From Rhizobium sp. NXC24 (GTDB lineage: Bacteria; Pseudomonadota; Alphaproteobacteria; Rhizobiales; Rhizobiaceae): a stretch of 64,000 bases of DNA. The stretch's first letter is position 1. Each line of letters starts with the position of its first letter. Under the pieces are notes generated by a model. That model was not told the DNA's origin. It was given only the letters and a program-made list of their open reading frames with translations, and made no database searches. Where the stretch lies: assembly GCF_002944315.1 (NCBI RefSeq), contig NZ_CP024311.1, forward strand, positions 3,788,501 to 3,852,500, in the 5' to 3' direction. Positions 1-64,000 of the stretch are shown one piece after another. The position numbers and the translations under genes were made by a program.

Positions 1-769
1 CGCCATTGGCGCCGCGCGCTACCCATGCCTTGAAAGCCTGTTCGCGCAGATCGCGACGCTCAGACGATGTCAGGAACGGCTCTATGATCGAGCGCGACAG
101 AGTGACGGCAAATTTGCCTTCTTCGCCATGCTCGCGCGCCGCCGCGGCCATCGCGTCCCTCAGGAAATCGGGAAGACCAGCGAGGTCAGCTTCTTCGGAG
201 AGGATCAGCGCCCAGCCCTTTTCGTCGGCAAGCACATTCTGCCCGAACTGCGCGCCGAGGCCCGCCAATTTCTCGTTGATCGCGGCGAGCCGTTCCTGCT
301 CCGGCTTGGCGAGCTTGGCGCCCGACTTCACGAAACCCTTCCAATGCCGTTCCAGCACGCGGGTCTCTTCCACGGTCAGGCCAAGCTCCTCACGCGCTTC
401 CCATAGCGCATCGATGCGGGCAAATAGTGCGGCATTCATGCCGATCTTCGAATAATGCCGCGACATCTTCGGCGCGATCTCTCGCTCCAGGGCCTGGATC
501 ACCTCATTGGTATGTGCCCCAGCCCGATTCCAGAATAGAGAGGAGACCCGCGACAGCTCGTCACCGGCGGTTTCGAGCGCAGTGACGGTGTTGGCAAAGG
601 TCGGCGCCTCGCTGTTATCAGCGATCGCATCGATTTCCGCCTCATGAGCCGCAAGCGCTGCGTCAAAGGCAGGCGCAAAATCGGCGTCTTTCACGGCATC
701 GAACCGCGGCAGACCCTGATGTCCGGTCCATTCGACGAGCGCTGGGTTGACGGCGGTTTGGGAAGACAT
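1..769 (-). CDS. M3 family oligopeptidase (Dcp/PrlC-like), N-terminal part
   Basis: This is the first ~256 residues of a zinc metallopeptidase of the M3 family (thimet oligopeptidase / peptidyl-dipeptidase Dcp type), which degrades short peptides in the cytoplasm. The visible part is the helical N-terminal domain, beginning MSSQTAVNPALVEW, with family-typical segments such as FWNRAGAHTNE and LERHWKGFVKSGA. The HExxH zinc site lies beyond the window edge, so activity cannot be judged here. The gene is cut by the left end of the window. The start ATG at 769 is followed by a continuous open frame. Oligopeptidase A and Dcp cannot be told apart from this fragment. Confidence 0.85.
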   Translation of the reverse strand, partial: MSSQTAVNPALVEWTGHQGLPRFDAVKDADFAPAFDAALAAHEAEIDAIADNSEAPTFANTVTALETAGDELSRVSSLFWNRAGAHTNEVIQALEREIAPKMSRHYSKIGMNAALFARIDALWEAREELGLTVEETRVLERHWKGFVKSGAKLAKPEQERLAAINEKLAGLGAQFGQNVLADEKGWALILSEEADLAGLPDFLRDAMAAAAREHGEEGKFAVTLSRSIIEPFLTSSERRDLREQAFKAWVARGANG

Positions 770-869
770 GCAAGGCATCCTTTCGGCAGGCGTCTGATCG
801 AAGCACGATATAAGACCCTCTCCGCCAAATTGGTATGGCGAGGGCGGAACAAATAATGAGGAATGATGG

Positions 870-1511
870 TCAGGCCTTACGCCAGCCGAGCAAGCCGGGC
901 GTCGCATGCCACAAAGCCTGCGCCGCAAAACCCATAAACAGCACGCCGGAGCAGCGTACGATCAGCCGCTCGTGAGCGCGGTAGAACCGCCGGACCGCGC
1001 CCGCGCCGATGATGCCGATGAGAATAAGGTCGGCGGTGACGAAGCCGACGAAAGAAACGGTGAGCAGCAGCGGCAGCGCGCTGAACGTCAATGCGCCGGC
1101 CGAACCCGCCACCAGCGCGGTAAAGGTTGCCAGCGCCACGGGATATCCTTTCGGATTGGTGACGCCGAAGATCAGGCCACGGCGGAAGGGACGGTCGACA
1201 TTGAGCAAGGCCTTGCCATCCTTCTTCGGCTTGGCGGTGACGGCACTCCAGCCGATCCAGGCAAGATAGAAACCGCAGAGCAATCCGAGCAGATCGAATA
1301 CGACGGTGCCGATAGTTTTTGCTCCCACGATTGCAACCAAGGCGAGCGACGACCAAATGATGTCCCCGACGAGATGACCACTCATGAAGAAGGCGCCGGC
1401 CTTGCGCCCCTGCCCCGCGCCGATGCCGAGGAGAGCCAGGAAAGCCGGTCCGGGAATAAGCACATAGAACAGCGCCGCCAGGAAGGCGCCGACGATAAGT
1501 GATTGCGTCAT
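870..1511 (-). CDS. LysE/RhtB family exporter
   Basis: This is a predicted inner-membrane exporter of amino acids or similar small metabolites. The 213-residue product has the usual LysE family length and about six hydrophobic segments. It carries the N-terminal family signature FYVLIPGPAFLALLGIGAGQ followed by the GRKAGAFFMSGHLVGD loop. The gene is divergent from the MarR-type regulator starting at 1671, an arrangement that often means the regulator controls the exporter. Substrate cannot be inferred. A second, distinct LysE-family gene lies at 5116-5757. Confidence 0.88.
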   Translation of the reverse strand: MTQSLIVGAFLAALFYVLIPGPAFLALLGIGAGQGRKAGAFFMSGHLVGDIIWSSLALVAIVGAKTIGTVVFDLLGLLCGFYLAWIGWSAVTAKPKKDGKALLNVDRPFRRGLIFGVTNPKGYPVALATFTALVAGSAGALTFSALPLLLTVSFVGFVTADLILIGIIGAGAVRRFYRAHERLIVRCSGVLFMGFAAQALWHATPGLLGWRKA

Positions 1512-1619
1512 ATTGGAAGTTCCCGCTGATTATCAGCACAGATTAGCAACGCATCTAACCGGGTCAAGTTAAACAAGTCCCTTGAAAGGGCAAGAATCCA
1601 TTGAATTCGGGGGGCGAAA

Positions 1620-1633
1620 TCAATAAAGATTGA
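1620..1633. promoter_or_regulatory. Small inverted repeat in the lysE-marR intergenic region
   Basis: The arms TCAAT and ATTGA are separated by 4 bases and lie 38 bases before the marR start. A CCCTTGAAAGGG palindrome-like string lies further upstream at about 1583. Either could be a MarR operator. The arms are short, so this is tentative. Confidence 0.25.
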
Positions 1634-1670
1634 TCGGGGCCTAAAAACAAGCGTAAGTAGGGAAGCGCTT

Positions 1671-2153
1671 ATGAGCAGCAGGATAGATACGGATTCGCTT
1701 GCCTTTCTTGTGGCGGATTGCGCCCGACTAATGCGGGCGGCCTTCGAGCGGCGCATCATGGTCGCGGGGCTAGGTCTGACGGCAGGGGAAGCACGCACGC
1801 TGATCCAGGTCGCCGCCGTCAACGGCAGCCGGCAACTCGATATTGCCACTCGCATGGGGTTGGAGCCGATGACGGTCAGCGCCTTCCTCGACAAGCTGCA
1901 GGCGCGCGGCCTGATCGAGCGTCAGCCCGATCCGCTCGACCGCCGCGCCAAGCGCATCGTGTTGTCGGAAACGGCCAGCGCCAAGCTGAAGCAGATCGGT
2001 TGCGAGATCTACGCGGTAGAGCAGGACGCGCTACAGGGCGTCGATCATTGCCTGCAGGACGAGCTCCATCATGCGCTCCGGACCTTCCGCAGCAATCTGC
2101 AGAATGCAGAGCTGCCGGCGGAGATGGAGCGCGAATTAAGGCCCGTGGAGTAA
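1671..2153 (+). CDS. MarR family transcriptional regulator
   Basis: This is a winged-helix DNA-binding regulator of 160 residues, the normal MarR length. The helix-turn-helix and wing are visible in the middle: LDIATRMGLEPMTVSAFLDK, then the wing RQPDPLDRRAKRIVLSETA with the conserved D-R-R. A helical dimerisation region follows. It is divergent from the LysE exporter at 870-1511 and may regulate it and itself, although that is inferred only from position. The start ATG at 1671 is preceded by a GGGAAG ribosome-binding site. Confidence 0.9.
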   Translation: MSSRIDTDSLAFLVADCARLMRAAFERRIMVAGLGLTAGEARTLIQVAAVNGSRQLDIATRMGLEPMTVSAFLDKLQARGLIERQPDPLDRRAKRIVLSETASAKLKQIGCEIYAVEQDALQGVDHCLQDELHHALRTFRSNLQNAELPAEMERELRPVE

Positions 2154-2229
2154 ATCCAGCCCTGTGCGCGCGCAAGAAAAACCCGCCTCCGTCAACCGGA
2201 AGCGGGTTCGTATTTATTCGCAAAGCTGA

Positions 2230-3453
2230 TTACTTCGACAGATTGCGCTTGGCGAGCGTGCGCAGGCGCAGCGCGTTGAGCTTGATGAAACCGGCAGCGT
2301 CCTTCTGATCGTAGGCGCCCTGATCGTCTTCGAACGTGACAAGCTTGTCGGAATAGAGCGACTTCGGGCTTTCGCGGCCGATGACCATGACGTTGCCCTT
2401 GTAAAGCTTCAGCGTCACTTCACCTTCGACATGCTCCTGGCTCTTGTCGATTAGCGCCTGCAGCATTTCGCGTTCCGGCGAGAACCAGAAGCCGTAGTAG
2501 ATCAGCTCGGCATAACGGGGCATCAGCTCGTCCTTGAGGTGAGCTGCGCCGCGATCGAGCGTAATGGATTCGATGGCGCGGTGGGCGGCGAGCAGGATGG
2601 TGCCGCCGGGGGTTTCGTAGACGCCACGCGACTTCATGCCGACGTAGCGGTTCTCGACGAGGTCGAGGCGACCGATACCATTGTCACGACCGTAATTGTT
2701 GAGCGTTGCGAGCAGCGTCGCCGGGCTCATGCGCTGCCCGTTGATCGAGACGGCATCGCCCTTTTCGAAGCCGACCTTGATGACGGTTGCCTTGTCGGGA
2801 GCGGACTCGGGTGAAATCGTGCGCATGTGCACATATTCCGGCGCTTCCTGCGACGGATCTTCCAGAACCTTGCCCTCGGACGAGGAGTGCAGCAGGTTGG
2901 CATCGACCGAGAACGGCGCCTCGCCCTTCTTGTCCTTGGCAACCGGAATCTGATGCTTCTCGGCGAATTCGAGCAGGTCGGTGCGGCTCTTGAACGACCA
3001 GTCGCGCCACGGCGCGATGATCTTGATGTCCGGGTTCAGCGCGTAGGCCGAAAGCTCGAAGCGAACCTGGTCGTTGCCCTTGCCGGTCGCGCCATGGGCG
3101 ATCGCATCGGCGCCGGTCTTGCGAGCAATATCGATCAGGTGCTTGGAGATCAGCGGACGAGCGATCGACGTGCCGAGCAGGTAGACGCCTTCATAGACGG
3201 CATTGGCACGGAACATCGGGAAGACGAAATCGCGCACGAATTCTTCGCGCACATCCTCGATGTAGATCTCCTTGATGCCGAGCATCTCAGCCTTCTTGCG
3301 CGCCGGCTCCAGCTCTTCGCCCTGACCGAGATCGGCGGTGAAAGTGACGACTTCTGCGCCAAGCTCCGTCTGCAGCCACTTCAGGATAATCGAGGTGTCG
3401 AGACCGCCGGAATAGGCGAGAACGACTTTCTTCACGTCTTTATGTGATGCCAT
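2230..3453 (-). CDS. argG: argininosuccinate synthase
   Basis: This enzyme joins citrulline and aspartate using ATP to give argininosuccinate, the penultimate step of arginine synthesis, in the cytoplasm. The 407-residue product begins [20 protein letters not shown]. It contains the N-type ATP pyrophosphatase P-loop AYSGGLDTS and the conserved [13 protein letters not shown] segment. The open frame extends 30 codons upstream, but the ATG at 3453 gives the family-standard N-terminus. The gene stands alone on its strand. The parDE pair lies upstream in the same orientation but is probably a separate transcript. Confidence 0.97.
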
Positions 3454-3576
3454 GGTGATGAGGTCCGTTTCAATGCGAGCCTGCGGAAAGGCCCCGCAAA
3501 CCCTGTATCGCGGCACTTTTAGCGAGATTATCGCGAGGCGCAAGGGGAAGTGCGGCAGAGTGGTACGGGAGCAGCG

Positions 3577-3867
3577 TCACAGGTGCGCGCCGATATTCAT
3601 TCGCCGATGAAGGATGGGGACGATCGTGAGTGTCTGGACGCCGTCTTTGTAGATAATGAAGTGCGAGCCGTAGGCCAAAGCGAGGTAGTCCGATCTGATG
3701 CCGCCAACTTTGCGACCGCGCGCGGTGCCGTTGAGCAGGGCATGGCAACGATCGCGCATGGCGAAGACGTAATCCTCCGCTTGCTGGTAACCCCATTTTT
3801 CCTCGGTGTAGTCATAGATTTGATCGATATCGGACGCTGCCTTGGGCGAAAAGATCAATTTCTTCAT
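3577..3867 (-). CDS. parE: RelE/ParE family toxin
   Basis: This is the 96-residue toxin of a type II toxin-antitoxin module. The sequence follows the ParE pattern: N-terminal FSPKAASDIDQIYDY, central ALLNGTARGRKVGGIRS, and C-terminal IIYKDGVQTLTIVPILHRRMN, which is typical of the RelE/ParE fold. Its ATG overlaps the stop codon of the antitoxin gene by four bases (ATGA), indicating translational coupling. ParE proteins poison gyrase and RelE proteins cleave mRNA; the actual target of this one is not known. The module sits between argG and an SDR gene. Confidence 0.88.
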   Translation of the reverse strand: MKKLIFSPKAASDIDQIYDYTEEKWGYQQAEDYVFAMRDRCHALLNGTARGRKVGGIRSDYLALAYGSHFIIYKDGVQTLTIVPILHRRMNIGAHL

Positions 3868-4109
3868 CGCTGATTGCGCAACATTCGCTTTCTTTCGATA
3901 AAGCCGTTGAAATCAAATTCCTCCGGCTCTCCCGATGCCTCCCCCTCCGCGATGGCAGCCGCGATTGCTTCTATTTCCGCCCTACTACGCAACAGTTGCA
4001 GCGCGGCGTCGATGACTTCGCTCGGCGAATCGTAATTGCCGTGGCTGATCTGTTCGCCGATGAACGCATCCATCTGCTCGTCGATTTCTACGGACATATG
4101 TTTTGTCAC
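3864..4109 (-). CDS. parD: ParD-like antitoxin
   Basis: This is the antitoxin partner of the ParE-like protein. It contains an N-terminal ribbon-helix-helix-type segment (MSVEIDEQMDAFIGEQISHG, then YDSPSEVIDAALQLL) and an acidic C-terminal tail that would wrap the toxin (EGEASGEPEEFDFNGFIERK). A GGAG ribosome-binding site nine bases upstream supports the GTG start at 4109 (81 residues). An ATG at 4097 gives 77 residues, and longer frames reach 4154. ParD proteins usually repress their own operon. Confidence 0.85.
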   Translation of the reverse strand: MTKHMSVEIDEQMDAFIGEQISHGNYDSPSEVIDAALQLLRSRAEIEAIAAAIAEGEASGEPEEFDFNGFIERKRMLRNQR

Positions 4110-4195
4110 GGACACGACCTCCAGCCGGTTTGACTTGGTTTCGGAAAATACCATATTCGGCTGCGAGCAAACAATGCCTGGGAGGGCGTCCGTCC

Positions 4196-5050
4196 GTGAC
4201 CGATATTCAACAGATTTTCAAGAAATCCAATGTCGCCGTCATCACCGGCGGCGCGTCCGGTATTGGCTTTGCGGCCGCGAAATATTTCGCAAAGCTCGGC
4301 ATGAGCGTCGCCATCGCCGATCTCGGCCGCGACCGGCTGGCCGCTGCACGCGCCGAGCTCGAAGCGATCGCCGGGGTGGACCAGATCATGGCCGTCGAGA
4401 CCGACGTTGCCCATAAGGAACAGCTCGAAGCTCTCGAACGCGCCGTCCTGCAGCATTTCGGCCGGGTGCATGTGCTGATGAACAATGCCGGCATCGGGCC
4501 GGAAACCTCGATCTTCAGCCCGCAGGCCGGTTGGGACAACATTCTCGGCGTCAATCTCCTGGGTGTCATCAACGGCACGCGCGTCTTCGGACCCGGCATG
4601 CTGGCCCATGGAAAGCCCGGCCTGATCATTAACACCGGTTCGAAGCAGGGCATCACCACGCCGCCGGGCAATCCCGCCTATAACGTCTCCAAGGCCGGCG
4701 TAAAGGTCTTCACCGAGGCGCTGCAGCACGAGCTGCGCAACACCGCAGGCGCCAAGATATCGGCGCATCTCCTGATCCCCGGATTCGTCTTTACCGGCCT
4801 GACCAAGGGCGACCGCCAGGAAAAGCCTGAAGCAGCCTGGACGCCGGAGCAGACGGTCGATTTCATGGTGGAGAGCCTCGAGCGGGGCGATTTCTACATC
4901 CTCTGCCCGGACAATGATGTTGCTCGGTCGACGGACGAACGCCGCATGCTCTGGGCCGCAGGCGATATCATCGAAAACCGCCCGCCATTGTCCCGTTGGC
5001 ATCCTGACTACGCCGACAAATTCAAGGCATTCCTGGAAAACAAGGATTGA
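4196..5050 (+). CDS. SDR family NAD(P)-dependent oxidoreductase
   Basis: This is a classical short-chain dehydrogenase/reductase of 284 residues. The cofactor motif TGGASGIG is at residues 17-24 and NNAG at 96-99. The catalytic residues are Ser149, Tyr162 and Lys166 in YNVSK. Substrate is not predictable. The open frame begins at 4103, but the GTG at 4196 has a strong GGGAGGG ribosome-binding site about nine bases upstream and gives a normal N-terminus close to the Rossmann fold. It lies divergent from parDE and just upstream of a LysE-family exporter on the same strand. Confidence 0.9.
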   Translation: MTDIQQIFKKSNVAVITGGASGIGFAAAKYFAKLGMSVAIADLGRDRLAAARAELEAIAGVDQIMAVETDVAHKEQLEALERAVLQHFGRVHVLMNNAGIGPETSIFSPQAGWDNILGVNLLGVINGTRVFGPGMLAHGKPGLIINTGSKQGITTPPGNPAYNVSKAGVKVFTEALQHELRNTAGAKISAHLLIPGFVFTGLTKGDRQEKPEAAWTPEQTVDFMVESLERGDFYILCPDNDVARSTDERRMLWAAGDIIENRPPLSRWHPDYADKFKAFLENKD

Positions 5051-5115
5051 TTTGCAAATACTCGAAAGCCGAATAAGAAAGCGCTGATACTCTTTTCCGG
5101 CTTTCGGAGCATGTC

Positions 5116-5757
5116 ATGGACTTCATACCCAGCCTGACGACCCTTCTGGCTTTTTCGGCGGCCAGCCTGCTGCTTGCGGCAACCCCCGGCCCCGATATGA
5201 CCCTGTCGATCAGCCGTGCATTGGCGCAGGGCAAGAAGGCAGCGCTTTTCGTAGTCCTCGGCACCAGCTTCGGCATCGTCGTCCATACATTCCTGGTGGC
5301 TTTTGGCGTTTCGGCACTGATTACCGCCTCGCCGCTCGCCTTCACGATCCTGAAAACCGGTGGCGCCGGCTATCTGCTGTGGTTGGCGATCCAGGCGATC
5401 CGCTTCGGCTCCAGCCTGTCGGTCAAGAAGGTGGATATGGCAAAGGGCACTCCGCTCGCCAATATCTCCACCGGCTTCTGGGTCAATCTGCTGAACCCGA
5501 AGGTCATCATCTTCTTCATGACCTTCCTGCCGCAGTTCGTCACTGCGGGCGATCCGGCGGTCACGCAAAAGCTCCTGTTCCTGGGCTTCTTCTTCATCAT
5601 GATCGGCATGCCGGTCAACGCGCTCGTCGTGCTTGCCGCCGACCGCCTGTCGACCTGGCTGCAGAAGAACCGCGGCGTCATGCGCGGCCTCGATTACGCC
5701 TTTGCGAGCGTCTTTTCGGTCTTCGCAGTGAAGATCTTCCTCACCCATTCTCGCTGA
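5116..5757 (+). CDS. LysE family translocator
   Basis: This is a predicted inner-membrane exporter of 213 residues with six hydrophobic segments. The family signature is LLLAATPGPDMTLSISRALA near the N-terminus, followed by GKKAALFVVLGTSFGIVVH and the conserved GFWVNLLNPKVIIFFMTFLP. It follows the SDR gene by 65 bases on the same strand. Its last 17 bases overlap, tail to tail, the small membrane-protein gene on the opposite strand. The substrate is unknown. Confidence 0.9.
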   Translation: MDFIPSLTTLLAFSAASLLLAATPGPDMTLSISRALAQGKKAALFVVLGTSFGIVVHTFLVAFGVSALITASPLAFTILKTGGAGYLLWLAIQAIRFGSSLSVKKVDMAKGTPLANISTGFWVNLLNPKVIIFFMTFLPQFVTAGDPAVTQKLLFLGFFFIMIGMPVNALVVLAADRLSTWLQKNRGVMRGLDYAFASVFSVFAVKIFLTHSR

Positions 5758-6169
5758 GAGCGGGGCCGCGCCCAGCGAACCGGCCGGCGATCCACCAGTA
5801 GACGGTGGCGCTGACGGCTCCGAGAAAGGCAAAACAAACGACGATGGTGATCAGATTGAGGGTTTGCGGCCGTTCCACGCTCCCCGAGATCACAACCGAT
5901 GCCGACGCTGACAGCAAGGCGCCGTAGATGGCGTAACCGTACCAACGGCGCATGCCGCGCCATTCGAAAATCGCAATGACGACAAGCGATGGCAGGATGC
6001 TGACGATCATCGCGAGCTTGGTCAGCATGACGGTGAGGGCGAAGAGCTCAGGGGCGGCCGTTCCCGGCATGGTCCAGGCGGCGACGCAAGCCAACACGAA
6101 GCCCATCAGAACACAGGCGCCGAGATAGCCCCAAAGGAGCCGCATCGGCCTGCGCAATCCGAGAAGCAT
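5741..6169 (-). CDS. hypothetical four-helix membrane protein
   Basis: This 142-residue protein has four clear hydrophobic segments (WGYLGACVLMGFVLACVAAW, a second near residues 45-65, then YAIYGALLSASASVVISG, and LITIVVCFAFLGAVSATVYW). I do not recognise a named family. The ATG at 6169 begins six bases after the rlmN stop and is preceded by GAGGATTGAGG, so it is probably cotranscribed with rlmN. The open frame runs further upstream inside rlmN, but there it is only a shadow of that gene. The function is unknown. Confidence 0.75.
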   Translation of the reverse strand: MLLGLRRPMRLLWGYLGACVLMGFVLACVAAWTMPGTAAPELFALTVMLTKLAMIVSILPSLVVIAIFEWRGMRRWYGYAIYGALLSASASVVISGSVERPQTLNLITIVVCFAFLGAVSATVYWWIAGRFAGRGPALSENG

Positions 6170-6174
6170 CGACC

Positions 6175-7410
6175 TCAATCCTCGCCATGGTTGGCGATCA
6201 TCATGGCCTCGAAGGCCAGCCGTTCGGTCTTGCGCATACGCTCCGATTCCGACTTCAACTGGCCGCAGGCGGCGAGAATGTCGCGGCCGCGCGGCGTACG
6301 GATCGGCGAGGCGTAGCCGGCCGAATTGATGAAATCGGCAAACTTCTCGATCTGCTCCCAGTCCGAACACTGATAGTTCGTGCCCGGCCAAGGATTGAAG
6401 GGGATGAGATTGATCTTGGCCGGAATGCCCTTCAGGAGCTGGATCAGCCCCTTGGCATCCTCGAGGCTGTCGTTGACGCCCTTCAGCATCACATATTCGA
6501 AGGTGATGCGCCGGGCGTTCGAAAGGCCGGGATAGGCGCGGCAGGCGTCCATCAATTCCTTCAGCGGATATTTCTTGTTGATCGGCACAAGCATGTCGCG
6601 CAGATCGTCGCGCACCGCATGCAGCGAGATCGCCAGCATAACGCCGATCTCCTCGCCGGTGCGATAGATTTCCGGCACGACGCCGGAGGTGGAGAGCGTG
6701 ATGCGGCGCTTGGAGAGCGACAGGCCATCGCCATCGGAGGCAATCAGCAGCGCCGTCTTGACGCTGTCGAAATTGTAGAGCGGCTCGCCCATGCCCATCA
6801 TCACGATATTGCTGACCTTGCGGCCTTCGGCGGGCATGATCGTCCCTTGCGGCGCTTCGCGATCCGGGAAATCGCCGAGCCGGTCGCGCGCCAGGAGTAG
6901 CTGCGACAGGATCTCCTCCGCCGTCAGGTTGCGGACGAGGCGCTGCGTGCCGGTGTGACAGAACGAACAGGTGAGCGAGCAGCCGACCTGGCTGGAAATG
7001 CAGAGCGTGCCGCGGCCCTCTTCCGGAATATAGACGGTCTCCACTTCAACCGGCCGTCCGGCGCCGCGCGGCGGGAAGCGCAACAGCCATTTGCGGGTGC
7101 CATCATTGGAAACCTGCTCTTCGACGATCTCCGGCCGGGCGATGGTGAAATGCGTCTTCAGCATTTCGCGCATGTCCTTGGAGACATTCGCCATGGCATC
7201 GAAATCGGAGACGCCGCGCACATAGATCCAGTTCCAGAGCTGGCTAACGCGCATCTTGATCTGCTTGTCGGAGACGCCCTTTTCCTTGAGCGCCGCACCC
7301 ATTTCCTCGCGGGTCAGGCCGATCAGCGACGGCTTCGGCGAAAGCTCGACCGGCTGCGAGACGGGCATCGGCTTCAGCTTGGATGGGGTCATGACATCGA
7401 TCGCGGACAT
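6175..7410 (-). CDS. rlmN: dual-specificity 23S rRNA/tRNA adenine C2-methyltransferase
   Basis: RlmN is a radical-SAM enzyme that methylates C2 of A2503 in 23S rRNA and A37 in several tRNAs. The product is 411 residues from the ATG at 7410 ([13 protein letters not shown]). The radical-SAM cluster motif [14 protein letters not shown] is present, as are the [10 protein letters not shown] glycine-rich motif and the C-terminal segment [12 protein letters not shown] with the resolving cysteine. The frame can be extended to 7527, but the extra residues lack a good ribosome-binding site. A small membrane-protein gene follows six bases downstream. Confidence 0.96.
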
Positions 7411-7582
7411 AGGATCATTCCAATGGTTCATATCGGCGATGCCCCAAAGCCGGAAAGCTGCGGGCGCGGGCAAGGCACTGAGATCAGAAGGTTCATCTGG
7501 TAGCGGGGCAAGAAATTGCGAATACACCGCTCGTTGGGGCGGCCTTTAGCATTAATTTCAGCCCGCGTCATCCCTCTTGAAG

Positions 7583-7614
7583 AAAAGCAAAAGGCCAGCC
7601 ATCAGGCCGGCCTC
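7583..7614 (-). terminator. Rho-independent terminator after ialB
   Basis: Read on the minus strand, AGGCCGGCC and GGCTGGCCT form a strong stem with a TGAT loop, followed by a T-rich tract. It lies about 60 bases after the IalB-family gene, on the correct strand to end that transcript. Confidence 0.8.
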
Positions 7615-7673
7615 ATCGCTTCGGTTTCGACAGAACCTGCGATCACTTTGACGTGATCGCGGCATCATCGATC

Positions 7674-8237
7674 TTATTTGCAGCTTTCGATCTGCTTCAG
7701 TGCGGCACTGACGCCCTTCAGCGAGTAGGTGTAGGAGGTGCCGGTGCCCTTCTTCGAGGTCGCGGTGACCTTCAGCGAATGGCCGGACTTGAGCGCTGCG
7801 ACCAGCGCCGGCTCCTGCGCGGCATTCTCGACCCAGGCCGCCTTGTCCTTGGTGAACATCACGAAGGTCTTGTTGTCGATGACGACGTCGACCTTGGAAT
7901 TTTCCTTGAGCGGATAGCCCATCATCGCCTGCGGTTCATAGGAGATGTTCTGACCCGGACGCTGGGAAACGATGAAGAAGTTGTCGCCGTGATCGATACC
8001 GGAAGCCGGCAACTTGGCTGTCGGCACGGAGAGAACGTAGCAGACCTTGCCAGCCCCGGACTGGTAGGAATAGGCGCCCCAGGCGTCGAACTGCTGGATG
8101 CGCGTCGGAGCCACCGGTGCCGCCGCCTGCGCCTGTGCGGGCGCTGCTGCCTGCTTCTTGGTCTTCGTCTGCGCGGATGCGATGCCGGTGCCGGCCAGAA
8201 CGAGAGAGAGGGCGATTGCGAAGCTTTTTACAAACAT
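7674..8237 (-). CDS. invasion-associated locus B (IalB) family protein
   Basis: This is an exported protein of 187 residues. A signal peptide (FAIALSLVLAGTGIASAQ) is followed by an Ala/Gln/Pro-rich spacer and the IalB domain, with conserved features such as WGAYSYQ, KVCYVLSVP and FFIVSQRP. In Bartonella, IalB family members contribute to erythrocyte invasion; in rhizobia the role is unknown and presumably envelope-related. Two cysteines, one mid-protein and one near the C-terminus (IESCK), could form a disulfide. The ATG at 8237 has an AGGAAACC ribosome-binding site. A terminator follows at 7583-7614. Confidence 0.87.
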   Translation of the reverse strand: MFVKSFAIALSLVLAGTGIASAQTKTKKQAAAPAQAQAAAPVAPTRIQQFDAWGAYSYQSGAGKVCYVLSVPTAKLPASGIDHGDNFFIVSQRPGQNISYEPQAMMGYPLKENSKVDVVIDNKTFVMFTKDKAAWVENAAQEPALVAALKSGHSLKVTATSKKGTGTSYTYSLKGVSAALKQIESCK

Positions 8238-8569
8238 GGTTTCCTGCCGATTTCTTGCGGTCCAGAGCTCAAGGCGATTTCAAGTAACGCACGCCTATGC
8301 TCGTGAGCTGCCCTATTTTGACTTTATTTAGGTTACCAAACCGTCAACGGAGCGGTAATTGCCCCTGATCTGTGCCGTTTCAGCCCATGTGGAGCCGGGC
8401 CTGAAATGCATCAGGAGGAATTGGAAAACCCGGATGGCGGAACACCATCCTATGGGATCGATTTAAGACAGAAAGATTCGGGCAAGAGTTTGACCTCTCT
8501 AAAATCAGGAAGATCTCATAAAGGTCTGGAAACCCGGCAGGAATCCCGTCGCCATCGATCGGACGCGGA
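8238..8569. other. Intergenic region upstream of ialB
   Basis: This 332-base gap holds the ialB promoter region on the minus strand and the 3' side of the DUF1232 gene. Short open frames here have no ribosome-binding site and low-complexity composition. I see no convincing RNA gene or repeat. Confidence 0.5.
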
Positions 8570-9004
8570 TCAAGCCGCTTTTGCGGCCTCGGGCTCGTCG
8601 GCCAAGGCCCGGTCGGCGGCGTCATAGTGCTCCTGGCGGATGTGGCCTTTGATCATGCCGAAGGCGAGCGTCAGCACCGCGACATCATCCGAAAAGCCGA
8701 TGACGGCGAAGAAATCCGGGATGATGTCGACCGGCATGACGAAATAGCCGAGGGCAGCCAGCAAAATGCCACGGACGCGCGTCGGCGTTTGCGGGTCGAG
8801 CGCGCAATAGAAAGCCGCGACGACATCGCGGGAAAACGGGATATACCGTGCTGCCTTGCGCAAGGTCGGCCAGAACTTGCTGCGCACCGTCTTCTCCTGC
8901 CGATCTTGGGTCTCCTCGTCACCAGGCATCAGGATTTCCCCATACTTGATGTCATCCATTCCATTCATCCCTATAGGAAGCCCTTCCCGGGCCGCATCAG
9001 ACAT
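8570..9004 (-). CDS. YkvA/DUF1232 family protein
   Basis: This is a 144-residue protein whose central part is the DUF1232 (YkvA) domain: FYCALDPQTPTRVRGILLAA, followed by YFVMPVDIIPDFFAVIGFSD, the family hallmark. The domain contains one or two hydrophobic segments and is probably membrane-associated. Its molecular role is unknown. The N-terminus is acidic and poorly conserved. The start at 9004 has an AGGGG site about eleven bases upstream; an internal ATG is possible. It lies 21 bases after phhB on the same strand and may be cotranscribed with it. Confidence 0.85.
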   Translation of the reverse strand: MSDAAREGLPIGMNGMDDIKYGEILMPGDEETQDRQEKTVRSKFWPTLRKAARYIPFSRDVVAAFYCALDPQTPTRVRGILLAALGYFVMPVDIIPDFFAVIGFSDDVAVLTLAFGMIKGHIRQEHYDAADRALADEPEAAKAA

Positions 9005-9025
9005 ATGGTGATCGGCCCCTGCGAT

Positions 9026-9331
9026 TCAATCGGCGCGCCGGGCCGCGGCCTTTTCCATCGCCTTGGCGAGTTTAATGTCATGCTCCGTCAAGCCACCGGC
9101 GTCATGCGTCGTCAGTTTCACGTCGACGCGGGAATAGACGTTGAACCATTCAGGATGATGATTGAACTTTTCCGCCGCCAAGGCCGCCTCTGTCATGAAG
9201 CCGAAAGCTTCGACAAAATTGCGGAATTTGAAGCTCTTCGACATGGAGAGGCGATCGGCCGCCAGGGTCCAACCGCTAAGGCCGGCCAGGTTTTCATCGA
9301 TTGCCGCCGGTTCCAGCTTTTCGTATTTCAT
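9026..9331 (-). CDS. phhB: 4a-hydroxytetrahydrobiopterin dehydratase (pterin-4a-carbinolamine dehydratase)
   Basis: This enzyme dehydrates the 4a-hydroxy-pterin formed by phenylalanine hydroxylase, or a related pterin, and so recycles the cofactor. The product is 101 residues, the family norm. The conserved active-site segment [20 protein letters not shown] is intact, including the histidine pair, as is the C-terminal LTEHDIKLA. The ATG at 9331 has an AGAGGAG ribosome-binding site; the frame upstream to 9379 is discounted. The gene is divergent from the phosphatase gene at 9368, with only 36 bases between the two starts. Confidence 0.93.
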
Positions 9332-9367
9332 GGCAATATCACTCCTCTTTATCGGTTGAACGATACT

Positions 9368-9850
9368 ATGGACCGTCACAAAATTCTGTTTGTTTGCGCC
9401 GGCAATATCTGCCGTTCACCCCTTGCCGAAGGCATCTTCCGGCATCTTGCGATCAAAGCCGGGCAAGGCTCCGAGTTCGAGGTCGATTCGGCCGGCACCG
9501 GCAGCTGGCATCAGGGCGAGAGGCCGGACCGCCGCTCCATGGAAGTCGCGTCGGACCACGGCGTCGATATTTCCGCTCAACGCGCACGCCGCATCGAGGC
9601 AGCCGATTTTCATCGGTTCGACCTGATCCTGACAATGGATCAAGACAATTTGAAGAATTTGCGCAAGATCGCGCCTGCCGATACGCTCGGCAAGCTGCAC
9701 CTCTTCAACGCCTTCACGCTTGGCAGCGGCAAAGACATCCCGGACCCCTACTACGGAGGTCACGAGGACTTCGAAGCGACCTACACCATGCTCTTGGCTG
9801 GCTGCAACGCGCTGTTGCCCTTGGCGGGAAAAGCGCTGCGAGCCTCGTGA
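9368..9850 (+). CDS. low-molecular-weight protein-tyrosine phosphatase
   Basis: This is a cytoplasmic phosphatase of the LMW-PTP family, 160 residues. The P-loop [13 protein letters not shown] has the nucleophile Cys10 and Arg16, and the general acid is Asp126 in the DPYYGG motif. Such enzymes act on phosphotyrosine proteins, or on phosphoarginine in some bacteria. The open frame begins 740 bases earlier, but the upstream part is antisense to phhB and DUF1232; [17 protein letters not shown] is the proper N-terminus. Its last 70 bases overlap the convergent thpR gene. Confidence 0.94.
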
Positions 9851-10377
9851 AGCGGGAAGACCTCTTCGGTGAGATAGGGACCGCCGCCAACCGATTCGCG
9901 CGATGACAGCAGCACGAAGCGTCCTACCGTGAACGGCGCGGTGTAGAAGTTACCGCGACCGGAGAGATAGTGCACGACATCATCGACCCGCGACGACTTC
10001 AGCCGCGCGAGCGTGACATGCGGTGTGAACTTGCGCGGGTCCGGCGGCAGGCCGATGCGCTGGCAGATGCGTTCGATTTCGCCCTGCAGTGCGTACATAT
10101 CGGGCGTCTGCGTGACGCCGGCCCAGACCGAATGCGGCTTCTTCGAGCCGAAGGAACCGATGCCTTCCAACCGGAGCTGGAATTCCGGCCGGTCGATGCG
10201 GTCCAGTCGCTCGACGATTTCATCGGCGGTACGACCGTCGACATCGCCGATGAAACGCAAAGTGATGTGATAATTTTCAACGTCGATCCACCGGGCTCCG
10301 GGAAGACCGCCGCGCAACAACGAAAGGCTCATCGCCGCGTTGCGCGGAATTTCGAGGGCGGTAAAAAGTCTCGGCAT
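9781..10377 (-). CDS. thpR: RNA 2',3'-cyclic phosphodiesterase (2H family)
   Basis: This is a member of the 2H phosphoesterase superfamily, formerly annotated as 2'-5' RNA ligase, which opens 2',3'-cyclic phosphate ends of RNA. The two catalytic HxT motifs are present as HITLRF and HVTLARL. The product is 198 residues from the ATG at 10377 (MPRLFTALEIPR). The C-terminal ~23 residues are encoded antisense to the end of the tyrosine-phosphatase gene. It follows tesA by 68 bases on the same strand. Confidence 0.93.
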   Translation of the reverse strand: MPRLFTALEIPRNAAMSLSLLRGGLPGARWIDVENYHITLRFIGDVDGRTADEIVERLDRIDRPEFQLRLEGIGSFGSKKPHSVWAGVTQTPDMYALQGEIERICQRIGLPPDPRKFTPHVTLARLKSSRVDDVVHYLSGRGNFYTAPFTVGRFVLLSSRESVGGGPYLTEEVFPLHEARSAFPAKGNSALQPAKSMV

Positions 10378-10445
10378 AACGAGCACTCCCCGAATCTCTT
10401 GCAGATAACAACAGGGAATCATGCAATTGCAGCCGGTGCAAGCAC

Positions 10446-11096
10446 CTATTTCGCATGTGCGACAATCGTCCCAATGAAACTCGTCACCGCAGGCTGGAAA
10501 CGTTGCACCATCACATCGACACCCTGCGGGTTCGGATGCATGCCATCGCTCAATTGTAAGTCGGCATGCGTCGCGACGCCATCGAGAAAAAATGGATAGA
10601 GCGGCAGTTGATACTTGTCGGCAAGCCGCTTGTAGATCGGGTTGAACTTGGCCGCATAGTCCGGACCCATGTTCGGTGGCGCCAGCATGCCGGCGAGCAG
10701 GACGGGAATGTTGCGCTCCTTCAGCCGGCTGATGATGGTGTCGAGGTTCTTTTCCGTCTGTTCGGGCGGGATGCCGCGCAAGGCGTCGTTGGCGCCGAGT
10801 TCGAGGATCACGCCGTCGGTTCCGTCCGGTACCGACCAGTCGATGCGCGACAGGCCGCCGGAGCTGGTATCTCCGGACACGCCGGCATCGGCAATCACCA
10901 CATCCAGCCCCTTGGCCTTCAGCACCGCCTCCAGCTTGGCGGGAAATCCATCGCCCGGCGGCAGTTGATAGCCGGCCATGAGGCTGTCACCGAGACCAAC
11001 CAGTTGGATCGTTCGTGCATCGGCTGCACCGGCCGCGCCAAAGAAAAGACCGAAAACAATGACAGCGAAGTGAAACGCGGCAACTTTAAAACTCAT
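10446..11096 (-). CDS. tesA: SGNH-family arylesterase / acyl-CoA thioesterase I
   Basis: This is a periplasmic lipase/esterase of the GDSL (SGNH) family, 216 residues, with an N-terminal signal peptide (FHFAVIVFGLFFGAAGAADA). Block I is VGLGDSLMAGYQLP with the nucleophilic serine, block III is ELGANDALRG, and the catalytic Asp/His are in LSDGMHPN. It hydrolyses acyl thioesters and short esters. The gene is divergent from a YbbA/YbbP-like ABC system, the same arrangement as E. coli tesA-ybbAP. The start at 11096 is chosen because it places the signal peptide at the N-terminus; an upstream frame reaches 11177. Confidence 0.93.
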   Translation of the reverse strand: MSFKVAAFHFAVIVFGLFFGAAGAADARTIQLVGLGDSLMAGYQLPPGDGFPAKLEAVLKAKGLDVVIADAGVSGDTSSGGLSRIDWSVPDGTDGVILELGANDALRGIPPEQTEKNLDTIISRLKERNIPVLLAGMLAPPNMGPDYAAKFNPIYKRLADKYQLPLYPFFLDGVATHADLQLSDGMHPNPQGVDVMVQRFQPAVTSFIGTIVAHAK

Positions 11097-11170
11097 GATC
11101 CATTCCCTAAATTCGCCGTGAGGGCCAAATCGCGCCCGCCGTGGTCTCTGACGTATATAGGGCGTTCGCA

Positions 11171-11881
11171 TTGGCAAAAACCATCATCGAGCTGAAGAAG
11201 GCGGATTTGACGCTCGGCAACGCCGCCGCCTCCGTCCACGTACTGAAAGGCATCGACCTCACCGTTGCCGAAGGCGAATCCGTCGGCATCGTCGGCCCCT
11301 CCGGGTCCGGCAAGTCGACGTTGCTGATGGTGCTCGCCGGCCTCGAAAAGCTCGACAGCGGCGAGCTCCTGATCCGCGACACGCCCCTGCATAGCCTGAG
11401 CGAAGACCGCGTCGCCGATTTCCGCGGTCGCAATATCGGCATCGTGTTCCAGTCCTTCCATCTCATCGCCAATATGACGGCGCTGGAAAATGTCGCCGTG
11501 CCGCTGGAGCTGGCCAATGTTCGCGACGCCTTCGACATCGCCCGGCGCGAATTGCAGGCCGTCGGCCTCGGCGAGCGGCTGAGCCATTATCCCGGCCAGC
11601 TTTCAGGCGGCGAACAGCAACGCGTGGCGATCGCCCGCGCGCTCGCCCCGTCACCCGCCCTTTTGATCGCCGATGAGCCGACGGGCAATCTCGATACCGA
11701 TACCGGCCGGCAGATCGCCGACCTGCTTTTCGCCCAGCAGGCCGAGCGCGGCACGACGCTGCTGCTCGTCACCCATGATCCGGCGCTTGCCGCCCGCTGC
11801 TCCCGCCAGATCCACGTTCGCTCCGGCGAAATCGAGGGTGACAGCGCCCGCGCGCGGGCCAATCAGGCGGCGATAGCGTGA
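11171..11881 (+). CDS. ybbA: ABC transporter ATP-binding protein (YbbA/LolD type)
   Basis: This is the ATPase subunit of a MacB/LolCDE-type ABC system. Walker A is GPSGSGKSTLL, the signature is LSGGEQQRVAIARAL, Walker B is ALLIADEPTGNLD, and the switch histidine is in LLVTHDP. The TTG at 11171 starts LAKTIIELKKADLTLG, which fits the family N-terminus; a GTG at 11141 in the same frame is the alternative (246 residues). The stop overlaps the permease start by one base. The neighbouring permease and divergent tesA match the E. coli ybbA-ybbP-tesA locus. Confidence 0.93.
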   Translation: MAKTIIELKKADLTLGNAAASVHVLKGIDLTVAEGESVGIVGPSGSGKSTLLMVLAGLEKLDSGELLIRDTPLHSLSEDRVADFRGRNIGIVFQSFHLIANMTALENVAVPLELANVRDAFDIARRELQAVGLGERLSHYPGQLSGGEQQRVAIARALAPSPALLIADEPTGNLDTDTGRQIADLLFAQQAERGTTLLLVTHDPALAARCSRQIHVRSGEIEGDSARARANQAAIA

Positions 11882-14424
11882 TGGCGGCGGGAGCGCGCCT
11901 GACGCTTGCCTTTCGTCTGGCGCTGCGCGAATTGCGCGGCGGTCTCGGCGGTTTCTATATTTTCCTCGCCTGCATCGCCCTCGGCACCGGCGCAATCGCC
12001 GCCGTCAACTCCGTCTCGCGCTCGATCACCGACGCGATCTCGACGCAGGGCCAGTCGCTGCTTGCCGGCGACGTCCGTTTCGAGCTCAACAATCGCGCGG
12101 CGACGCCGGACGAACTCGCCTATCTCAACAGCCTCGGCCAGCTCTCCCAATCCACCGGCCTGCGCTCCATGGCCCGACTGCCCGACGGTTCCGATCAGGC
12201 CCTGGTCGAGGTCAAGGCGGTTGACGGCGCCTACCCGCTCTACGGCACCTTCGTGGCCGATCCGGATCAGCCGCTATCAACGCTGCTCACTGCCAAGGAC
12301 GGGGCCTATGGCGCCGTCGTCGCTCCCCTGCTGCTGGAACGGCTGAACCTCAAAATCGGCAGCGAACTGCTGCTCGGCAACGCCAGGCTCCGGATCACAG
12401 GCACGGTGAAGACCGAGCCGGATTCGGTATCCGAAGGTTTCGGCTTTGCGCCGCGATTGCTCACCAGCCGTGACGCTTTGGTCGCCTCGGGCCTGATCAC
12501 GACCGGGAGCCTTGTCGAACAGGTCTACAAGATCCGCATGGACGATCCCGCCAATGGCCTGGACAACATCGCCGCCCGCGCCAATACCGCTTTCCCGCAA
12601 GCCGGCTGGTCGATCCGAACGAGCAGCCGGGCAGCACCCGCGCTCGCCGACAACATCACCCGCTTCTCGCAATTCCTGACCCTGGTCGGCCTTACCGCGC
12701 TCATCGTCGGCGGCGTCGGTGTTGCCAACGCCGTGCGCGCTTTCCTCGATTCCAAGCGCACCACCATCGCCACCTTCAAATGCCTTGGCGCACCGGCATT
12801 GGTCGTCGTGATGATCTACCTGATCCAGATCGCCCTGCTTGCGCTGGCCGGCATAGCCGTCGGCCTGATCCTTGGTGCCATCGCGCCATTGCTCGCCTCG
12901 CAGTTCATGGCCGAATTCCTGCCGATTTCGACCGCGCCGCGGCTTTATCCCGGCCCTCTGACGCTTGCAGCGCTTTTCGGCCTGCTGACGACGCTCGCCT
13001 TCGCCATCCTGCCGCTCGGCCATGCCCGCGAAGTGCCGGCGACGGCGCTCTTCCGCGAACAGGGCTTCGAGGCTCGCCGCCTGCCAAGCTGGCCCTACCT
13101 GCTCGCCGCCGGCCTGCTGATGGCAGCACTGTCGGCACTTGCGATATACACCGCCTATGACCGCTTCATCGCCGTCGTCTTCATCGTTTCCATCGCCGTC
13201 GCCTTCGTCGTGCTGCGCGCCGTCGCGACCCTGTTGTCGTGGCTCGCCCGCCGCAGCCCGCGCGTCCATTCGCCGGCACTCCGTCTGGCGATCGGCAATA
13301 TTCATCGGCCGGGCGCGCTCACCGCCTCCGTGGTCCTCTCGCTCGGCCTCGGCCTGGCGCTCCTTGTGACCTTGACGCTGATCGACGGCAATATGCGCCA
13401 GGAGCTGACCGGACGCATGAGCGAGCAGGCGCCGAACTTCTTCTTCGTCGATATCCAGGGTTCGGAGCTCGACGGCTTCCGCAAGGTCGTGCAGGCGCAG
13501 GCGCCCGAGGGCAAGCTCGTCGAAGTGCCGATGCTGCGCGGCCGCATCGTCGCCTTCAATGGCGAGGACGTGACCAAGAGGAAGGTACCCCCGGCCGGCC
13601 AATGGGTGTTGCGCGGCGACCGCGGCATCACCTATGCCGAGACTCTCCCGGAGAACGCCGCCCTTACCGAAGGGCAATGGTGGGGCAAGGATTATGGCGG
13701 CGAACCGCTCGTCTCGTTCTCCGATGAGGAAGGCAAGGCGCTCGGCTTGAGGCTCGGTGACACCGTGACCGTGAACGTGCTCGGCCGCAACGTGACGGCC
13801 AAGATCGCCAGTTTCCGCAAGGTCCAGTGGCAGTCGCTGTCCATCAATTTCGTGATGATCTTTTCACCGAACACCTTCAAGGGCGCGCCGCATGCGTGGC
13901 TCGCAACCCTCACCGACCCCTCTGCTACGCCGGCGCAGGAAGCGGCGATCCTGAAGAATGTCACCAATACCTATCCGACGATCACTAGCGTCCGCGTCAA
14001 GGATGCGCTCGATATCGTCAACACTCTGGTCGGCCAGCTTGCCGCCGCGATCCGCGCCGCGGCGTCGGTGGCGCTGATCGCATCCGTGCTGGTGCTTGCG
14101 GGCGCGCTTGCTGCGGGAAACCGCGCACGCACCCATGACGCGGTCGTGCTGAAGACGCTCGGCGCGACGCGAGCCATGCTGATCCGCGCCTTCAGCTATG
14201 AATATCTGATGCTGGGAGCGGCGACCGCCGTCTTCGCGCTGCTCGCCGGTTCCGTCGCGGCCTGGTACATCGTCAGCCGCATCATGCACCTGCCGTCGAC
14301 CTTCCTCCCGGATGTCGCCTTCTCGACCCTCATCATCGCTCTGCTGTTGACGGTCGGGATCGGGCTGGTGGGCACTTGGCGCATTCTTGGCCAGAAAGCA
14401 GCGCCTGTCCTGCGCGAACTCTGA
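11881..14424 (+). CDS. ybbP: ABC transporter permease (YbbP-like, FtsX domain)
   Basis: This is an 847-residue permease partner of the preceding ATPase. An N-terminal helix (LACIALGTGAIAAVNSVSRS) is followed by a large periplasmic domain. Two FtsX-type membrane bundles follow, one near residues 260-460 and one at the C-terminus (ASVLVLAGALAAGNRARTHD, TLGATRAMLIRAF). The organisation matches E. coli YbbP and the LolC/E superfamily. These systems are mechanotransducers or lipid/lipoprotein handlers rather than classical importers; the substrate of YbbAP is not established. Translation is coupled to the ATPase by the one-base overlap. Confidence 0.93.
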   Translation: MAAGARLTLAFRLALRELRGGLGGFYIFLACIALGTGAIAAVNSVSRSITDAISTQGQSLLAGDVRFELNNRAATPDELAYLNSLGQLSQSTGLRSMARLPDGSDQALVEVKAVDGAYPLYGTFVADPDQPLSTLLTAKDGAYGAVVAPLLLERLNLKIGSELLLGNARLRITGTVKTEPDSVSEGFGFAPRLLTSRDALVASGLITTGSLVEQVYKIRMDDPANGLDNIAARANTAFPQAGWSIRTSSRAAPALADNITRFSQFLTLVGLTALIVGGVGVANAVRAFLDSKRTTIATFKCLGAPALVVVMIYLIQIALLALAGIAVGLILGAIAPLLASQFMAEFLPISTAPRLYPGPLTLAALFGLLTTLAFAILPLGHAREVPATALFREQGFEARRLPSWPYLLAAGLLMAALSALAIYTAYDRFIAVVFIVSIAVAFVVLRAVATLLSWLARRSPRVHSPALRLAIGNIHRPGALTASVVLSLGLGLALLVTLTLIDGNMRQELTGRMSEQAPNFFFVDIQGSELDGFRKVVQAQAPEGKLVEVPMLRGRIVAFNGEDVTKRKVPPAGQWVLRGDRGITYAETLPENAALTEGQWWGKDYGGEPLVSFSDEEGKALGLRLGDTVTVNVLGRNVTAKIASFRKVQWQSLSINFVMIFSPNTFKGAPHAWLATLTDPSATPAQEAAILKNVTNTYPTITSVRVKDALDIVNTLVGQLAAAIRAAASVALIASVLVLAGALAAGNRARTHDAVVLKTLGATRAMLIRAFSYEYLMLGAATAVFALLAGSVAAWYIVSRIMHLPSTFLPDVAFSTLIIALLLTVGIGLVGTWRILGQKAAPVLREL

Positions 14425-14539
14425 GCGCAAGAACCTGAAAAAGTCTGCGCCGCCAAGGCGCCCGAGGCATTAACCGAGCGTCGGGAAATAGCCCGATATT
14501 ACGCCGATTTAACCCTGCCGCCGCCGCTTAGCTCTTGTG

Positions 14540-14649
14540 CATGGGGCGTGAAAGCCTCATATTCTGTGCAGGCATGCTGGAGCTCCGCAGCGGCGCCTGG
14601 GACCAAGTGCCCGACACGCTACTCACATCGGAGCTTGAAAGAGGAAAAC
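14540..14649 (+). promoter_or_regulatory. Putative ybhL leader RNA
   Basis: The gene downstream is a YbhL/Bax-inhibitor homologue. In Rhizobiales such genes carry a conserved structured leader called the ybhL motif, as I recall from comparative-genomics work. The sequence shows a long 5' region in which AGCTCCG (14581-14587) can pair with CGGAGCT (14629-14635), enclosing GC-rich smaller elements and ending just before the GAGGAA ribosome-binding site at 14641. The boundaries and identity are inferred from gene context, not from a covariance-model match. Confidence 0.5.
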
Positions 14650-15390
14650 ATGGCTGACTTTCGCAATTACCAAAACCGGGCGCCCAGCGGCGCGCAAACC
14701 GGTGCGATGATAGATGAGGGCCTTCGAGCTTACATGCTCAAGGTCTATAACCTGATGGCGCTGGGTCTGGCGATCACGGGTTTGGCCGCCTATTTCGCAT
14801 TTTCGCTCGCCTTCGCTGACGGGCAGATCACAGCTTTCGGCCAGGCGATCTACCTGAGCCCGCTGCGTTGGGTCGTCATCCTCGCTCCCTTGGCGATGGT
14901 GTTCTTCCTGAGCTTCAGGATCAATAGCATGAGCGTGGCCGCCGCGACGACGACCTTCTGGGTCTATGCCGCTTTGGTGGGCCTGTCGCTGTCGTCGATC
15001 TTCATCATCTACACCGGCCAGAGCGTCGTGCAGACCTTCTTCGTGACCGCCGCCTCCTTCGGCGCGCTGTCGCTGTTCGGCTACACGACGAAGCGTAACC
15101 TTTCGGCGATGGGCTCGTTCCTGATGATGGGTCTCTTCGGCCTGATCATCGCGATGCTCGTCAACATCTTCCTGCATTCGTCCGCTCTGCAGTTCGCCAT
15201 CTCGGTGATCGGCGTGCTGATCTTCGCAGGCCTGACCGCCTGGGATACGCAGCGGATCAAGGAAATGTACTATGAAGCCGACGACGTCGCCGTTGCTGGC
15301 CGCAAGGCGATCATGGGCGCGCTGACGCTCTACCTCGACTTCATCAACCTGTTCATGTTCCTGCTGCAGTTCATGGGCAACCGCAAATAA
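14650..15390 (+). CDS. ybhL: Bax inhibitor-1/YccA family membrane protein (YbhL-like)
   Basis: This is a 246-residue inner-membrane protein with seven hydrophobic segments, belonging to the BI-1/TMBIM family. Family members form pH-dependent calcium leak channels, but the role in rhizobia is unsettled. The conserved C-terminal features are present: AGLTAWDTQRIKEMY and LYLDFINLFMFLLQFMG. The ATG at 14650 has a GAGGAA site nine bases upstream; the open frame upstream to 14548 is within the leader. A strong terminator follows at 15417-15445. Confidence 0.94.
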   Translation: MADFRNYQNRAPSGAQTGAMIDEGLRAYMLKVYNLMALGLAITGLAAYFAFSLAFADGQITAFGQAIYLSPLRWVVILAPLAMVFFLSFRINSMSVAAATTTFWVYAALVGLSLSSIFIIYTGQSVVQTFFVTAASFGALSLFGYTTKRNLSAMGSFLMMGLFGLIIAMLVNIFLHSSALQFAISVIGVLIFAGLTAWDTQRIKEMYYEADDVAVAGRKAIMGALTLYLDFINLFMFLLQFMGNRK

Positions 15391-15416
15391 CTCATGCGAC
15401 ATGAATGATCCTTCGA

Positions 15417-15445
15417 AAAGGCGGCTCCGGCCGCCTTTTCTGTTT
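15417..15445 (+). terminator. Rho-independent terminator after ybhL
   Basis: AAAAGGCGGC and GCCGCCTTTT form a stem with a TCCG loop, followed by a T-rich run. It lies 27 bases after the ybhL stop. Confidence 0.85.
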
Positions 15446-15512
15446 GCCTTGCTGCTTCGGACACGGCTTTATTATCCGCCATTGAAATCGCAGATCAGGC
15501 AATAAAACCCAG

Positions 15513-16070
15513 ATGTCCTTCCGCCTTCGCAACGCCACCTCAGCCGACCTTCCCTTCATCACCGCCATCTACCGCGACTCCGTTTTGAACGGCACCGCAA
15601 GCTATGAGATCGTTCCGCCGGGCGAAGAGGAGATGGCAGGCCGCTTCCAGGCGATCCGTGACAAGGGCTACCCGTATATCGCCGCCGAAGACGAAGACGG
15701 AGCCTTCCTCGGCTATGCCTATGCCTCCGCATTCCGCACGCGGCCGGCCTATCGCTGGATGGTGGAGGATTCGATCTATCTCGCGCCCGAAGCCCGGGGC
15801 CGCGGCATCGGCAAGGCGCTGCTGGCAAATCTGGTGGAAACCTGCCAGAGCCTCGGCTTCCGCCAGATGATCGCCGTCATTGGCGGCGCCCACCCGGCCT
15901 CCGTCGCCCTTCACCGCGCCGCCGGTTTTACCGAGACAGGCCTGTTGAAGGGTACCGGCTACAAGCACGGCCGCTGGCTGGACACGATGCTGATGCAGAA
16001 GCCGCTGGGCGAAGGTATGGAAACTGACCCCGATCCATCAGTCTATCCGGGAACGCTATTCAGCGAATAG
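15513..16070 (+). CDS. GNAT family N-acetyltransferase (phosphinothricin-acetyltransferase-like)
   Basis: This is a 185-residue acetyltransferase. The acetyl-CoA binding motif A is visible as SIYLAPEARGRGIGKALLAN, followed by QMIAVIGGAHPASVALHRAA and GFTETGLLKGTGYKHGRWLD. This pattern is characteristic of the PAT/YncA-like subgroup (phosphinothricin, methionine sulfone or sulfoximine acetyltransferases). The natural substrate is not predictable. The ATG at 15513 is preceded by an A-rich stretch rather than a strong ribosome-binding site. Confidence 0.9.
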   Translation: MSFRLRNATSADLPFITAIYRDSVLNGTASYEIVPPGEEEMAGRFQAIRDKGYPYIAAEDEDGAFLGYAYASAFRTRPAYRWMVEDSIYLAPEARGRGIGKALLANLVETCQSLGFRQMIAVIGGAHPASVALHRAAGFTETGLLKGTGYKHGRWLDTMLMQKPLGEGMETDPDPSVYPGTLFSE

Positions 16071-16085
16071 CGCAGCAGGCGAAGA

Positions 16086-16487
16086 TCACTTCTCCACCAG
16101 CTTGAGCTGCTTATCAAAAACCTTCAGCACCTGCGTCAGGTCGTGGCCGCGCTTCAGGATCATGCCATTGGTACTGATTACGGAAAACGCGCCCTGTTTG
16201 GCGGCGAGCTTCGGGTTTTTCTCGATGCGGAAGAGCGGCAGCTCGCCGGAGCGCTTGAAGACCGAGAAAACCGCCTTTTCCCTGAGATGGTCGAGGGCGT
16301 AGTCACGCCATTCACCCTCGCCGACCATGCGGCCGTAGATCCACAGAATTGCGTCCAGCTCCCTGCGGTGGAAAGTCACCGGCAGCGGGTCCTTGCTCTG
16401 TTTATATTCTCTGAGATCAACGACGACGGAAGAAGTGGTGTCGACGGAACGGCTTTCGCCGTGTCGCAATTCCGGCTGATCAGTCAT
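16086..16487 (-). CDS. DUF2794 family protein
   Basis: This is a 133-residue protein of the alphaproteobacterial DUF2794 family. The family core is seen as VTFHRRELDAILWIYGRMVG, EGEWRDYALDHLREKAVFSV and LRFRIEKNP-like segments. It has no signal peptide or membrane segment. Function is unknown. The ATG at 16487 has a GGGGGA ribosome-binding site. It is convergent with the GNAT gene, with 15 bases between stops. Confidence 0.88.
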   Translation of the reverse strand: MTDQPELRHGESRSVDTTSSVVVDLREYKQSKDPLPVTFHRRELDAILWIYGRMVGEGEWRDYALDHLREKAVFSVFKRSGELPLFRIEKNPKLAAKQGAFSVISTNGMILKRGHDLTQVLKVFDKQLKLVEK

Positions 16488-16815
16488 CAATCCCCCAGGG
16501 GTTGTGTCATGACAAGAAGATGACAGTTTGCCTCAGCCACGGCAAATTGCAAGACCAAGAGGCACTCACAATTTCTTGCGCTTCGAGCAAAGCATCTTGG
16601 CTGCGCCGCATTTCAGTCAAAACGAAGCCCCATTTACCGGAACTATAGGGATCGGTTTGGCGCCGCCGCGCCAAACGGCCCGGCCGGGGCGTATCGACCG
16701 AACCCCAGCCCCGAATGCGCCCTCGCCGGGCACTCTCCTCCTTTCGGCAAAGCCGAAACAGAACTTTGGCGCCAGCCGAAATGGAGCCTTTCGACTGACG
16801 TCGGAAAAATGCAGA
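16488..16815. other. Hairpin-rich intergenic region between DUF1223 and DUF2794 genes
   Basis: This 328-base gap has no convincing gene. It contains the palindrome TTTGGCGC/GCGCCAAA near 16658-16677 and the hairpin TTTCGGC-AAA-GCCGAAA near 16742-16758. Neither is followed by a T-run. The minus-strand promoter for DUF2794 must lie in the right-hand part of the first ~100 bases. A small RNA or degenerate repeat is possible but not shown. Confidence 0.4.
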
Positions 16816-17559
16816 TCAGCCGTCGGTCCCGGCCGTCAGGACGGTCGCGCCGATGATCGCCGCCGGGTCGCCCGATGGCGTCGACGACTGCAACAGAACC
16901 GCCAGGCCGCGCCGACCGGCCTTATCCAACACATTGGCGGGCAACACGACATTCAAGGCCTTGCCGTCCCACATGCCGACTGTTTCAATGTCCGAAACCG
17001 CGTGCAGATAAGTGATCTGCTGGCCGTTGTTCTCGCCGGCCTTCGGCGAAACCTGCTGTTCCCTATCGAAATAGGCGACGACCACATTTGCCCGGCCCTG
17101 GCCTGCGCCGATCTTGATCTCCAGTTCGTCACCCTTCATGGCGGCACTGACGGGAACCGTCAGACCCTTGCCCTGGCGCTGGAAATCGTCGAGCTTGAAG
17201 TTGATGGCGTTTAGATCCGCACCGTTTAGGTGATCACGGCCATTGATGATCGCCTGCGGCGTATAAACCCCACTGCGGCCGAGCGTACGGGCATAGGCAT
17301 ATTGCCGGGCCGTATTGTCCTTGGAGGCCATCGTGTCGTTCCAGCCGAGATAATTCCAGTAGTCGACGTGATAGGCGAGCGCGACGACGTCGCCCTGGCG
17401 GATCAGCTTCTCAAATGCAGCATCGGCCGGCGGACAGGAGGCGCAGCCCTGAGACGTGAAGAGTTCGACGACGCCTTTGATTTTGGCAAGCTCCTGCGCA
17501 TGCAGCGAACTTGCGAGCGCGATGCCTGCTAGAAGTGGAACCAAAAACCGTAAGCGCAT
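16816..17559 (-). CDS. DUF1223 family thioredoxin-like exported protein
   Basis: This is a 247-residue protein with an N-terminal signal peptide (FLVPLLAGIALASSLHAQE) and the DUF1223 domain. It opens with the thioredoxin-like motif VELFTSQGCASCPPADAAFE containing a CxxC pair. Conserved DYWNYLGWND and YTPQAIINGRDH follow. The export signal and redox-like motif suggest a periplasmic role, but none is established for the family. The ATG at 17559 lies far from any upstream gene, so it is probably monocistronic. Confidence 0.9.
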   Translation of the reverse strand: MRLRFLVPLLAGIALASSLHAQELAKIKGVVELFTSQGCASCPPADAAFEKLIRQGDVVALAYHVDYWNYLGWNDTMASKDNTARQYAYARTLGRSGVYTPQAIINGRDHLNGADLNAINFKLDDFQRQGKGLTVPVSAAMKGDELEIKIGAGQGRANVVVAYFDREQQVSPKAGENNGQQITYLHAVSDIETVGMWDGKALNVVLPANVLDKAGRRGLAVLLQSSTPSGDPAAIIGATVLTAGTDG

Positions 17560-17756
17560 GCCGTTGTACCTCTTTCTCAGACCTTGAAGGCCTTGTGCTG
17601 GCAGGAACCCGAAACCGCGTCGCGCTTCTCAGGATGTCCGTAGGGCCTCATCAAGCCTGATAAATCTGAAACAAGAGATAATAGCTAAGCACGATGACGC
17701 AAAGTCACGAAGGGGTGAGACGAAGGCCTGGAGCCATTAGCGTCGTACACATCGGC

Positions 17757-17798
17757 GTGAAAAACAAGACGCCGCCGGAGAGATGCTCCGGCGGCGTG
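17757..17798 (-). terminator. Rho-independent terminator after acnA
   Basis: On the minus strand ACGCCGCCGGAG and CTCCGGCGGCGT form a perfect 12-bp stem, followed by CTTGTTTTTC. It lies 22 bases after the acnA stop. Confidence 0.85.
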
Positions 17799-17819
17799 TA
17801 TAGGTGATCTAAACGTCAA

Positions 17820-20510
<2,691 letters not shown>

Positions 20511-20712
20511 GAGATACCCCGTTTCTGATAGCCAACACAGTCGTGCGAACGCCTATGCACTTTATGCACATCAGGATGCGGGTACGGCCATTTCCGCTGT
20601 CCGCACGTAAGGCAGAAAACCTTATGTTCGGCGCAAGGATGAAATTCACGCCGACCGCTGGCGTGGTTGCGGGTCTTATAGATAATTTCGTAAAGACTTG
20701 CCAGAGTGGCGG

Positions 20713-20738
20713 AGCGCAAATTTGGACAATTTTTTGCG
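20713..20738. promoter_or_regulatory. Inverted repeat in the acnA-ccmA divergent region
   Basis: Arms GCGCAAA and TTTGCGC are separated by 12 A/T-rich bases, 36 bases before the ccmA start. It could be an operator for either divergent gene or a weak hairpin in the ccmA leader. No regulator is assigned. Confidence 0.3.
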
Positions 20739-20773
20739 CACTGCGGCAACGAAAACGGGGAAAGCCTGAGCGG

Positions 20774-21421
20774 ATGCATCTAAGCGCTGAAAACCTGGCC
20801 GCAAGGCGGGGCGAAGACCTGATTTTCGCGAATGTTTCCTTTAGCTTGAGTAATGGCGAGGCCCTGATTCTGACCGGCCGCAACGGCTCGGGAAAATCAA
20901 CGCTTCTGCGGGTCGTCGCAGGCCTCCTCAAACAGGAAAAAGGCCGCGTCGCCTTCACCGATTCCAAGGGCGAATCGGACCGGCCGGCGGGCGAGGTCAG
21001 CCACTACCTCGGCCATCGCAATGCGATGAAATCCGAGCTCACCGTGGCCGAAAATCTCGGCTTCTGGAAAATCTTTCTCGGTGACATGGCTGGCGGCTCT
21101 GGTTTGGATATCGATGAAGCCGCGGACGCCGTCGGCCTTGCCGGCATTACCCACCTGCCCTTCGGCTATCTCTCGGCCGGCCAGCAGCGGCGAATCGCCT
21201 TTGCGAAACTCCTGGTCGCCTATCGCCCGATCTGGATCCTCGACGAACCGACGGCAGCGCTGGACGCCGCGGCGGACCGGCTGTTTGCGGAACTCATCTC
21301 GTCGCATCAGAAGGCGGGAGGGATCGTATTGGCGGCGACCCATCAGCCGCTGGGGCTTACGAATACACAGGAAATGCGGATGACGGGGTTTGCCGGGGTG
21401 AGCGAAGGGGTGTGGGGATGA
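20774..21421 (+). CDS. ccmA: heme ABC exporter ATP-binding protein CcmA
   Basis: This is the ATPase of the CcmABCD complex that releases holo-CcmE during cytochrome c maturation. The 215-residue product has Walker A GRNGSGKSTLL, signature LSAGQQRRIAFAKLL, Walker B IWILDEPTAALD and switch histidine AATHQPLG. The ATG at 20774 gives the family N-terminus MHLSAENLAARRG; the longer open frame upstream is in the divergent promoter region. The gene is followed by a palindromic repeat and then ccmB. Confidence 0.96.
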   Translation: MHLSAENLAARRGEDLIFANVSFSLSNGEALILTGRNGSGKSTLLRVVAGLLKQEKGRVAFTDSKGESDRPAGEVSHYLGHRNAMKSELTVAENLGFWKIFLGDMAGGSGLDIDEAADAVGLAGITHLPFGYLSAGQQRRIAFAKLLVAYRPIWILDEPTAALDAAADRLFAELISSHQKAGGIVLAATHQPLGLTNTQEMRMTGFAGVSEGVWG

Positions 21422-21575
21422 TTTTACGTCCCTCACGACCCCTCATCCGTCCTTTTTCGCGACGCGTAACCGCTCGAGTCCACCTTCTCCCCGTTTTACG
21501 GGACGAAGGGGTTCGGCAGTCTGCGTCGTCCCCTCTCCCCGCCTGCGGGGAGAGGGCTAGGGTGAGGGGCAAAAC
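21422..21575. repeat. GC-rich rhizobial palindromic repeat cluster between ccmA and ccmB
   Basis: The 193-base ccmA-ccmB gap is filled by repeat-like sequence. The clearest unit is a perfect 12-bp inverted repeat, CCCTCTCCCCGC and GCGGGGAGAGGG at 21531-21556, with a two-base loop, followed by GGCTAGGGTGAGGGG. A second imperfect hairpin spans about 21483-21510 (CCTTCTCCCCG and CGGGACGAAGG). The composition matches the RIME-like intergenic palindromes common in Rhizobiaceae. It lies inside an operon and could stabilise or attenuate the transcript. Confidence 0.7.
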
Positions 21576-21614
21576 TGGTGTCTCCACTGACAATGAAATC
21601 AAGGGAATCGCCGT

Positions 21615-22274
21615 ATGACCGCCCTCTTCCTCCGTGACTTAAGACTCTCGGTCCGCGCCGGCGGTGGCGCCCTCATCGGCATTCTCTTCTTTCTGACCGT
21701 TGTCGCCGTCATTCCCTTCGGCGTCGGCCCCGACCTCAAGCTGCTGTCGCGCATCGGCCCGGCCATCGTCTGGATCGGCGCGCTGCTGTCAGCCCTGCTC
21801 GGTCTCGACCGCCTGTTCCAGGCCGAACGCGATGACGGTTCGCTCGATCTGCTGGTGATGCAGGAAACGCCACTGGTGCTGACCGTGCTCACCAAATGCG
21901 CCGCGCACTGGACGGCGACCGGCCTGCCGCTGGTCATCGCCTCGCCGTTGCTCGGCCTCTTCATGAATATGAACGAGATGGCGATCGGCGCGACGGCCCT
22001 GACTTTGCTTGTCGGCTCGCCGGCCATCACCTTCATCGGCGCGGTCGGCGCCGCCGTCGCCGTCGCCCTGCCGCGTGGCGGGCTGCTAGTGTCGATCCTG
22101 GTGCTGCCGCTGACCATTCCCGTGCTGATCTTCGGCGTCAGCGCCACCTATGCCGCCGTCGAAGGTCCTCAACCCTTCCTGCCGCCCTTCCTGATCCTGA
22201 TGGCACTGACCTTATTCTTCGCCGTGCTCGGCCCGACAGCGGCTGCCCTCGCTTTACGCCACACGACGGATTGA
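21615..22274 (+). CDS. ccmB: heme exporter protein CcmB
   Basis: This is the membrane subunit of the CcmABCD heme-handling ABC complex, 219 residues with six hydrophobic segments. Family features include the N-terminal FLRDLRLSVRAGGGALIGIL, the loop LDRLFQAERDDGSLDLL and the segment LLVSILVLPLTIPVLIFGVS. It lies in the ccmABCDG cluster, 193 bases after ccmA, with the intervening space holding palindromic repeats. Confidence 0.96.
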   Translation: MTALFLRDLRLSVRAGGGALIGILFFLTVVAVIPFGVGPDLKLLSRIGPAIVWIGALLSALLGLDRLFQAERDDGSLDLLVMQETPLVLTVLTKCAAHWTATGLPLVIASPLLGLFMNMNEMAIGATALTLLVGSPAITFIGAVGAAVAVALPRGGLLVSILVLPLTIPVLIFGVSATYAAVEGPQPFLPPFLILMALTLFFAVLGPTAAALALRHTTD

Positions 22275-22332
22275 TCGGCCCGAGACAATGCGATCGATTG
22301 CCGTATAAACGATATCGGTTTAAACAGGCGAA

Positions 22333-23094
22333 ATGAGCGATATGAGCCCCGCGATCAGCCGATTTTCCGACCTCGCCAACCCGACCCGGTTCCTGGCGTT
22401 TTCGGCGCGTCTTATTCCCTGGCTGGCGGCCATATCAGCCATACTCTTCGCGATCGGCCTTTATCTCTCCTTCTCGACCGAAGGCGATTACCAGCAGGGC
22501 GATACCGTCCGCATCATGTATATCCATGTGCCGGCCGCCTGGCTGTCGATGATGTGCTATACGATCATGAGCATGTCTGCGATCGGCACGCTGGTCTGGC
22601 GCCATCCGCTTGCGGACGTCGCTGCCAAGGCCGCCGCGCCGCTCGGCGCCGCCTTTACCCTTGTTGCCCTCGTCACCGGCTCGCTCTGGGGCAAGCCGAT
22701 GTGGGGCACCTATTGGGTCTGGGATGCCCGCCTCACTTCGGTTTTCATCCTCTTCCTGATGTATCTCGGGTTGATCGCGCTGAACCGCGCCATGGACGAT
22801 CCGTCGAAGGCAGCGCGCGTCAGCGCCGTGCTGATCCTTGTCGGTTTCATCAACATTCCGATCATCAAATTCTCGGTCGACTGGTGGAACACGCTGCATC
22901 AGTCCGAAAGCGTCATGCGCCTCGGTGGCCCGACCATCGATGCAGAATTCCTATGGCCGCTCTTCACCATGGCGCTTGCCTTCACGCTGCTGTTCTTCAC
23001 GCTGCATCTGATGGCGATCCGCAACGAGATCTGGCGTCGCCGCATTGCCGCGCAACGCCGTCTCGCCGCCCGCATGGCCGCCCGGGAGGAATAG
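22333..23094 (+). CDS. ccmC: heme exporter protein CcmC
   Basis: CcmC presents heme to the chaperone CcmE in the inner membrane. The product is 253 residues with six transmembrane segments. The tryptophan-rich WWD domain is present as [20 protein letters not shown], and the flanking axial-ligand histidine is in the [11 protein letters not shown] segment. It is followed one base later by ccmD. The first ATG (22333) is used; a second ATG three codons on is also possible. Confidence 0.96.
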
Positions 23095-23095
23095 C

Positions 23096-23269
23096 ATGAC
23101 ACATCCCTTCTACGTCTACGGCTCCTATGGCTTTACCGCCGCCATGATCATCGCCGTCATCGCCTGGACATGGTTCGACGGGCGCCTGCGCCGCAAGGAA
23201 ATCGCCGCGCTCGAAGCCTCCGGCATCCGTCGCCGGTCGCAGCGCGCACCGGAAGGCAAGACGAAATGA
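23096..23269 (+). CDS. ccmD: heme exporter protein CcmD
   Basis: This is the small CcmD subunit that links CcmE with the CcmABC complex. It is 57 residues, with a single transmembrane segment ([20 protein letters not shown]) followed by a basic cytoplasmic tail ([19 protein letters not shown]). Its ATG lies immediately after the ccmC stop, and its stop overlaps the ccmG start by four bases (ATGA), indicating tight coupling. Confidence 0.92.
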
Positions 23270-23877
23270 GCCTGGAAACCGAAGAAGGCAACAAGGCGAA
23301 ATCGGGTAGCAGCGGCCGCTATCTGCTGGCTCTCATTCCGCTGATCGTCTTTGCCTGCATCGCCTTTGCCGTCGGCAAGGTGATGTACGACCAGGAAGTC
23401 CACGGCACCGATATTTCCGCGATCCCCTCGGCCCTGATCGGCACAAAAGCCCCGACGCTGGCGCTGGCGCCGCTCGAAGGCTCCAATCTACCCGCACTGA
23501 CCGACAGCGCTATCCGGGGCAAGCTGACGCTGGTCAACGTCTTCGCCTCCTGGTGCCTCCCCTGCCGCGAAGAACATCCTGTCTTGAAAGACCTTGCCAA
23601 GGACGGACGACTGAATATCGTCGCCATCAACTACAAGGACACGGGTGAAAACGCCCTGCGTTTCCTCGGCGAACTCGGCAATCCCTATAGCGCCATCGGC
23701 ATCGACCCGAACGGTTCGGCCGCCATCGACTGGGGCGTCTACGGCATTCCCGAATCCTACCTCGTCGCCCCCGACGGCACGATCCTCTACAAGCAGGTCG
23801 GCCCGTTTACCGCCACCAGCCTCAAAGAGGGGCTCTATCCGGCCATAGCGAAAGCTCAGGGAAGGGCTGCGCTATAA
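23266..23877 (+). CDS. ccmG: cytochrome c biogenesis thiol:disulfide reductase CcmG/DsbE
   Basis: This is a membrane-anchored periplasmic thioredoxin that reduces apocytochrome c, or CcmH, before heme attachment. The 203-residue product has an N-terminal anchor ([19 protein letters not shown]) and the active site [13 protein letters not shown]. The CcmG/DsbE acidic-site signature and the cis-proline region YGIPESYLV are also present. Translation is coupled to ccmD through ATGA. It closes the cluster visible here; ccmE, ccmF and ccmH are not in this window. Confidence 0.96.
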
Positions 23878-23979
23878 ACACCTCACCTCGTCGAGGAGAG
23901 GCAGCAGGAAACAAGGCCTCGAACCACGGGGGGCCACGAGGCCAGCTCGCCTCGAACGTGTCGCCGAATCCGAAATTGG

Positions 23980-24018
23980 TTAAAGCCCGTCCTGCCAGGT
24001 CTGGATTACCTCACCCGG
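23980..24018 (-). pseudogene. Duplicated C-terminal fragment of the DUF2585 gene
   Basis: Thirteen minus-strand codons read PGEVIQTWQDGL plus stop. The intact DUF2585 gene 560 bases away ends [12 protein letters not shown] plus stop, so 8 of 12 residues match and the DNA just after the stop is also nearly identical. There is no complete gene upstream of this fragment. It appears to be a remnant of a duplication or of recombination that brought in the Rap1a-like gene. Confidence 0.6.
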
Positions 24019-24030
24019 CGATGAAGGAAG

Positions 24031-24426
24031 CTATTTCCTGTCGCAGGGGAAATTCAGTCCGGTGAACGTATTCATGATGTCCTCCGCTGGCACATCCTGA
24101 AGCGACGGGTTTTGAATGAGGAAATCGCAAATCATATTGCTGATTTTCTTGGTATCGACATTGGCCGGAATGCAGACGTCTATACCGACCGAACCGCCGA
24201 AATACGCCCAGTTGGTCATGGCGCGCGCATTGGGGATCGACTCTGCGATGCCCCGGCGCGCGATGTACTCATCACGATTCCATTTATCCAACCAGCCGAT
24301 CACATAGCCGTTGGCAAACTGCCGTGAGCCGCGGCAATCGGCCAGCAACTGACTGCCATCGGAAAAACCCACCGATGACTTCGACGAGATCACCGCCAAT
24401 AAAGTTGCAACGACAATGCCCGACAT
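24031..24426 (-). CDS. Rap1a/Tai-family immunity-like exported protein
   Basis: This 131-residue protein has a short hydrophobic N-terminus, probably a signal peptide. A domain follows resembling the Rap1a/Tai family: FSDGSQLLADCRGS, FANGYVIGWLDKW, DVCIPANVD and a C-terminal FPCDRK. The four cysteines are in the family-typical positions. Characterised members are periplasmic immunity proteins against type VI secreted amidase effectors. No effector or secretion gene is nearby, so it is an orphan and its role is inferred only by resemblance. It sits between ccmG and DUF2585, flanked by the duplicated DUF2585 tail. Confidence 0.6.
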   Translation of the reverse strand: MSGIVVATLLAVISSKSSVGFSDGSQLLADCRGSRQFANGYVIGWLDKWNRDEYIARRGIAESIPNARAMTNWAYFGGSVGIDVCIPANVDTKKISNMICDFLIQNPSLQDVPAEDIMNTFTGLNFPCDRK

Positions 24427-24545
24427 CCAGCCCCCGCAAGATCATGACTGCTGCGCCATTCATTGCAGCACCAAGACATTTAGATGCAACTTTATGGCGA
24501 TTTTTGGCGGGAATTGCGTGTAGAATTCATCAAATCTGCGGCGGG

Positions 24546-25136
24546 TTAAAGCCCGCCCTGCCAGGTCTTGATCGCCTCGACCGGCCAGACCAGCATGATG
24601 ATATTCAGCGTGAGATTGTCGCGGATCAGCCAGCCGGTGAGCAGCTCGAAGAAGATGGCGATCACGATGGTCAGCGCGACCGGCGCGCGCCACGCGAACA
24701 GGAAGCCGACGACCATGAACACCGCGTCCATCGCCGAATTCAGAATGCTGTCACCGAAATAATCGAGCGAGATCGTCGCCGTGCGGTAGCGATTGATGAT
24801 GATCGGCGAATTCTCAAGCAGCTCCCAGCCGGACTCGATCAGCATGGCGACGAACAGGCGCATCGACAGCGGCTTGCGGCGCATGATCAGATGCGTCAGC
24901 CCGAAGAACAGGAAGCCGTGAATGAGGTGCGACGGCGTATACCAGTCGGCGATATGCTGCGAATTGCCGCTGGATTTCACGGCGGGTTCGAAGAGCTTGA
25001 CATAGCCGCAGGTGCAGATCGGCACCCGGCTCATCATATATTCCGCGACGATCTGGACGAACAGAACTACCGCACAGGCAATGAACCAGAAGCTCTGTTG
25101 CCGATAACGATTTTTGGCGTCCGCAAGCGCCGTCAT
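24546..25136 (-). CDS. DUF2585 family membrane protein
   Basis: This is a 196-residue inner-membrane protein with about five hydrophobic segments. The family hallmarks are the motif [13 protein letters not shown] after the first helix and the conserved [15 protein letters not shown]. Further on are [18 protein letters not shown] and [17 protein letters not shown]. Function is unknown. Its ATG at 25136 overlaps the yciB stop by one base, making it the last gene of the dapF-mtaB-ftsY-yciB operon. The open frame upstream to 25247 is antisense-like extension and is not used. Confidence 0.92.
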
Positions 25137-25852
25137 TATTCGGCTTCCGCCGGCGGATTGACCGTGTGCTTCATGATCAACGGCATTTGCGACAGGGTAA
25201 AGAGGATGGTGATCGGCATCGTACCCCAGACCTTGAACAGAACCCAAAGATTGTCCGCGGCTTTAACATCCGGCAGGTAATACCAGTTCGACCCACGCCA
25301 GACGATTTCATTGAGCACGGCGAGAAACAGGAAGAAGATGCCCCAGCGCATCGTGAGCTTGCGCCAGCCCTCGCTGTCCAACTGGAAGGCGGCGTTGAAG
25401 ACGTAGCCGAGCAGCGATCTGCCGAACGCGAGCCCGCCGAGCAGCACCACGCCAAACAGCGCGTTGATGATGGTCGGCTTCATCTTGATGAAGGTCTCGT
25501 TCTGCAAATAGATGCCGAGCGCGCCGAAAGTGACAACGACGATGCCGGAGACGAAGGGCATCAGCGGCAAATGGCCGAGCATGACCTTCGAGACGACAAG
25601 CGAGATCACCGTTGCCGCCATGAACAGGCCGGTGGCGACGAAGAGCGGACCACCGAGCGCTGCGAGCTGCGGAAAATGCTGCACCAGCCACTCGCCACGC
25701 AGATTGCCGAAAAAGAACACCAGCAGCGGCCCGAGTTCCAGCACCAGCTTCAGCATCGGATGATGCTTGTCGGCAGCACTTGGGGTGAGATCACTGTCGC
25801 TGGTCGTCATCGCGGCACTTTCACTATCATCGAATTTGGTCTTGTCGTTCAT
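25136..25852 (-). CDS. yciB: inner membrane-spanning protein YciB / septation protein A
   Basis: This is a 238-residue inner-membrane protein of the YciB/IspA family, linked to cell-envelope integrity and septation. Family features are [60 protein letters not shown] and the segment [19 protein letters not shown]. The N-terminus carries about 30 extra hydrophilic residues. The ATG at 25852 overlaps the ftsY stop in an ATGA, so the two are translationally coupled. Confidence 0.93.
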
Positions 25853-27324
25853 TGACTGATCCCGGCGATGGCCTGGGCAAAATCCTCGGCCTCGAACGGC
25901 TCGAGATCGTCTACACCCTCGCCGACACCGATGAAATAGACCGGCAGCTTGTGCTTGGCAGAGATGGCCACCAGAATGCCGCCGCGCGCCGTGCCGTCGA
26001 GCTTGGTCATGATCAGCCCGTTGACCCCTGCGATATTGCGGAAGATTTCCACCTGGTTCAATGCATTCTGGCCGGTGGTCGCATCTAGCGTCTGCAGCAC
26101 GGTATGGGGCGCGTCCGGATCGAGCTTGCCGAGCACGCGGACGATCTTTTCCAGCTCCGCCATCAGCTCCGCCTTGTTCTGCAGACGGCCGGCGGTGTCG
26201 ATGATCAGCACATCGCTCTTGCTGGCCTTAGCCTGCTGGAAGGCATCATAGGCAAGTCCGGCGGCGTCGGCACCGAGCTTGGTGCCGATGAATTCCGACT
26301 TGGTGCGGTCGGCCCAGATCTTCAACTGCTCGATCGCCGCGGCACGGAAGGTATCGCCGGCAGCCACCATGACCTTCAGCCCGGCACCGGACAGTTTCGA
26401 CGCCAGCTTGCCGATCGTCGTCGTCTTGCCGGTGCCGTTGACGCCGACGATGAGGATGACATGCGGCTTATGGCTGAGATCGAGCTGCAACGGCTTGGCG
26501 ACCGGCTTCAGCACCTTGGCGATTTCCTGCGCCATGATCCGGCTGACATCCTCGCCGGTCACATCCTTGCCGTAGCGTTCCGAGGCCAGCGTATCGGTGA
26601 CCCGCATCGCGGTCTCGACGCCAAGATCGGCCTGGATCAAGAGGTCTTCCAGATCCTGCAGGGTCTGGTCGTCGAGCTTGCGCTTGGTGAAAAGCGCCGT
26701 GATCTGGCCGGTGAGCTGCGACGAGGTGCGCGCAAGACCGGCGCGCAGGCGCTGGAACCAGGACAGCTTTTGCTTTGGAGCTTCGGGGGCTGGTACGGGG
26801 GCGTCGGCGGCGCTGGTGAAACCTTTGGGGAGGATGGGAGTGGCGACGGAAGTTTCGGTGCTTTCCGACGAGAACTCCGAACCGGCCGAAGCTTCGTTAC
26901 CCCCCTCTGTCCTGTCGGGCATCTCCCACTCAAGGGGGGAGATTGTTTCGGAGGCGGTCTCATCCAGTACATCACTGGCTTCGGTCGCGACAGGATACTC
27001 TGCTGACGAAGCTTCCTCGGCTTCGATCACCTGCGCATTCAGCTCAGCGCTAACGTCTGCTTGACGGTCAGTCTGCTCTTTTTGCTCCGGCGGCACGGCG
27101 TCCTCCAACCAATCTTCCCCCTTGAGGGGGAGATGACTCGTAGGGACAGAGGGGGGTAGCGCAGGTTCGGCAAACTCCGAAGCCGGTGAAACGTCCGCAG
27201 CAGGCAGTACTTCAGGCTCCGGAACGGTCGCTTCAACCTTCGGCAAAACCTCTTCCGGCGCCTGCTCTTCCGCCGACTTTTCGCGGCCGAAGGTGAAGAC
27301 TTTTTTGATGAAATTGAGCGCCAT
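25849..27324 (-). CDS. ftsY: signal recognition particle receptor FtsY
   Basis: FtsY is the SRP receptor GTPase that docks SRP-ribosome complexes at the membrane. The product is 491 residues. Residues 1-180 are an acidic, low-conservation A domain with a basic N-terminal patch. The N domain follows ([19 protein letters not shown]), then the G domain with [33 protein letters not shown] and [10 protein letters not shown]. The A domain contains two in-frame palindromic repeats (residues ~56-72 and ~127-143) described separately. The gene lies between mtaB and yciB in one operon. Confidence 0.97.
26898..26944. repeat. Palindromic repeat copy A inside ftsY
   Basis: This 47-base unit starts TACCCCCCTCTGTCC and ends with a CTC-AAGGGGGGAGATT arm. 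Its internal half is palindromic (ATCTCCC...GGGGGGAGAT). It is read in frame on the minus strand as FtsY residues ~127-143, [15 protein letters not shown]. Copy B is the same sequence in the opposite orientation. Confidence 0.8.
27111..27158. repeat. Palindromic repeat copy B inside ftsY
   Basis: This is the inverse-orientation copy of the repeat at 26898-26944. Its reverse complement also begins TACCCCCCTCTGTCC, and after a variable ~8-base spacer it shares CATCTCCC(A/C)CTCAAGGGGG and the final AGATT. It encodes FtsY residues ~56-72 ([17 protein letters not shown]). The two copies are 166 bases apart and could pair in the mRNA. Confidence 0.8.
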
Positions 27325-27347
27325 GAAAATTCCGTGAGCGAGTAGGA

Positions 27348-28622
27348 TCAGGCCGCGTCGGCGGCCGCAAGTTGCATGTCGAGATGCTTGCCATTGTGGC
27401 CGGTGATTGCCACCTGCACAAGGTCGCGCGGCCTGAGGCTTGGGGCTGCGACAAGCGTGAAGTTTTCCGTATGCGCCAGCCCGTTATTCTCCACGAGCAG
27501 CCATTGCCGCGTGCCGACCATGGAGTCGAGATGGGACTGATGCAGTTTTTGTCCAGCCAAGCGCAGCCGTGCAGCGCGTTCCTTGATCAGTGCGCGGTCG
27601 AGCTGAGGCATCCGCGCGGCGGGCGTGCCGGGACGCGGGCTGTAGGGAAAGACATGCAGATGCGCAATGCCCACTTCTTCCGCCAGGCTGATGGCATTTT
27701 CGAACATCGCTTCCGTTTCGGTCGGAAAACCGGCGATCATATCTGCGCCAAAGCTCATCTCCGGCCGGAGGCGACGGGCATCCTCGATAAAACTGATAGC
27801 ATCGGCGCGTGAGTGCCGCCGCTTCATCCGCTTCAGGACCATGTCGTCGCCATGCTGCAGCGACAGATGCAGATGCGGCATGAAACGCGGCTCGTCGGCG
27901 ATCAGATCCATCAGATGCTGGTCGGCCTCAATGCTGTCGATCGAGGACAGCCGCAGGCGGCGGATCTCGGGGATCTGCTTTAGCAGCGTCTTCGCCAGAA
28001 GGCCAAGCGTCGGCTGGCCTGGCAGGTCGGCGCCGTAGCTGGTGGCATCGACGCCGGTCAGGACAATTTCGCGGTAACCGCTTTCGACCAGACTGCGCGC
28101 CTGGCTCACCACCGCGCCCATCGGCACGGATCGGGAATTGCCGCGCCCATAGGGGATGATGCAGAAGGTGCAGCGATGGTCGCAGCCGTTCTGCACCTGG
28201 ATGAAGGCGCGCACATGCCCGTCGATATGCCTGATCATCTGCGGCGCGGTCGCCCGCACGCTCATGATGTCGTTGACGCGCAGCTTCTCTTCGGCCGAAA
28301 CGCCGAAATCCGGCAGCGCGCGATAGGAAGCGCTCGTCAGCTTTTCCTCATTGCCAAGAACGGCGTCCACTTCGGCCATCTCGGCAAAGGTCTGCTTTTC
28401 CGTCTGCGCGGCGCAGCCGGTGACGATGATGCGGGCATGCGGATTGTCGCGCCGGGCCCGGCGGATCGCCTGGCGCGCCTGGCGCACGGCCTCGCCGGTA
28501 ACGGCGCAGGTATTGACCAGGATGGCATTGTTGAGCCCGGCGGCTTCTGCTTGCGACCTCATCACTTCGGATTCATAGGTGTTGAGACGGCAGCCGAAGG
28601 TGATGACCTCGACCCCGCTCAC
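27348..28622 (-). CDS. mtaB: tRNA N6-threonylcarbamoyladenosine (t6A37) methylthiotransferase MtaB
   Basis: MtaB is a radical-SAM enzyme that adds a methylthio group to t6A37 in ANN-decoding tRNAs. The product is 424 residues. The N-terminal UPF0004 domain has its cluster cysteines in [22 protein letters not shown] and VTGCAAQ. The radical-SAM motif is [17 protein letters not shown], and a TRAM-like C-terminus follows. The GTG start at 28622 overlaps the dapF stop by four bases (GTGA); the long open frame upstream is antiparallel shadow of dapF. It is 23 bases before ftsY in the same operon. Confidence 0.95.
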
Positions 28623-29524
28623 CGCGCCTGAGCCCCCTGCTCCGGATCGCGCCGCCAGCTCCCCGTCGTAGGATCGACGGAGCCAGACCATTCCCATTCC
28701 GCAGGGCCGGTCATGACGACGTGATCGTCGCTTTCCCGCCATTCTATGGTGAGTTGGCTCGGCGCCGGGGCAGAGGCGACATCGATCGTCACCTTGCGGC
28801 CTGTTCTGCCCGTGCGCGCCGCGCTGACGGCGGCCGAACAGGCAGCCGAGCCGCAGGCAAGCGTCAGGCCCGCGCCGCGTTCCCAGGTGCGCGTGCGCAG
28901 CGTGGTCGGCGAAAGCACCTGTGCCAGCGTGATATTGGCGCGCTCGGGAAACATCGGATGGTTTTCGAGCAGCGGCCCGAAGCGGGCGAGATCGAAGGAC
29001 ATCGGGTCCTTGTCCACCCAGAAGATCGCATGCGGATTGCCCATCGACATGGCGGAGGGCGAATGCAGGACAGGATTGTCGATCGGCCCGATCTGCAGCT
29101 CGATGCGGCGCGTATCGGCAAATTCTTCCGCGAGCGGAATCTTGTCCCACGCAAAGACCGGTTTGCCCATATCGACCGAAATCGTGCCATCCTCATGCTC
29201 GACGGCATTCAGGATGCCAGCGACGGTCTGGAAGGTGAACATCTTCTTGCCGTTCTCGGCAGCCAGCGCTTGCACGACGCAGCGCGTGCCGTTGCCGCAA
29301 GCCTGCGCATTGGTGCCGTCGGAATTCAGAATATCGATCCAGGCGTCGGTGCCTTGAGCCTTCGGATCGTGGATCGCCATGATCTGATCGAACTCAGTGG
29401 CCGGATCGGCATTCAGCGCAATCGCCGCCGCCGCCGTCACCACATCTTTCCGGCCGCGCATGTCGACAACCAGGATCTTGTTGCCAAGCCCGTTCATCCG
29501 CGCGAATTCGACCGTATTGCTCAT
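28619..29524 (-). CDS. dapF: diaminopimelate epimerase
   Basis: DapF converts LL-diaminopimelate to the meso form for lysine and peptidoglycan synthesis. The product is 301 residues. The two catalytic cysteines are seen in [16 protein letters not shown] and [16 protein letters not shown], and the N-terminal [15 protein letters not shown] matches the family. It is the first gene of the minus-strand operon dapF-mtaB-ftsY-yciB-DUF2585 and ends in a GTGA overlap with mtaB. Confidence 0.96.
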
Positions 29525-29599
29525 GGTGGTAGGTCCGTCCGTGTTTTCGAGCTGTATATGGCGGAAATGCGGGGGAATTACCAGTGGGCAAGCTATTCC

Positions 29600-30622
29600 T
29601 CAAAATATCGGGGGCACATCAAATACTTCCCCCGCCCTCAGCGGCCTGAACCGATCCGCCTCCACGCCGTACTCCCGGAGCGCCGCATCCAACGCCTTCA
29701 CCGGCGCATCGATCGCTTCGTCCGTGAGCTGGAAGGTCGCGAAATGGTGGCCGGCGACGTGGGCAGCGTTGCAGAGCTTCATGCCTTGCACTGCTTCCGC
29801 CGGGTTCTGATGCTGACCTTTCATGAACCAGCGCGGCTCGTAGGCGCCGAAAGGCAGGATGGCGAGGCGGAAGCCGCCATGTTTTTGCCGCGCCGCCTCA
29901 TAGTTGACGCCGCGATGAAAGCCGGTGTCGCCGATATGGTAGATCTTCCCAGCAGGGGTCGTGATGACGAAGGCGGCCCAGAGCGCCATGCGGCGGTCGC
30001 CGGCGCCGCGTGCCGACCAGTGATGGCAGGGCTCGGCGTCGACGGTCACCCCGTTGGTGATGGCGATGCGATCGCCCCAATCCATCGCCGTAATCCGAGC
30101 ATCTGGCGCCCCACGGCGGATAATGGCATCGTTGCCGAGCGGCGTCAGGATTTTCGGCCCATGTGCCTCGTGCAGCCGCTTCAGCGTTGCGAGATCGAGA
30201 TGGTCATAATGATTGTGCGAGACCAGCACGAGATCGATCGGCGGCAGGTCTTCGAACCGGATGCCGGGCGGAACCGCTCGCTTGGGTCCGATGAAGGTGA
30301 AAGGGCTCACGCGCTCAGACCACACCGGATCGGTCAATATATTGAGACCGGCCGCCTGGATCAGAATCGAGGCGTGTCCGATCATGGTCACCCGCAATGA
30401 GTCGCCGAAGACACGTTTGTCGGGCCTCGCCGGCGGGAACAGGCTGACGACCGGACGAGGCCAGCGCGCGCGACCGCCGCCGAGTTTCCATTTCAACAGG
30501 TCACCGAAACTGCCCGGCTCCACGCCGTCCGGATTGAAGAAGCGTAGCCCGTCGAAATGATCGGAGATTGGGCCTTGATAATAGGGGTTCGATGCCTTCC
30601 GGGAGCCGGATTTGTCTGTCAT
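29600..30622 (-). CDS. MBL-fold metallo-hydrolase (NAPE-PLD / UlaG-like)
   Basis: This is a 340-residue member of the metallo-beta-lactamase fold superfamily. The metal-binding motif is LVLVSHNHYDHLDLATLKRL (HxHxDH). Further ligands are in the AEPCHHWSARG and YHIGDTGFHRG segments, and a C-terminal AGHHFATFQL is present. The arrangement resembles N-acyl-phosphatidylethanolamine-hydrolysing phospholipase D and the UPF0173/UlaG-like group. The substrate is unknown. The gene is divergent from ffh and precedes dapF by 75 bases on the same strand. Confidence 0.9.
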   Translation of the reverse strand: MTDKSGSRKASNPYYQGPISDHFDGLRFFNPDGVEPGSFGDLLKWKLGGGRARWPRPVVSLFPPARPDKRVFGDSLRVTMIGHASILIQAAGLNILTDPVWSERVSPFTFIGPKRAVPPGIRFEDLPPIDLVLVSHNHYDHLDLATLKRLHEAHGPKILTPLGNDAIIRRGAPDARITAMDWGDRIAITNGVTVDAEPCHHWSARGAGDRRMALWAAFVITTPAGKIYHIGDTGFHRGVNYEAARQKHGGFRLAILPFGAYEPRWFMKGQHQNPAEAVQGMKLCNAAHVAGHHFATFQLTDEAIDAPVKALDAALREYGVEADRFRPLRAGEVFDVPPIF

Positions 30623-30700
30623 GAATGCGCCGTTGGATTTTTCTGTTTGCCCAGATGTGGGTCAAACATCAGGCTTTTGAAAGCCTTTCCGCCCTCTCGG

Positions 30701-30729
30701 CTTGACTTTCCCACCCGTTTCCTGTTTAT
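30701..30729 (+). promoter_or_regulatory. Candidate promoter upstream of the ffh leader
   Basis: CTTGAC at 30701-30706 matches the rhizobial -35 consensus, with a -10-like GTTTAT or TTTATC after 17-18 bases. Initiation near 30735 would give a transcript of about 110 nucleotides ending at the terminator-like hairpin, or a long ffh leader if that hairpin is read through. Confidence 0.4.
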
Positions 30730-30734
30730 CCCCG

Positions 30735-30845
30735 CCATCTGCGACGAGCACAAGCCTCCGAGCCACCGACCGGGACCCGTTAAGGTATAAAGAGATCCCG
30801 GAGGTCAACACCCGACAGCGCGATGCGCCCTCGGGTGCTTTTTGG
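30735..30845 (+). ncRNA. Structured ffh leader or candidate small RNA
   Basis: Two stems follow each other. CCGGGA/TCCCGG spans 30770-30801. CACCCGA/TCGGGTG with an inner GCGC/GCGC pair spans 30809-30837 and is followed by CTTTTTGG at 30838-30845. The second has all marks of a Rho-independent terminator, but it lies about 100 bases before the ffh start. It could end a ~110-nt small RNA or act as an attenuator for ffh. The 4.5S-RNA GGAA-tetraloop motif is absent, so it is not the SRP RNA. Confidence 0.4.
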
Positions 30846-30947
30846 CTTTGCGTCTTGTTTTCGTCATGGAAAAGCACGACGTTTTCGGGTGAGGAACCGC
30901 GCAAGTTGCGCAAGTCCAAATCCCAAGCGATCGATAAGGAAGAACTG

Positions 30948-32528
30948 ATGTTTGAAAACCTCCAGGACCGTCTTGGTTCCATTTTGAATGGACTGACAGG
31001 CCGCGGCGCGCTTTCGGAAGCCGATGTTTCCGCAGCACTTCGCGAGGTTCGCCGCGCGCTGTTGGAAGCCGACGTGGCGCTGGATGTCGTACGCTCCTTT
31101 ACCGATCGCGTCCGTGAAAAGGCCGTAGGCGCCGAGATCCTGAAGTCGATCAAGCCCGGCCAGATGGTCGTCAAGATCGTCCATGACGAACTGATCGAAA
31201 TGCTTGGCGGCGAAGGCGTCGGCATCGACCTCAACGCGCCGGCCCCGGTCGTCGTCATGATGGTCGGTCTGCAGGGCTCCGGTAAGACCACTACGACCGC
31301 CAAGATCGCCAGCCGCATGACGAGCCGCGACCGCAAGAAGGTCCTGATGGCCTCGCTCGACACGCGCCGTCCGGCCGCGCAGGAGCAGTTGCGCCAGCTC
31401 GGCGTTCAGACGGGCGTCGACACCCTGCCGATCATCGCCGGCCAGTCGCCGACCGATATCGCAGCGCGCGCCGTGCAGGCAGCAAGGCTCGGCGGCCACG
31501 ACATCGTCATCCTCGATACCGCCGGCCGTACGCATATCGACGAGCCGCTCATGGTCGAGATGGCGGACATCAAGAAGAAATCCAACCCGCACGAAATCCT
31601 GCTGGTCGCCGATAGCTTGACCGGTCAGGACGCCGTCAACCTCGCCCGCAATTTCGATGAGCGCGTCGGCATCACTGGCCTCGTGCTGACCCGCATGGAC
31701 GGCGACGGCCGCGGCGGTGCCGCCCTTTCAATGCGCGCCGTCACCGGCAAGCCGATCAAGCTGATCGGCGTCGGCGAAAAGATGGGCGAGCTGGAGGAAT
31801 TCCATCCGCGCCGTATCGCCGACCGCATTCTCGGCATGGGCGACATCGTCTCTTTGGTTGAAAAGGCCGCGGAGAATATCGACGCCGAGAAGGCAGCCGC
31901 CATGGCTGCCAAGATGGCCAAGGGCAAATTCGATCTGAACGACCTGGCCGACCAGCTCAAGCAGATGCAGAAGATGGGCGGCATGGGCGGCATCATGGGC
32001 CTGATGCCCGGCATGGCCGGCATGAAGGACAAGATGGCCGCCGCAGGCCTCAACGATAAGCTTTTCGGTCGCCAGCTCGCCATCATCTCCTCGATGACGA
32101 AGGCGGAGCGCGCCAATCCCGATCTCCTGAAACACTCCCGCAAGAAGCGCATCGCCGCCGGCTCCGGCACCGACGCCGCCGACATCAACAAGCTTCTGAA
32201 GATGCACCGCCAGATGGCGGACATGATGAAGATGATGGGCGGCAAGGGCAAAGGCGGCGTGATGAAGCAGCTCATGGGCGGCCTTGCGGGCAAGATGGGC
32301 CTCGGCGGCGGCATGGGTGGAATGCCTGACCTGTCGAACATCGATCCCAAGCAGTTGGAAGCCCTGCAGAAGCAGGCGGAAGCCGCTGGTCTCGGACGTC
32401 TCGGCGGTATGCCGGGCGGATTGTCCGGTCTTGGCGGCGGTGGCGGTTTGCCGGGTCTCGGCGGCGCCAAGCTCCCCGGCCTCGGCGGTGGTTTGCCGGG
32501 ACTGCCCGGTTTGCCGAAGAAGAAGTGA
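30948..32528 (+). CDS. ffh: signal recognition particle protein Ffh (SRP54)
   Basis: Ffh is the GTPase that binds signal sequences and 4.5S RNA for cotranslational targeting. The product is 526 residues from the ATG at 30948 (MFENLQDRLGSILNGL). The NG domain carries MVGLQGSGKTTTTAKIA, SLDTRRPAAQEQLRQ, ILDTAGRTHIDE and VLTRMDGDGRGGAALS. The M domain is methionine-rich (MQKMGGMGGIMGLMPGMAGM) and includes the RNA-binding helix. It ends in a long Gly/Leu/Pro-rich tail. The open frame upstream to 30702 lies within the leader. Chorismate mutase follows 17 bases downstream. Confidence 0.97.
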   Translation: MFENLQDRLGSILNGLTGRGALSEADVSAALREVRRALLEADVALDVVRSFTDRVREKAVGAEILKSIKPGQMVVKIVHDELIEMLGGEGVGIDLNAPAPVVVMMVGLQGSGKTTTTAKIASRMTSRDRKKVLMASLDTRRPAAQEQLRQLGVQTGVDTLPIIAGQSPTDIAARAVQAARLGGHDIVILDTAGRTHIDEPLMVEMADIKKKSNPHEILLVADSLTGQDAVNLARNFDERVGITGLVLTRMDGDGRGGAALSMRAVTGKPIKLIGVGEKMGELEEFHPRRIADRILGMGDIVSLVEKAAENIDAEKAAAMAAKMAKGKFDLNDLADQLKQMQKMGGMGGIMGLMPGMAGMKDKMAAAGLNDKLFGRQLAIISSMTKAERANPDLLKHSRKKRIAAGSGTDAADINKLLKMHRQMADMMKMMGGKGKGGVMKQLMGGLAGKMGLGGGMGGMPDLSNIDPKQLEALQKQAEAAGLGRLGGMPGGLSGLGGGGGLPGLGGAKLPGLGGGLPGLPGLPKKK

Positions 32529-32545
32529 GAAGGATCGCAGACCCC

Positions 32546-32854
32546 ATGATTGATCCAGACGTCAAAGCCCAACTGGGCAACTACCGCCAGTCGATCGACA
32601 ATATCGATGCAGCACTGGTGCACATGCTGGCCGAACGCTTCCGCTGCACGAAAGAAGTCGGCGTGCTGAAGGCCAAGTACAATCTGCCGCCGGCCGATCC
32701 GGCGCGCGAGGAATACCAGATCGAACGCCTGCGCCACCTGGCAAAGGACGCAAATCTGGACCCGGATTTCGCCGAGAAGTTCCTGAACTTCGTCATCAAG
32801 GAAGTCATCCGGCATCATGAACAGATCGCTGCTGATCTCAGCAACGGCAAATGA
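32546..32854 (+). CDS. chorismate mutase (AroQ type)
   Basis: This is a 102-residue monofunctional chorismate mutase of the AroQ fold, which converts chorismate to prephenate for phenylalanine and tyrosine synthesis. Typical features are QSIDNIDAALVHMLAERFRC, VGVLKAKYNLPPADPAREEY and the C-terminal FAEKFLNFVIKEVIRHH. It is cotranscribed with ffh (17-base gap) and precedes rpsP, an arrangement common in rhizobia. The ATG at 32546 has AGAAGGA upstream; a GTG at 32525 overlapping the ffh stop is possible. Confidence 0.94.
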   Translation: MIDPDVKAQLGNYRQSIDNIDAALVHMLAERFRCTKEVGVLKAKYNLPPADPAREEYQIERLRHLAKDANLDPDFAEKFLNFVIKEVIRHHEQIAADLSNGK

Positions 32855-32902
32855 CCATACCGCCCAAACGAAGCGGTCAAGAAAAGCCTAAGGAGAATTA
32901 AC

Positions 32903-33262
32903 ATGGCACTGAAAATTCGTCTCGCCCGCGGTGGCTCCAAGAAGCGTCCGTACTACCACGTCGTCGTAGCCGACGCCCGCTCGCCGCGCGACGGCCGCTT
33001 CCTGGAGACCCTCGGCTCCTGGAACCCGATGCTCGCCAAGGACGACGCCAAACGCGTTGAACTCAAGGCCGAGCGCATCAAGCATTGGCTCGACCACGGC
33101 GCCCAGCCGACCGACCGCGTTCTGCGCTTCCTCGCCGAAGCCGGCATCGCAACGCGCGAAGCCAAGAACAACCCGGAAAAGGCAAAGCCGGGCAAGCGCG
33201 CCCAGGAGCGTGCCGCTGAAAAGGCACAGAAGGCCGCTGACGCCGCCGCTGCTGCTGAATAA
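32903..33262 (+). CDS. rpsP: 30S ribosomal protein S16
   Basis: S16 is required for assembly of the 5' domain of the small subunit. The product is 119 residues beginning [20 protein letters not shown] with the family-specific [20 protein letters not shown]. The C-terminal ~35 residues are an Ala/Lys-rich extension common in alphaproteobacteria. A clear AAGGAG ribosome-binding site precedes the ATG. It is followed by a strong hairpin before rimM. Confidence 0.97.
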
Positions 33263-33281
33263 TCGGCCGTAACGACGATTT

Positions 33282-33318
33282 GAAACGGGTGGCATGGCAA
33301 CATGCCGCCCGTTTTTTG
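33282..33318 (+). terminator. Terminator-like hairpin between rpsP and rimM
   Basis: AAACGGGTGGCATG and CATGCCGCCCGTTT form a long stem with a GCAA loop, followed by a T-run. It lies 20 bases after rpsP and 66 bases before rimM, so rpsP transcription may end or be attenuated here. Confidence 0.85.
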
Positions 33319-33383
33319 TTTCCATCGGCGAGCGTTCACCTTATGAGAGAACGCAATCGATCTTCTGCAGTCGGCACAGGACC

Positions 33384-33956
33384 ATGACGAAACTTGAAAA
33401 CCCGGTATTGATGGCCACCATCGGCGCCGCGCAGGGCCTGAGAGGCGAAGTGCGCGCCCGCGCGTTTACTTCCGATCCCACAGCGCTCGGTGATTACGGC
33501 CATCTGCACAGCCTCGACGGCCGCAGCTTCGAGGTGCTGGAAATCCGCGAAGCCAAGAACGTGGTGATCGTCCGCTTTCGCGGCGTCAACGACCGCAATG
33601 CCGCCGAGGCGCTGAATGGGCTGGAACTCTATATCGAGCGTGACAACCTGCCCGATGACGAGCTGGAGGACGACGAGTTCTTCTATGCCGATCTCGAAGG
33701 CCTGGAAGCGGTGGACGACAAAGGCACCGGCTACGGCACGGTCAGCGGCATCTATGATTTCGGCGCCGGCGACCTGCTCGAGCTTAAGGGGCCGGGCAAA
33801 CGCCCCGTGCTCATCCCCTTTTCCGAAGCCGCCGTGCTGGAAATCGACCTTGAAGGCGGCAAGATCCTGATCGACCCGATGGCTGCAGGCTTGATCGACA
33901 ACCCCGATGATTTCACCGGCAAGCCACCGAAGCGGCCCGGCAAGACAAAGAAATGA
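33384..33956 (+). CDS. rimM: ribosome maturation factor RimM
   Basis: RimM binds S19 and helps late maturation of the 30S head. The product is 190 residues. The N-terminal barrel begins [20 protein letters not shown], with the conserved [20 protein letters not shown]. The PRC-barrel segment is [20 protein letters not shown], and [20 protein letters not shown] follows. The start at 33384 ([10 protein letters not shown]) is used rather than the upstream extension, which lies in the terminator region. It is seven bases before trmD. Confidence 0.95.
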
Positions 33957-33963
33957 CCCGGCC

Positions 33964-34656
33964 ATGAGTTTCCGGGCAACCATCCTGACACTGTACCCCG
34001 AGATGTTTCCTGGCCATCTCGGCGCGTCTCTTGCCGGCAAGGCGATGGAGCGCGGGCAGTGGTCGCTGGACACCGTGCAGATCCGCGATTTCGCCACCGA
34101 CAAGCATCGCACCGTCGATGATACGCCCGCCGGCGGCGGTGCCGGCATGGTGCTGAAGCCGGATGTGCTTGCCCGCGCCATCGACCACGCCTCCGAAAAC
34201 GACGACCGTCCGCGCCTGCTGATGAGCCCGCGCGGAAAACCGCTGACACAGAACCGCGTTCGGGAACTCGCCGCCGGCAACGGCGTCATCATCGTCTGCG
34301 GCCGTTTCGAGGGCGTCGACCAGCGAGTGATCGACGGGCGCAATCTCGAAGAGGTCTCGATCGGCGATTACATTCTCTCCGGCGGTGAGCCGGCAGCGCT
34401 GATCCTGCTCGACGCCGTCGTCCGCATCCTGCCCGGCGTCATGGGCAACGATCTTTCCGGCCTGCACGAGAGCTTCGAAGGCGGCCTGCTCGAGCATCCG
34501 CAGTACACGCGGCCCCAGGTTTGGGAAGGACGCGAGATTCCGGCGGTACTTACATCCGGCAACCATGGCGCCATCGCCAAATGGCAGAGGCAAGAGGCGG
34601 AGACACTGACCAGGGAACGTCGGCCGGATTTGCTTGATCAGCCCCCTAAGAAATAG
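33964..34656 (+). CDS. trmD: tRNA (guanosine(37)-N1)-methyltransferase
   Basis: TrmD makes m1G37 and prevents +1 frameshifting. The product is 230 residues with the trefoil-knot (SPOUT) fold. Family motifs include [49 protein letters not shown] and [20 protein letters not shown]. The ATG at 33964 follows the rimM stop by seven bases. In many genomes rplS follows directly; here a VOC gene and an NCS1 gene intervene. Confidence 0.97.
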
Positions 34657-34845
34657 CAGCCACAGACGACGAAGGCGCCTGGCCAAACCTCGTCGAACAT
34701 TCGAAATTTTACACAATCAAAGGTAGCATATTTCTCGCTAATACATCGGGATAATTGATCCGACCGCCTGTCCCCGCTATGATCCCAGCGCTTCATTTGT
34801 ACATGTGTCACTACCCTCAAGGCATCCAAACCTAAGGAGCTGAGC

Positions 34846-35496
34846 ATGAGCAATACCGTTGACATGAAGTTCGAGATTGTCGTCATCCCTGTGTCAGATG
34901 TCGATCGGGCCAAGCGCTTTTATGACGGGCTGGGTTGGAGGCGCGACGCCGATTTCGCCTCCGACGATGGCGGCTACCGCGTCATCCAGTTTACGCCGCC
35001 GGGCTCCGGGTGTTCTGTCATCTTCGGCAAGAACGTGACCGCAGCAGCACCCGGTTCCGCTAAGGGACTGTACCTGATCGTCTCCGACATCGAGGCCGCC
35101 CGCAAGGAGCTGCTCGACCGCGGCGCCGAAGTTAGCGAGGTGTTCCACGACGCCGGCGGCGTCTACACAGGCGCGGACGAGCCCTACCTGTTCGGGCGGC
35201 TCCGGGTCGGCGGTCGCGATCCCGAGCATCGCAGCTACCGCTCGTTCGTCTCGTTCAACGATCCGGACGGCAACGGCTGGCTATTGCAGGAGATCACGGC
35301 GAGATTGCCCGGACGCGTGGATGCGAACGCTACGACGTTCATTTCACAGACTGAGCTTGCCAGCGCGCTCCGCCGTGCCGAGATGGCGCATGGCGAGCAT
35401 GAGAAGCGGACCGGCGGCCAGCGTGATGAGGATTGGCCGAATTGGTACGCCGAGTACATGATCAGCGAACAGGCCGGCAGACCGCTACCGACGTGA
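34846..35496 (+). CDS. VOC (glyoxalase/bleomycin-resistance) family protein
   Basis: This is a 216-residue protein whose first ~150 residues form a vicinal-oxygen-chelate domain. It opens FEIVVIPVSDVDRAKRFYDG and closes with SFNDPDGNGWLLQEITAR, with metal-ligand-like residues in these segments. The remaining ~60 residues are a helical, charged tail (LRRAEMAHGEHEKRTGGQRD). It could be a dioxygenase or lyase; the substrate is unknown. The ATG at 34846 has an AAGGAG ribosome-binding site. It lies between trmD and the NCS1 permease. Confidence 0.88.
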   Translation: MSNTVDMKFEIVVIPVSDVDRAKRFYDGLGWRRDADFASDDGGYRVIQFTPPGSGCSVIFGKNVTAAAPGSAKGLYLIVSDIEAARKELLDRGAEVSEVFHDAGGVYTGADEPYLFGRLRVGGRDPEHRSYRSFVSFNDPDGNGWLLQEITARLPGRVDANATTFISQTELASALRRAEMAHGEHEKRTGGQRDEDWPNWYAEYMISEQAGRPLPT

Positions 35497-35586
35497 GTTG
35501 CTGCCGCGACTCGGCGAAAACGTACAGCCGGATTGCCTGATCCGCCACTTCAGGAGTGGCGGATCGAAGCTTCATGGCATCCGATG

Positions 35587-37041
35587 CTACTTCTGCAAGG
35601 CGGCGGCGGCCGGCGCGCTGCGCATCCTGAGCACGTAGTAGACCGCTCCGCCGATAGCGACGCCGAAGAACCAGCCATAGGTTCCCCACCAATCCGGCAG
35701 AATGCTAGTGAAGGTCGGCAGGATCGATGAGAACAGGCCGCCAATGACGAAGGCAATTAAAGCGTTGACGTGCCAACCGCCCTGGAACTCGAACTCGCCA
35801 TTCTCCTGATAAAGCGCCTCGACGTTTAGCTGACCTTTGCGGATCAGATAATAGTCGACCATCATGATGCCGAAGATCGGGCCCATGGTGGAGCCGATGA
35901 AGTTGACGAAGTGCGCGGCACCCGTCTCCCACGGCGCGAAGGGATAAAGCACCAGCGCAATCAAGGCCGCGATATAACCGCCGCGCTTGAAGCTGATGAG
36001 CCTGGGGAAGACATTGGCGAAGTCGAAGGCCGGTGATACGAAATTCGCCACGACGTTGATGCCGAGCGTCGCCACCGCGAAGGTGAGCGCCGCCAGCAAG
36101 GCCAGGAACCAACTGTCGAATTTTGCCGAGATCGCTTCCGGATGCAGCAGCACGTCGCCATAGACGGCAAATGCTGCCGTCGTCGTCACGCCCGCAACGA
36201 GGCAGAAAGCCAAAAGGTTGATCGGCAGACCCCAGAGATTGCCTTTGCGCAGGGTTTTCGTGTCCGTGGCATAGCGCGAGAAATCGCAGAAGTTCAGATA
36301 GAGCGCCGCGAAATAGGTGATCCAGGTCGCAGCGACCGCAGCGAGCGCGGCAAAGCTGCCGGGTTCACCCGGTACGCCGGCGTCCTTGGTCTTGTCGAGC
36401 AGCACATCCCGCGGAATTTCGGCACCGAAGGAGAAAGTGCCGGACTTCACCACCAGATAGACGGCGAGGATAAGCATCATCACCCAGACCGCAGGACCGG
36501 CCCAATCCTGGAACCTGCGCACGGTCTCCATGCCATGCTGAATGATCAGCAATTGCAAGGCCCATACGACGACATAGCAGATGACTTCCAGCGTGGAGTG
36601 GCCGAGCATATGGCTGTTCTGATGGAAGGCCAGGATAGTGTCATTGCGGATCAGGAGCGCGACGATCGCGCCCGAGGCGGCGGCCGTCTGCGCGCCATAC
36701 CAGAAGCAGGCGACGACGGCACGCACAAGCGCCGGCAGATTGGCGCCGAATGTGCCGAACGAAGCACGCGCCAGCACCGGGAACGGTACGCCGGTCTTGA
36801 CGCCAGCATTGCCCACTAGGCTCATGAAGAAGAAGATCACTAGCGAACCGATGCCGATGGCGATGACGAAGTTGATGAAGCTGCCGCAGAGCAGAAAAAG
36901 GCTGGCGGCAAGATAATAGCCCCATAGACTATGGACGTCCGAGGTCCAGACGTTGAAAATGCTGAAAGCTCCCCACTTTCGCTCCTCGGCTGGCGCCAGA
37001 TCCTCGTTGTAGAGCAAGGGCGATGGATTATTCACTGTCAT
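35587..37041 (-). CDS. NCS1 family nucleobase:cation symporter
   Basis: This is a 484-residue inner-membrane transporter of the nucleobase:cation symporter-1 family with about twelve hydrophobic segments. Family features include the N-terminal NEDLAPAEERKWGAFSIFNV and WTSDVHSLWGYYLAASLFLL. Also present are GVPFPVLARASFGTFGANLP, and FIGSTMGPIFGIMMVDYYLI before the last helices. Members import cytosine, allantoin, hydantoins or related compounds; the substrate is not predictable. The ATG at 37041 has an AGAGGCAG site and gives the usual N-terminus, whereas the open frame extends to 37104. Confidence 0.92.
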   Translation of the reverse strand: MTVNNPSPLLYNEDLAPAEERKWGAFSIFNVWTSDVHSLWGYYLAASLFLLCGSFINFVIAIGIGSLVIFFFMSLVGNAGVKTGVPFPVLARASFGTFGANLPALVRAVVACFWYGAQTAAASGAIVALLIRNDTILAFHQNSHMLGHSTLEVICYVVVWALQLLIIQHGMETVRRFQDWAGPAVWVMMLILAVYLVVKSGTFSFGAEIPRDVLLDKTKDAGVPGEPGSFAALAAVAATWITYFAALYLNFCDFSRYATDTKTLRKGNLWGLPINLLAFCLVAGVTTTAAFAVYGDVLLHPEAISAKFDSWFLALLAALTFAVATLGINVVANFVSPAFDFANVFPRLISFKRGGYIAALIALVLYPFAPWETGAAHFVNFIGSTMGPIFGIMMVDYYLIRKGQLNVEALYQENGEFEFQGGWHVNALIAFVIGGLFSSILPTFTSILPDWWGTYGWFFGVAIGGAVYYVLRMRSAPAAAALQK

Positions 37042-37377
37042 GACTGCCTCTTTTCTTAGCTCCCCTGAAGAAATAAGTGTGCAGCACGACGCGAATTTTG
37101 ACAATTATTTAAACCCTTCGGACACCAGCTTGTTTTTTAGTCAGCGCAAGGAGCGGATTCCGTCAAAAGCGACGTCTCGCTCATGAAATTCCCCGACAAG
37201 GGGTGACAAAGCCGCGACAATAGGATATGTGCGCGCCCGGCATGGGAAATTTCCCATCAACCAGCAAAGAAAAGCAGACGTATTCGCTCCTGCCTTTATT
37301 GGCAGATATCCGAGGCTCGACCAAGGATAGACCATTCGGAGCGCTCTGGCTGTTGAACCAACAAAGAGGTTGATAAC
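37042..37377. other. Divergent intergenic region between the NCS1 gene and rplS
   Basis: This 336-base region must contain the promoters of both genes. It holds a perfect 16-bp palindrome, ATGGGAAATTTCCCAT at 37242-37257, 121 bases before rplS. A CCCC-gacaa-GGGG hairpin lies near 37192-37204. No coding or RNA gene was recognised. Confidence 0.5.
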
Positions 37378-37917
37378 ATGAACATCATTCAGCAGTTGGA
37401 AGCCGAACAGGCCGCCAAGATCGAAGCCAAGCGTACCCTTCCCGAGTTTTCGGCCGGCGATACCGTCCGCGTCAACGTGAAGGTCACGGAAGGCAACCGT
37501 ACCCGCGTTCAGGCCTATGAAGGCGTTTGCATTGCCCGCTCCGGCGGCGGTCTGCAGGAAAACTTCACGGTTCGCAAGATCTCCTACGGCGAAGGCGTCG
37601 AGCGCGTATTCCCGGTTTACTCGCCGCTGATCGAAAGCGTCGAAGTCGTTCGCCGCGGTAAGGTCCGTCGCGCCAAGCTCTACTACCTGCGCGACCTGCG
37701 CGGTAAGGCTGCCCGTATCGTTGAAAACACCGGCACGCGCGCTCGCAAGCTCAACGATGCCGAGCGCCAGGCTTTGGCCGATGAAAAGGCTCGCATTGAA
37801 GCTGAAAAGGTTGCCGCAGCTCAGGCTCTCGCAGCCGAGAAGGCAGCAGCAGAAGCCGCCGAAGCAAAGGCAGCAGCCGAAGCCGCTGCAGCCGCCGCGG
37901 AACCGGCAGCAGAATAA
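37378..37917 (+). CDS. rplS: 50S ribosomal protein L19
   Basis: L19 sits at the 30S-50S interface. The first ~115 residues match the family: [60 protein letters not shown] and [20 protein letters not shown]. The protein continues to 179 residues with an Ala/Glu/Lys-rich, probably helical tail (for example [20 protein letters not shown]) that is longer than in enterobacteria. An AAAGAGG site precedes the ATG, and a strong terminator follows. Confidence 0.96.
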
Positions 37918-37942
37918 GCTTTCCTCTTGGATTGCAGAGATC

Positions 37943-37970
37943 AAGGCGGCCTTCGGGTCGCCTTTTTTGT
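37943..37970 (+). terminator. Rho-independent terminator after rplS
   Basis: AAGGCGGC and GTCGCCTT form a stem around a CTTCGG loop region, followed by a run of Ts. It lies 25 bases after the rplS stop. Confidence 0.85.
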
Positions 37971-38124
37971 TGCGAAGGAGATAAAGGGACGAGAAGGAAA
38001 ATTCCCCGCAAACCACGAGCTTTGGAGAGGCTTTTCTGTTTTTATCGTCGCGACCATGGCAATAGCCTTGCCATTCGCTTTCTAATTATGACAATTTTCC
38101 GTTGCGCTATCCGGGGAGATTTCC

Positions 38125-38922
38125 ATGACATTCCGTCGTTCGTTTCTTTTGGGCCTGACCGCCCTCGTGCTTGCACCATTTGCTTCTTTCGCCGCCGATC
38201 TGCCGAACCTGAACGGCAAGACCGTGGTCGTCGTCACTGAGAATGCCTATCCGCCGCTGCAATTCGTCGACCCCAAGTCCGGCAAGCCGATCGGCTGGGA
38301 ATATGACGCGATGAACGAGATCGCCAAGCGGCTGAACTTCAAGGTCGAGTACCAGAACACGAGCTGGGATGCGATGATCCAGGCCGTCTCCGAAGGCCAG
38401 TACAACATCGGCATGACCGGCATTACCATCAAGGAAGACCGCAAGCAGAAGGTCGACTTCTCCGATCCCTATATGCGCTCGCAGCAGTTCATGTTGGTGC
38501 GCGGCGACGAGAAGCGCTTCACCGATGCCAAGAGCTTCGCCGCCTTCAAGGAAGGCCTGATCGGCGCGCAGCCGGGCACGACCCCCTTCTACACCGCCGT
38601 CTATGAAGTCCTCGACGGCAACGAGCAGAACCCGCGCATCAAGACCTTCGAAACCTTCGGCGCGACCGTGCAGGCGCTGAAGACCGGCGATGTCGATCTG
38701 GTGCTGACCGACGGCACGGCAGGCAAGGGTTACGTCGACGCTTCAAACGGCGGATTGAAGCTGATCGGCGATCCTCTCGGCACCGAGGATTTCGGCTTCA
38801 TCTTCCAGAAAGGCTCCGATCTCGTCGCTCCGATCAATGCCGCCATCGCCAGCCTGAAGGCCGACGGCACCTTCGACGCCCTGAACAAGAAGTGGTTCCT
38901 CGACTACAAGATGGGCCAATGA
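38125..38922 (+). CDS. polar amino acid ABC transporter substrate-binding protein
   Basis: This is a 265-residue periplasmic binding protein (SBP_bac_3 family) with a signal peptide ([19 protein letters not shown]). Domain features include [40 protein letters not shown] and [18 protein letters not shown]. The [11 protein letters not shown] hinge region is also seen. It likely binds a polar amino acid or similar small solute. The permease gene follows 34 bases downstream, but no ATPase gene is adjacent, so the ATPase must be supplied from elsewhere. Confidence 0.92.
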
Positions 38923-38956
38923 ACCCTGCAGATCGATATACTGGAAGCCCGCTCTG

Positions 38957-39835
38957 ATGGCACCATTGACAGGCCTGGGCGGGCACCCCGGCAAGGATGA
39001 CTTTCCCTGGTGGTTGATCGCCCTTGCCATACTCGGCGTCGTCATTTCCTTTGCAATCGCGGCAAACGGCCTCTACGCCCAGATCTTCTCTCTTCTGCTC
39101 AACGGCATCGGCGTCACGATCTTCGTGACGCTGGTGGCCTTTACGCTTGCCATGCTGCTCGGCCTTGGGCTTGCGCTGCTTGGCCTGTCGGACTTCCTCG
39201 TGCTGCGGCAGGCGGCGCGCTTCTATATCGAGATCGTGCGCGGCATCCCGATGCTCGTGCTGCTCTCCTACGTCGCCTTCGTTGGCACACCGGCCTTCGT
39301 CGCCGTTTATAACTTCATCATTTCCCCGTTGATTTCCGCCGGCTGGACAAGCCCGCTTGTCGTCCGCGACGTGCCGTTCGTCTGGCGCACGATCATCGCG
39401 CTGACGATAGGCTATTCGTCCTTCATCGCCGAGATCTTCCGCGCCGGCATTCAAGCCGTCGACCAGGGCCAGATCGAAGCGGCAAAGGCGCTAGGCCTCA
39501 CCCGCTTCCAGCGTTTCCGCCTCGTCGTCTTTCCGCAGGCGATCCGCGTGATCCTGCCACCGCTGTCCAACGACTTCATCGCGATGGTGAAGGACAGCTC
39601 GCTGGTGTCCGTGCTGGGCGTTGCCGATATCAGCCAGCTTGCCAAGCTCTATTACTCGGCCAATTTCCGCTACTTCGAAACGCTGTCGATCCTCGCTTTC
39701 ATCTACCTGTTGCTGACGATTGGCCTGTCGCTATTGCTGCGGCAGCTCGAAGCCTGGATGCGCCGGCGTTCGGGCGGCGATCGCTCCGCCTTCCGCCGCA
39801 TGGCGCCTGGCCAGCCGCCGGATGCGCAAGTGTGA
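38957..39835 (+). CDS. amino acid ABC transporter permease
   Basis: This is a 292-residue permease of the HisM/GlnP type with five to six membrane segments and a longer hydrophilic N-terminus. The ABC EAA loop is EAAKALGLTRFQRFRLVVFP, and the segment NDFIAMVKDSSLVSVLGVAD matches polar amino-acid permeases. It is transcribed with the binding-protein gene. There is no second permease or ATPase, so it may form a homodimer with an ATPase encoded elsewhere. Confidence 0.92.
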   Translation: MAPLTGLGGHPGKDDFPWWLIALAILGVVISFAIAANGLYAQIFSLLLNGIGVTIFVTLVAFTLAMLLGLGLALLGLSDFLVLRQAARFYIEIVRGIPMLVLLSYVAFVGTPAFVAVYNFIISPLISAGWTSPLVVRDVPFVWRTIIALTIGYSSFIAEIFRAGIQAVDQGQIEAAKALGLTRFQRFRLVVFPQAIRVILPPLSNDFIAMVKDSSLVSVLGVADISQLAKLYYSANFRYFETLSILAFIYLLLTIGLSLLLRQLEAWMRRRSGGDRSAFRRMAPGQPPDAQV

Positions 39836-39907
39836 TGGCTGCGGCCAAACGTCGGCCCACCCAACACCACCCTATCGCCACCATTGCCGAAGGTTTTGAA
39901 AATTGGT

Positions 39908-40042
39908 ATGAGCATCGGCATGACAAAGATCATGAGCAAAGACGGACAGCTCGTCACGGCTTTCGTGCTGCAGGACCATAAGCGCCTGCCGGCCCGATTC
40001 TTTGCGATGATTTCGGGCGCGCTCAACAGCCGACTTCGCTGA
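39908..40042 (+). CDS. possible small protein upstream of leuC (44 residues)
   Basis: An open frame of 44 codons, [20 protein letters not shown] and onward, ends 68 bases before leuC. It has no Leu-codon run, so it is not a classical leucine leader peptide. It lacks a strong ribosome-binding site. It resembles no family I recognise and may be chance, but it is the only sizeable plus-strand frame in the permease-leuC gap. Confidence 0.2.
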
Positions 40043-40110
40043 TCACTCCCGAGGCCGGCGGTCCTGATCCGTCACCCCCATTTTCGACAATGCAATATGG
40101 ATCTGTAGCC

Positions 40111-41520
40111 ATGAGCGCTCCACGCACCCTTTACGACAAAATCTGGGATGATCATCTCGTCGACAGCCAGGACGACGGCACCTGTCTTCTCTACATCGAC
40201 CGTCACCTCGTTCATGAAGTGACGTCGCCGCAGGCTTTCGAAGGCCTGCGCATGAGCGGCCGTAAGGTTCGCGCCCCGGAAAAGACGCTGGCCGTCGTCG
40301 ACCATAACGTTCCGACCTCTGCTGATCGCCATCTCGGCATCAAGAACGAGGAAAGCCGCATCCAGGTCGAGGCGCTCGCCAAGAACGCGGCTGAATTCGG
40401 CGTGGAATATTACTCCGAAAACGACAAGCGTCAGGGCATCGTCCACATCATCGGCCCTGAGCAGGGTTTCACCCTGCCCGGCATGACCATCGTCTGCGGT
40501 GACAGCCATACGTCCACCCACGGCGCCTTCGGCTCCCTGGCGCACGGCATCGGCACCTCCGAGGTCGAGCATGTGCTCGCCACACAGACGCTGATCCAGA
40601 AGAAGGCGAAGAACATGCTGGTGCGCGTCGACGGCCAGTTGCCGGAGGGCGTCACTGCCAAGGACATCATCCTCGCCATCATCGGCGAGATCGGCACTGC
40701 CGGCGGCACCGGCTACGTCATCGAATATGCTGGCGAAGCGATCCGCGCGCTGTCGATGGAAGGCCGCATGACGATCTGCAACATGTCGATCGAAGGCGGC
40801 GCCCGCGCCGGCCTGATCGCGCCGGACGACACGACCTTCGAATATATCAAGGGCAAGCCGCGCGCGCCGAAGGGTGAAGCACTGGAGCAGGCGATCGCCT
40901 ACTGGAAGACGCTGCAGAGCGACGAAGGCGCGCATTACGACCGCGTCGTCGTGCTCAACGCTGCCGCCCTGCCGCCGATTGTCTCCTGGGGTTCGTCGCC
41001 GGAAGACGTCGTCTCTGTGCAGGGCATCGTTCCGAACCCGGACGAGATCCAGGATGAGACCAAGCGCGCTTCCAAGTGGCGCGCCCTCGACTACATGGGC
41101 CTGAAGCCGGGCACTCCGATGACCGAGATCAACATCGATCGCGTCTTCATCGGCTCCTGCACCAACGGCCGCATCGAGGACCTGCGCGCCGTCGCCAAGG
41201 TCGTCGAAGGCAAGACGGTGGCATCCACCGTCGACGCGATGATCGTTCCGGGCTCCGGTCTTGTGAAGGAACAGGCGGAAGCCGAAGGCCTCGACAAGAT
41301 CTTCAAGGCCGCCGGCTTCGACTGGCGCGAGCCGGGCTGTTCCATGTGCCTCGCCATGAACGATGACCGCCTGAAGCCGGGCGAGCGCTGCGCCTCCACC
41401 TCGAACCGCAACTTCGAAGGCCGCCAGGGCTTCAAGGGCCGCACCCATCTGGTCTCGCCGGCTATGGCAGCGGCAGCGGCAATCGCCGGTCACTTCGTCG
41501 ATATTCGCGAATGGAACTGA
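40111..41520 (+). CDS. leuC: 3-isopropylmalate dehydratase large subunit
   Basis: LeuC with LeuD isomerises 2- to 3-isopropylmalate in leucine synthesis using a [4Fe-4S] cluster. The product is 469 residues from [17 protein letters not shown]. The cluster cysteines are in [14 protein letters not shown] and [13 protein letters not shown], and the [20 protein letters not shown] motif is intact. leuD is not adjacent in this window, as is usual in rhizobia. The frame upstream to 40090 is discounted. A strong terminator follows. Confidence 0.97.
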
Positions 41521-41538
41521 TTGATTTCAGATAACCGA

Positions 41539-41569
41539 CAAAGGCGGCTTTCGAGCCGCCTTTTTTGTT
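41539..41569 (+). terminator. Rho-independent terminator after leuC
   Basis: AAAGGCGGCT and AGCCGCCTTT form a stem closed by a TTCG loop, followed by a T-run. It lies 18 bases after the leuC stop. Confidence 0.87.
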
Positions 41570-41613
41570 TGTCTCGATGGACGAAGCACTGATCGGATTC
41601 CCGTCACCGGACT

Positions 41614-42513
41614 CTATCGTTCCGACGCGATTGCCGGATTGGCGGACGCTGATTTCCCGGCAGAAGGAAGCTGCTGCGCGCGCTGGCTCAGCCAGACGCT
41701 GCCAAGCACGATGGCGATGCCCAGAATCTGAATTGCGCTGAGCTGTTGGTCCAGCACACCCCAGCCGAGGATCACGGCGGTCATGGGACTGAGAAAGCCG
41801 AGCGGCGAGACGACGGATGGTTCCAGGCGCGACAGGCCGCGAAACCAGAGAATATAGGTGAGCGCCGCTCCAATCAGGCCGAGATAGGCAAAGCCCAGAA
41901 TATTGGCGGCGGTCGGAAGAGGAAGCGGCGGCTCCATCATCATGGCGAAAGGCAGCAACAGCAAGCCGCCAGCGGTCAACTGCCAGGCAGTAAAGGTGAG
42001 CGGCGAGACATCGGGCCGCCAGCGCCGGCTGAGCACGGTACCGGCCGCCATGGAGACGGCGCCGCCGACCCCGGCCGCAATGCCGACGGGATCGAGCGTT
42101 GCCCGCGGCGTAAGGATCAAGAACGCAACGCCGACAATGCCGGCAAGCGCCGCCACGATAGAAAGGCCGCGGATCGGCGAGCCGAGCAAGAGGCGGGCCA
42201 GCACGATGACGATCAGCGGCTGGATCGCACCGACGGTCGCTGCCACGCCGCCCGGCAGCCGGTAGGCGGAGATGAACAGCATCCACCAGAAGATGGAGAA
42301 ATTCAGAGCGCCGAGGACGAGCGATCTCACCCACCAGATGCCGTGCGGTACCCGCCGCACGATGGCGAGCAGAAGCAGCCCTGCGGGCAACGCACGCAAC
42401 AGGGCAACCGTCAGCGGATAGCCGGCCGGCAGAAGTTCCGTCGTCACAAGATAGGTGCTGCCCCAGATCGCCGGCGAGACGGCGGTCAACAAGAGATCGG
42501 AATTGCGCGTCAT
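41614..42513 (-). CDS. EamA/DMT family exporter
   Basis: This is a 299-residue drug/metabolite transporter with ten hydrophobic segments arranged as two EamA repeats. Features include the N-terminal AVSPAIWGSTYLVTTELLPA, the mid-protein AATVGAIQPLIVIVLARLLL and the second repeat WFRGLSRLEPSVVSPLGFLS. Members export amino acids, metabolites or drugs. It is divergent from a MarR regulator, and the short gap carries two strong palindromic operators. That makes regulation by the neighbouring protein likely. Confidence 0.92.
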   Translation of the reverse strand: MTRNSDLLLTAVSPAIWGSTYLVTTELLPAGYPLTVALLRALPAGLLLLAIVRRVPHGIWWVRSLVLGALNFSIFWWMLFISAYRLPGGVAATVGAIQPLIVIVLARLLLGSPIRGLSIVAALAGIVGVAFLILTPRATLDPVGIAAGVGGAVSMAAGTVLSRRWRPDVSPLTFTAWQLTAGGLLLLPFAMMMEPPLPLPTAANILGFAYLGLIGAALTYILWFRGLSRLEPSVVSPLGFLSPMTAVILGWGVLDQQLSAIQILGIAIVLGSVWLSQRAQQLPSAGKSASANPAIASER

Positions 42514-42529
42514 GTCTTACTTCCGAATT

Positions 42530-42575
42530 TATCTTGACCTCAAGATAATCTGAAATATCTTGACGTCAAGATATT
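42530..42575. promoter_or_regulatory. Two palindromic MarR-type operators
   Basis: Two inverted repeats lie in the 81-base gap between the divergent EamA and MarR genes. TATCTTGACCTCAAGATA is at 42530-42547 and ATATCTTGACGTCAAGATAT at 42555-42574. Both share the core ATCTTGA(C)-(G/C)TCAAGAT. Their centres are 26 bases apart. They are the probable binding sites of the adjacent MarR protein and cover the region where both promoters must lie. Confidence 0.82.
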
Positions 42576-42594
42576 TTCATGGCGATGTCCGGGC

Positions 42595-43104
42595 ATGGAT
42601 CGCATCGACAAGATTCTTGCCCAATGGAAAAGGGAGCGGCCCGATCTCGATACCACCCCGATGGGATTGATCGGCCGCCTCGGAAACGTAGCCCACCATC
42701 TTGGCCGCGAGATGGAGCGTACTTTCGCGCAGTTCGGCTTGAATCGCGCAACCTTCGACGTGCTGGCGACGCTGCGCCGCTCGGGAATGCCCTATGCCCT
42801 CTCCCCCAGCGATCTGATGGCCGCCATGATGGTAACCTCCGGCACCATGACCAATCGCATCGATCAACTGGAAAAAGCTGGCCTCGTTGCCCGCAGCGTC
42901 AACCCTGAAGACGCCCGCAGCTTTCTGGTATCGCTGACCGAAAAGGGTTTTGCGCTGATTGACAGCGCGGTGGCAGCCCATGTCGAGACGCAGACCCGTC
43001 TCGTCTCTGGTCTGTCGGAGGAGGAAAAAGCAGCATTGAATACGCTGCTCGGTAAATATCTATCTGACTTCGAGACTGCGCTGGAGAAATCCGCCGCAGT
43101 CTGA
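42595..43104 (+). CDS. MarR family transcriptional regulator
   Basis: This is a 169-residue winged-helix regulator. The DNA-binding region is YALSPSDLMAAMMVTSGTMT, followed by NRIDQLEKAGLVARSVNPED, with the wing ARSFLVSLTEKGFALID. The dimerisation helices flank it. It is divergent from the EamA exporter and probably represses that gene and itself through the paired palindromes at 42530-42575. The ligand is not predictable. A bidirectional hairpin terminator follows. Confidence 0.93.
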   Translation: MDRIDKILAQWKRERPDLDTTPMGLIGRLGNVAHHLGREMERTFAQFGLNRATFDVLATLRRSGMPYALSPSDLMAAMMVTSGTMTNRIDQLEKAGLVARSVNPEDARSFLVSLTEKGFALIDSAVAAHVETQTRLVSGLSEEEKAALNTLLGKYLSDFETALEKSAAV

Positions 43105-43111
43105 ACCGCCG

Positions 43112-43142
43112 AAAAGTAGCCCGCCGATGACGGGCTATTTTT
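43112..43142. terminator. Bidirectional terminator between marR and the aldo-keto reductase gene
   Basis: TAGCCCG and CGGGCTA form a stem around CCGATGA, with T-rich sequence on one side and A-rich sequence on the other. It can terminate the plus-strand marR transcript and the minus-strand aldo-keto reductase transcript. Confidence 0.75.
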
Positions 43143-43179
43143 ACGCGTAGCATTCTTATCGGATCGGCCGCGTGGCGCT

Positions 43180-44578
<1,399 letters not shown>

Positions 44579-44702
44579 GACCTTCGTCCTTTGATCTAAG
44601 GGCAGCGCGATGAATTCGGCTGCTGATAACAGGCATTTAGGGCATGCGATTGACCCCGATTAGATGGTAAAAGTGGCAAAGGCTTATGAGAAGGGTTCAT
44701 GA

Positions 44703-45596
44703 ATGCCGCGCCAGCCCGTGAATGACCTCATTGCGTTCCTTGCCGTGGCACGGGAACAAAGCTTCACCAAAGCAGCCGCAAAACTCGGCGTTTCCCAATC
44801 GGCGCTAAGCCATACCATCCGCGGACTGGAGGCTCGTTTGGGGCTCAGGCTGCTGACCCGCACCACCCGCAGCGTCTCACCGACCGAAGCAGGCGAGCGT
44901 TTGCTCGTGACCATTGGCCCTCGCTTCGATGAGATCGAAAACGAATTGGCCGCCCTTAGCGAATTTCGCGAAAAGCCAGCAGGCACCATTCGCATTACCG
45001 CCGGTGAGCATGCAGCCGAAACCATCCTTTGGCCTGCACTGGAAACATTGCTGCCGCAATATCCGGATGTCCATGTCGAGATCATCGTCGACTACGGCCT
45101 GACCGATATCGTCGCCGAACGATATGATGCCGGCGTGCGGCTGGGTGAACAGGTGGCGCGAGACATGATCGCCGTGCGCATCGGTCCCGACATGCGCATG
45201 GCTGCCGTCGGTGCTCCCACATATTTTGAGAAACGGCCGAAACCGCTGACTCCTCAGGATCTGACCGGTCACAATTGCATCAATCTGCGCCTGCCGACGT
45301 ACGGCGGCATCTATGCTTGGGAATTCGAGAAGGACGGGCGGGAGCTGAAGGTGCGGGTCGAAGGCCAATTGGTGTTCAACAATATCGCACTCCGCCTGAA
45401 CGCGGCACTGGCAGGTTTAGGCTTGGCATATCTTCCGGAGGATATCGTGCAGCCCCATCTTCACGACGGGCGGCTCGTCAGGGTTCTCGAGGACTGGTGT
45501 CCGCCCTTTGCCGGATATCATCTCTATTATCCGAGCAGGCGGCAGGCCTCGCCGGCCTTCGCCCTGGTGGTGAATGCGCTTCGCCGCCGCATTTGA
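44703..45596 (+). CDS. LysR family transcriptional regulator
   Basis: This is a 297-residue LysR-type regulator. The N-terminal helix-turn-helix is FLAVAREQSFTKAAAKLGVS with QSALSHTIRGLEARLG, and the substrate-binding domain follows. Subgroup features such as TEAGERLL and LRLPTYGGIYAWEFEKDGRE match regulators linked to aldo-keto reductase operons. It is divergent from the cupin/aldo-keto reductase pair and convergent with a second aldo-keto reductase at 45706. The effector is unknown. Confidence 0.93.
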   Translation: MPRQPVNDLIAFLAVAREQSFTKAAAKLGVSQSALSHTIRGLEARLGLRLLTRTTRSVSPTEAGERLLVTIGPRFDEIENELAALSEFREKPAGTIRITAGEHAAETILWPALETLLPQYPDVHVEIIVDYGLTDIVAERYDAGVRLGEQVARDMIAVRIGPDMRMAAVGAPTYFEKRPKPLTPQDLTGHNCINLRLPTYGGIYAWEFEKDGRELKVRVEGQLVFNNIALRLNAALAGLGLAYLPEDIVQPHLHDGRLVRVLEDWCPPFAGYHLYYPSRRQASPAFALVVNALRRRI

Positions 45597-45633
45597 AGAG
45601 ATTTTGCCCGCGGCACGATCAACGATTCTAAGC

Positions 45634-45657
45634 GGCCCGGAGTATCGGCTCCGGGCC
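45634..45657. terminator. Hairpin between the LysR gene and the second aldo-keto reductase gene
   Basis: GGCCCGGAG and CTCCGGGCC form a perfect 9-bp stem with a TATCGG loop, between two convergent genes. The following T-tract is short, so it is probably a weak terminator for both transcripts. Confidence 0.6.
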
Positions 45658-45705
45658 TTCCGAATGCTGAGCGGAAAGACAATTCCCCTCCGCAAACCTC
45701 GACAA

Positions 45706-46536
45706 TCAGAACGCCGCCGTCATCGGGTCCGGCCCGATACGTCCGCCAGCCGAATCCAATCTGGCGATTTCGGCGAGATCATACGCATCGAGTTTGAAGT
45801 CGAACACGTTGAAGTTTTCTTCGATGCGGCTCGGCGTCACCGATTTCGGGATGACGATCAGCCCGTTGTCCATGTGCCAACGGATGATGACCTGCGCCGG
45901 CGTGCGGCCATGCTTGGCGGCAACCTTGCCGATGACGGCGTTGCCGAGAAGCTTGCCCTGGCCGAGCGGGCTCCAGGACTCCGTCTTGATGCCGAGCTTG
46001 TCGTGCACCTCGCGCAAGCCCCTCTGCTGAAAGGTCGGATGCAGCTCGATCTGGTTCAGCACCGGGGTGACGCCGGTCTCGCCAATAATGCGGTCCAGAT
46101 GCTCCTTGGCGAAATTGGAAACGCCGATCGAGCGGGCGCGGCCTTCTTCCTTGATGCGCAGGAAAGCCTTCCAGCTATCGAGGTAACGGCCACGATGCGG
46201 CGACGGCCAGTGGATGAGATAGAGATCGACATAGTCGGTGCCGAGCCGCTTCAGGCTTTCATCGAACGCCTTCAGGGTCGAATCGAAACCCTGGGCTTCG
46301 TTCCAGAGCTTGGTGGTCAGGAAGATATCCTTGCGGGCGACGCCGGACTGGCGAATGCCTTCGCCGACGCCGTCTTCATTGGCGTAGATGGCGGCCGTGT
46401 CGACATGGCGGTAGCCGGCCTTCAGCGCCGCGCTGACAGCCATCGGCGCGACGTTTTCCGGCGTCTGCCAGACGCCGAGGCCGACCTGCGGAATGGAATT
46501 GCCATCATTGAAAGTGATCGTCGATTGCGTGGTCAC
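45706..46536 (-). CDS. aldo/keto reductase (2,5-diketo-D-gluconate-reductase type)
   Basis: This is a 276-residue aldo-keto reductase. Signature 1 is GYRHVDTAAIYANEDGVGEG, followed by the active-site Lys in FLTTKLWNEAQG. The catalytic histidine is in VDLYLIHWPSPH. The C-terminal cofactor motif is VIPKSVTPSRIEENFNVFDF. These features place it nearer the AKR5 (DkgA/B-like) group than the first aldo-keto reductase. The GTG at 46536 has GGAG seven bases upstream, whereas the open frame extends to 46635. The substrate is unknown. Confidence 0.92.
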   Translation of the reverse strand: MTTQSTITFNDGNSIPQVGLGVWQTPENVAPMAVSAALKAGYRHVDTAAIYANEDGVGEGIRQSGVARKDIFLTTKLWNEAQGFDSTLKAFDESLKRLGTDYVDLYLIHWPSPHRGRYLDSWKAFLRIKEEGRARSIGVSNFAKEHLDRIIGETGVTPVLNQIELHPTFQQRGLREVHDKLGIKTESWSPLGQGKLLGNAVIGKVAAKHGRTPAQVIIRWHMDNGLIVIPKSVTPSRIEENFNVFDFKLDAYDLAEIARLDSAGGRIGPDPMTAAF

Positions 46537-46681
46537 GATAAGTCTCCAAAGGATGAGAAGCGGTGGAGTGAAGGCGTGATTTAAATTCTGAAAGAAAGAA
46601 GCCGGGCCAGGGCCGCAGGGGCGCGCCGGTCGCAAACCTATATAGTGGGGAATACTGGGATTTTAACCCCGGGGCCGCCAG

Positions 46682-47239
46682 TCAGACGACGCGGATGGTC
46701 GTACCCTTGCGCAGCAGCGGAAGGATCCGCCGCATGTCGCGAAGATCGACCGCGACACACCCCGCCGTCGGCTCGTAGCCCGGCCGGATCAGATGAAAGA
46801 AGATCGCCGAGCCGCGGTGACGCTGGCGCGAGCGGATGTTCCAATCGAGCACCAGGCAGATGTCGTAAAGCCCATCGTGCCGCAGCATCTCTTCATGGCT
46901 TGGCTTGAACGGCGCCTTGACCAGCCTGTTGTAATTGGCGTCTTCCGGCTGATCGCACCAGAGCATGCTCTTGCGAATGCGCCGTATCGGCAGAGATGTA
47001 CGTAGAAAGCGGACATGATCGCCGCGCGTGAAGCCGTAAAGCAGCTTCATCGCCGCAATCGGCGTCGCGCCGTCCCCTTCCCGCTTCAGCACGCTGCGCC
47101 CCGATCGGCCGATCGCCGCCGGCAGCGCCAGCGGCCCGATCTGCACTAGGGCGCGCGTGGACTTCCCCGGCGCGGGACGAACGACGATTGTGGAAACGGT
47201 CCGCCTGCCACCCGCCCTTGCTTTTTGCATTTTCCTCAC
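46682..47239 (-). CDS. L,D-transpeptidase (YkuD) family protein
   Basis: This is a 185-residue protein whose C-terminal half contains the YkuD active-site pattern. The His is in GSAIFFHLIRPGYEPTAGCV, with the nucleophilic Cys in TAGCVAVDLRDM. No signal peptide is visible, so export would need another route or an upstream start. L,D-transpeptidases make 3-3 crosslinks in peptidoglycan or attach lipoproteins; Rhizobiales rely on them heavily. The N-terminus is basic. A promoter gap separates it from the divergent response-regulator gene. Confidence 0.87.
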   Translation of the reverse strand: MRKMQKARAGGRRTVSTIVVRPAPGKSTRALVQIGPLALPAAIGRSGRSVLKREGDGATPIAAMKLLYGFTRGDHVRFLRTSLPIRRIRKSMLWCDQPEDANYNRLVKAPFKPSHEEMLRHDGLYDICLVLDWNIRSRQRHRGSAIFFHLIRPGYEPTAGCVAVDLRDMRRILPLLRKGTTIRVV

Positions 47240-47378
47240 ATGTTTTTGCTTTGCTTGTGATTTCGTTTGAAATCATAGCAGTTTCAACTGGACGACCAAG
47301 CCCGAGCTGCCTGACGACTTGCTAAAAATGCAATTTGGCGTAGGACTTAAGGTGCAATAGAACGAGGACCGCAACGGC

Positions 47379-48062
47379 ATGACCGCACGCACCATTCTGC
47401 TGGTGGATGATGACAACGACCTGCGTGAAATGCTGGTCGAGCAACTGTCCCTTTATGAGGAGTTCACGGTTCTGCAGGAAGCGACCGCCGGCAAGGGCGT
47501 CGCGGCCGCACGCGCCGCTCCCGTCGATCTGCTGATCATGGACGTCGGCCTGCCCGATATGGACGGCCGCGAAGCGGTGAAGCTGTTGCGCAAGAGCGGC
47601 TTCAAGGCACCGATCATCATGCTGACGGGCCACGACACCGATTCCGACACCATCCTCGGCCTCGAAGCCGGCGCCAACGACTATGTCACCAAGCCGTTCC
47701 GTTTTGCCGTGCTGCTTGCCCGCATCCGCGCGCAACTGCGCCAGCACGAGCAGAGCGAGGACGCAACCTTCACCGTCGGCCGTTATCTCTTCAAGCCAAG
47801 CCAGAAGCTGCTGACCACGGAAGATGGCCAGAAGATCCGACTGACGGAAAAGGAAGCGGCGATCATCCGCTATCTCTACCGCGCCGACCAAAAAGTCGTC
47901 ACCCGCGATATCCTTCTCGAGGAAGTGTGGGGCTACAATTCCGGCGTCACCACCCACACGCTGGAAACCCATGTTTATCGCCTGCGCCAGAAGATCGAGC
48001 GCGATCCCTCCAACGCCGAAATCCTGGTAACGGAAAACGGCGGCTACAAGATCATTCCGTAG
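47379..48062 (+). CDS. OmpR-family response regulator
   Basis: This is a 227-residue two-component response regulator. The receiver domain has the acidic pair in LLVDDDND, the phosphoacceptor Asp55 in IMDVGLPDMDG, Thr in MLTGHD and Lys105 in YVTKPF. The winged-helix output domain ends with TLETHVYRLRQKIERDPSNA and ILVTENGGYKIIP. It resembles the essential CenR-type regulators of alphaproteobacteria, but that assignment is tentative. No histidine kinase is adjacent. The cNMP-domain gene follows eight bases later. Confidence 0.92.
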   Translation: MTARTILLVDDDNDLREMLVEQLSLYEEFTVLQEATAGKGVAAARAAPVDLLIMDVGLPDMDGREAVKLLRKSGFKAPIIMLTGHDTDSDTILGLEAGANDYVTKPFRFAVLLARIRAQLRQHEQSEDATFTVGRYLFKPSQKLLTTEDGQKIRLTEKEAAIIRYLYRADQKVVTRDILLEEVWGYNSGVTTHTLETHVYRLRQKIERDPSNAEILVTENGGYKIIP

Positions 48063-48070
48063 GCGATACG

Positions 48071-48526
48071 ATGGCGCTCAACGACGATATCCGCCTGCTG
48101 TCGCAATTGCCGTTGTTCCACGGCATGGGCGATGAGCCGTTGCGGCTGATCGCCTTCGGCGCCGACCGTCGCCATGTCACAGCCGGCCTCACTCTGTTCC
48201 GCGAAAAATCGCCAGCCGAATGCGCCTATGTCATCGCCCGCGGCAGTTTTGAGCTGAGCACCCTTGATCCCACGGGGCAACCCCATGTCGAGGCCACCGT
48301 GCAGGCCGGCGCCATGCTGTCGGAGCTGGCGCTGGTGACGCTGGTGGAGCGCAAATACACCGCCGTGGCGCTGGAGGACTCCGATGTCATCCGCATCACG
48401 CGGGCGCTATTTCACCGGCTGATCGAGGAATACCCCGACGCCGGTCTGCTCATCCAAAACCGCGTCCGCGAAAATTTCGCCGTCCTCGCCAAGCAGGCCG
48501 CGGCGCTCCTGCACCGGTTTTCTTGA
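48071..48526 (+). CDS. stand-alone cyclic-nucleotide-binding-domain protein
   Basis: This 151-residue protein carries a cAMP/cGMP-binding-type beta-roll, seen in LSQLPLFHGMGDEPLRLIAF, FREKSPAECAYVIARGSFEL and AGAMLSELALVTLVERKYTA. It resembles the N-terminal half of Crp/Fnr regulators but has no helix-turn-helix after it; the C-terminus is a short helix. It may be a regulatory or structural subunit. The eight-base gap to the response-regulator gene suggests an operon. The longer open frame upstream is shadow of that gene. Confidence 0.85.
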   Translation: MALNDDIRLLSQLPLFHGMGDEPLRLIAFGADRRHVTAGLTLFREKSPAECAYVIARGSFELSTLDPTGQPHVEATVQAGAMLSELALVTLVERKYTAVALEDSDVIRITRALFHRLIEEYPDAGLLIQNRVRENFAVLAKQAAALLHRFS

Positions 48527-48536
48527 AACTCCTGGC

Positions 48537-49340
48537 TCAGAGATTGAAATGCGCGGTCACCGGCACATGGTCGGACGGGCGGTCCCAGCCCCGGGCCGCC
48601 TTCAGGATCTCGATGCGCTGCAGGAGCGGCCCGAGATCGGATGACGACCAGATGTGGTCGAGACGCCGGCCGCGATCCGCCGCTTCCCAATCCTTGGCGC
48701 GATAGCTCCACCACGTATAGAGCTTCTCGGTCTCCGGCACATGCTGGCGCATCAGATCGAGCCAGGCGCCGCGTTTCATCACCTCGATCAACCCGTCGGT
48801 TTCGACCGGCGTGTGGCTGACGATTTTCAGCAATTGCTTGTGCGACCAGACGTCATGCTCGAGCGGCGCGATGTTGAGATCGCCGACCAGGATCGCTGAT
48901 GTGTTCGGTTCGGCATTGGCATGCAGCCGCTTCATCTCGTCGATAAAATCGAGCTTATGGCCGAACTTCGGATTGATCGTCCGATCCGGCTCGTCACCGC
49001 CGGCCGGAACATAGAAATTATGCAACCGGATGCGCCGGCCGCCGCGTTCGAAGATCGCCGAGATATGTCTGCTGTCGCCGACATTGCAATAATCCTGCCG
49101 ATGGTCCTCGGTCAGCGGAACACGCGAGGCGATGGCGACGCCGTGATAGCCCTTCTGGCCATGGACGATGATGTGCTCGTAGCCGAGCGCCCGCAAAGGC
49201 GACAGCGGGAAGAGCTCGTTGGGGACCTTGGTTTCCTGCAGGCAGAGAATATCGGGCCGGTGCTGCATCACGAATTGCTCGACGATCGGCATGCGCAGCC
49301 GCACCGAGTTGATGTTCCAGGTCGCAATCGAAAATCCCAT
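48537..49340 (-). CDS. xth: exodeoxyribonuclease III
   Basis: This is a 267-residue AP endonuclease and 3'-5' exonuclease of the ExoIII family for base-excision repair. Catalytic motifs are IATWNINSVRLRM, DILCLQETK, AILVGDLNIAP, RRLDHIWSS and PSDHVPVTAHF. The ATG at 49340 (MGFSIATWNINS) gives the family N-terminus; a TTG six bases earlier is possible. It is convergent with the cNMP-domain gene with ten bases between stops. A repeat element lies upstream. Confidence 0.95.
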   Translation of the reverse strand: MGFSIATWNINSVRLRMPIVEQFVMQHRPDILCLQETKVPNELFPLSPLRALGYEHIIVHGQKGYHGVAIASRVPLTEDHRQDYCNVGDSRHISAIFERGGRRIRLHNFYVPAGGDEPDRTINPKFGHKLDFIDEMKRLHANAEPNTSAILVGDLNIAPLEHDVWSHKQLLKIVSHTPVETDGLIEVMKRGAWLDLMRQHVPETEKLYTWWSYRAKDWEAADRGRRLDHIWSSSDLGPLLQRIEILKAARGWDRPSDHVPVTAHFNL

Positions 49341-49357
49341 GCCCAAACCCTTATCCT

Positions 49358-49460
49358 TAGAGCGGTTCAGCGTTTCACAGAATCGCTTTCCCGCTCTATC
49401 CGTTTGTTTTTACGCATTCCGGACGGAAAACCGCTTCGCACTTTTCCTGGAATTGCTCTA
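49358..49460. repeat. Rhizobial intergenic repeat upstream of xth
   Basis: The element has TAGAGCGG (49358-49365) paired with CCGCTCTA (49391-49398) and ends in TTGCTCTA (49453-49460). Internal strings such as GAATTGC-like and CGGAAAACCG match a common rhizobial intergenic repeat. It begins 18 bases before the xth start, so it would lie within the xth promoter or leader. The family assignment is from memory of rhizobial sequences. Confidence 0.6.
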
Positions 49461-49544
49461 ATCAGGCTAGGGATTTAGACTGGCAAGGAGAGAAAAGGAA
49501 GATCGTTCAACCTCTTCTCCCCGTTCGTCATGGCTGGCAGGGGA

Positions 49545-50210
49545 TCACCGGCTCGTGCCGGTATAATCGATCCGGAAAACGCTGTCGTCGAAGGAAATAT
49601 TGGTCTTCACATTGTTGATGATGACATCCGTGGTCTTGCCCTGGGGGTCGATGACCGTCCATTGGCGCAGGTCGTACGTCTTGGAATCGAAGATCATGGC
49701 GATGGTCGAATCACCGAAGACGGTGCGGTTTCCGAGCGTGATCTTGGTAAGGTCCGGCTGTGCATCGACATTGCGCACCATGTCCGCGGAAAGGTCGATC
49801 TTGTTGGCGAGCAGCAGGCTCAGCGGCGTCTTCGAGAGCTGATACATGTTGTTCGTACGCGTCTGGTCGTTGATGACCTGGACGTTGTTGCCGTCGCAGA
49901 TGACGCGCATGCGGGACGGCGGGTCATAGTTGAAGCGCAGCTTGCCGGGGCGCTGGATGAAAAACGCACCGCTCATCTGGTCGCCACGCGGCCCGATCTG
50001 CAGGAAGCCGCCCTTCATGGTCTTGATGGACGAAAAATGATCGGCGATCGCCTGGGCTATGCCGGGATTGAGGGTCGCAGCCGCAGCTTGCGACTGCGCA
50101 AAGGCCGACGCGGGGGCCGCGCTTGCCGCACCGGCCGCCAGCACAGCGCCGAGGAAATGACGGCGGGTCAGGTTCAGGCTGGTCAAGGGCTGTGCATCGG
50201 TCTTTTTCAT
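49545..50210 (-). CDS. LolA-like outer-membrane lipoprotein carrier family protein
   Basis: This is a 221-residue exported protein. After the leader, the LolA-like fold is seen in FSSIKTMKGGFLQIGPRGDQ, MSGAFFIQRPGKLRFNYDPP and NNVQVINDQ. It probably carries lipoproteins to the outer membrane. The leader LTRRHFLGAVLAAGAASAAP has a twin-arginine motif, unusual for LolA, which is normally Sec-exported. The ATG at 50210 has an AAGGAG ribosome-binding site. It lies just downstream of ftsK on the same strand. Confidence 0.85.
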   Translation of the reverse strand: MKKTDAQPLTSLNLTRRHFLGAVLAAGAASAAPASAFAQSQAAAATLNPGIAQAIADHFSSIKTMKGGFLQIGPRGDQMSGAFFIQRPGKLRFNYDPPSRMRVICDGNNVQVINDQTRTNNMYQLSKTPLSLLLANKIDLSADMVRNVDAQPDLTKITLGNRTVFGDSTIAMIFDSKTYDLRQWTVIDPQGKTTDVIINNVKTNISFDDSVFRIDYTGTSR

Positions 50211-50344
50211 CGAATTCTCCTTCATGCTTTGTCCATGGCGCGCAAAATCGGCGTCTTCATGGCGCGGCGGCCCATGCTCGATCACGGGCCGCGATCAAAT
50301 CTCCGAAAGCATATTCGGGATATGTGACACGGGCTCGCGATCCC

Positions 50345-53005
50345 TCAGCGATCGAGAACATCCGCTTCCGTCGGCACGAGAATCTCGCGCTTGCCGGCGT
50401 GGTTGGCCGGGCCGATCAAGCCTTCCTGCTCCATACGCTCGATCAGCGAGGCGGCACGGTTATAGCCGATGCCGAGCCGGCGCTGGATGTAGGAGGTCGA
50501 CGCCTTGCCATCGCGCAGCACGATCGCCACGGCTTGGTCGTAGGGGTCCTCCGAGTCGGAAAGGTTGGCCGTACCCGCCGGACCGTGACCATCGTCGTCA
50601 TCATCATCGTCGGCAGTGATCGCATCGAGATATTGGGGAGAACCCTGCGTTTTCAAGTAGGATACGATATCTTCCACCTCGCCGTCGGCGACGAAGGGGC
50701 CGTGGACACGCTGGATGCGCCCGCCGCCGGCCATGTAGAGCATGTCGCCCATGCCGAGGAGCTGCTCGGCGCCCTGTTCGCCGAGGATCGTGCGGCTGTC
50801 GATCTTCGATGTGACCTGGAAGGAGATGCGGGTCGGGAAGTTCGCCTTGATCGTACCGGTGATGACGTCGACCGACGGACGCTGCGTCGCCATGATGACA
50901 TGGATGCCGGCCGCACGCGCCATCTGCGCCAGACGCTGCACGGCGCCTTCGATATCCTTGCCGGCGACCATCATCAGGTCGGCCATCTCGTCGATGATGA
51001 CGACGATGTAAGGCATGGGCTTCAGATCGAATTCCTCGGTCTCGTAGATCGCCTCGCCGGTCTGGCGGTCGAAGCCGGTTTGCACGGTGCGGCTGATCGC
51101 TTCGCCCTTGGCGACGGCCTGCTCGACGCGGGTATTGAAGCCGTCGATGTTGCGCACGCCGATCTTCGACATCTTCTTGTAGCGCTCTTCCATCTCGCGG
51201 ACGGTCCATTTCAGCGCGACAACGGCCTTTTTCGGATCGGTGACTACAGGCGAGAGCAGATGCGGAATGCCGTCATAGACGGAGAGTTCGAGCATCTTCG
51301 GATCGATCATGATCAGGCGGCACTGTTCCGGCGTCATGCGATAGAGCAGCGACAGGATCATGGTGTTGATGGCGACCGACTTGCCCGAGCCGGTGGTACC
51401 GGCAACGAGCAGATGCGGCATCTTGGCGAGATCGGCGATAACGGGCTCGCCGCCGATCGTCTTGCCGAGCGCCATGGCAAGCTTGGCCTTCGAGCTTTCG
51501 AAATCACGGCTGGCGACGAGCTCGCGCAGGTAAACGGTCTCACGCGTGGAATTCGGCAGTTCGATACCGATGGCATTGCGGCCGGGAACGACGGCGACGC
51601 GGGCGGCGATGGCGCTCATCGAACGGGCGATATCGTCGGCAAGCCCGATCACGCGCGAAGACTTGATGCCCGGCGCGGGCTCCAGTTCATAAAGCGTGAC
51701 GACCGGGCCGGGCCGGACATGGATGATCTCACCCTTGACGCCGAAGTCCTCGAGCACGCCCTCGAGCATGCGGGCATTCTGCTCCAACGCATCGGAAGAC
51801 AGCGTCGCGTCACGCACGATCGTCTTCGGCTCGGCAAGCAGATGCACGGCCGGAAGCTGGAAACCATAGGGACGGATGAAGGAGGTTTGCGCCTCGCGCT
51901 CGGCGCGGATACCGGGCTTCGGGCGGGCGGCGGCGGGAACGACGCGGTGGCCGCCGGGAACCTTCGGCGAAGCGGGACGCAGCGCCGCCCATTCGTCTTC
52001 CTCGTCATCCGGCAGAATACCGGCCGGGCGCGGCAGCTCGCGCTCATAGGAGGGATCGTCGTCCTCATCCTCGTCATCGTCGATACTCATCGACGGCGGA
52101 GAAACGACGCGGCGCTGCGCCGGACCGTCCATCGACGGCTCGACGCGTTCGCCACGGGCAACCGGCGCCTTGGCGCGCACCGGCTCGTTCAGCGTACCGA
52201 ACTCGTCGTCATTGAAGTCGTAGGGCGCATCGAAGGCATGGTCGCGGCGCTTGCGCGGCCCCATGCCGAATAGCCGGCGAAGGCGCGCCTGCGTATTGTA
52301 CCAGGCATGCATGAGGGCGCCAAAGGCCAGGAAGCCGCCGCGATCGTCATCCTCGTCGTCGTCGCCGACATTGCGCGCACGGCTCGGCGTGTTCTCGTAT
52401 TCCTCTTCGTCCTCCTCATCTTCCGGCAGGCTGCGGCCGAGAACGCCGGCAGCAAACAGCATCAGCCAAGCCGCGGGAATCGCGAGAATGGAGCCGAACA
52501 CGGTGGCGAAGACGCCGCTCGGATAGGTGCCGATGAAAAGAGCGGGGAAGCGCAGAACGATGTCGCCGATAACGCCGCCGATACCGTTCGGGATCGGCCA
52601 GGTCGGAGGCGCGGGGAAGCAGGCGATGGAACCGGCAGCAACGATAGCCCCGCCGACCCAGGCGCCGAGACGAGCCGGCACACGATGAATCCTGCGGTTG
52701 GAAATCAGCGCAACAGCCCAGGCGACGACCGGCAGCAGCGCGACGACCGAGGCAAGACCGAGCGCCTGCATCATGATGTCGGCAAAGGCAGCGCCGGAAA
52801 AGCCGAGTATGTTCGTCGGCGCGTTGCTCGTGGCGTAGGAATAGCTGGGGTCCATGACGTTCCATGTCGCCAGTGCCGCAACGGCAAGCGCCAGCAGGAA
52901 CAGCAGCGCGAAGCCGCTGAGGCCCCTCACCTGCCGCCAAACCACTCCCGAAAGCGAGAGACGACCGGAAGGACCGCCCAACGCTGCCGAATTGCTTCTG
53001 CCCAT
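50345..53005 (-). CDS. ftsK: DNA translocase FtsK
   Basis: FtsK couples division to chromosome segregation by pumping DNA toward dif. The product is 886 residues. About four membrane segments lie in the first ~190 residues. A disordered acidic linker follows ([19 protein letters not shown]). The motor domain then has Walker [18 protein letters not shown] and Walker [13 protein letters not shown]. The C-terminal gamma winged-helix ([20 protein letters not shown]) reads KOPS sites. It lies upstream of the LolA-like gene on the same strand. Confidence 0.97.
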
Positions 53006-53170
53006 ATTATCCAGCCCGTTCGTTGTCGAAAAGCACGCGAATCGGCTTCATGCCAACTCACGGAATACGTCGGCCCTAGCTAATCAGAGGAGGGTTAATG
53101 GCATGTTAACCATGCGGGTGCGGCGGGCGAATCAATGAAATATGGGCGCGTGGCAGACGGTCGCGCGAAC

Positions 53171-53198
53171 AAAAAAAGCCCGAACCGAGGTCCGGGCC
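53171..53198 (-). terminator. Rho-independent terminator after amtB
   Basis: On the minus strand GCCCGGAC and GTTCGGGC pair around CTCG, followed by TTTTTTT. It lies about 85 bases after the amtB stop. A second hairpin at 53243-53272 (GCGACGCCGGAA/TTCCGACGTCGC) lies between the stop and this terminator. Confidence 0.85.
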
Positions 53199-53282
53199 AA
53201 GAGCGGCTCATTTTTGATAAATGAACCGCGACGGGATGTTCTGCGACGTCGGAAACTTTGTTCCGGCGTCGCAAGCCCCAGA

Positions 53283-54722
53283 TTAGGAATTGTGGTAAGC
53301 GGCTTCGCCGTGGGAGGCGAGGTCGAGACCTTCGCGCTCTGCTTCCGGCGTCACGCGGAGGCCGACGATCACGTCGACGATCTTGTAGAGGATCGCCGAA
53401 CCGACGCCGGACCAGATCAGCGTGGTGAGTACACCCTTCACCTGAGCGAGCAACTGGGTTGCGGTGCCCGGATAGGAGGCTGCGAAGTCAGCCGTCGAAT
53501 AGTCGACGATGCCTGCACCGCCGAGGGCCGGATTGACCAGGATGCCCGTCGCGATGGCGCCGAAAATACCACCAACGCAGTGAACGCCGAAGACGTCGAG
53601 GCTGTCGTCGTAGTTGAACTTGTTCTTCACGACGTCGACGAAGAAGTAGCAGATCGGCGAAACCAGCAGGCCGAGAACGATGGAGCCCATCGGACCGGCA
53701 AAGCCGGCAGCCGGCGTGACGGCGACGAGGCCAGCAACGGCACCCGAAGCAGCACCGAGCATCGAAGCCTTGCCGCGGGTGAAGGTTTCAACCACGCACC
53801 ACGAAAGAGCGGCGGCAGCGGTGGCAACGAAGGTGTTGATCATGGCGAGCGAAGCGTAGCTGTTGGCTTCGAGGTTGGAACCGGCGTTAAAGCCGAACCA
53901 GCCGACCCACAGCAGCGAAGCGCCGACCATGGTGAGCGTCATCGAATGCGGAGCCATGATCTCCTTCTTGTAGCCGGTGCGCTTGCCAAGCATGATCGCG
54001 CCGACCAGACCGGCGATACCGGCATTGATGTGAACGACCGTGCCGCCCGCGAAGTCGATCGCGCCGAAACCGAAGACCATGCCCGACGGAGCCGAGTACG
54101 AGCTTGGACCACCCCAGAACCAGACCATGTGAGCGATCGGGAAGTAGATGAACGTGACCCACAGGAAGACGAAGAGCATCACGGCCGAGAACTTGATGCG
54201 CTCGGCGAAGGCGCCGACGATCAGGGCCGGCGTAATGCAGGCAAAGGTCATCTGGAAGCAGACATAGGTCAGCTCCGGAATGCCAACACCCTTGGTGAAG
54301 GTTTCGACGAGATCCTTCGGATCGGTGCTGACGCCAGCGAGGAAGGCCTTGGAGAAGCCGCCGACGAAGCTGTTCAGCGAGCCGCCGTCGGTAAAGGCAA
54401 GCGAGTAGCCATAGACGCACCAGATGATCATGACCATCGCGGTGATCATGAAGACCTGCATCAGGACGGAGAGCATGTTCTTGGCGCGGACGAGACCGCC
54501 GTAGAACAGCGCCAGACCCGGAATCGTCATCAGAAGAACGAGAACCGTGGAAACCAGCATCCAGGTGTTGTCACCCTTGTCCATGGTCATTGCCGGTGCT
54601 GCGGCAGCGGCCGGCGCTGCGGCTGTCGTGGCTTGCTGCGCAAAGGCAATCGCCGGCGCGAGCAAGGCCGCGGAAAGCGCGCCTACCCGTGCGAGAGTGG
54701 AGGAAAGCTTTGTAGATGTCAT
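53283..54722 (-). CDS. amtB: ammonium transporter AmtB
   Basis: AmtB conducts ammonium across the inner membrane. The product is 479 residues with a cleavable leader (ARVGALSAALLAPAIAFAQQ) and eleven membrane helices. Conserved segments are TIPGLALFYGGLVRAKN, FAFACITPALIVGAFAER-like, VHINAGIAGLVGAIMLGKR (pore histidine) and FGVHCVGGIFGAIATGIL (second pore histidine). It lies 27 bases after glnK; GlnK blocks AmtB when nitrogen is plentiful. Two hairpins follow, the second with a T-run. Confidence 0.97.
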   Translation of the reverse strand: MTSTKLSSTLARVGALSAALLAPAIAFAQQATTAAAPAAAAAPAMTMDKGDNTWMLVSTVLVLLMTIPGLALFYGGLVRAKNMLSVLMQVFMITAMVMIIWCVYGYSLAFTDGGSLNSFVGGFSKAFLAGVSTDPKDLVETFTKGVGIPELTYVCFQMTFACITPALIVGAFAERIKFSAVMLFVFLWVTFIYFPIAHMVWFWGGPSSYSAPSGMVFGFGAIDFAGGTVVHINAGIAGLVGAIMLGKRTGYKKEIMAPHSMTLTMVGASLLWVGWFGFNAGSNLEANSYASLAMINTFVATAAAALSWCVVETFTRGKASMLGAASGAVAGLVAVTPAAGFAGPMGSIVLGLLVSPICYFFVDVVKNKFNYDDSLDVFGVHCVGGIFGAIATGILVNPALGGAGIVDYSTADFAASYPGTATQLLAQVKGVLTTLIWSGVGSAILYKIVDVIVGLRVTPEAEREGLDLASHGEAAYHNS

Positions 54723-54749
54723 GCAGATAACTCCCTGATCGGCCGTGTC

Positions 54750-55106
<357 letters not shown>

Positions 55107-55174
55107 TTACCCTCGGCACGGAGCCGACTCTCCTTGCCGCTGACGACTGTTTCAGCAGCGACTGAGGGTACACA

Positions 55175-55191
55175 TTCAAGGGACGTGCCAG
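55175..55191 (-). promoter_or_regulatory. Sigma-54-type promoter for glnK-amtB
   Basis: On the minus strand CTGGCACGTCCCTTGAA matches the -24 element (TGGCACG) exactly. It matches the -12 element (TTGCA/T) except for one base (TTGAA), with the correct spacing. It lies about 87 bases before the glnK start. In rhizobia glnK-amtB is controlled by NtrC and RpoN, so this is the likely promoter, although the -12 GC is not perfect. Confidence 0.65.
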
Positions 55192-55279
55192 ATTCGTGAC
55201 ACTATTATAACTAATTGAATTTTAACGACTTTGCGGAAGGCACCTAATAAAGCGGCAGATCTCGGCGCGCCTCGCGCAC

Positions 55280-55315
55280 AAATAATATGCAAATTTGAAA
55301 AATTGCATATTATTT
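55280..55315. repeat. AT-rich 13-bp inverted repeat between tesB and glnK
   Basis: AAATAATATGCAA and TTGCATATTATTT are perfect inverted arms around a 10-base spacer. The right arm overlaps the tesB stop codon. It lies about 90-125 bases upstream of the sigma-54-like glnK promoter, a normal distance for an enhancer-binding protein site. It could equally be a tesB terminator-like hairpin. Confidence 0.6.
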
Positions 55316-56198
55316 AATCATTTGCCTTTTTACGAATCAAACCTTCCTGCGCCACCGACGCAATCAGGACACCAGAGCGCGTAAAAAGACTGCCGCGGGC
55401 CAAGCCGCGCGCGCCTGAGGCGCTTGGGCTATCCTGGGTATAGAGCAACCAGTCGTCGAGCTTGAACGGCCGGTGGAACCACATGGCATGATCGAGGCTC
55501 GCCACTTGCAGGCCCTGATCGAAAACCGACGTACCATGCGCATGAAGCGCTGCGTCGATGAGCGTCATGTCCGAGAGATAGGCAAGCACTGCATTCCGAT
55601 AGAGCCGGTCATCCGGCACCGGTCCGGTCAGGCGAACCCAGATATCCTGCCGCTGGCTGGGCTCAGTACGGGAGAAATAATGATCGAGCGATACCGGCCG
55701 GATTTCGATCGCCCGCTTCCTCTCCCAATAGCGGCGCACATTTTCCGGCGCATTGGCGAGATAGCGCTCCTTGATCTGCTCCTCGTCCATCAGTTCTTCC
55801 GGAGCCGGCACCTGCGGCATCTCGCTTTGATGCTCGAAACCGGGCTCGTCGATCTGGAAGGAAACCGTCATCGCGAAGATCGCCTTGCCGTGCTGGATCG
55901 CCAGCACGCGGCGCGTATTGAAACTCGAGCCATCCCGCAGGCGGTCGACCTGATAGAGGATCGGCACAGTGGGATCGCCGGGGAGCATGAAATAGGCGTG
56001 CAGCGAATGCGCGAAACGATCGTCCGCCACCGTCCGCTGCGCCGCCATCAGCGCCTGGCCGATGACCTGCCCGCCGAAGACGCGCTGCCAGCCGACCTGC
56101 GGGCTGTTGCCGCGAAAAAGGTTCATCTCGATCGTTTCGAGATCGAGCGTCGCGAGCACGACTTGCATGGCGGTCAATTTCTCGTTCTCGCGCGACAT
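55314..56198 (-). CDS. tesB: acyl-CoA thioesterase II
   Basis: TesB hydrolyses medium- and long-chain acyl-CoA. The product is 294 residues, a double hot-dog fold. The family segments are QRVFGGQVIGQALMAAQRTV, HSLHAYFMLPGDPTVPILYQ, DMTLIDAALHAHG and VASLDHAMWFHRPFKLDDWL, with the catalytic Asp in SLDHAMW. The start MSRENEKLTAMQ at 56198 is chosen over the longer open frame, which runs into the divergent promoter. It is divergent from the UbiH-like gene, 83 bases away. Confidence 0.94.
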   Translation of the reverse strand: MSRENEKLTAMQVVLATLDLETIEMNLFRGNSPQVGWQRVFGGQVIGQALMAAQRTVADDRFAHSLHAYFMLPGDPTVPILYQVDRLRDGSSFNTRRVLAIQHGKAIFAMTVSFQIDEPGFEHQSEMPQVPAPEELMDEEQIKERYLANAPENVRRYWERKRAIEIRPVSLDHYFSRTEPSQRQDIWVRLTGPVPDDRLYRNAVLAYLSDMTLIDAALHAHGTSVFDQGLQVASLDHAMWFHRPFKLDDWLLYTQDSPSASGARGLARGSLFTRSGVLIASVAQEGLIRKKAND

Positions 56199-56281
56199 TT
56201 TGCATGAACTCCGACGGTAGGAACCACGAATGGGATGCTCTATATAGAACAGGAAATGACAGTAGGACACGGGGAAGCGCT

Positions 56282-57496
56282 ATGTTGGACATGCTGGTAG
56301 TGGGTGGCGGTTATGTGGGTCTCGCCGCCGCGGTTGCCGTCAAGCAGGCAGCCCCCCATCTTGACGTCATGGTCATCGAGGCCGCCCCGGAAAGCGCCTG
56401 GAAAAAGGACATGCGCGCCTCGGCGATCATCGCCGCCGCTTCAAAGATGCTGGAGGTTTTCGGCATCTGGGACGAGATCAAGCCGGAAGCGGAACCGATC
56501 ACCCGCATGATCGTCACCGATTCGCGCACCAGCGATCCCGTGCGGCCAGTCTTTCTTACTTTCGATGGGGAAGTGGCGGAAGGTCAGCCCTTCGCCCACA
56601 TGGTCCCGAACCTCACCATGGTCGGCGCGCTGCGCGGCGCTTGCGAGCGCCTTGGTATTCCGATTCGCCACGGCGTCAGCGCGACAGACTTCAAGACCGG
56701 CGATGCCAACGTTACGCTGACGCTCTCGGACGGCAGCGGCCTAGAAACAAAGCTGCTGGTCGCCTGCGATGGCGTGCGCTCCAAGCTCCGCGATATGGCT
56801 GGAATCAAGACGGTGAGCTGGGACTATGGCCAGTCCGGCATCGTCGTGACCGTCGAGCACGAGCGGCCGCACAATGGCTGCGCAGAGGAACATTTCCTAC
56901 CCTCCGGCCCCTTCGCCATCCTGCCGCTGAAGAACAATCGCGCCTCGCTCGTCTGGACCGAGCGCACCGCAGATGCCGACCGGCTGGTCGCCTCCGACGA
57001 TCTGGTATTCGAAGAGGAATTGGAGCGCCGTTTCGGCCACAAGCTCGGCGCACTGCACGCAGTCGGCGAGCGCCGCGCCTTCCCGCTCGGCCTGACGCTT
57101 GCCCGCGACTTCGTCGCACCGCGCTTTGCACTCGCCGGCGATGCCGCCCACGGCATCCACCCGATCTCCGGGCAGGGCCTCAACCTCGGCTTCAAGGATG
57201 TTGCGGCATTGGCGGAAACCGTCGTTGAAGCCGACCGCCTTGGCCTCGATATCGGCTCGATCAATATTCTCGAACGCTACCAGACCTGGCGGCGCTTCGA
57301 CACCTTCCGCATGGGGGTGACGACCGACGTGCTGAACCGGCTGTTTTCCAACGATATTACGCCGGTGCGGATCGCCCGCGATTTCGGCCTCGGCCTCGTC
57401 GACCGCCTGCCGAAACTAAAATCCTTCTTCATCGGCCAGGCCGCCGGCACGGCTGCCAGGGACAGTCCACGGCTTCTCGCCGGCGAGGCGATCTGA
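56282..57496 (+). CDS. UbiH/UbiF-family FAD-dependent monooxygenase
   Basis: This is a 404-residue flavoprotein hydroxylase likely acting in ubiquinone synthesis. The N-terminal FAD motif is VVGGGYVGLAAAVAV (GxGxxG form with Tyr-Val rather than the usual Pro-Ala). The DG motif is ACDGVRSKLRDMAG, and the C-terminal FAD/substrate motif is ALAGDAAHGIHPISGQGLNL. The specific ring position (UbiH, UbiF, UbiL or UbiM) cannot be assigned. The ATG at 56282 gives the family N-terminus. Confidence 0.92.
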   Translation: MLDMLVVGGGYVGLAAAVAVKQAAPHLDVMVIEAAPESAWKKDMRASAIIAAASKMLEVFGIWDEIKPEAEPITRMIVTDSRTSDPVRPVFLTFDGEVAEGQPFAHMVPNLTMVGALRGACERLGIPIRHGVSATDFKTGDANVTLTLSDGSGLETKLLVACDGVRSKLRDMAGIKTVSWDYGQSGIVVTVEHERPHNGCAEEHFLPSGPFAILPLKNNRASLVWTERTADADRLVASDDLVFEEELERRFGHKLGALHAVGERRAFPLGLTLARDFVAPRFALAGDAAHGIHPISGQGLNLGFKDVAALAETVVEADRLGLDIGSINILERYQTWRRFDTFRMGVTTDVLNRLFSNDITPVRIARDFGLGLVDRLPKLKSFFIGQAAGTAARDSPRLLAGEAI

Positions 57497-57523
57497 GTTC
57501 CTTTATCGGGAGAACAATCCCCC

Positions 57524-57712
57524 TCAGTCCTCTAAGCGCCGCGCCTCCGAGATCAGCATGATCGGAATGCCGTCGCGGATGGGATAGGCGAGCCGCGCCT
57601 TTTCCGACACCAGTTCGTTCTTTTCGCGATCATAAGTCAGCCGTCCCTTGGTAAGGGGGCAGACGAGGAGATCGAGCAGTTTCGGGTCCACCTTGCTGAC
57701 GGTGATATCCAT
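57524..57712 (-). CDS. Trm112 family protein
   Basis: This is a 62-residue zinc-ribbon-like protein of the Trm112/YcaR family. The core is [20 protein letters not shown], then [20 protein letters not shown]. Only one cysteine is visible, so the zinc knuckle is degenerate. In other organisms Trm112 activates methyltransferases; the bacterial role is uncertain. It lies nine bases after the Lon-domain gene on the same strand. Confidence 0.88.
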
Positions 57713-57721
57713 CGCAACCCC

Positions 57722-58381
57722 CTACTGCATGACGGAATCGGTATCCCCGAAGCGGGCGAGTACGATTTCGATGATGGCGATGAAGGTCTCCGCCCGCGTC
57801 TTCAGGTCGGGCGCTTCCAGCAGCGCCTGCTTCTCGGCGGGATCGAAGGGCGCCATCATCGCCAGCGAATTGACCAGCGTCATGTTGCTGGCGCGCTCCA
57901 CGCTCTCCCAGTCCGCCTCCAATTTATTGGCGTCGAGATAGGCCCGGAAGGCCAACAGAAGTGCCGAACGATCGACCGTATCCTCCTCGTCGCGCGACTT
58001 GAGGTCGGAAATGAAGGGCGTAATACGGAAGCTGCGATAGGGATGGTGGCCGGTGATCTCGTCCATCAGCCGGAAGCGGCAGATGCCGGTCAGCGAGACG
58101 ATATAGCGGCCATCGCCCGTCTCGGCGAAGGAGGTGATGCGCCCAAGGCAGCCGACATGCGCAAGATGCGGCGTTTCCGGATGCTCGCCGAGCGCCGGCT
58201 GCACGACGCCAACCAGCCGGTTGCCGGCGATCGCGGCATCGAACATCGAAAGATAACGCGGCTCGAAGATATTGAGCGGCAATTGCCCGGTCGGCAGAAG
58301 CAGAGCACCGGACAGAGGAAAGACAACCACCGAATCCGGCAGATCGCTTGGCTTCAGATATCTGGCATTGCCGACTTGCAT
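57722..58381 (-). CDS. Lon substrate-binding (LON) domain protein
   Basis: This 219-residue protein consists of the N-terminal LON substrate-binding domain only, without the AAA or protease domains of Lon. Features are VVFPLSGALLLPTGQLPLNI, FEPRYLSMFDAAIAGNRLVG and GCLGRITSFAETGDGRYIVS. Its role is unknown; it may bind unfolded proteins or peptides. It lies upstream of the Trm112-like gene and downstream of the CnoX-like gene on the same strand, a common alphaproteobacterial grouping. Confidence 0.92.
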   Translation of the reverse strand: MQVGNARYLKPSDLPDSVVVFPLSGALLLPTGQLPLNIFEPRYLSMFDAAIAGNRLVGVVQPALGEHPETPHLAHVGCLGRITSFAETGDGRYIVSLTGICRFRLMDEITGHHPYRSFRITPFISDLKSRDEEDTVDRSALLLAFRAYLDANKLEADWESVERASNMTLVNSLAMMAPFDPAEKQALLEAPDLKTRAETFIAIIEIVLARFGDTDSVMQ

Positions 58382-58613
58382 GATTTTCGTCCCGCTACAT
58401 CACCGTGCTGCGCCTTGTGAGACGCGCAAGAACGATACCCCAACGGACATTCTTCTTCCGTCACACGCCGCGCCACAGGACAATGTGACCCCCTCTCCCG
58501 AAAACACAAGAGCATTTCCGGGCAAAACGCCGAAGCATTTCGCTTTCCTGTTCAACCGAGGCAACCGCGACGCCCCGAATGGCGCGTCAGGTTCCTTCCG
58601 GACAGATGACGCC

Positions 58614-59591
58614 TTAGGAAAACAGGATCGACGAAAGCTTGCGACGCGCGGCAATGGTCGCCGGATCCTTGGCACCCCAAACCTCGAAGAATTGTAGCAA
58701 CTGACGGCGCGCGCCATCGTCGTCGAAAGCGCGGTCGCGGCGCATGATCGTCAGCAGATGCTCGGCCGCCTCATCGCGCTTGCCCTCGACATTACGGATC
58801 TTGGCAAGTTTGACGCGCTGCTCGTGATTGTCCGGATTGACCGCCAATTCCTGTTCGAGCGCCACGGGATCGCCGAGCTTGCGGGCCTCCTCGATCTGAT
58901 CGAGCTTCTTCACCACGGCCTGGATGCCGGCATCATTGGCAAGCGTTTCCGGCAGATCCGTCAGCGCTTCGCGCGCCCTTTGGCTCTGGCCGGCCGCGAT
59001 CATGCACTCGGCCATGCCGGCAAGCGCCTTGGCGTTTTCCGGATCGGCCTGCAGCACCGCGCCGAACAGCTCGGCGGCGCCATTGATATCGCCCCCGGTG
59101 AGAAGACCGGCAGCCTCTTCCAAAATCGCTTCGATCTCCGCCGCCTGGTCGCCGGCACCGTCAGCCGGACCACCGAGCCGATCGATGAACTGGCGAACCT
59201 GGCTTTCGGGGACAGCGCCCATGAAACCGTCGGCCGGACGGCCGTTGACGAAGGCAATCACCGCCGGGATCGACTGGATGCCGAGCTGGCCGGGAATGGC
59301 CGGATGATCGTCGATATTCATCTTGACCAGCTTGACGCGGCCCTTGCCCTCGTTGACGACCTTTTCCAGAACCGGCGTAAGCTGCTTGCACGGGCCGCAC
59401 CAGGGCGCCCAGAAATCCACCAGCACCGGCTGGTTGCGCGACTCCTCGATAACGTCCCGCGCGAAATTCGCCGTCGTGGTGTCCTTGATGGGCGAAGCGC
59501 CGCCGGATGCGACAGGTGCGGCACCATAGGATGCCGAAGCCGACATCTGGCCGCCGAAGGACGCGTTATAAGGATTGTTTGAACCGCTCAT
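58614..59591 (-). CDS. cnoX: CnoX/YbbN-type thioredoxin with TPR domain
   Basis: This is a 325-residue chaperedoxin. After a Gly/Ser-rich N-terminus, the thioredoxin domain has an intact active site, FWAPWCGPCKQLTPVLEKVV (Cys65, Cys68). The cis-proline region is GIQSIPAVIAFVNGRPADGF. The C-terminal half is a TPR-like co-chaperone domain (GDINGAAELFGAVLQADPEN). CnoX protects proteins from oxidation during bleach stress in E. coli. The Lon-domain gene follows on the same strand after about 230 bases. Confidence 0.93.
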   Translation of the reverse strand: MSGSNNPYNASFGGQMSASASYGAAPVASGGASPIKDTTTANFARDVIEESRNQPVLVDFWAPWCGPCKQLTPVLEKVVNEGKGRVKLVKMNIDDHPAIPGQLGIQSIPAVIAFVNGRPADGFMGAVPESQVRQFIDRLGGPADGAGDQAAEIEAILEEAAGLLTGGDINGAAELFGAVLQADPENAKALAGMAECMIAAGQSQRAREALTDLPETLANDAGIQAVVKKLDQIEEARKLGDPVALEQELAVNPDNHEQRVKLAKIRNVEGKRDEAAEHLLTIMRRDRAFDDDGARRQLLQFFEVWGAKDPATIAARRKLSSILFS

Positions 59592-59750
59592 GAGTGTCTC
59601 CCGCCTGCCGGTATCCTGGACCCTTTAAAGCATGATTCCAAAAGGAAAGAAGCAGCCTTTGGATAAAATCACGCCCAATGAAATAGCCAAAGCGACAGGC
59701 CAATTCGAAGATAGGTCCTCTCGCTCTAATCGTAGCGCTAAAATCGTATG

Positions 59751-60260
59751 TCAGCCCGTCACTTTCAAGACTAGCGGCGTATGACCCGTCGCCTCCATGA
59801 AACGAAGGAGATCGCCGCTGGCAATCGAGGTCGTCGCGTCGTTCGACAACGGGTGGCAATTGACGATGTCGTGCTCCATCAATTCGGCATCGATCACAAA
59901 GGTAACGTTCTTGCCTGTATCGTTGATCGCCCCGAAGGCCGTCACCGCGCCGGGAACGACACCCAGATATTCTAGCAGCTTTTCGGGTTTGCCGAAGGAG
60001 ACTTTGCTGGTCGCACCGATCAGCGTGTGCACCGTCTTCAGATCGACGCTCGCATTCTCCTCGACCGTCAGTAGGAAGAAATTGTCCTTCTTGTCCTTCA
60101 CGAACAGGTTCTTCGTATGCCCGCCGGGGATTTCGTCGCGCAGCGACACCGATTCGGCAACAGTAAACACCGGCGCATGATCCTTGGTGCTGTGGGAAAT
60201 GCCGAGGCCATCCAGGAAACGGAAAAGATCGTCGCGGGTTTTCGGGCTGTTGTCGGTCAT
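59751..60260 (-). CDS. YbaK/ProX-type aminoacyl-tRNA deacylase (prolyl-tRNA-synthetase-associated domain)
   Basis: This is a 169-residue stand-alone editing protein that probably hydrolyses mischarged tRNA (for example Ala-tRNAPro). Features are KDHAPVFTVAESVSLRDEIP, the conserved GGHTKNLFVKDKKDNFFLLT, and VVPGAVTAFGAINDTGKNVT with the family lysine. The ATG at 60260 begins MTDNSPKTRDDLFRFLDGLG; the longer open frame upstream is not supported. It is divergent from tRNA-Gly(GCC). Confidence 0.92.
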   Translation of the reverse strand: MTDNSPKTRDDLFRFLDGLGISHSTKDHAPVFTVAESVSLRDEIPGGHTKNLFVKDKKDNFFLLTVEENASVDLKTVHTLIGATSKVSFGKPEKLLEYLGVVPGAVTAFGAINDTGKNVTFVIDAELMEHDIVNCHPLSNDATTSIASGDLLRFMEATGHTPLVLKVTG

Positions 60261-60503
60261 GAGCGTCTCGCAATAAAAATATCCCGCCCCTGATACGTCG
60301 CCCGCAAATCCTTTGCAATCTTCCAGACGACAAAGCCCGGCGTCCTGGGGCTTTCCGGCGGGCAATGAAAAAAATGCAGATTTTTCTTCGCCACCTCGTC
60401 ATTTCCCTGTTGCATTTGAAAAATGGTTAGGCCATATAGCGCCCGTCGCCGCAAGACGACGCCCAGCGGTCCAACACACTACCCCGGACGGCTGCGGATA
60501 TGA

Positions 60504-60578
60504 GCGGGTGTAGCTCAGGGGTAGAGCACAACCTTGCCAAGGTTGGGGTCGAGGGTTCGAATCCCTTCGCCCGCTCCA
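60504..60578 (+). tRNA. tRNA-Gly(GCC)
   Basis: The gene folds as a standard tRNA. The 7-bp acceptor stem is GCGGGTG/CGCCCGC, with one T-G pair at position 6. The D-arm TAGCTCAGGGGTAGAGCA and the T-arm GAGGGTTCGAATCCCTT are intact. The anticodon loop CTTGCCAAG has anticodon GCC, decoding glycine GGY. CCA is encoded (60576-60578). A hairpin terminator follows at 60606. No integrase or attachment-site duplication is visible beside it. Confidence 0.96.
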
Positions 60579-60605
60579 GTTTTCTCAAGAAAATCAGATG
60601 GTTAT

Positions 60606-60632
60606 AATGGCCGCTCGAGGCCATTTTGCGTT
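60606..60632 (+). terminator. Rho-independent terminator after tRNA-Gly
   Basis: AATGGCC and GGCCATT form a stem around GCTCGA, followed by a T-rich tract. It lies 28 bases after the tRNA 3' end. Confidence 0.78.
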
Positions 60633-60721
60633 TGCCGCAAGGCCTGTCGCTGAGGAGTGCCGACAGGCATCGGCGCATTTGAAGCCGTGAGAACTCCGCA
60701 AGTTTGCCGTTGCGGATGCGG

Positions 60722-61006
60722 CTAGCCGGTGATGCGAAACCCGGTCGGCATCTCGGCGAGAGTGGTCGGTTGCTTCTCCACGCTGGAAACCGATGCGCCG
60801 GCAGGCCCGTGCCAGAAACGCTCGATCATGGTCGAAATCGCGGCATCAGGTCCGGCGATCAAAGCGAGGACGGACCCATCCGATTCGTTGCGGACCCAGC
60901 CTGTCAAACCGAGCCTTGACGCCTCGTTGCGGGTCCAGACACGGAAACTGACACCCTGTACCCTGCCGGTTATCCGTACCAGGGTAGCCTCATAATCATC
61001 GGACAT
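60722..61006 (-). CDS. acyP: acylphosphatase
   Basis: This small cytoplasmic enzyme hydrolyses acyl phosphates. The product is 94 residues. The conserved N-terminal motif is [20 protein letters not shown] (Arg essential; GVSFR rather than the common GVGFR), with the catalytic Asn in [13 protein letters not shown]. The ATG at 61006 gives the family N-terminus; an in-frame ATG at 61018 is equally possible. It stands between the tRNA and an MgtC-like gene on the same strand. Confidence 0.93.
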
Positions 61007-61103
61007 AGCCACACCCATCTGGCAACACCATTAGAATGCCAAGCTGTAAAGCGGCGCGCAAGGGATGACTGATTCCCACGGCAAACGGGTCTGGCCGATC
61101 GCA

Positions 61104-62375
61104 TCAATCGGGCATGAAGCTGCACAGCGCGAAATAGGCGACAGCGCCCGTGACGATCGCAATGGCCGACGCTTGCGCCAGGGCCATGCCATATTCGCGC
61201 GTGCCGGACGAGAAGGCCAGGACCGCCTTTGTCACGACATTGACGACGACAGCAATGAGGATGACGTCGGCAGCTGTCTTGACGTCGATCGCAGACCCCA
61301 CGAGCCGTGCGGTTGAAAGCGTGACGGCGTCCACGTCCACCAGTCCGGAAATTGCGGCCACGACGAAAAGGGCGGATGCGCCGATATAGTCGATGGTCAT
61401 TTTCGATATCAGACTGATCAGCCCGAGCAATGCGGCGAACGAGAACACCATGCGCAATTCGAACGGGTTCTTCAGCTTGATTTCCGGAACCTCCGTTGCG
61501 GAGCCGGAGCGCCAGACCCAGAGGAAGCCGGCAGTCAGGAAGCCTATAATCGCCGGCACCAGGCCAGACGCCAGCGGCAGAAGCAAGTTGAAGGAAAGGG
61601 CGCTGCCGATCACCAAGACGCGGGCGAAGGACAAGGCGCCGGCAATAGCAGCCCCAGCGGCCAGATGTGCCGAGCCCTGCGGCGCCTCCTTCGAATGACG
61701 GGCGAAGGAAAGCGTCAGCGCCGTCGAGGAGACCAGCCCTCCCGCGGCGCCGGCGAGCAGGATGCCGCGGCTCGTGCCGGTCAGCTTGATGGCGACATAG
61801 CCCGCAAAGGAAAGGGCGGCGATGGTAATGGTCAGCAGCCAGAGAGAGAAAGGGTTGAGCGCTCCCCAGGGATCGAGCGCCTTATCTGGCAGTAGCGGCA
61901 GTGCGACCATGGTCATTGCCAGCAACACGAGCGCCGAACGCAGTTCCGGCCAGGTCAGTCCCCTAAGAAAGCCGTGCAGACTCTGGCGCGCGGCAAGAAT
62001 TGCCGTCGTGACAACGCCACCGGCGGCCGCAGTCACAACGTCGCCGACGGCAGCCAGAACGCCCAGCCCGAACACGACGAGAGCGGCGACGACCGAGGTG
62101 ATGCTGTAATCTTCATCCTCTTTCGTTTCCTGCCACTTGCCTGCGATATAGATGAGGCCGAGCAAGACGGCGATCGTCGCCGGCAGCAATGGGCCAATCA
62201 TGGACTGCAGTACGCCGGCTATTCCGCCCAGGAAACCGGTGAGGCCGAACGTGCGGATGCCTGCCGTTCTGCCGCCTGCCCGAACGTCGCGCTCCTGCCA
62301 GCCCCGCTCGATGCCGACAAGCAGGCCAATGGCAAGCGCCACACCGAGGCGTTGAAAGATTTCGCTGTGCTCCAT
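61104..62375 (-). CDS. MgtC/SapB and DUF4010 membrane protein
   Basis: This is a 423-residue inner-membrane protein. The N-terminal MgtC/SapB-type domain has LGVALAIGLLVGIERGWQER and IRTFGLTGFLGGIAGVLQS. The C-terminal half is the DUF4010 domain with many membrane helices, including LAGAAGGLVSSTALTLSFAR and AISGLVDVDAVTLSTARLVG. The role is unknown; MgtC relatives affect Mg2+ limitation and membrane energetics. The start MEHSEIFQRLGV at 62375 is preferred to the 62414 frame. Confidence 0.9.
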   Translation of the reverse strand: MEHSEIFQRLGVALAIGLLVGIERGWQERDVRAGGRTAGIRTFGLTGFLGGIAGVLQSMIGPLLPATIAVLLGLIYIAGKWQETKEDEDYSITSVVAALVVFGLGVLAAVGDVVTAAAGGVVTTAILAARQSLHGFLRGLTWPELRSALVLLAMTMVALPLLPDKALDPWGALNPFSLWLLTITIAALSFAGYVAIKLTGTSRGILLAGAAGGLVSSTALTLSFARHSKEAPQGSAHLAAGAAIAGALSFARVLVIGSALSFNLLLPLASGLVPAIIGFLTAGFLWVWRSGSATEVPEIKLKNPFELRMVFSFAALLGLISLISKMTIDYIGASALFVVAAISGLVDVDAVTLSTARLVGSAIDVKTAADVILIAVVVNVVTKAVLAFSSGTREYGMALAQASAIAIVTGAVAYFALCSFMPD

Positions 62376-62604
62376 GACATAACGATATGCCTCTTGCGCC
62401 CGCGCGCAATCCACCTTCGCCTTTCAGGAAAAACCGCGTGTTTATGGGCACCGTCGCGCTAAGGTGAACCGCATCGATCCGACAAAGTCCGGCTGCATTT
62501 TTGAGCCATGGAAACAAACGAAGACATTGAGGGAAACCAAGCGCGTTGTTTCAGGTTCTTGTTCGATACGATCTTTGCGCAATGGACAGTGATGGACCCG
62601 GATC

Positions 62605-62961
62605 ATGATCTCTTGGGCGAAACCTCTTCTCATCTTCGAAGTCACGCTCTTTGCTGCCGCCTCGCTCGTCCACTCCGGCATACTCCTTGATGGCTATGCG
62701 CATGCGCGGGCCGCGACAGCCGAGGGGTTGATTGCGGCGGTTCTGGCTTGCGGGATCTTCGCGTGCCTCTTCCAGCCGGCATGGACCCGCTCGGTGGCTC
62801 TTGCGGTCCAGAGTTTTGCACTTTTCGCAACCCTCGTCGGCGCATTCACCATCGCCATCGGCATCGGCCCGCAGACGACGGCCGACCGTGTATTCCACCT
62901 GCTCCTGCTGCTGGTACTGATCTCAGGCTTTGTCGCCGCCTTCAGATGGAACAGTCCATAG
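62605..62961 (+). CDS. hypothetical four-helix membrane protein
   Basis: This 118-residue protein has four hydrophobic segments: PLLIFEVTLFAAASLVHSGI, TAEGLIAAVLACGIFACLFQ, FALFATLVGAFTIAIGIGPQ and HLLLLLVLISGFVAAF. I do not recognise a family. The start ATG at 62605 lacks a strong ribosome-binding site. The adjoining minus-strand frames are shadows. It sits alone between the MgtC-like and DUF1007 genes, with a 139-base gap to the latter. Confidence 0.65.
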   Translation: MISWAKPLLIFEVTLFAAASLVHSGILLDGYAHARAATAEGLIAAVLACGIFACLFQPAWTRSVALAVQSFALFATLVGAFTIAIGIGPQTTADRVFHLLLLLVLISGFVAAFRWNSP

Positions 62962-63100
62962 AGTGGAGAGCTCAATCTCGGCACGAGTTCAGCACGTATC
63001 CAGCCATCCGTGACCGGAACCCGTCAGGGTCTCAAATCAGTCTCAATTGAAGTTCAGGCCTCGACACCAGAGCCACCGACGGATCACGGACAGAGCCTGA

Positions 63101-63742
63101 ATGAAACGACTGACGATTCTGCCGATCGCGATGCTGTCGCTCCTTCCTGTCACGGCTCTTGCCCACCCGCATATATTTATCGATGCCAAGTTCGAGGTGG
63201 TCGCAGCACCGGACGGCTCGATCGCCGAGCTTCGCAATGTCTGGCGTTTCGACGAGGTCTTTTCCTCCTCGGTGCTGCTGGATTTCGACAAGAACGGCAA
63301 CATGGCGCTGGATGCCGGCGAGCTCAAAGCGGTGGGAAAGACGGTCAGGAATTCGCTTGCGCAATACAACTACTACACAAACGTCACCAGTAACGGCAAA
63401 GCGGTCGCGATGGCGAAGCCCGAGGCGATACAGGCGGATTATAAGGACAACGCCCTGATACTGACCTTCTCGCTAAAACCGCTGCAGAAGACCTTCCTCA
63501 AGGGAACCACGATTTTCGGGATTTACGATACGACGCTTTATACCGCGGTCGATTTCGCCGCGGACAGCGACATGGCCACCTCCGGAGAGGCATTTGCCCG
63601 CTGCAAGCGCAAGGTGGTGAGGCCCAATCCCAACGAGATCATCGCGCAGAACCAGGCGACGCTCACCAGTATGTTCTTCAACGACCCGATGGGAACGAAT
63701 TATTCGCAGCTCGTAGCGACGAGGCTGGAGGTCCAGTGCTGA
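63101..63742 (+). CDS. DUF1007 family exported protein
   Basis: This is a 213-residue protein with a signal peptide (LPIAMLSLLPVTALA) and the DUF1007 domain beginning HPHIFIDAKFEVVAAPDGSI. Conserved WRFDEVFSSSVLLDFDKNGN and YYTNVTSNGKAV follow. The His-rich mature N-terminus suggests metal binding; the family usually sits beside nickel/cobalt exporters of the RcnA/NicO type, but such a gene is not visible in this window. The ATG at 63101 starts the family N-terminus. Confidence 0.88.
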   Translation: MKRLTILPIAMLSLLPVTALAHPHIFIDAKFEVVAAPDGSIAELRNVWRFDEVFSSSVLLDFDKNGNMALDAGELKAVGKTVRNSLAQYNYYTNVTSNGKAVAMAKPEAIQADYKDNALILTFSLKPLQKTFLKGTTIFGIYDTTLYTAVDFAADSDMATSGEAFARCKRKVVRPNPNEIIAQNQATLTSMFFNDPMGTNYSQLVATRLEVQC

Positions 63743-63917
63743 AATCGCCGTCGATCTGAGGAGCCAATCCGGTCGAAATGCAGGTGCGGAACAGCCTTAA
63801 CCACCACCCCTGCTCAAGTTTTTTCTATTTTTGGAACCGCAGGCCGTGCTAGGAATGCGCGCGGGGGCGATCTGCCTGTAAATCGGTGTGGGGCGATCAG
63901 GGACGGGTGTTGGCAGA

Positions 63918-64000
63918 ATGTTCAGCGTCAAAACATCTTTCGCCAGCGTCTCGGCGCTTGCCGGGATAGCTCTGCTGGCGACATCCGCAATCGGCGCGCT
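63918..64000 (+). CDS. partial exported protein at window end
   Basis: Only the first 27 codons are present, reading MFSVKTSFASVSALAGIALL then ATSAIGA, a plausible signal peptide. The mature protein is beyond the window. It lies 175 bases after the DUF1007 gene. The identity cannot be stated. Confidence 0.5.
   Translation, partial: MFSVKTSFASVSALAGIALLATSAIGA

Follow-up and report, generated by a model that had tools for sequence, protein, structure and literature searches.

How does a repeat made of palindromes come to lie twice, once in each orientation, within the coding frame of a conserved protein, and what keeps it there? The question is raised by ftsY of Rhizobium sp. NXC24, which lies in the window analysed here (the whole stretch of DNA under study, 64,000 nucleotides). 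A preliminary description had reported two units of about 47 bases, 166 bases apart and in opposite orientation, both within the ftsY frame; direct reading confirms them, together with the two in-frame peptides at residues 56-72 and 127-143. Our reading, to which we give a probability of roughly 0.85, is that a composite element of the RIME type was inserted in frame in the A domain of FtsY and then inherited, its units being constrained as nucleic acid. The features concerned are the following:

25849 to 27324, minus strand: reading frame of ftsY (SRP receptor, 491 amino acids), matching TIGR00064 ftsY at 316.5 bits (cut-off 260.7); the A domain, residues 1 to about 190, contains the insertion, and the NG domain comes next
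26898 to 27158, no strand: composite element, made of a unit, a spacer and a second unit inverted to the first, and translated within the ftsY frame
27111 to 27158, minus strand: first unit in the ftsY direction, residues 56-72, 55.6 bits with model R1
26898 to 26944, plus strand: second unit in the ftsY direction, inverted relative to the first, residues 127-143, 67.9 bits with model R1
26945 to 27110, no strand: spacer between the units, an acidic coding sequence that evolves fast (dS 1.05) and has many indels
26885 to 26897, plus strand: outer flank belonging to a 28-nt inverted arm, from the inverted-arm search
27159 to 27171, minus strand: outer flank on the opposite side, its inverted partner, from the same search

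Read directly, the plus-strand copy at 26898-26944 is TACCCCCCTCTGTCCTGTCGGGCATCTCCCACTCAAGGGGGGAGATT and the minus-strand copy at 27158-27111 is TACCCCCCTCTGTCCCTACGAGTCATCTCCCCCTCAAGGGGGAAGATT, one base longer. The unit that comes first in ftsY is made of an outer C tract, a small hairpin and a 9-bp hairpin, and hairpin 1 is partly decayed in NXC24. There are inverted arms of 29 nt with 90% complementarity and others of 28 nt with 89%, the latter including about 13 nt outside the units. The pattern CCCCCTCTGTCC, with at most one mismatch, has three matches in the 64-kb window against 0.19 expected, a count reached by none of 100 shuffles; the half pattern CTCAAGGGGGNAGAT, with at most two mismatches, is by itself not beyond chance (two matches in the window, and six shuffles reach two). 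The suggestion that the copies might pair in the mRNA as a long stem agrees with the predicted fold of 296 bases, which joins both units into a single long stem at -148.6 kcal/mol, against -102.2 +/- 4.9 in 200 shuffles (z -9.5). Rfam gave no family match at E up to 1.

Beyond this locus, the element is best read as two double-hairpin units inverted to each other; it is usually about 150 bp long and frequent between rhizobial genes. Its common layout in the stretches read is ACCCCCCTCTGTCCTGCCGGACATCTCCCCCACAAGGGGGGAGAT, a spacer, and the unit inverted. The first of the two hairpins shows coupled changes in intergenic copies (TGTCC/GGACA, TGCCC/GGGCA, TGGCC/GGCCA), and a second subtype, TGTCAC..GTGACA, predominates in the relative G087. 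Within the genus, 137 of the 148 genomes match the strict unit pattern. When a 276-base stretch was searched against annotated plasmids, 975 places on 178 records were returned, mainly from Sinorhizobium, Rhizobium and Shinella; the best 40 of these places comprise 10 in unannotated records, 29 without an annotated gene (the gene tables being incomplete) and one in ftsY. The genome G106 holds 116 units detected by the model, 86 of them in the 40 regions examined: according to a purpose-made simple codon-usage gene finder, 13 fall within called genes, 9 at their edges and 64 beyond them. Eight of these 13 are genuine (two in ftsY, two in ribD, four in cobN), and the other five, at 5' ends, look like early start calls. 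Forty inverted pairs, mostly 150-153 bases long, were found among 85 units of this genome. All six frames are free of stops in 84 of the 85, against 12% of mononucleotide shuffles, and a whole element has on average 4.0 open frames compared with 1.8 in shuffles. Terminal inverted repeats, as used to define MITEs, are present: the units are inverted, and their consensus extends about 14-16 bases past the C tract. No direct repeat that could be a target duplication stands beside the C/G tracts of 40 elements, these tracts not necessarily being the true ends, and none is found at the one orthologous intergenic site compared.

The family has all but vanished from NXC24, whose ftsY units belong to the more decayed. 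The exact 12-mer occurs in ftsY only, BLAST of the genome gives no further match below E 0.5, and model R1 detects three units: apart from the ftsY pair, it finds only a half-unit of the other subtype, in decayed form (L185, G000:C1:797467-797517). Occurrence outside the gene, which the preliminary description had treated as a mark of a mobile repeat, is plain across rhizobia and reduced to this half-unit in NXC24 itself. Exactly one strict match is found in 42 other genomes of the 148, and when 30 of these were followed the lone match lay in ftsY in 27. That it is the only genomic copy holds for the strict pattern alone: scoring 150 of some 3000 first-look candidates per genome, the covariance model finds 6 to 54 units in most genomes with a single strict match, the further copies there being more divergent.

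We take this family to fit the RIME repeats of rhizobia, a name that reportedly stands for Rhizobium-specific intergenic mosaic elements and is said to go back to Osteras, Stanley and Finan in 1995. The accessible part of one source presents RIME as intergenic palindromic repeats of rhizobia (PMC2573895). The ftsY family is likewise dispersed, palindromic, mainly intergenic and present in several rhizobial genera, a likeness drawn from description and not from the RIME1 sequence; in contrast, the NXC24 copy lies inside ftsY, and further copies lie in the coding frames of conserved proteins. The comparison first offered was with the Rickettsia palindromic elements (RPE), which according to the portion of the source available are found in frame in 19 reading frames, with an active gmk product (PMC2229807). 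What RPE and their Wolbachia counterpart share with the ftsY element is in-frame palindromic insertion in genes of conserved proteins, and this part of the proposal is strengthened by the dispersal of the rhizobial repeat and by its clean entry in frame into RibD and CobN; the rhizobial carrier differs in being an inverted pair whose silent sites are frozen. A protein-model search (not an alignment of RPE DNA) found no RPE model of NCBIfam in NXC24 FtsY at E 0.001, and the comparison holds by behaviour, apparently not by descent. GTAG/CGTC REP dimers, in the accessible text on them, lie within genes of several species, including those for tRNA synthetases and repair (Di Nocera et al. 2013, PMC3733652), but the rhizobial unit consensus lacks a GTAG or CGTC tag at its end. 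A RAYT as mobilising enzyme is unsupported: of 12 genomes scanned, 3 have the RAYT-type transposase domain PF01797, and five copy-rich Rhizobium genomes (G105, G106, G072, G119, G126) lack it.

Which other proteins have received the element? As judged from alignments, it is inserted cleanly in frame in RibD and at three sites of CobN, relatives being empty at the same sites. Among 18 ribD genes of the same genus, six have the whole pair, two a shortened one and one a possible remnant, and nine are empty at the site. The CobN alignment comprised 15 proteins, namely L231 and others taken from the set in which an insert had already turned up. Sites 1 and 2 are filled in eight Rhizobium/Ensifer proteins and site 3 in seven Mesorhizobium-type proteins. 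Another frame (RPPLSCRTSPPQGG) is used at site 1 by four Mesorhizobium-type proteins, and two are empty there. Protein searches returned 179 matches for the RibD insert (120 listed), 114 for the CobN insert and 54 for the second reading frame. The 234 proteins listed from the RibD and CobN searches have both peptides in 229 cases and away from the ends in 227; these queries contained both peptides, and since the query fixes the frame, the searches are no test of frame preference. Named as in the sources, the hosts of the element peptide include RibD, CobN, FtsY, CobC, CobG, GluQRS, IspE, MutY, GlyS, an ApbE-like protein and ABC ATPases, with Pfam checked for ten and empty sites compared in two (RibD, CobN). 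N-terminal units in L205, L212, L227 and L233 were rejected as insertions, a known domain starting downstream of the units; their start codons were probably called too early, and for this reason the 26 of 54 second-frame proteins with N-terminal placement were not counted either. Small translatable repeats fused to genes are also known from the enterobacterial RU/ERIC, none of them in conserved domains in the accessible part of that report (Delihas 2007, PMC2759123). The rhizobial units are similarly open for translation and gene-fused, but their insertions interrupt the reductase domain of RibD, as well as CobN and others.

Some loci have a further short palindrome nested within the unit. This palindrome, translated as RGRATGLDPS in the genes, lies in frame in ribD (L248, L249) and ftsY (L048, L049, L133, L134) and, as part of an intergenic copy, between hutG and hutH in L295.

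The history of the ftsY site was followed in 82 genes: the best 80 of 194 loci, together with that of the window and an ftsY carried on a plasmid. Of these, 72 have one unit or more at a score of at least 15 bits, 67 have two or more, five a single one and ten none (L075, L076, L083, L092, L096, L097, L101, L104, L105, L107). Because 72 of the 82 carry at least one unit, the insertion is, on this sequence comparison, old and vertically inherited. The first-unit peptide is PPSVPSGHLPHKGGD in most ftsY genes and PPSVLPDISPTRGEI in others, a variant unit is read as PPTLPGVPPTGGG, and L099 has two pairs. These readings do not form one clade each in a weakly resolved tree of the NG domain, so that replacement or repeated insertion must have occurred at the site. 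An insertion origin is well supported; no close pair of empty and filled ftsY was found among the relatives examined, so that we infer the single insertion event and its target duplication, as we do the mobility of the element. The element would have entered the disordered, acidic A domain in frame in an ancestor of many Rhizobium species. Units free of stops in every frame and a flexible linker as the insertion site would explain why it was tolerated. The element would then have passed on vertically with ftsY, the spacer being remodelled like ordinary A-domain sequence and each unit staying near-frozen in its stems and outer C tract, at silent and replacement sites alike.

We measured this freezing in the clade of the window, using 28 ftsY genes (33 rows minus L048, L049, L054, L066 and L104, excluded for a nested insert, a missing start or distance). 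The two units have dS of 0.09 and 0.11, against 0.45 before them, 1.05 between them, 0.81 after them and 0.46 in the NG domain, and their dN/dS is 0.84 and 0.77 against 0.03 for NG. Low dS with dN/dS of about 0.8 means that the nucleotides are conserved and not the peptide, and the encoded peptides are, on this pattern of substitution, incidental. Identity at four-fold sites is 0.933 and 0.901, compared with 0.693 in NG; random NG draws reach these values in 0 of 20000 and in 0.025%, and the best of 289 NG windows attains 0.878. Relatives do carry the same residues at both sites, a point that had been named as telling against insertion, but the normal codon divergence expected with it is not found, dS being 0.09-0.11 against 0.46. 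In a second clade of 19 ftsY genes unit dS is 0.12 and 0.15 against 0.33 for NG, genes without both detectable units having been excluded, which favours conservation. RibD units give 0.10 and 0.19 against 0.50-0.55 (five genes, one frame-shifted gene excluded), and in an orthologous intergenic pair the units are more alike than their flanks. The RibD units being frozen as well, the cause would lie in the element rather than in ftsY in particular. Within the ftsY units, change falls mainly on loops and flanks, loops having 0.07-0.13 changes per site against 0.015-0.026 for stems and C tract. No two-sided local compensatory change occurs within the window's clade, and local compensation over the whole ftsY set is dominated by one pair differing between clades. 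The likeliest cause would be a constraint on the units as nucleic acid, whether as hairpin DNA or RNA or through a factor that recognises them.

Could the silent sites instead be kept alike by gene conversion from other genomic copies, and not by selection? We regard this as a real possibility, at clearly less than even odds. Conversion would also account for the frozen units of RibD and of the intergenic pair, and decay of the ftsY units tends to be further advanced in genomes with few copies, a weak link that we do not accept as copy number driving decay (rho -0.35, P 0.07, n=28, uncorrected for kinship). However, in the 27 genomes where ftsY is the sole strict match no copy with the ftsY inner hairpin is available as a donor: the other copies, where read, belong to the subtype with a different one, and the ftsY inner stem is still conserved at 0.015-0.025 changes per site. 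G096, moreover, has few other copies and yet intact units.

An unlikely account is that ftsY itself has co-opted the pair, as an mRNA or DNA structure that might tune expression or membrane targeting. The strong predicted stem and the frozen silent sites of the stems would suit it, but RibD units are equally frozen, 10 of the 82 ftsY genes lack units altogether while another 5 show just one, and the NXC24 copy is decaying; no need specific to ftsY is thus evident. Quite improbable, again, is the entry of two single units independently, in opposite orientation. At 199-261 bp the ftsY element exceeds the common length of 150-153 bp, and ftsY of L066, L099, L106, L085 and L095 has extra units or only one; against this, between genes the units normally occur as an inverted pair, the pair arrives jointly in RibD and CobN, and both peptides accompany each other in nearly all the proteins listed, with queries that held both. 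The two copies first described are both present, and we read them as one inverted-pair composite element, not as two unrelated copies. That a Pro/Gly-rich A domain, of low complexity and variable length, resembles the repeat by chance with no insertion at all is hardly conceivable in view of 47-base nucleotide identity with a dispersed family, the inverted pairing, the silent conservation and the in-frame copies in RibD and CobN.

Under the preferred reading of one inherited composite element, exchange between its two arms may assist the freezing. Identical changes in both ftsY arms number 9 against 1.97 expected, a value reached in 0 of 2000 within-clade permutations with kinship uncontrolled. 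Most of the coupling comes from one loop position; without one position the count is 4 against 1.29 (P 0.03), and restricting the test to the window's own clade leaves 2 against 0.5 (P 0.09). Two Rhizobium plasmids seem to differ in the orientation of the spacer at the intergenic hutG-hutH site: that of L290 resembles that of L028 more as reverse complement (0.705) than on the direct strand (0.517). This resemblance suggests that arms may exchange.

Protein-embedded palindromes are already known elsewhere, and the rhizobial case is apparently unreported: we found no report of the element within coding genes in the literature searched, a scope outside which most subscription papers lie. Insertions of repeats in conserved proteins have so far been seen mainly as a peculiarity of Rickettsia, with scattered cases elsewhere. 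We propose tentatively, at somewhat less than even odds, that units embedded in coding sequence stay under purifying selection at the nucleotide level and that rhizobia hold a palindromic class of this kind. If so, a single stretch of DNA would be both the frame of a host protein and a recognised nucleic-acid structure, and a cellular recognising factor would act on ftsY, ribD and cobN from inside their coding sequences. Rhizobia are cultivable and genetically tractable, the family enters essential and vitamin-pathway genes, and several CobN sites, different frames at the same site and insert-free relatives as controls are at hand. With silent sites frozen, the question of what reads such hairpins in the cell becomes directly approachable by silent recoding.

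Three observations may be added. The ftsY genes L128 (G045) and L139 (G083) have frame shifts in both units, at the G runs of the hairpins, in genomes whose relatives are intact; sequencing error and real change look the same in the assemblies. In Rhizobium sp. NLR16a an ftsY-mtaB-dapF block with its embedded element stands on a record named as a plasmid (L025, NZ_CP072868.1, plasmid p3). Finally, P0235, a hypothetical protein of 352 amino acids from Rhizobium halophytocola, looks as if it were built of repeats: it has four copies of the second-unit peptide, spaced 61 residues apart.
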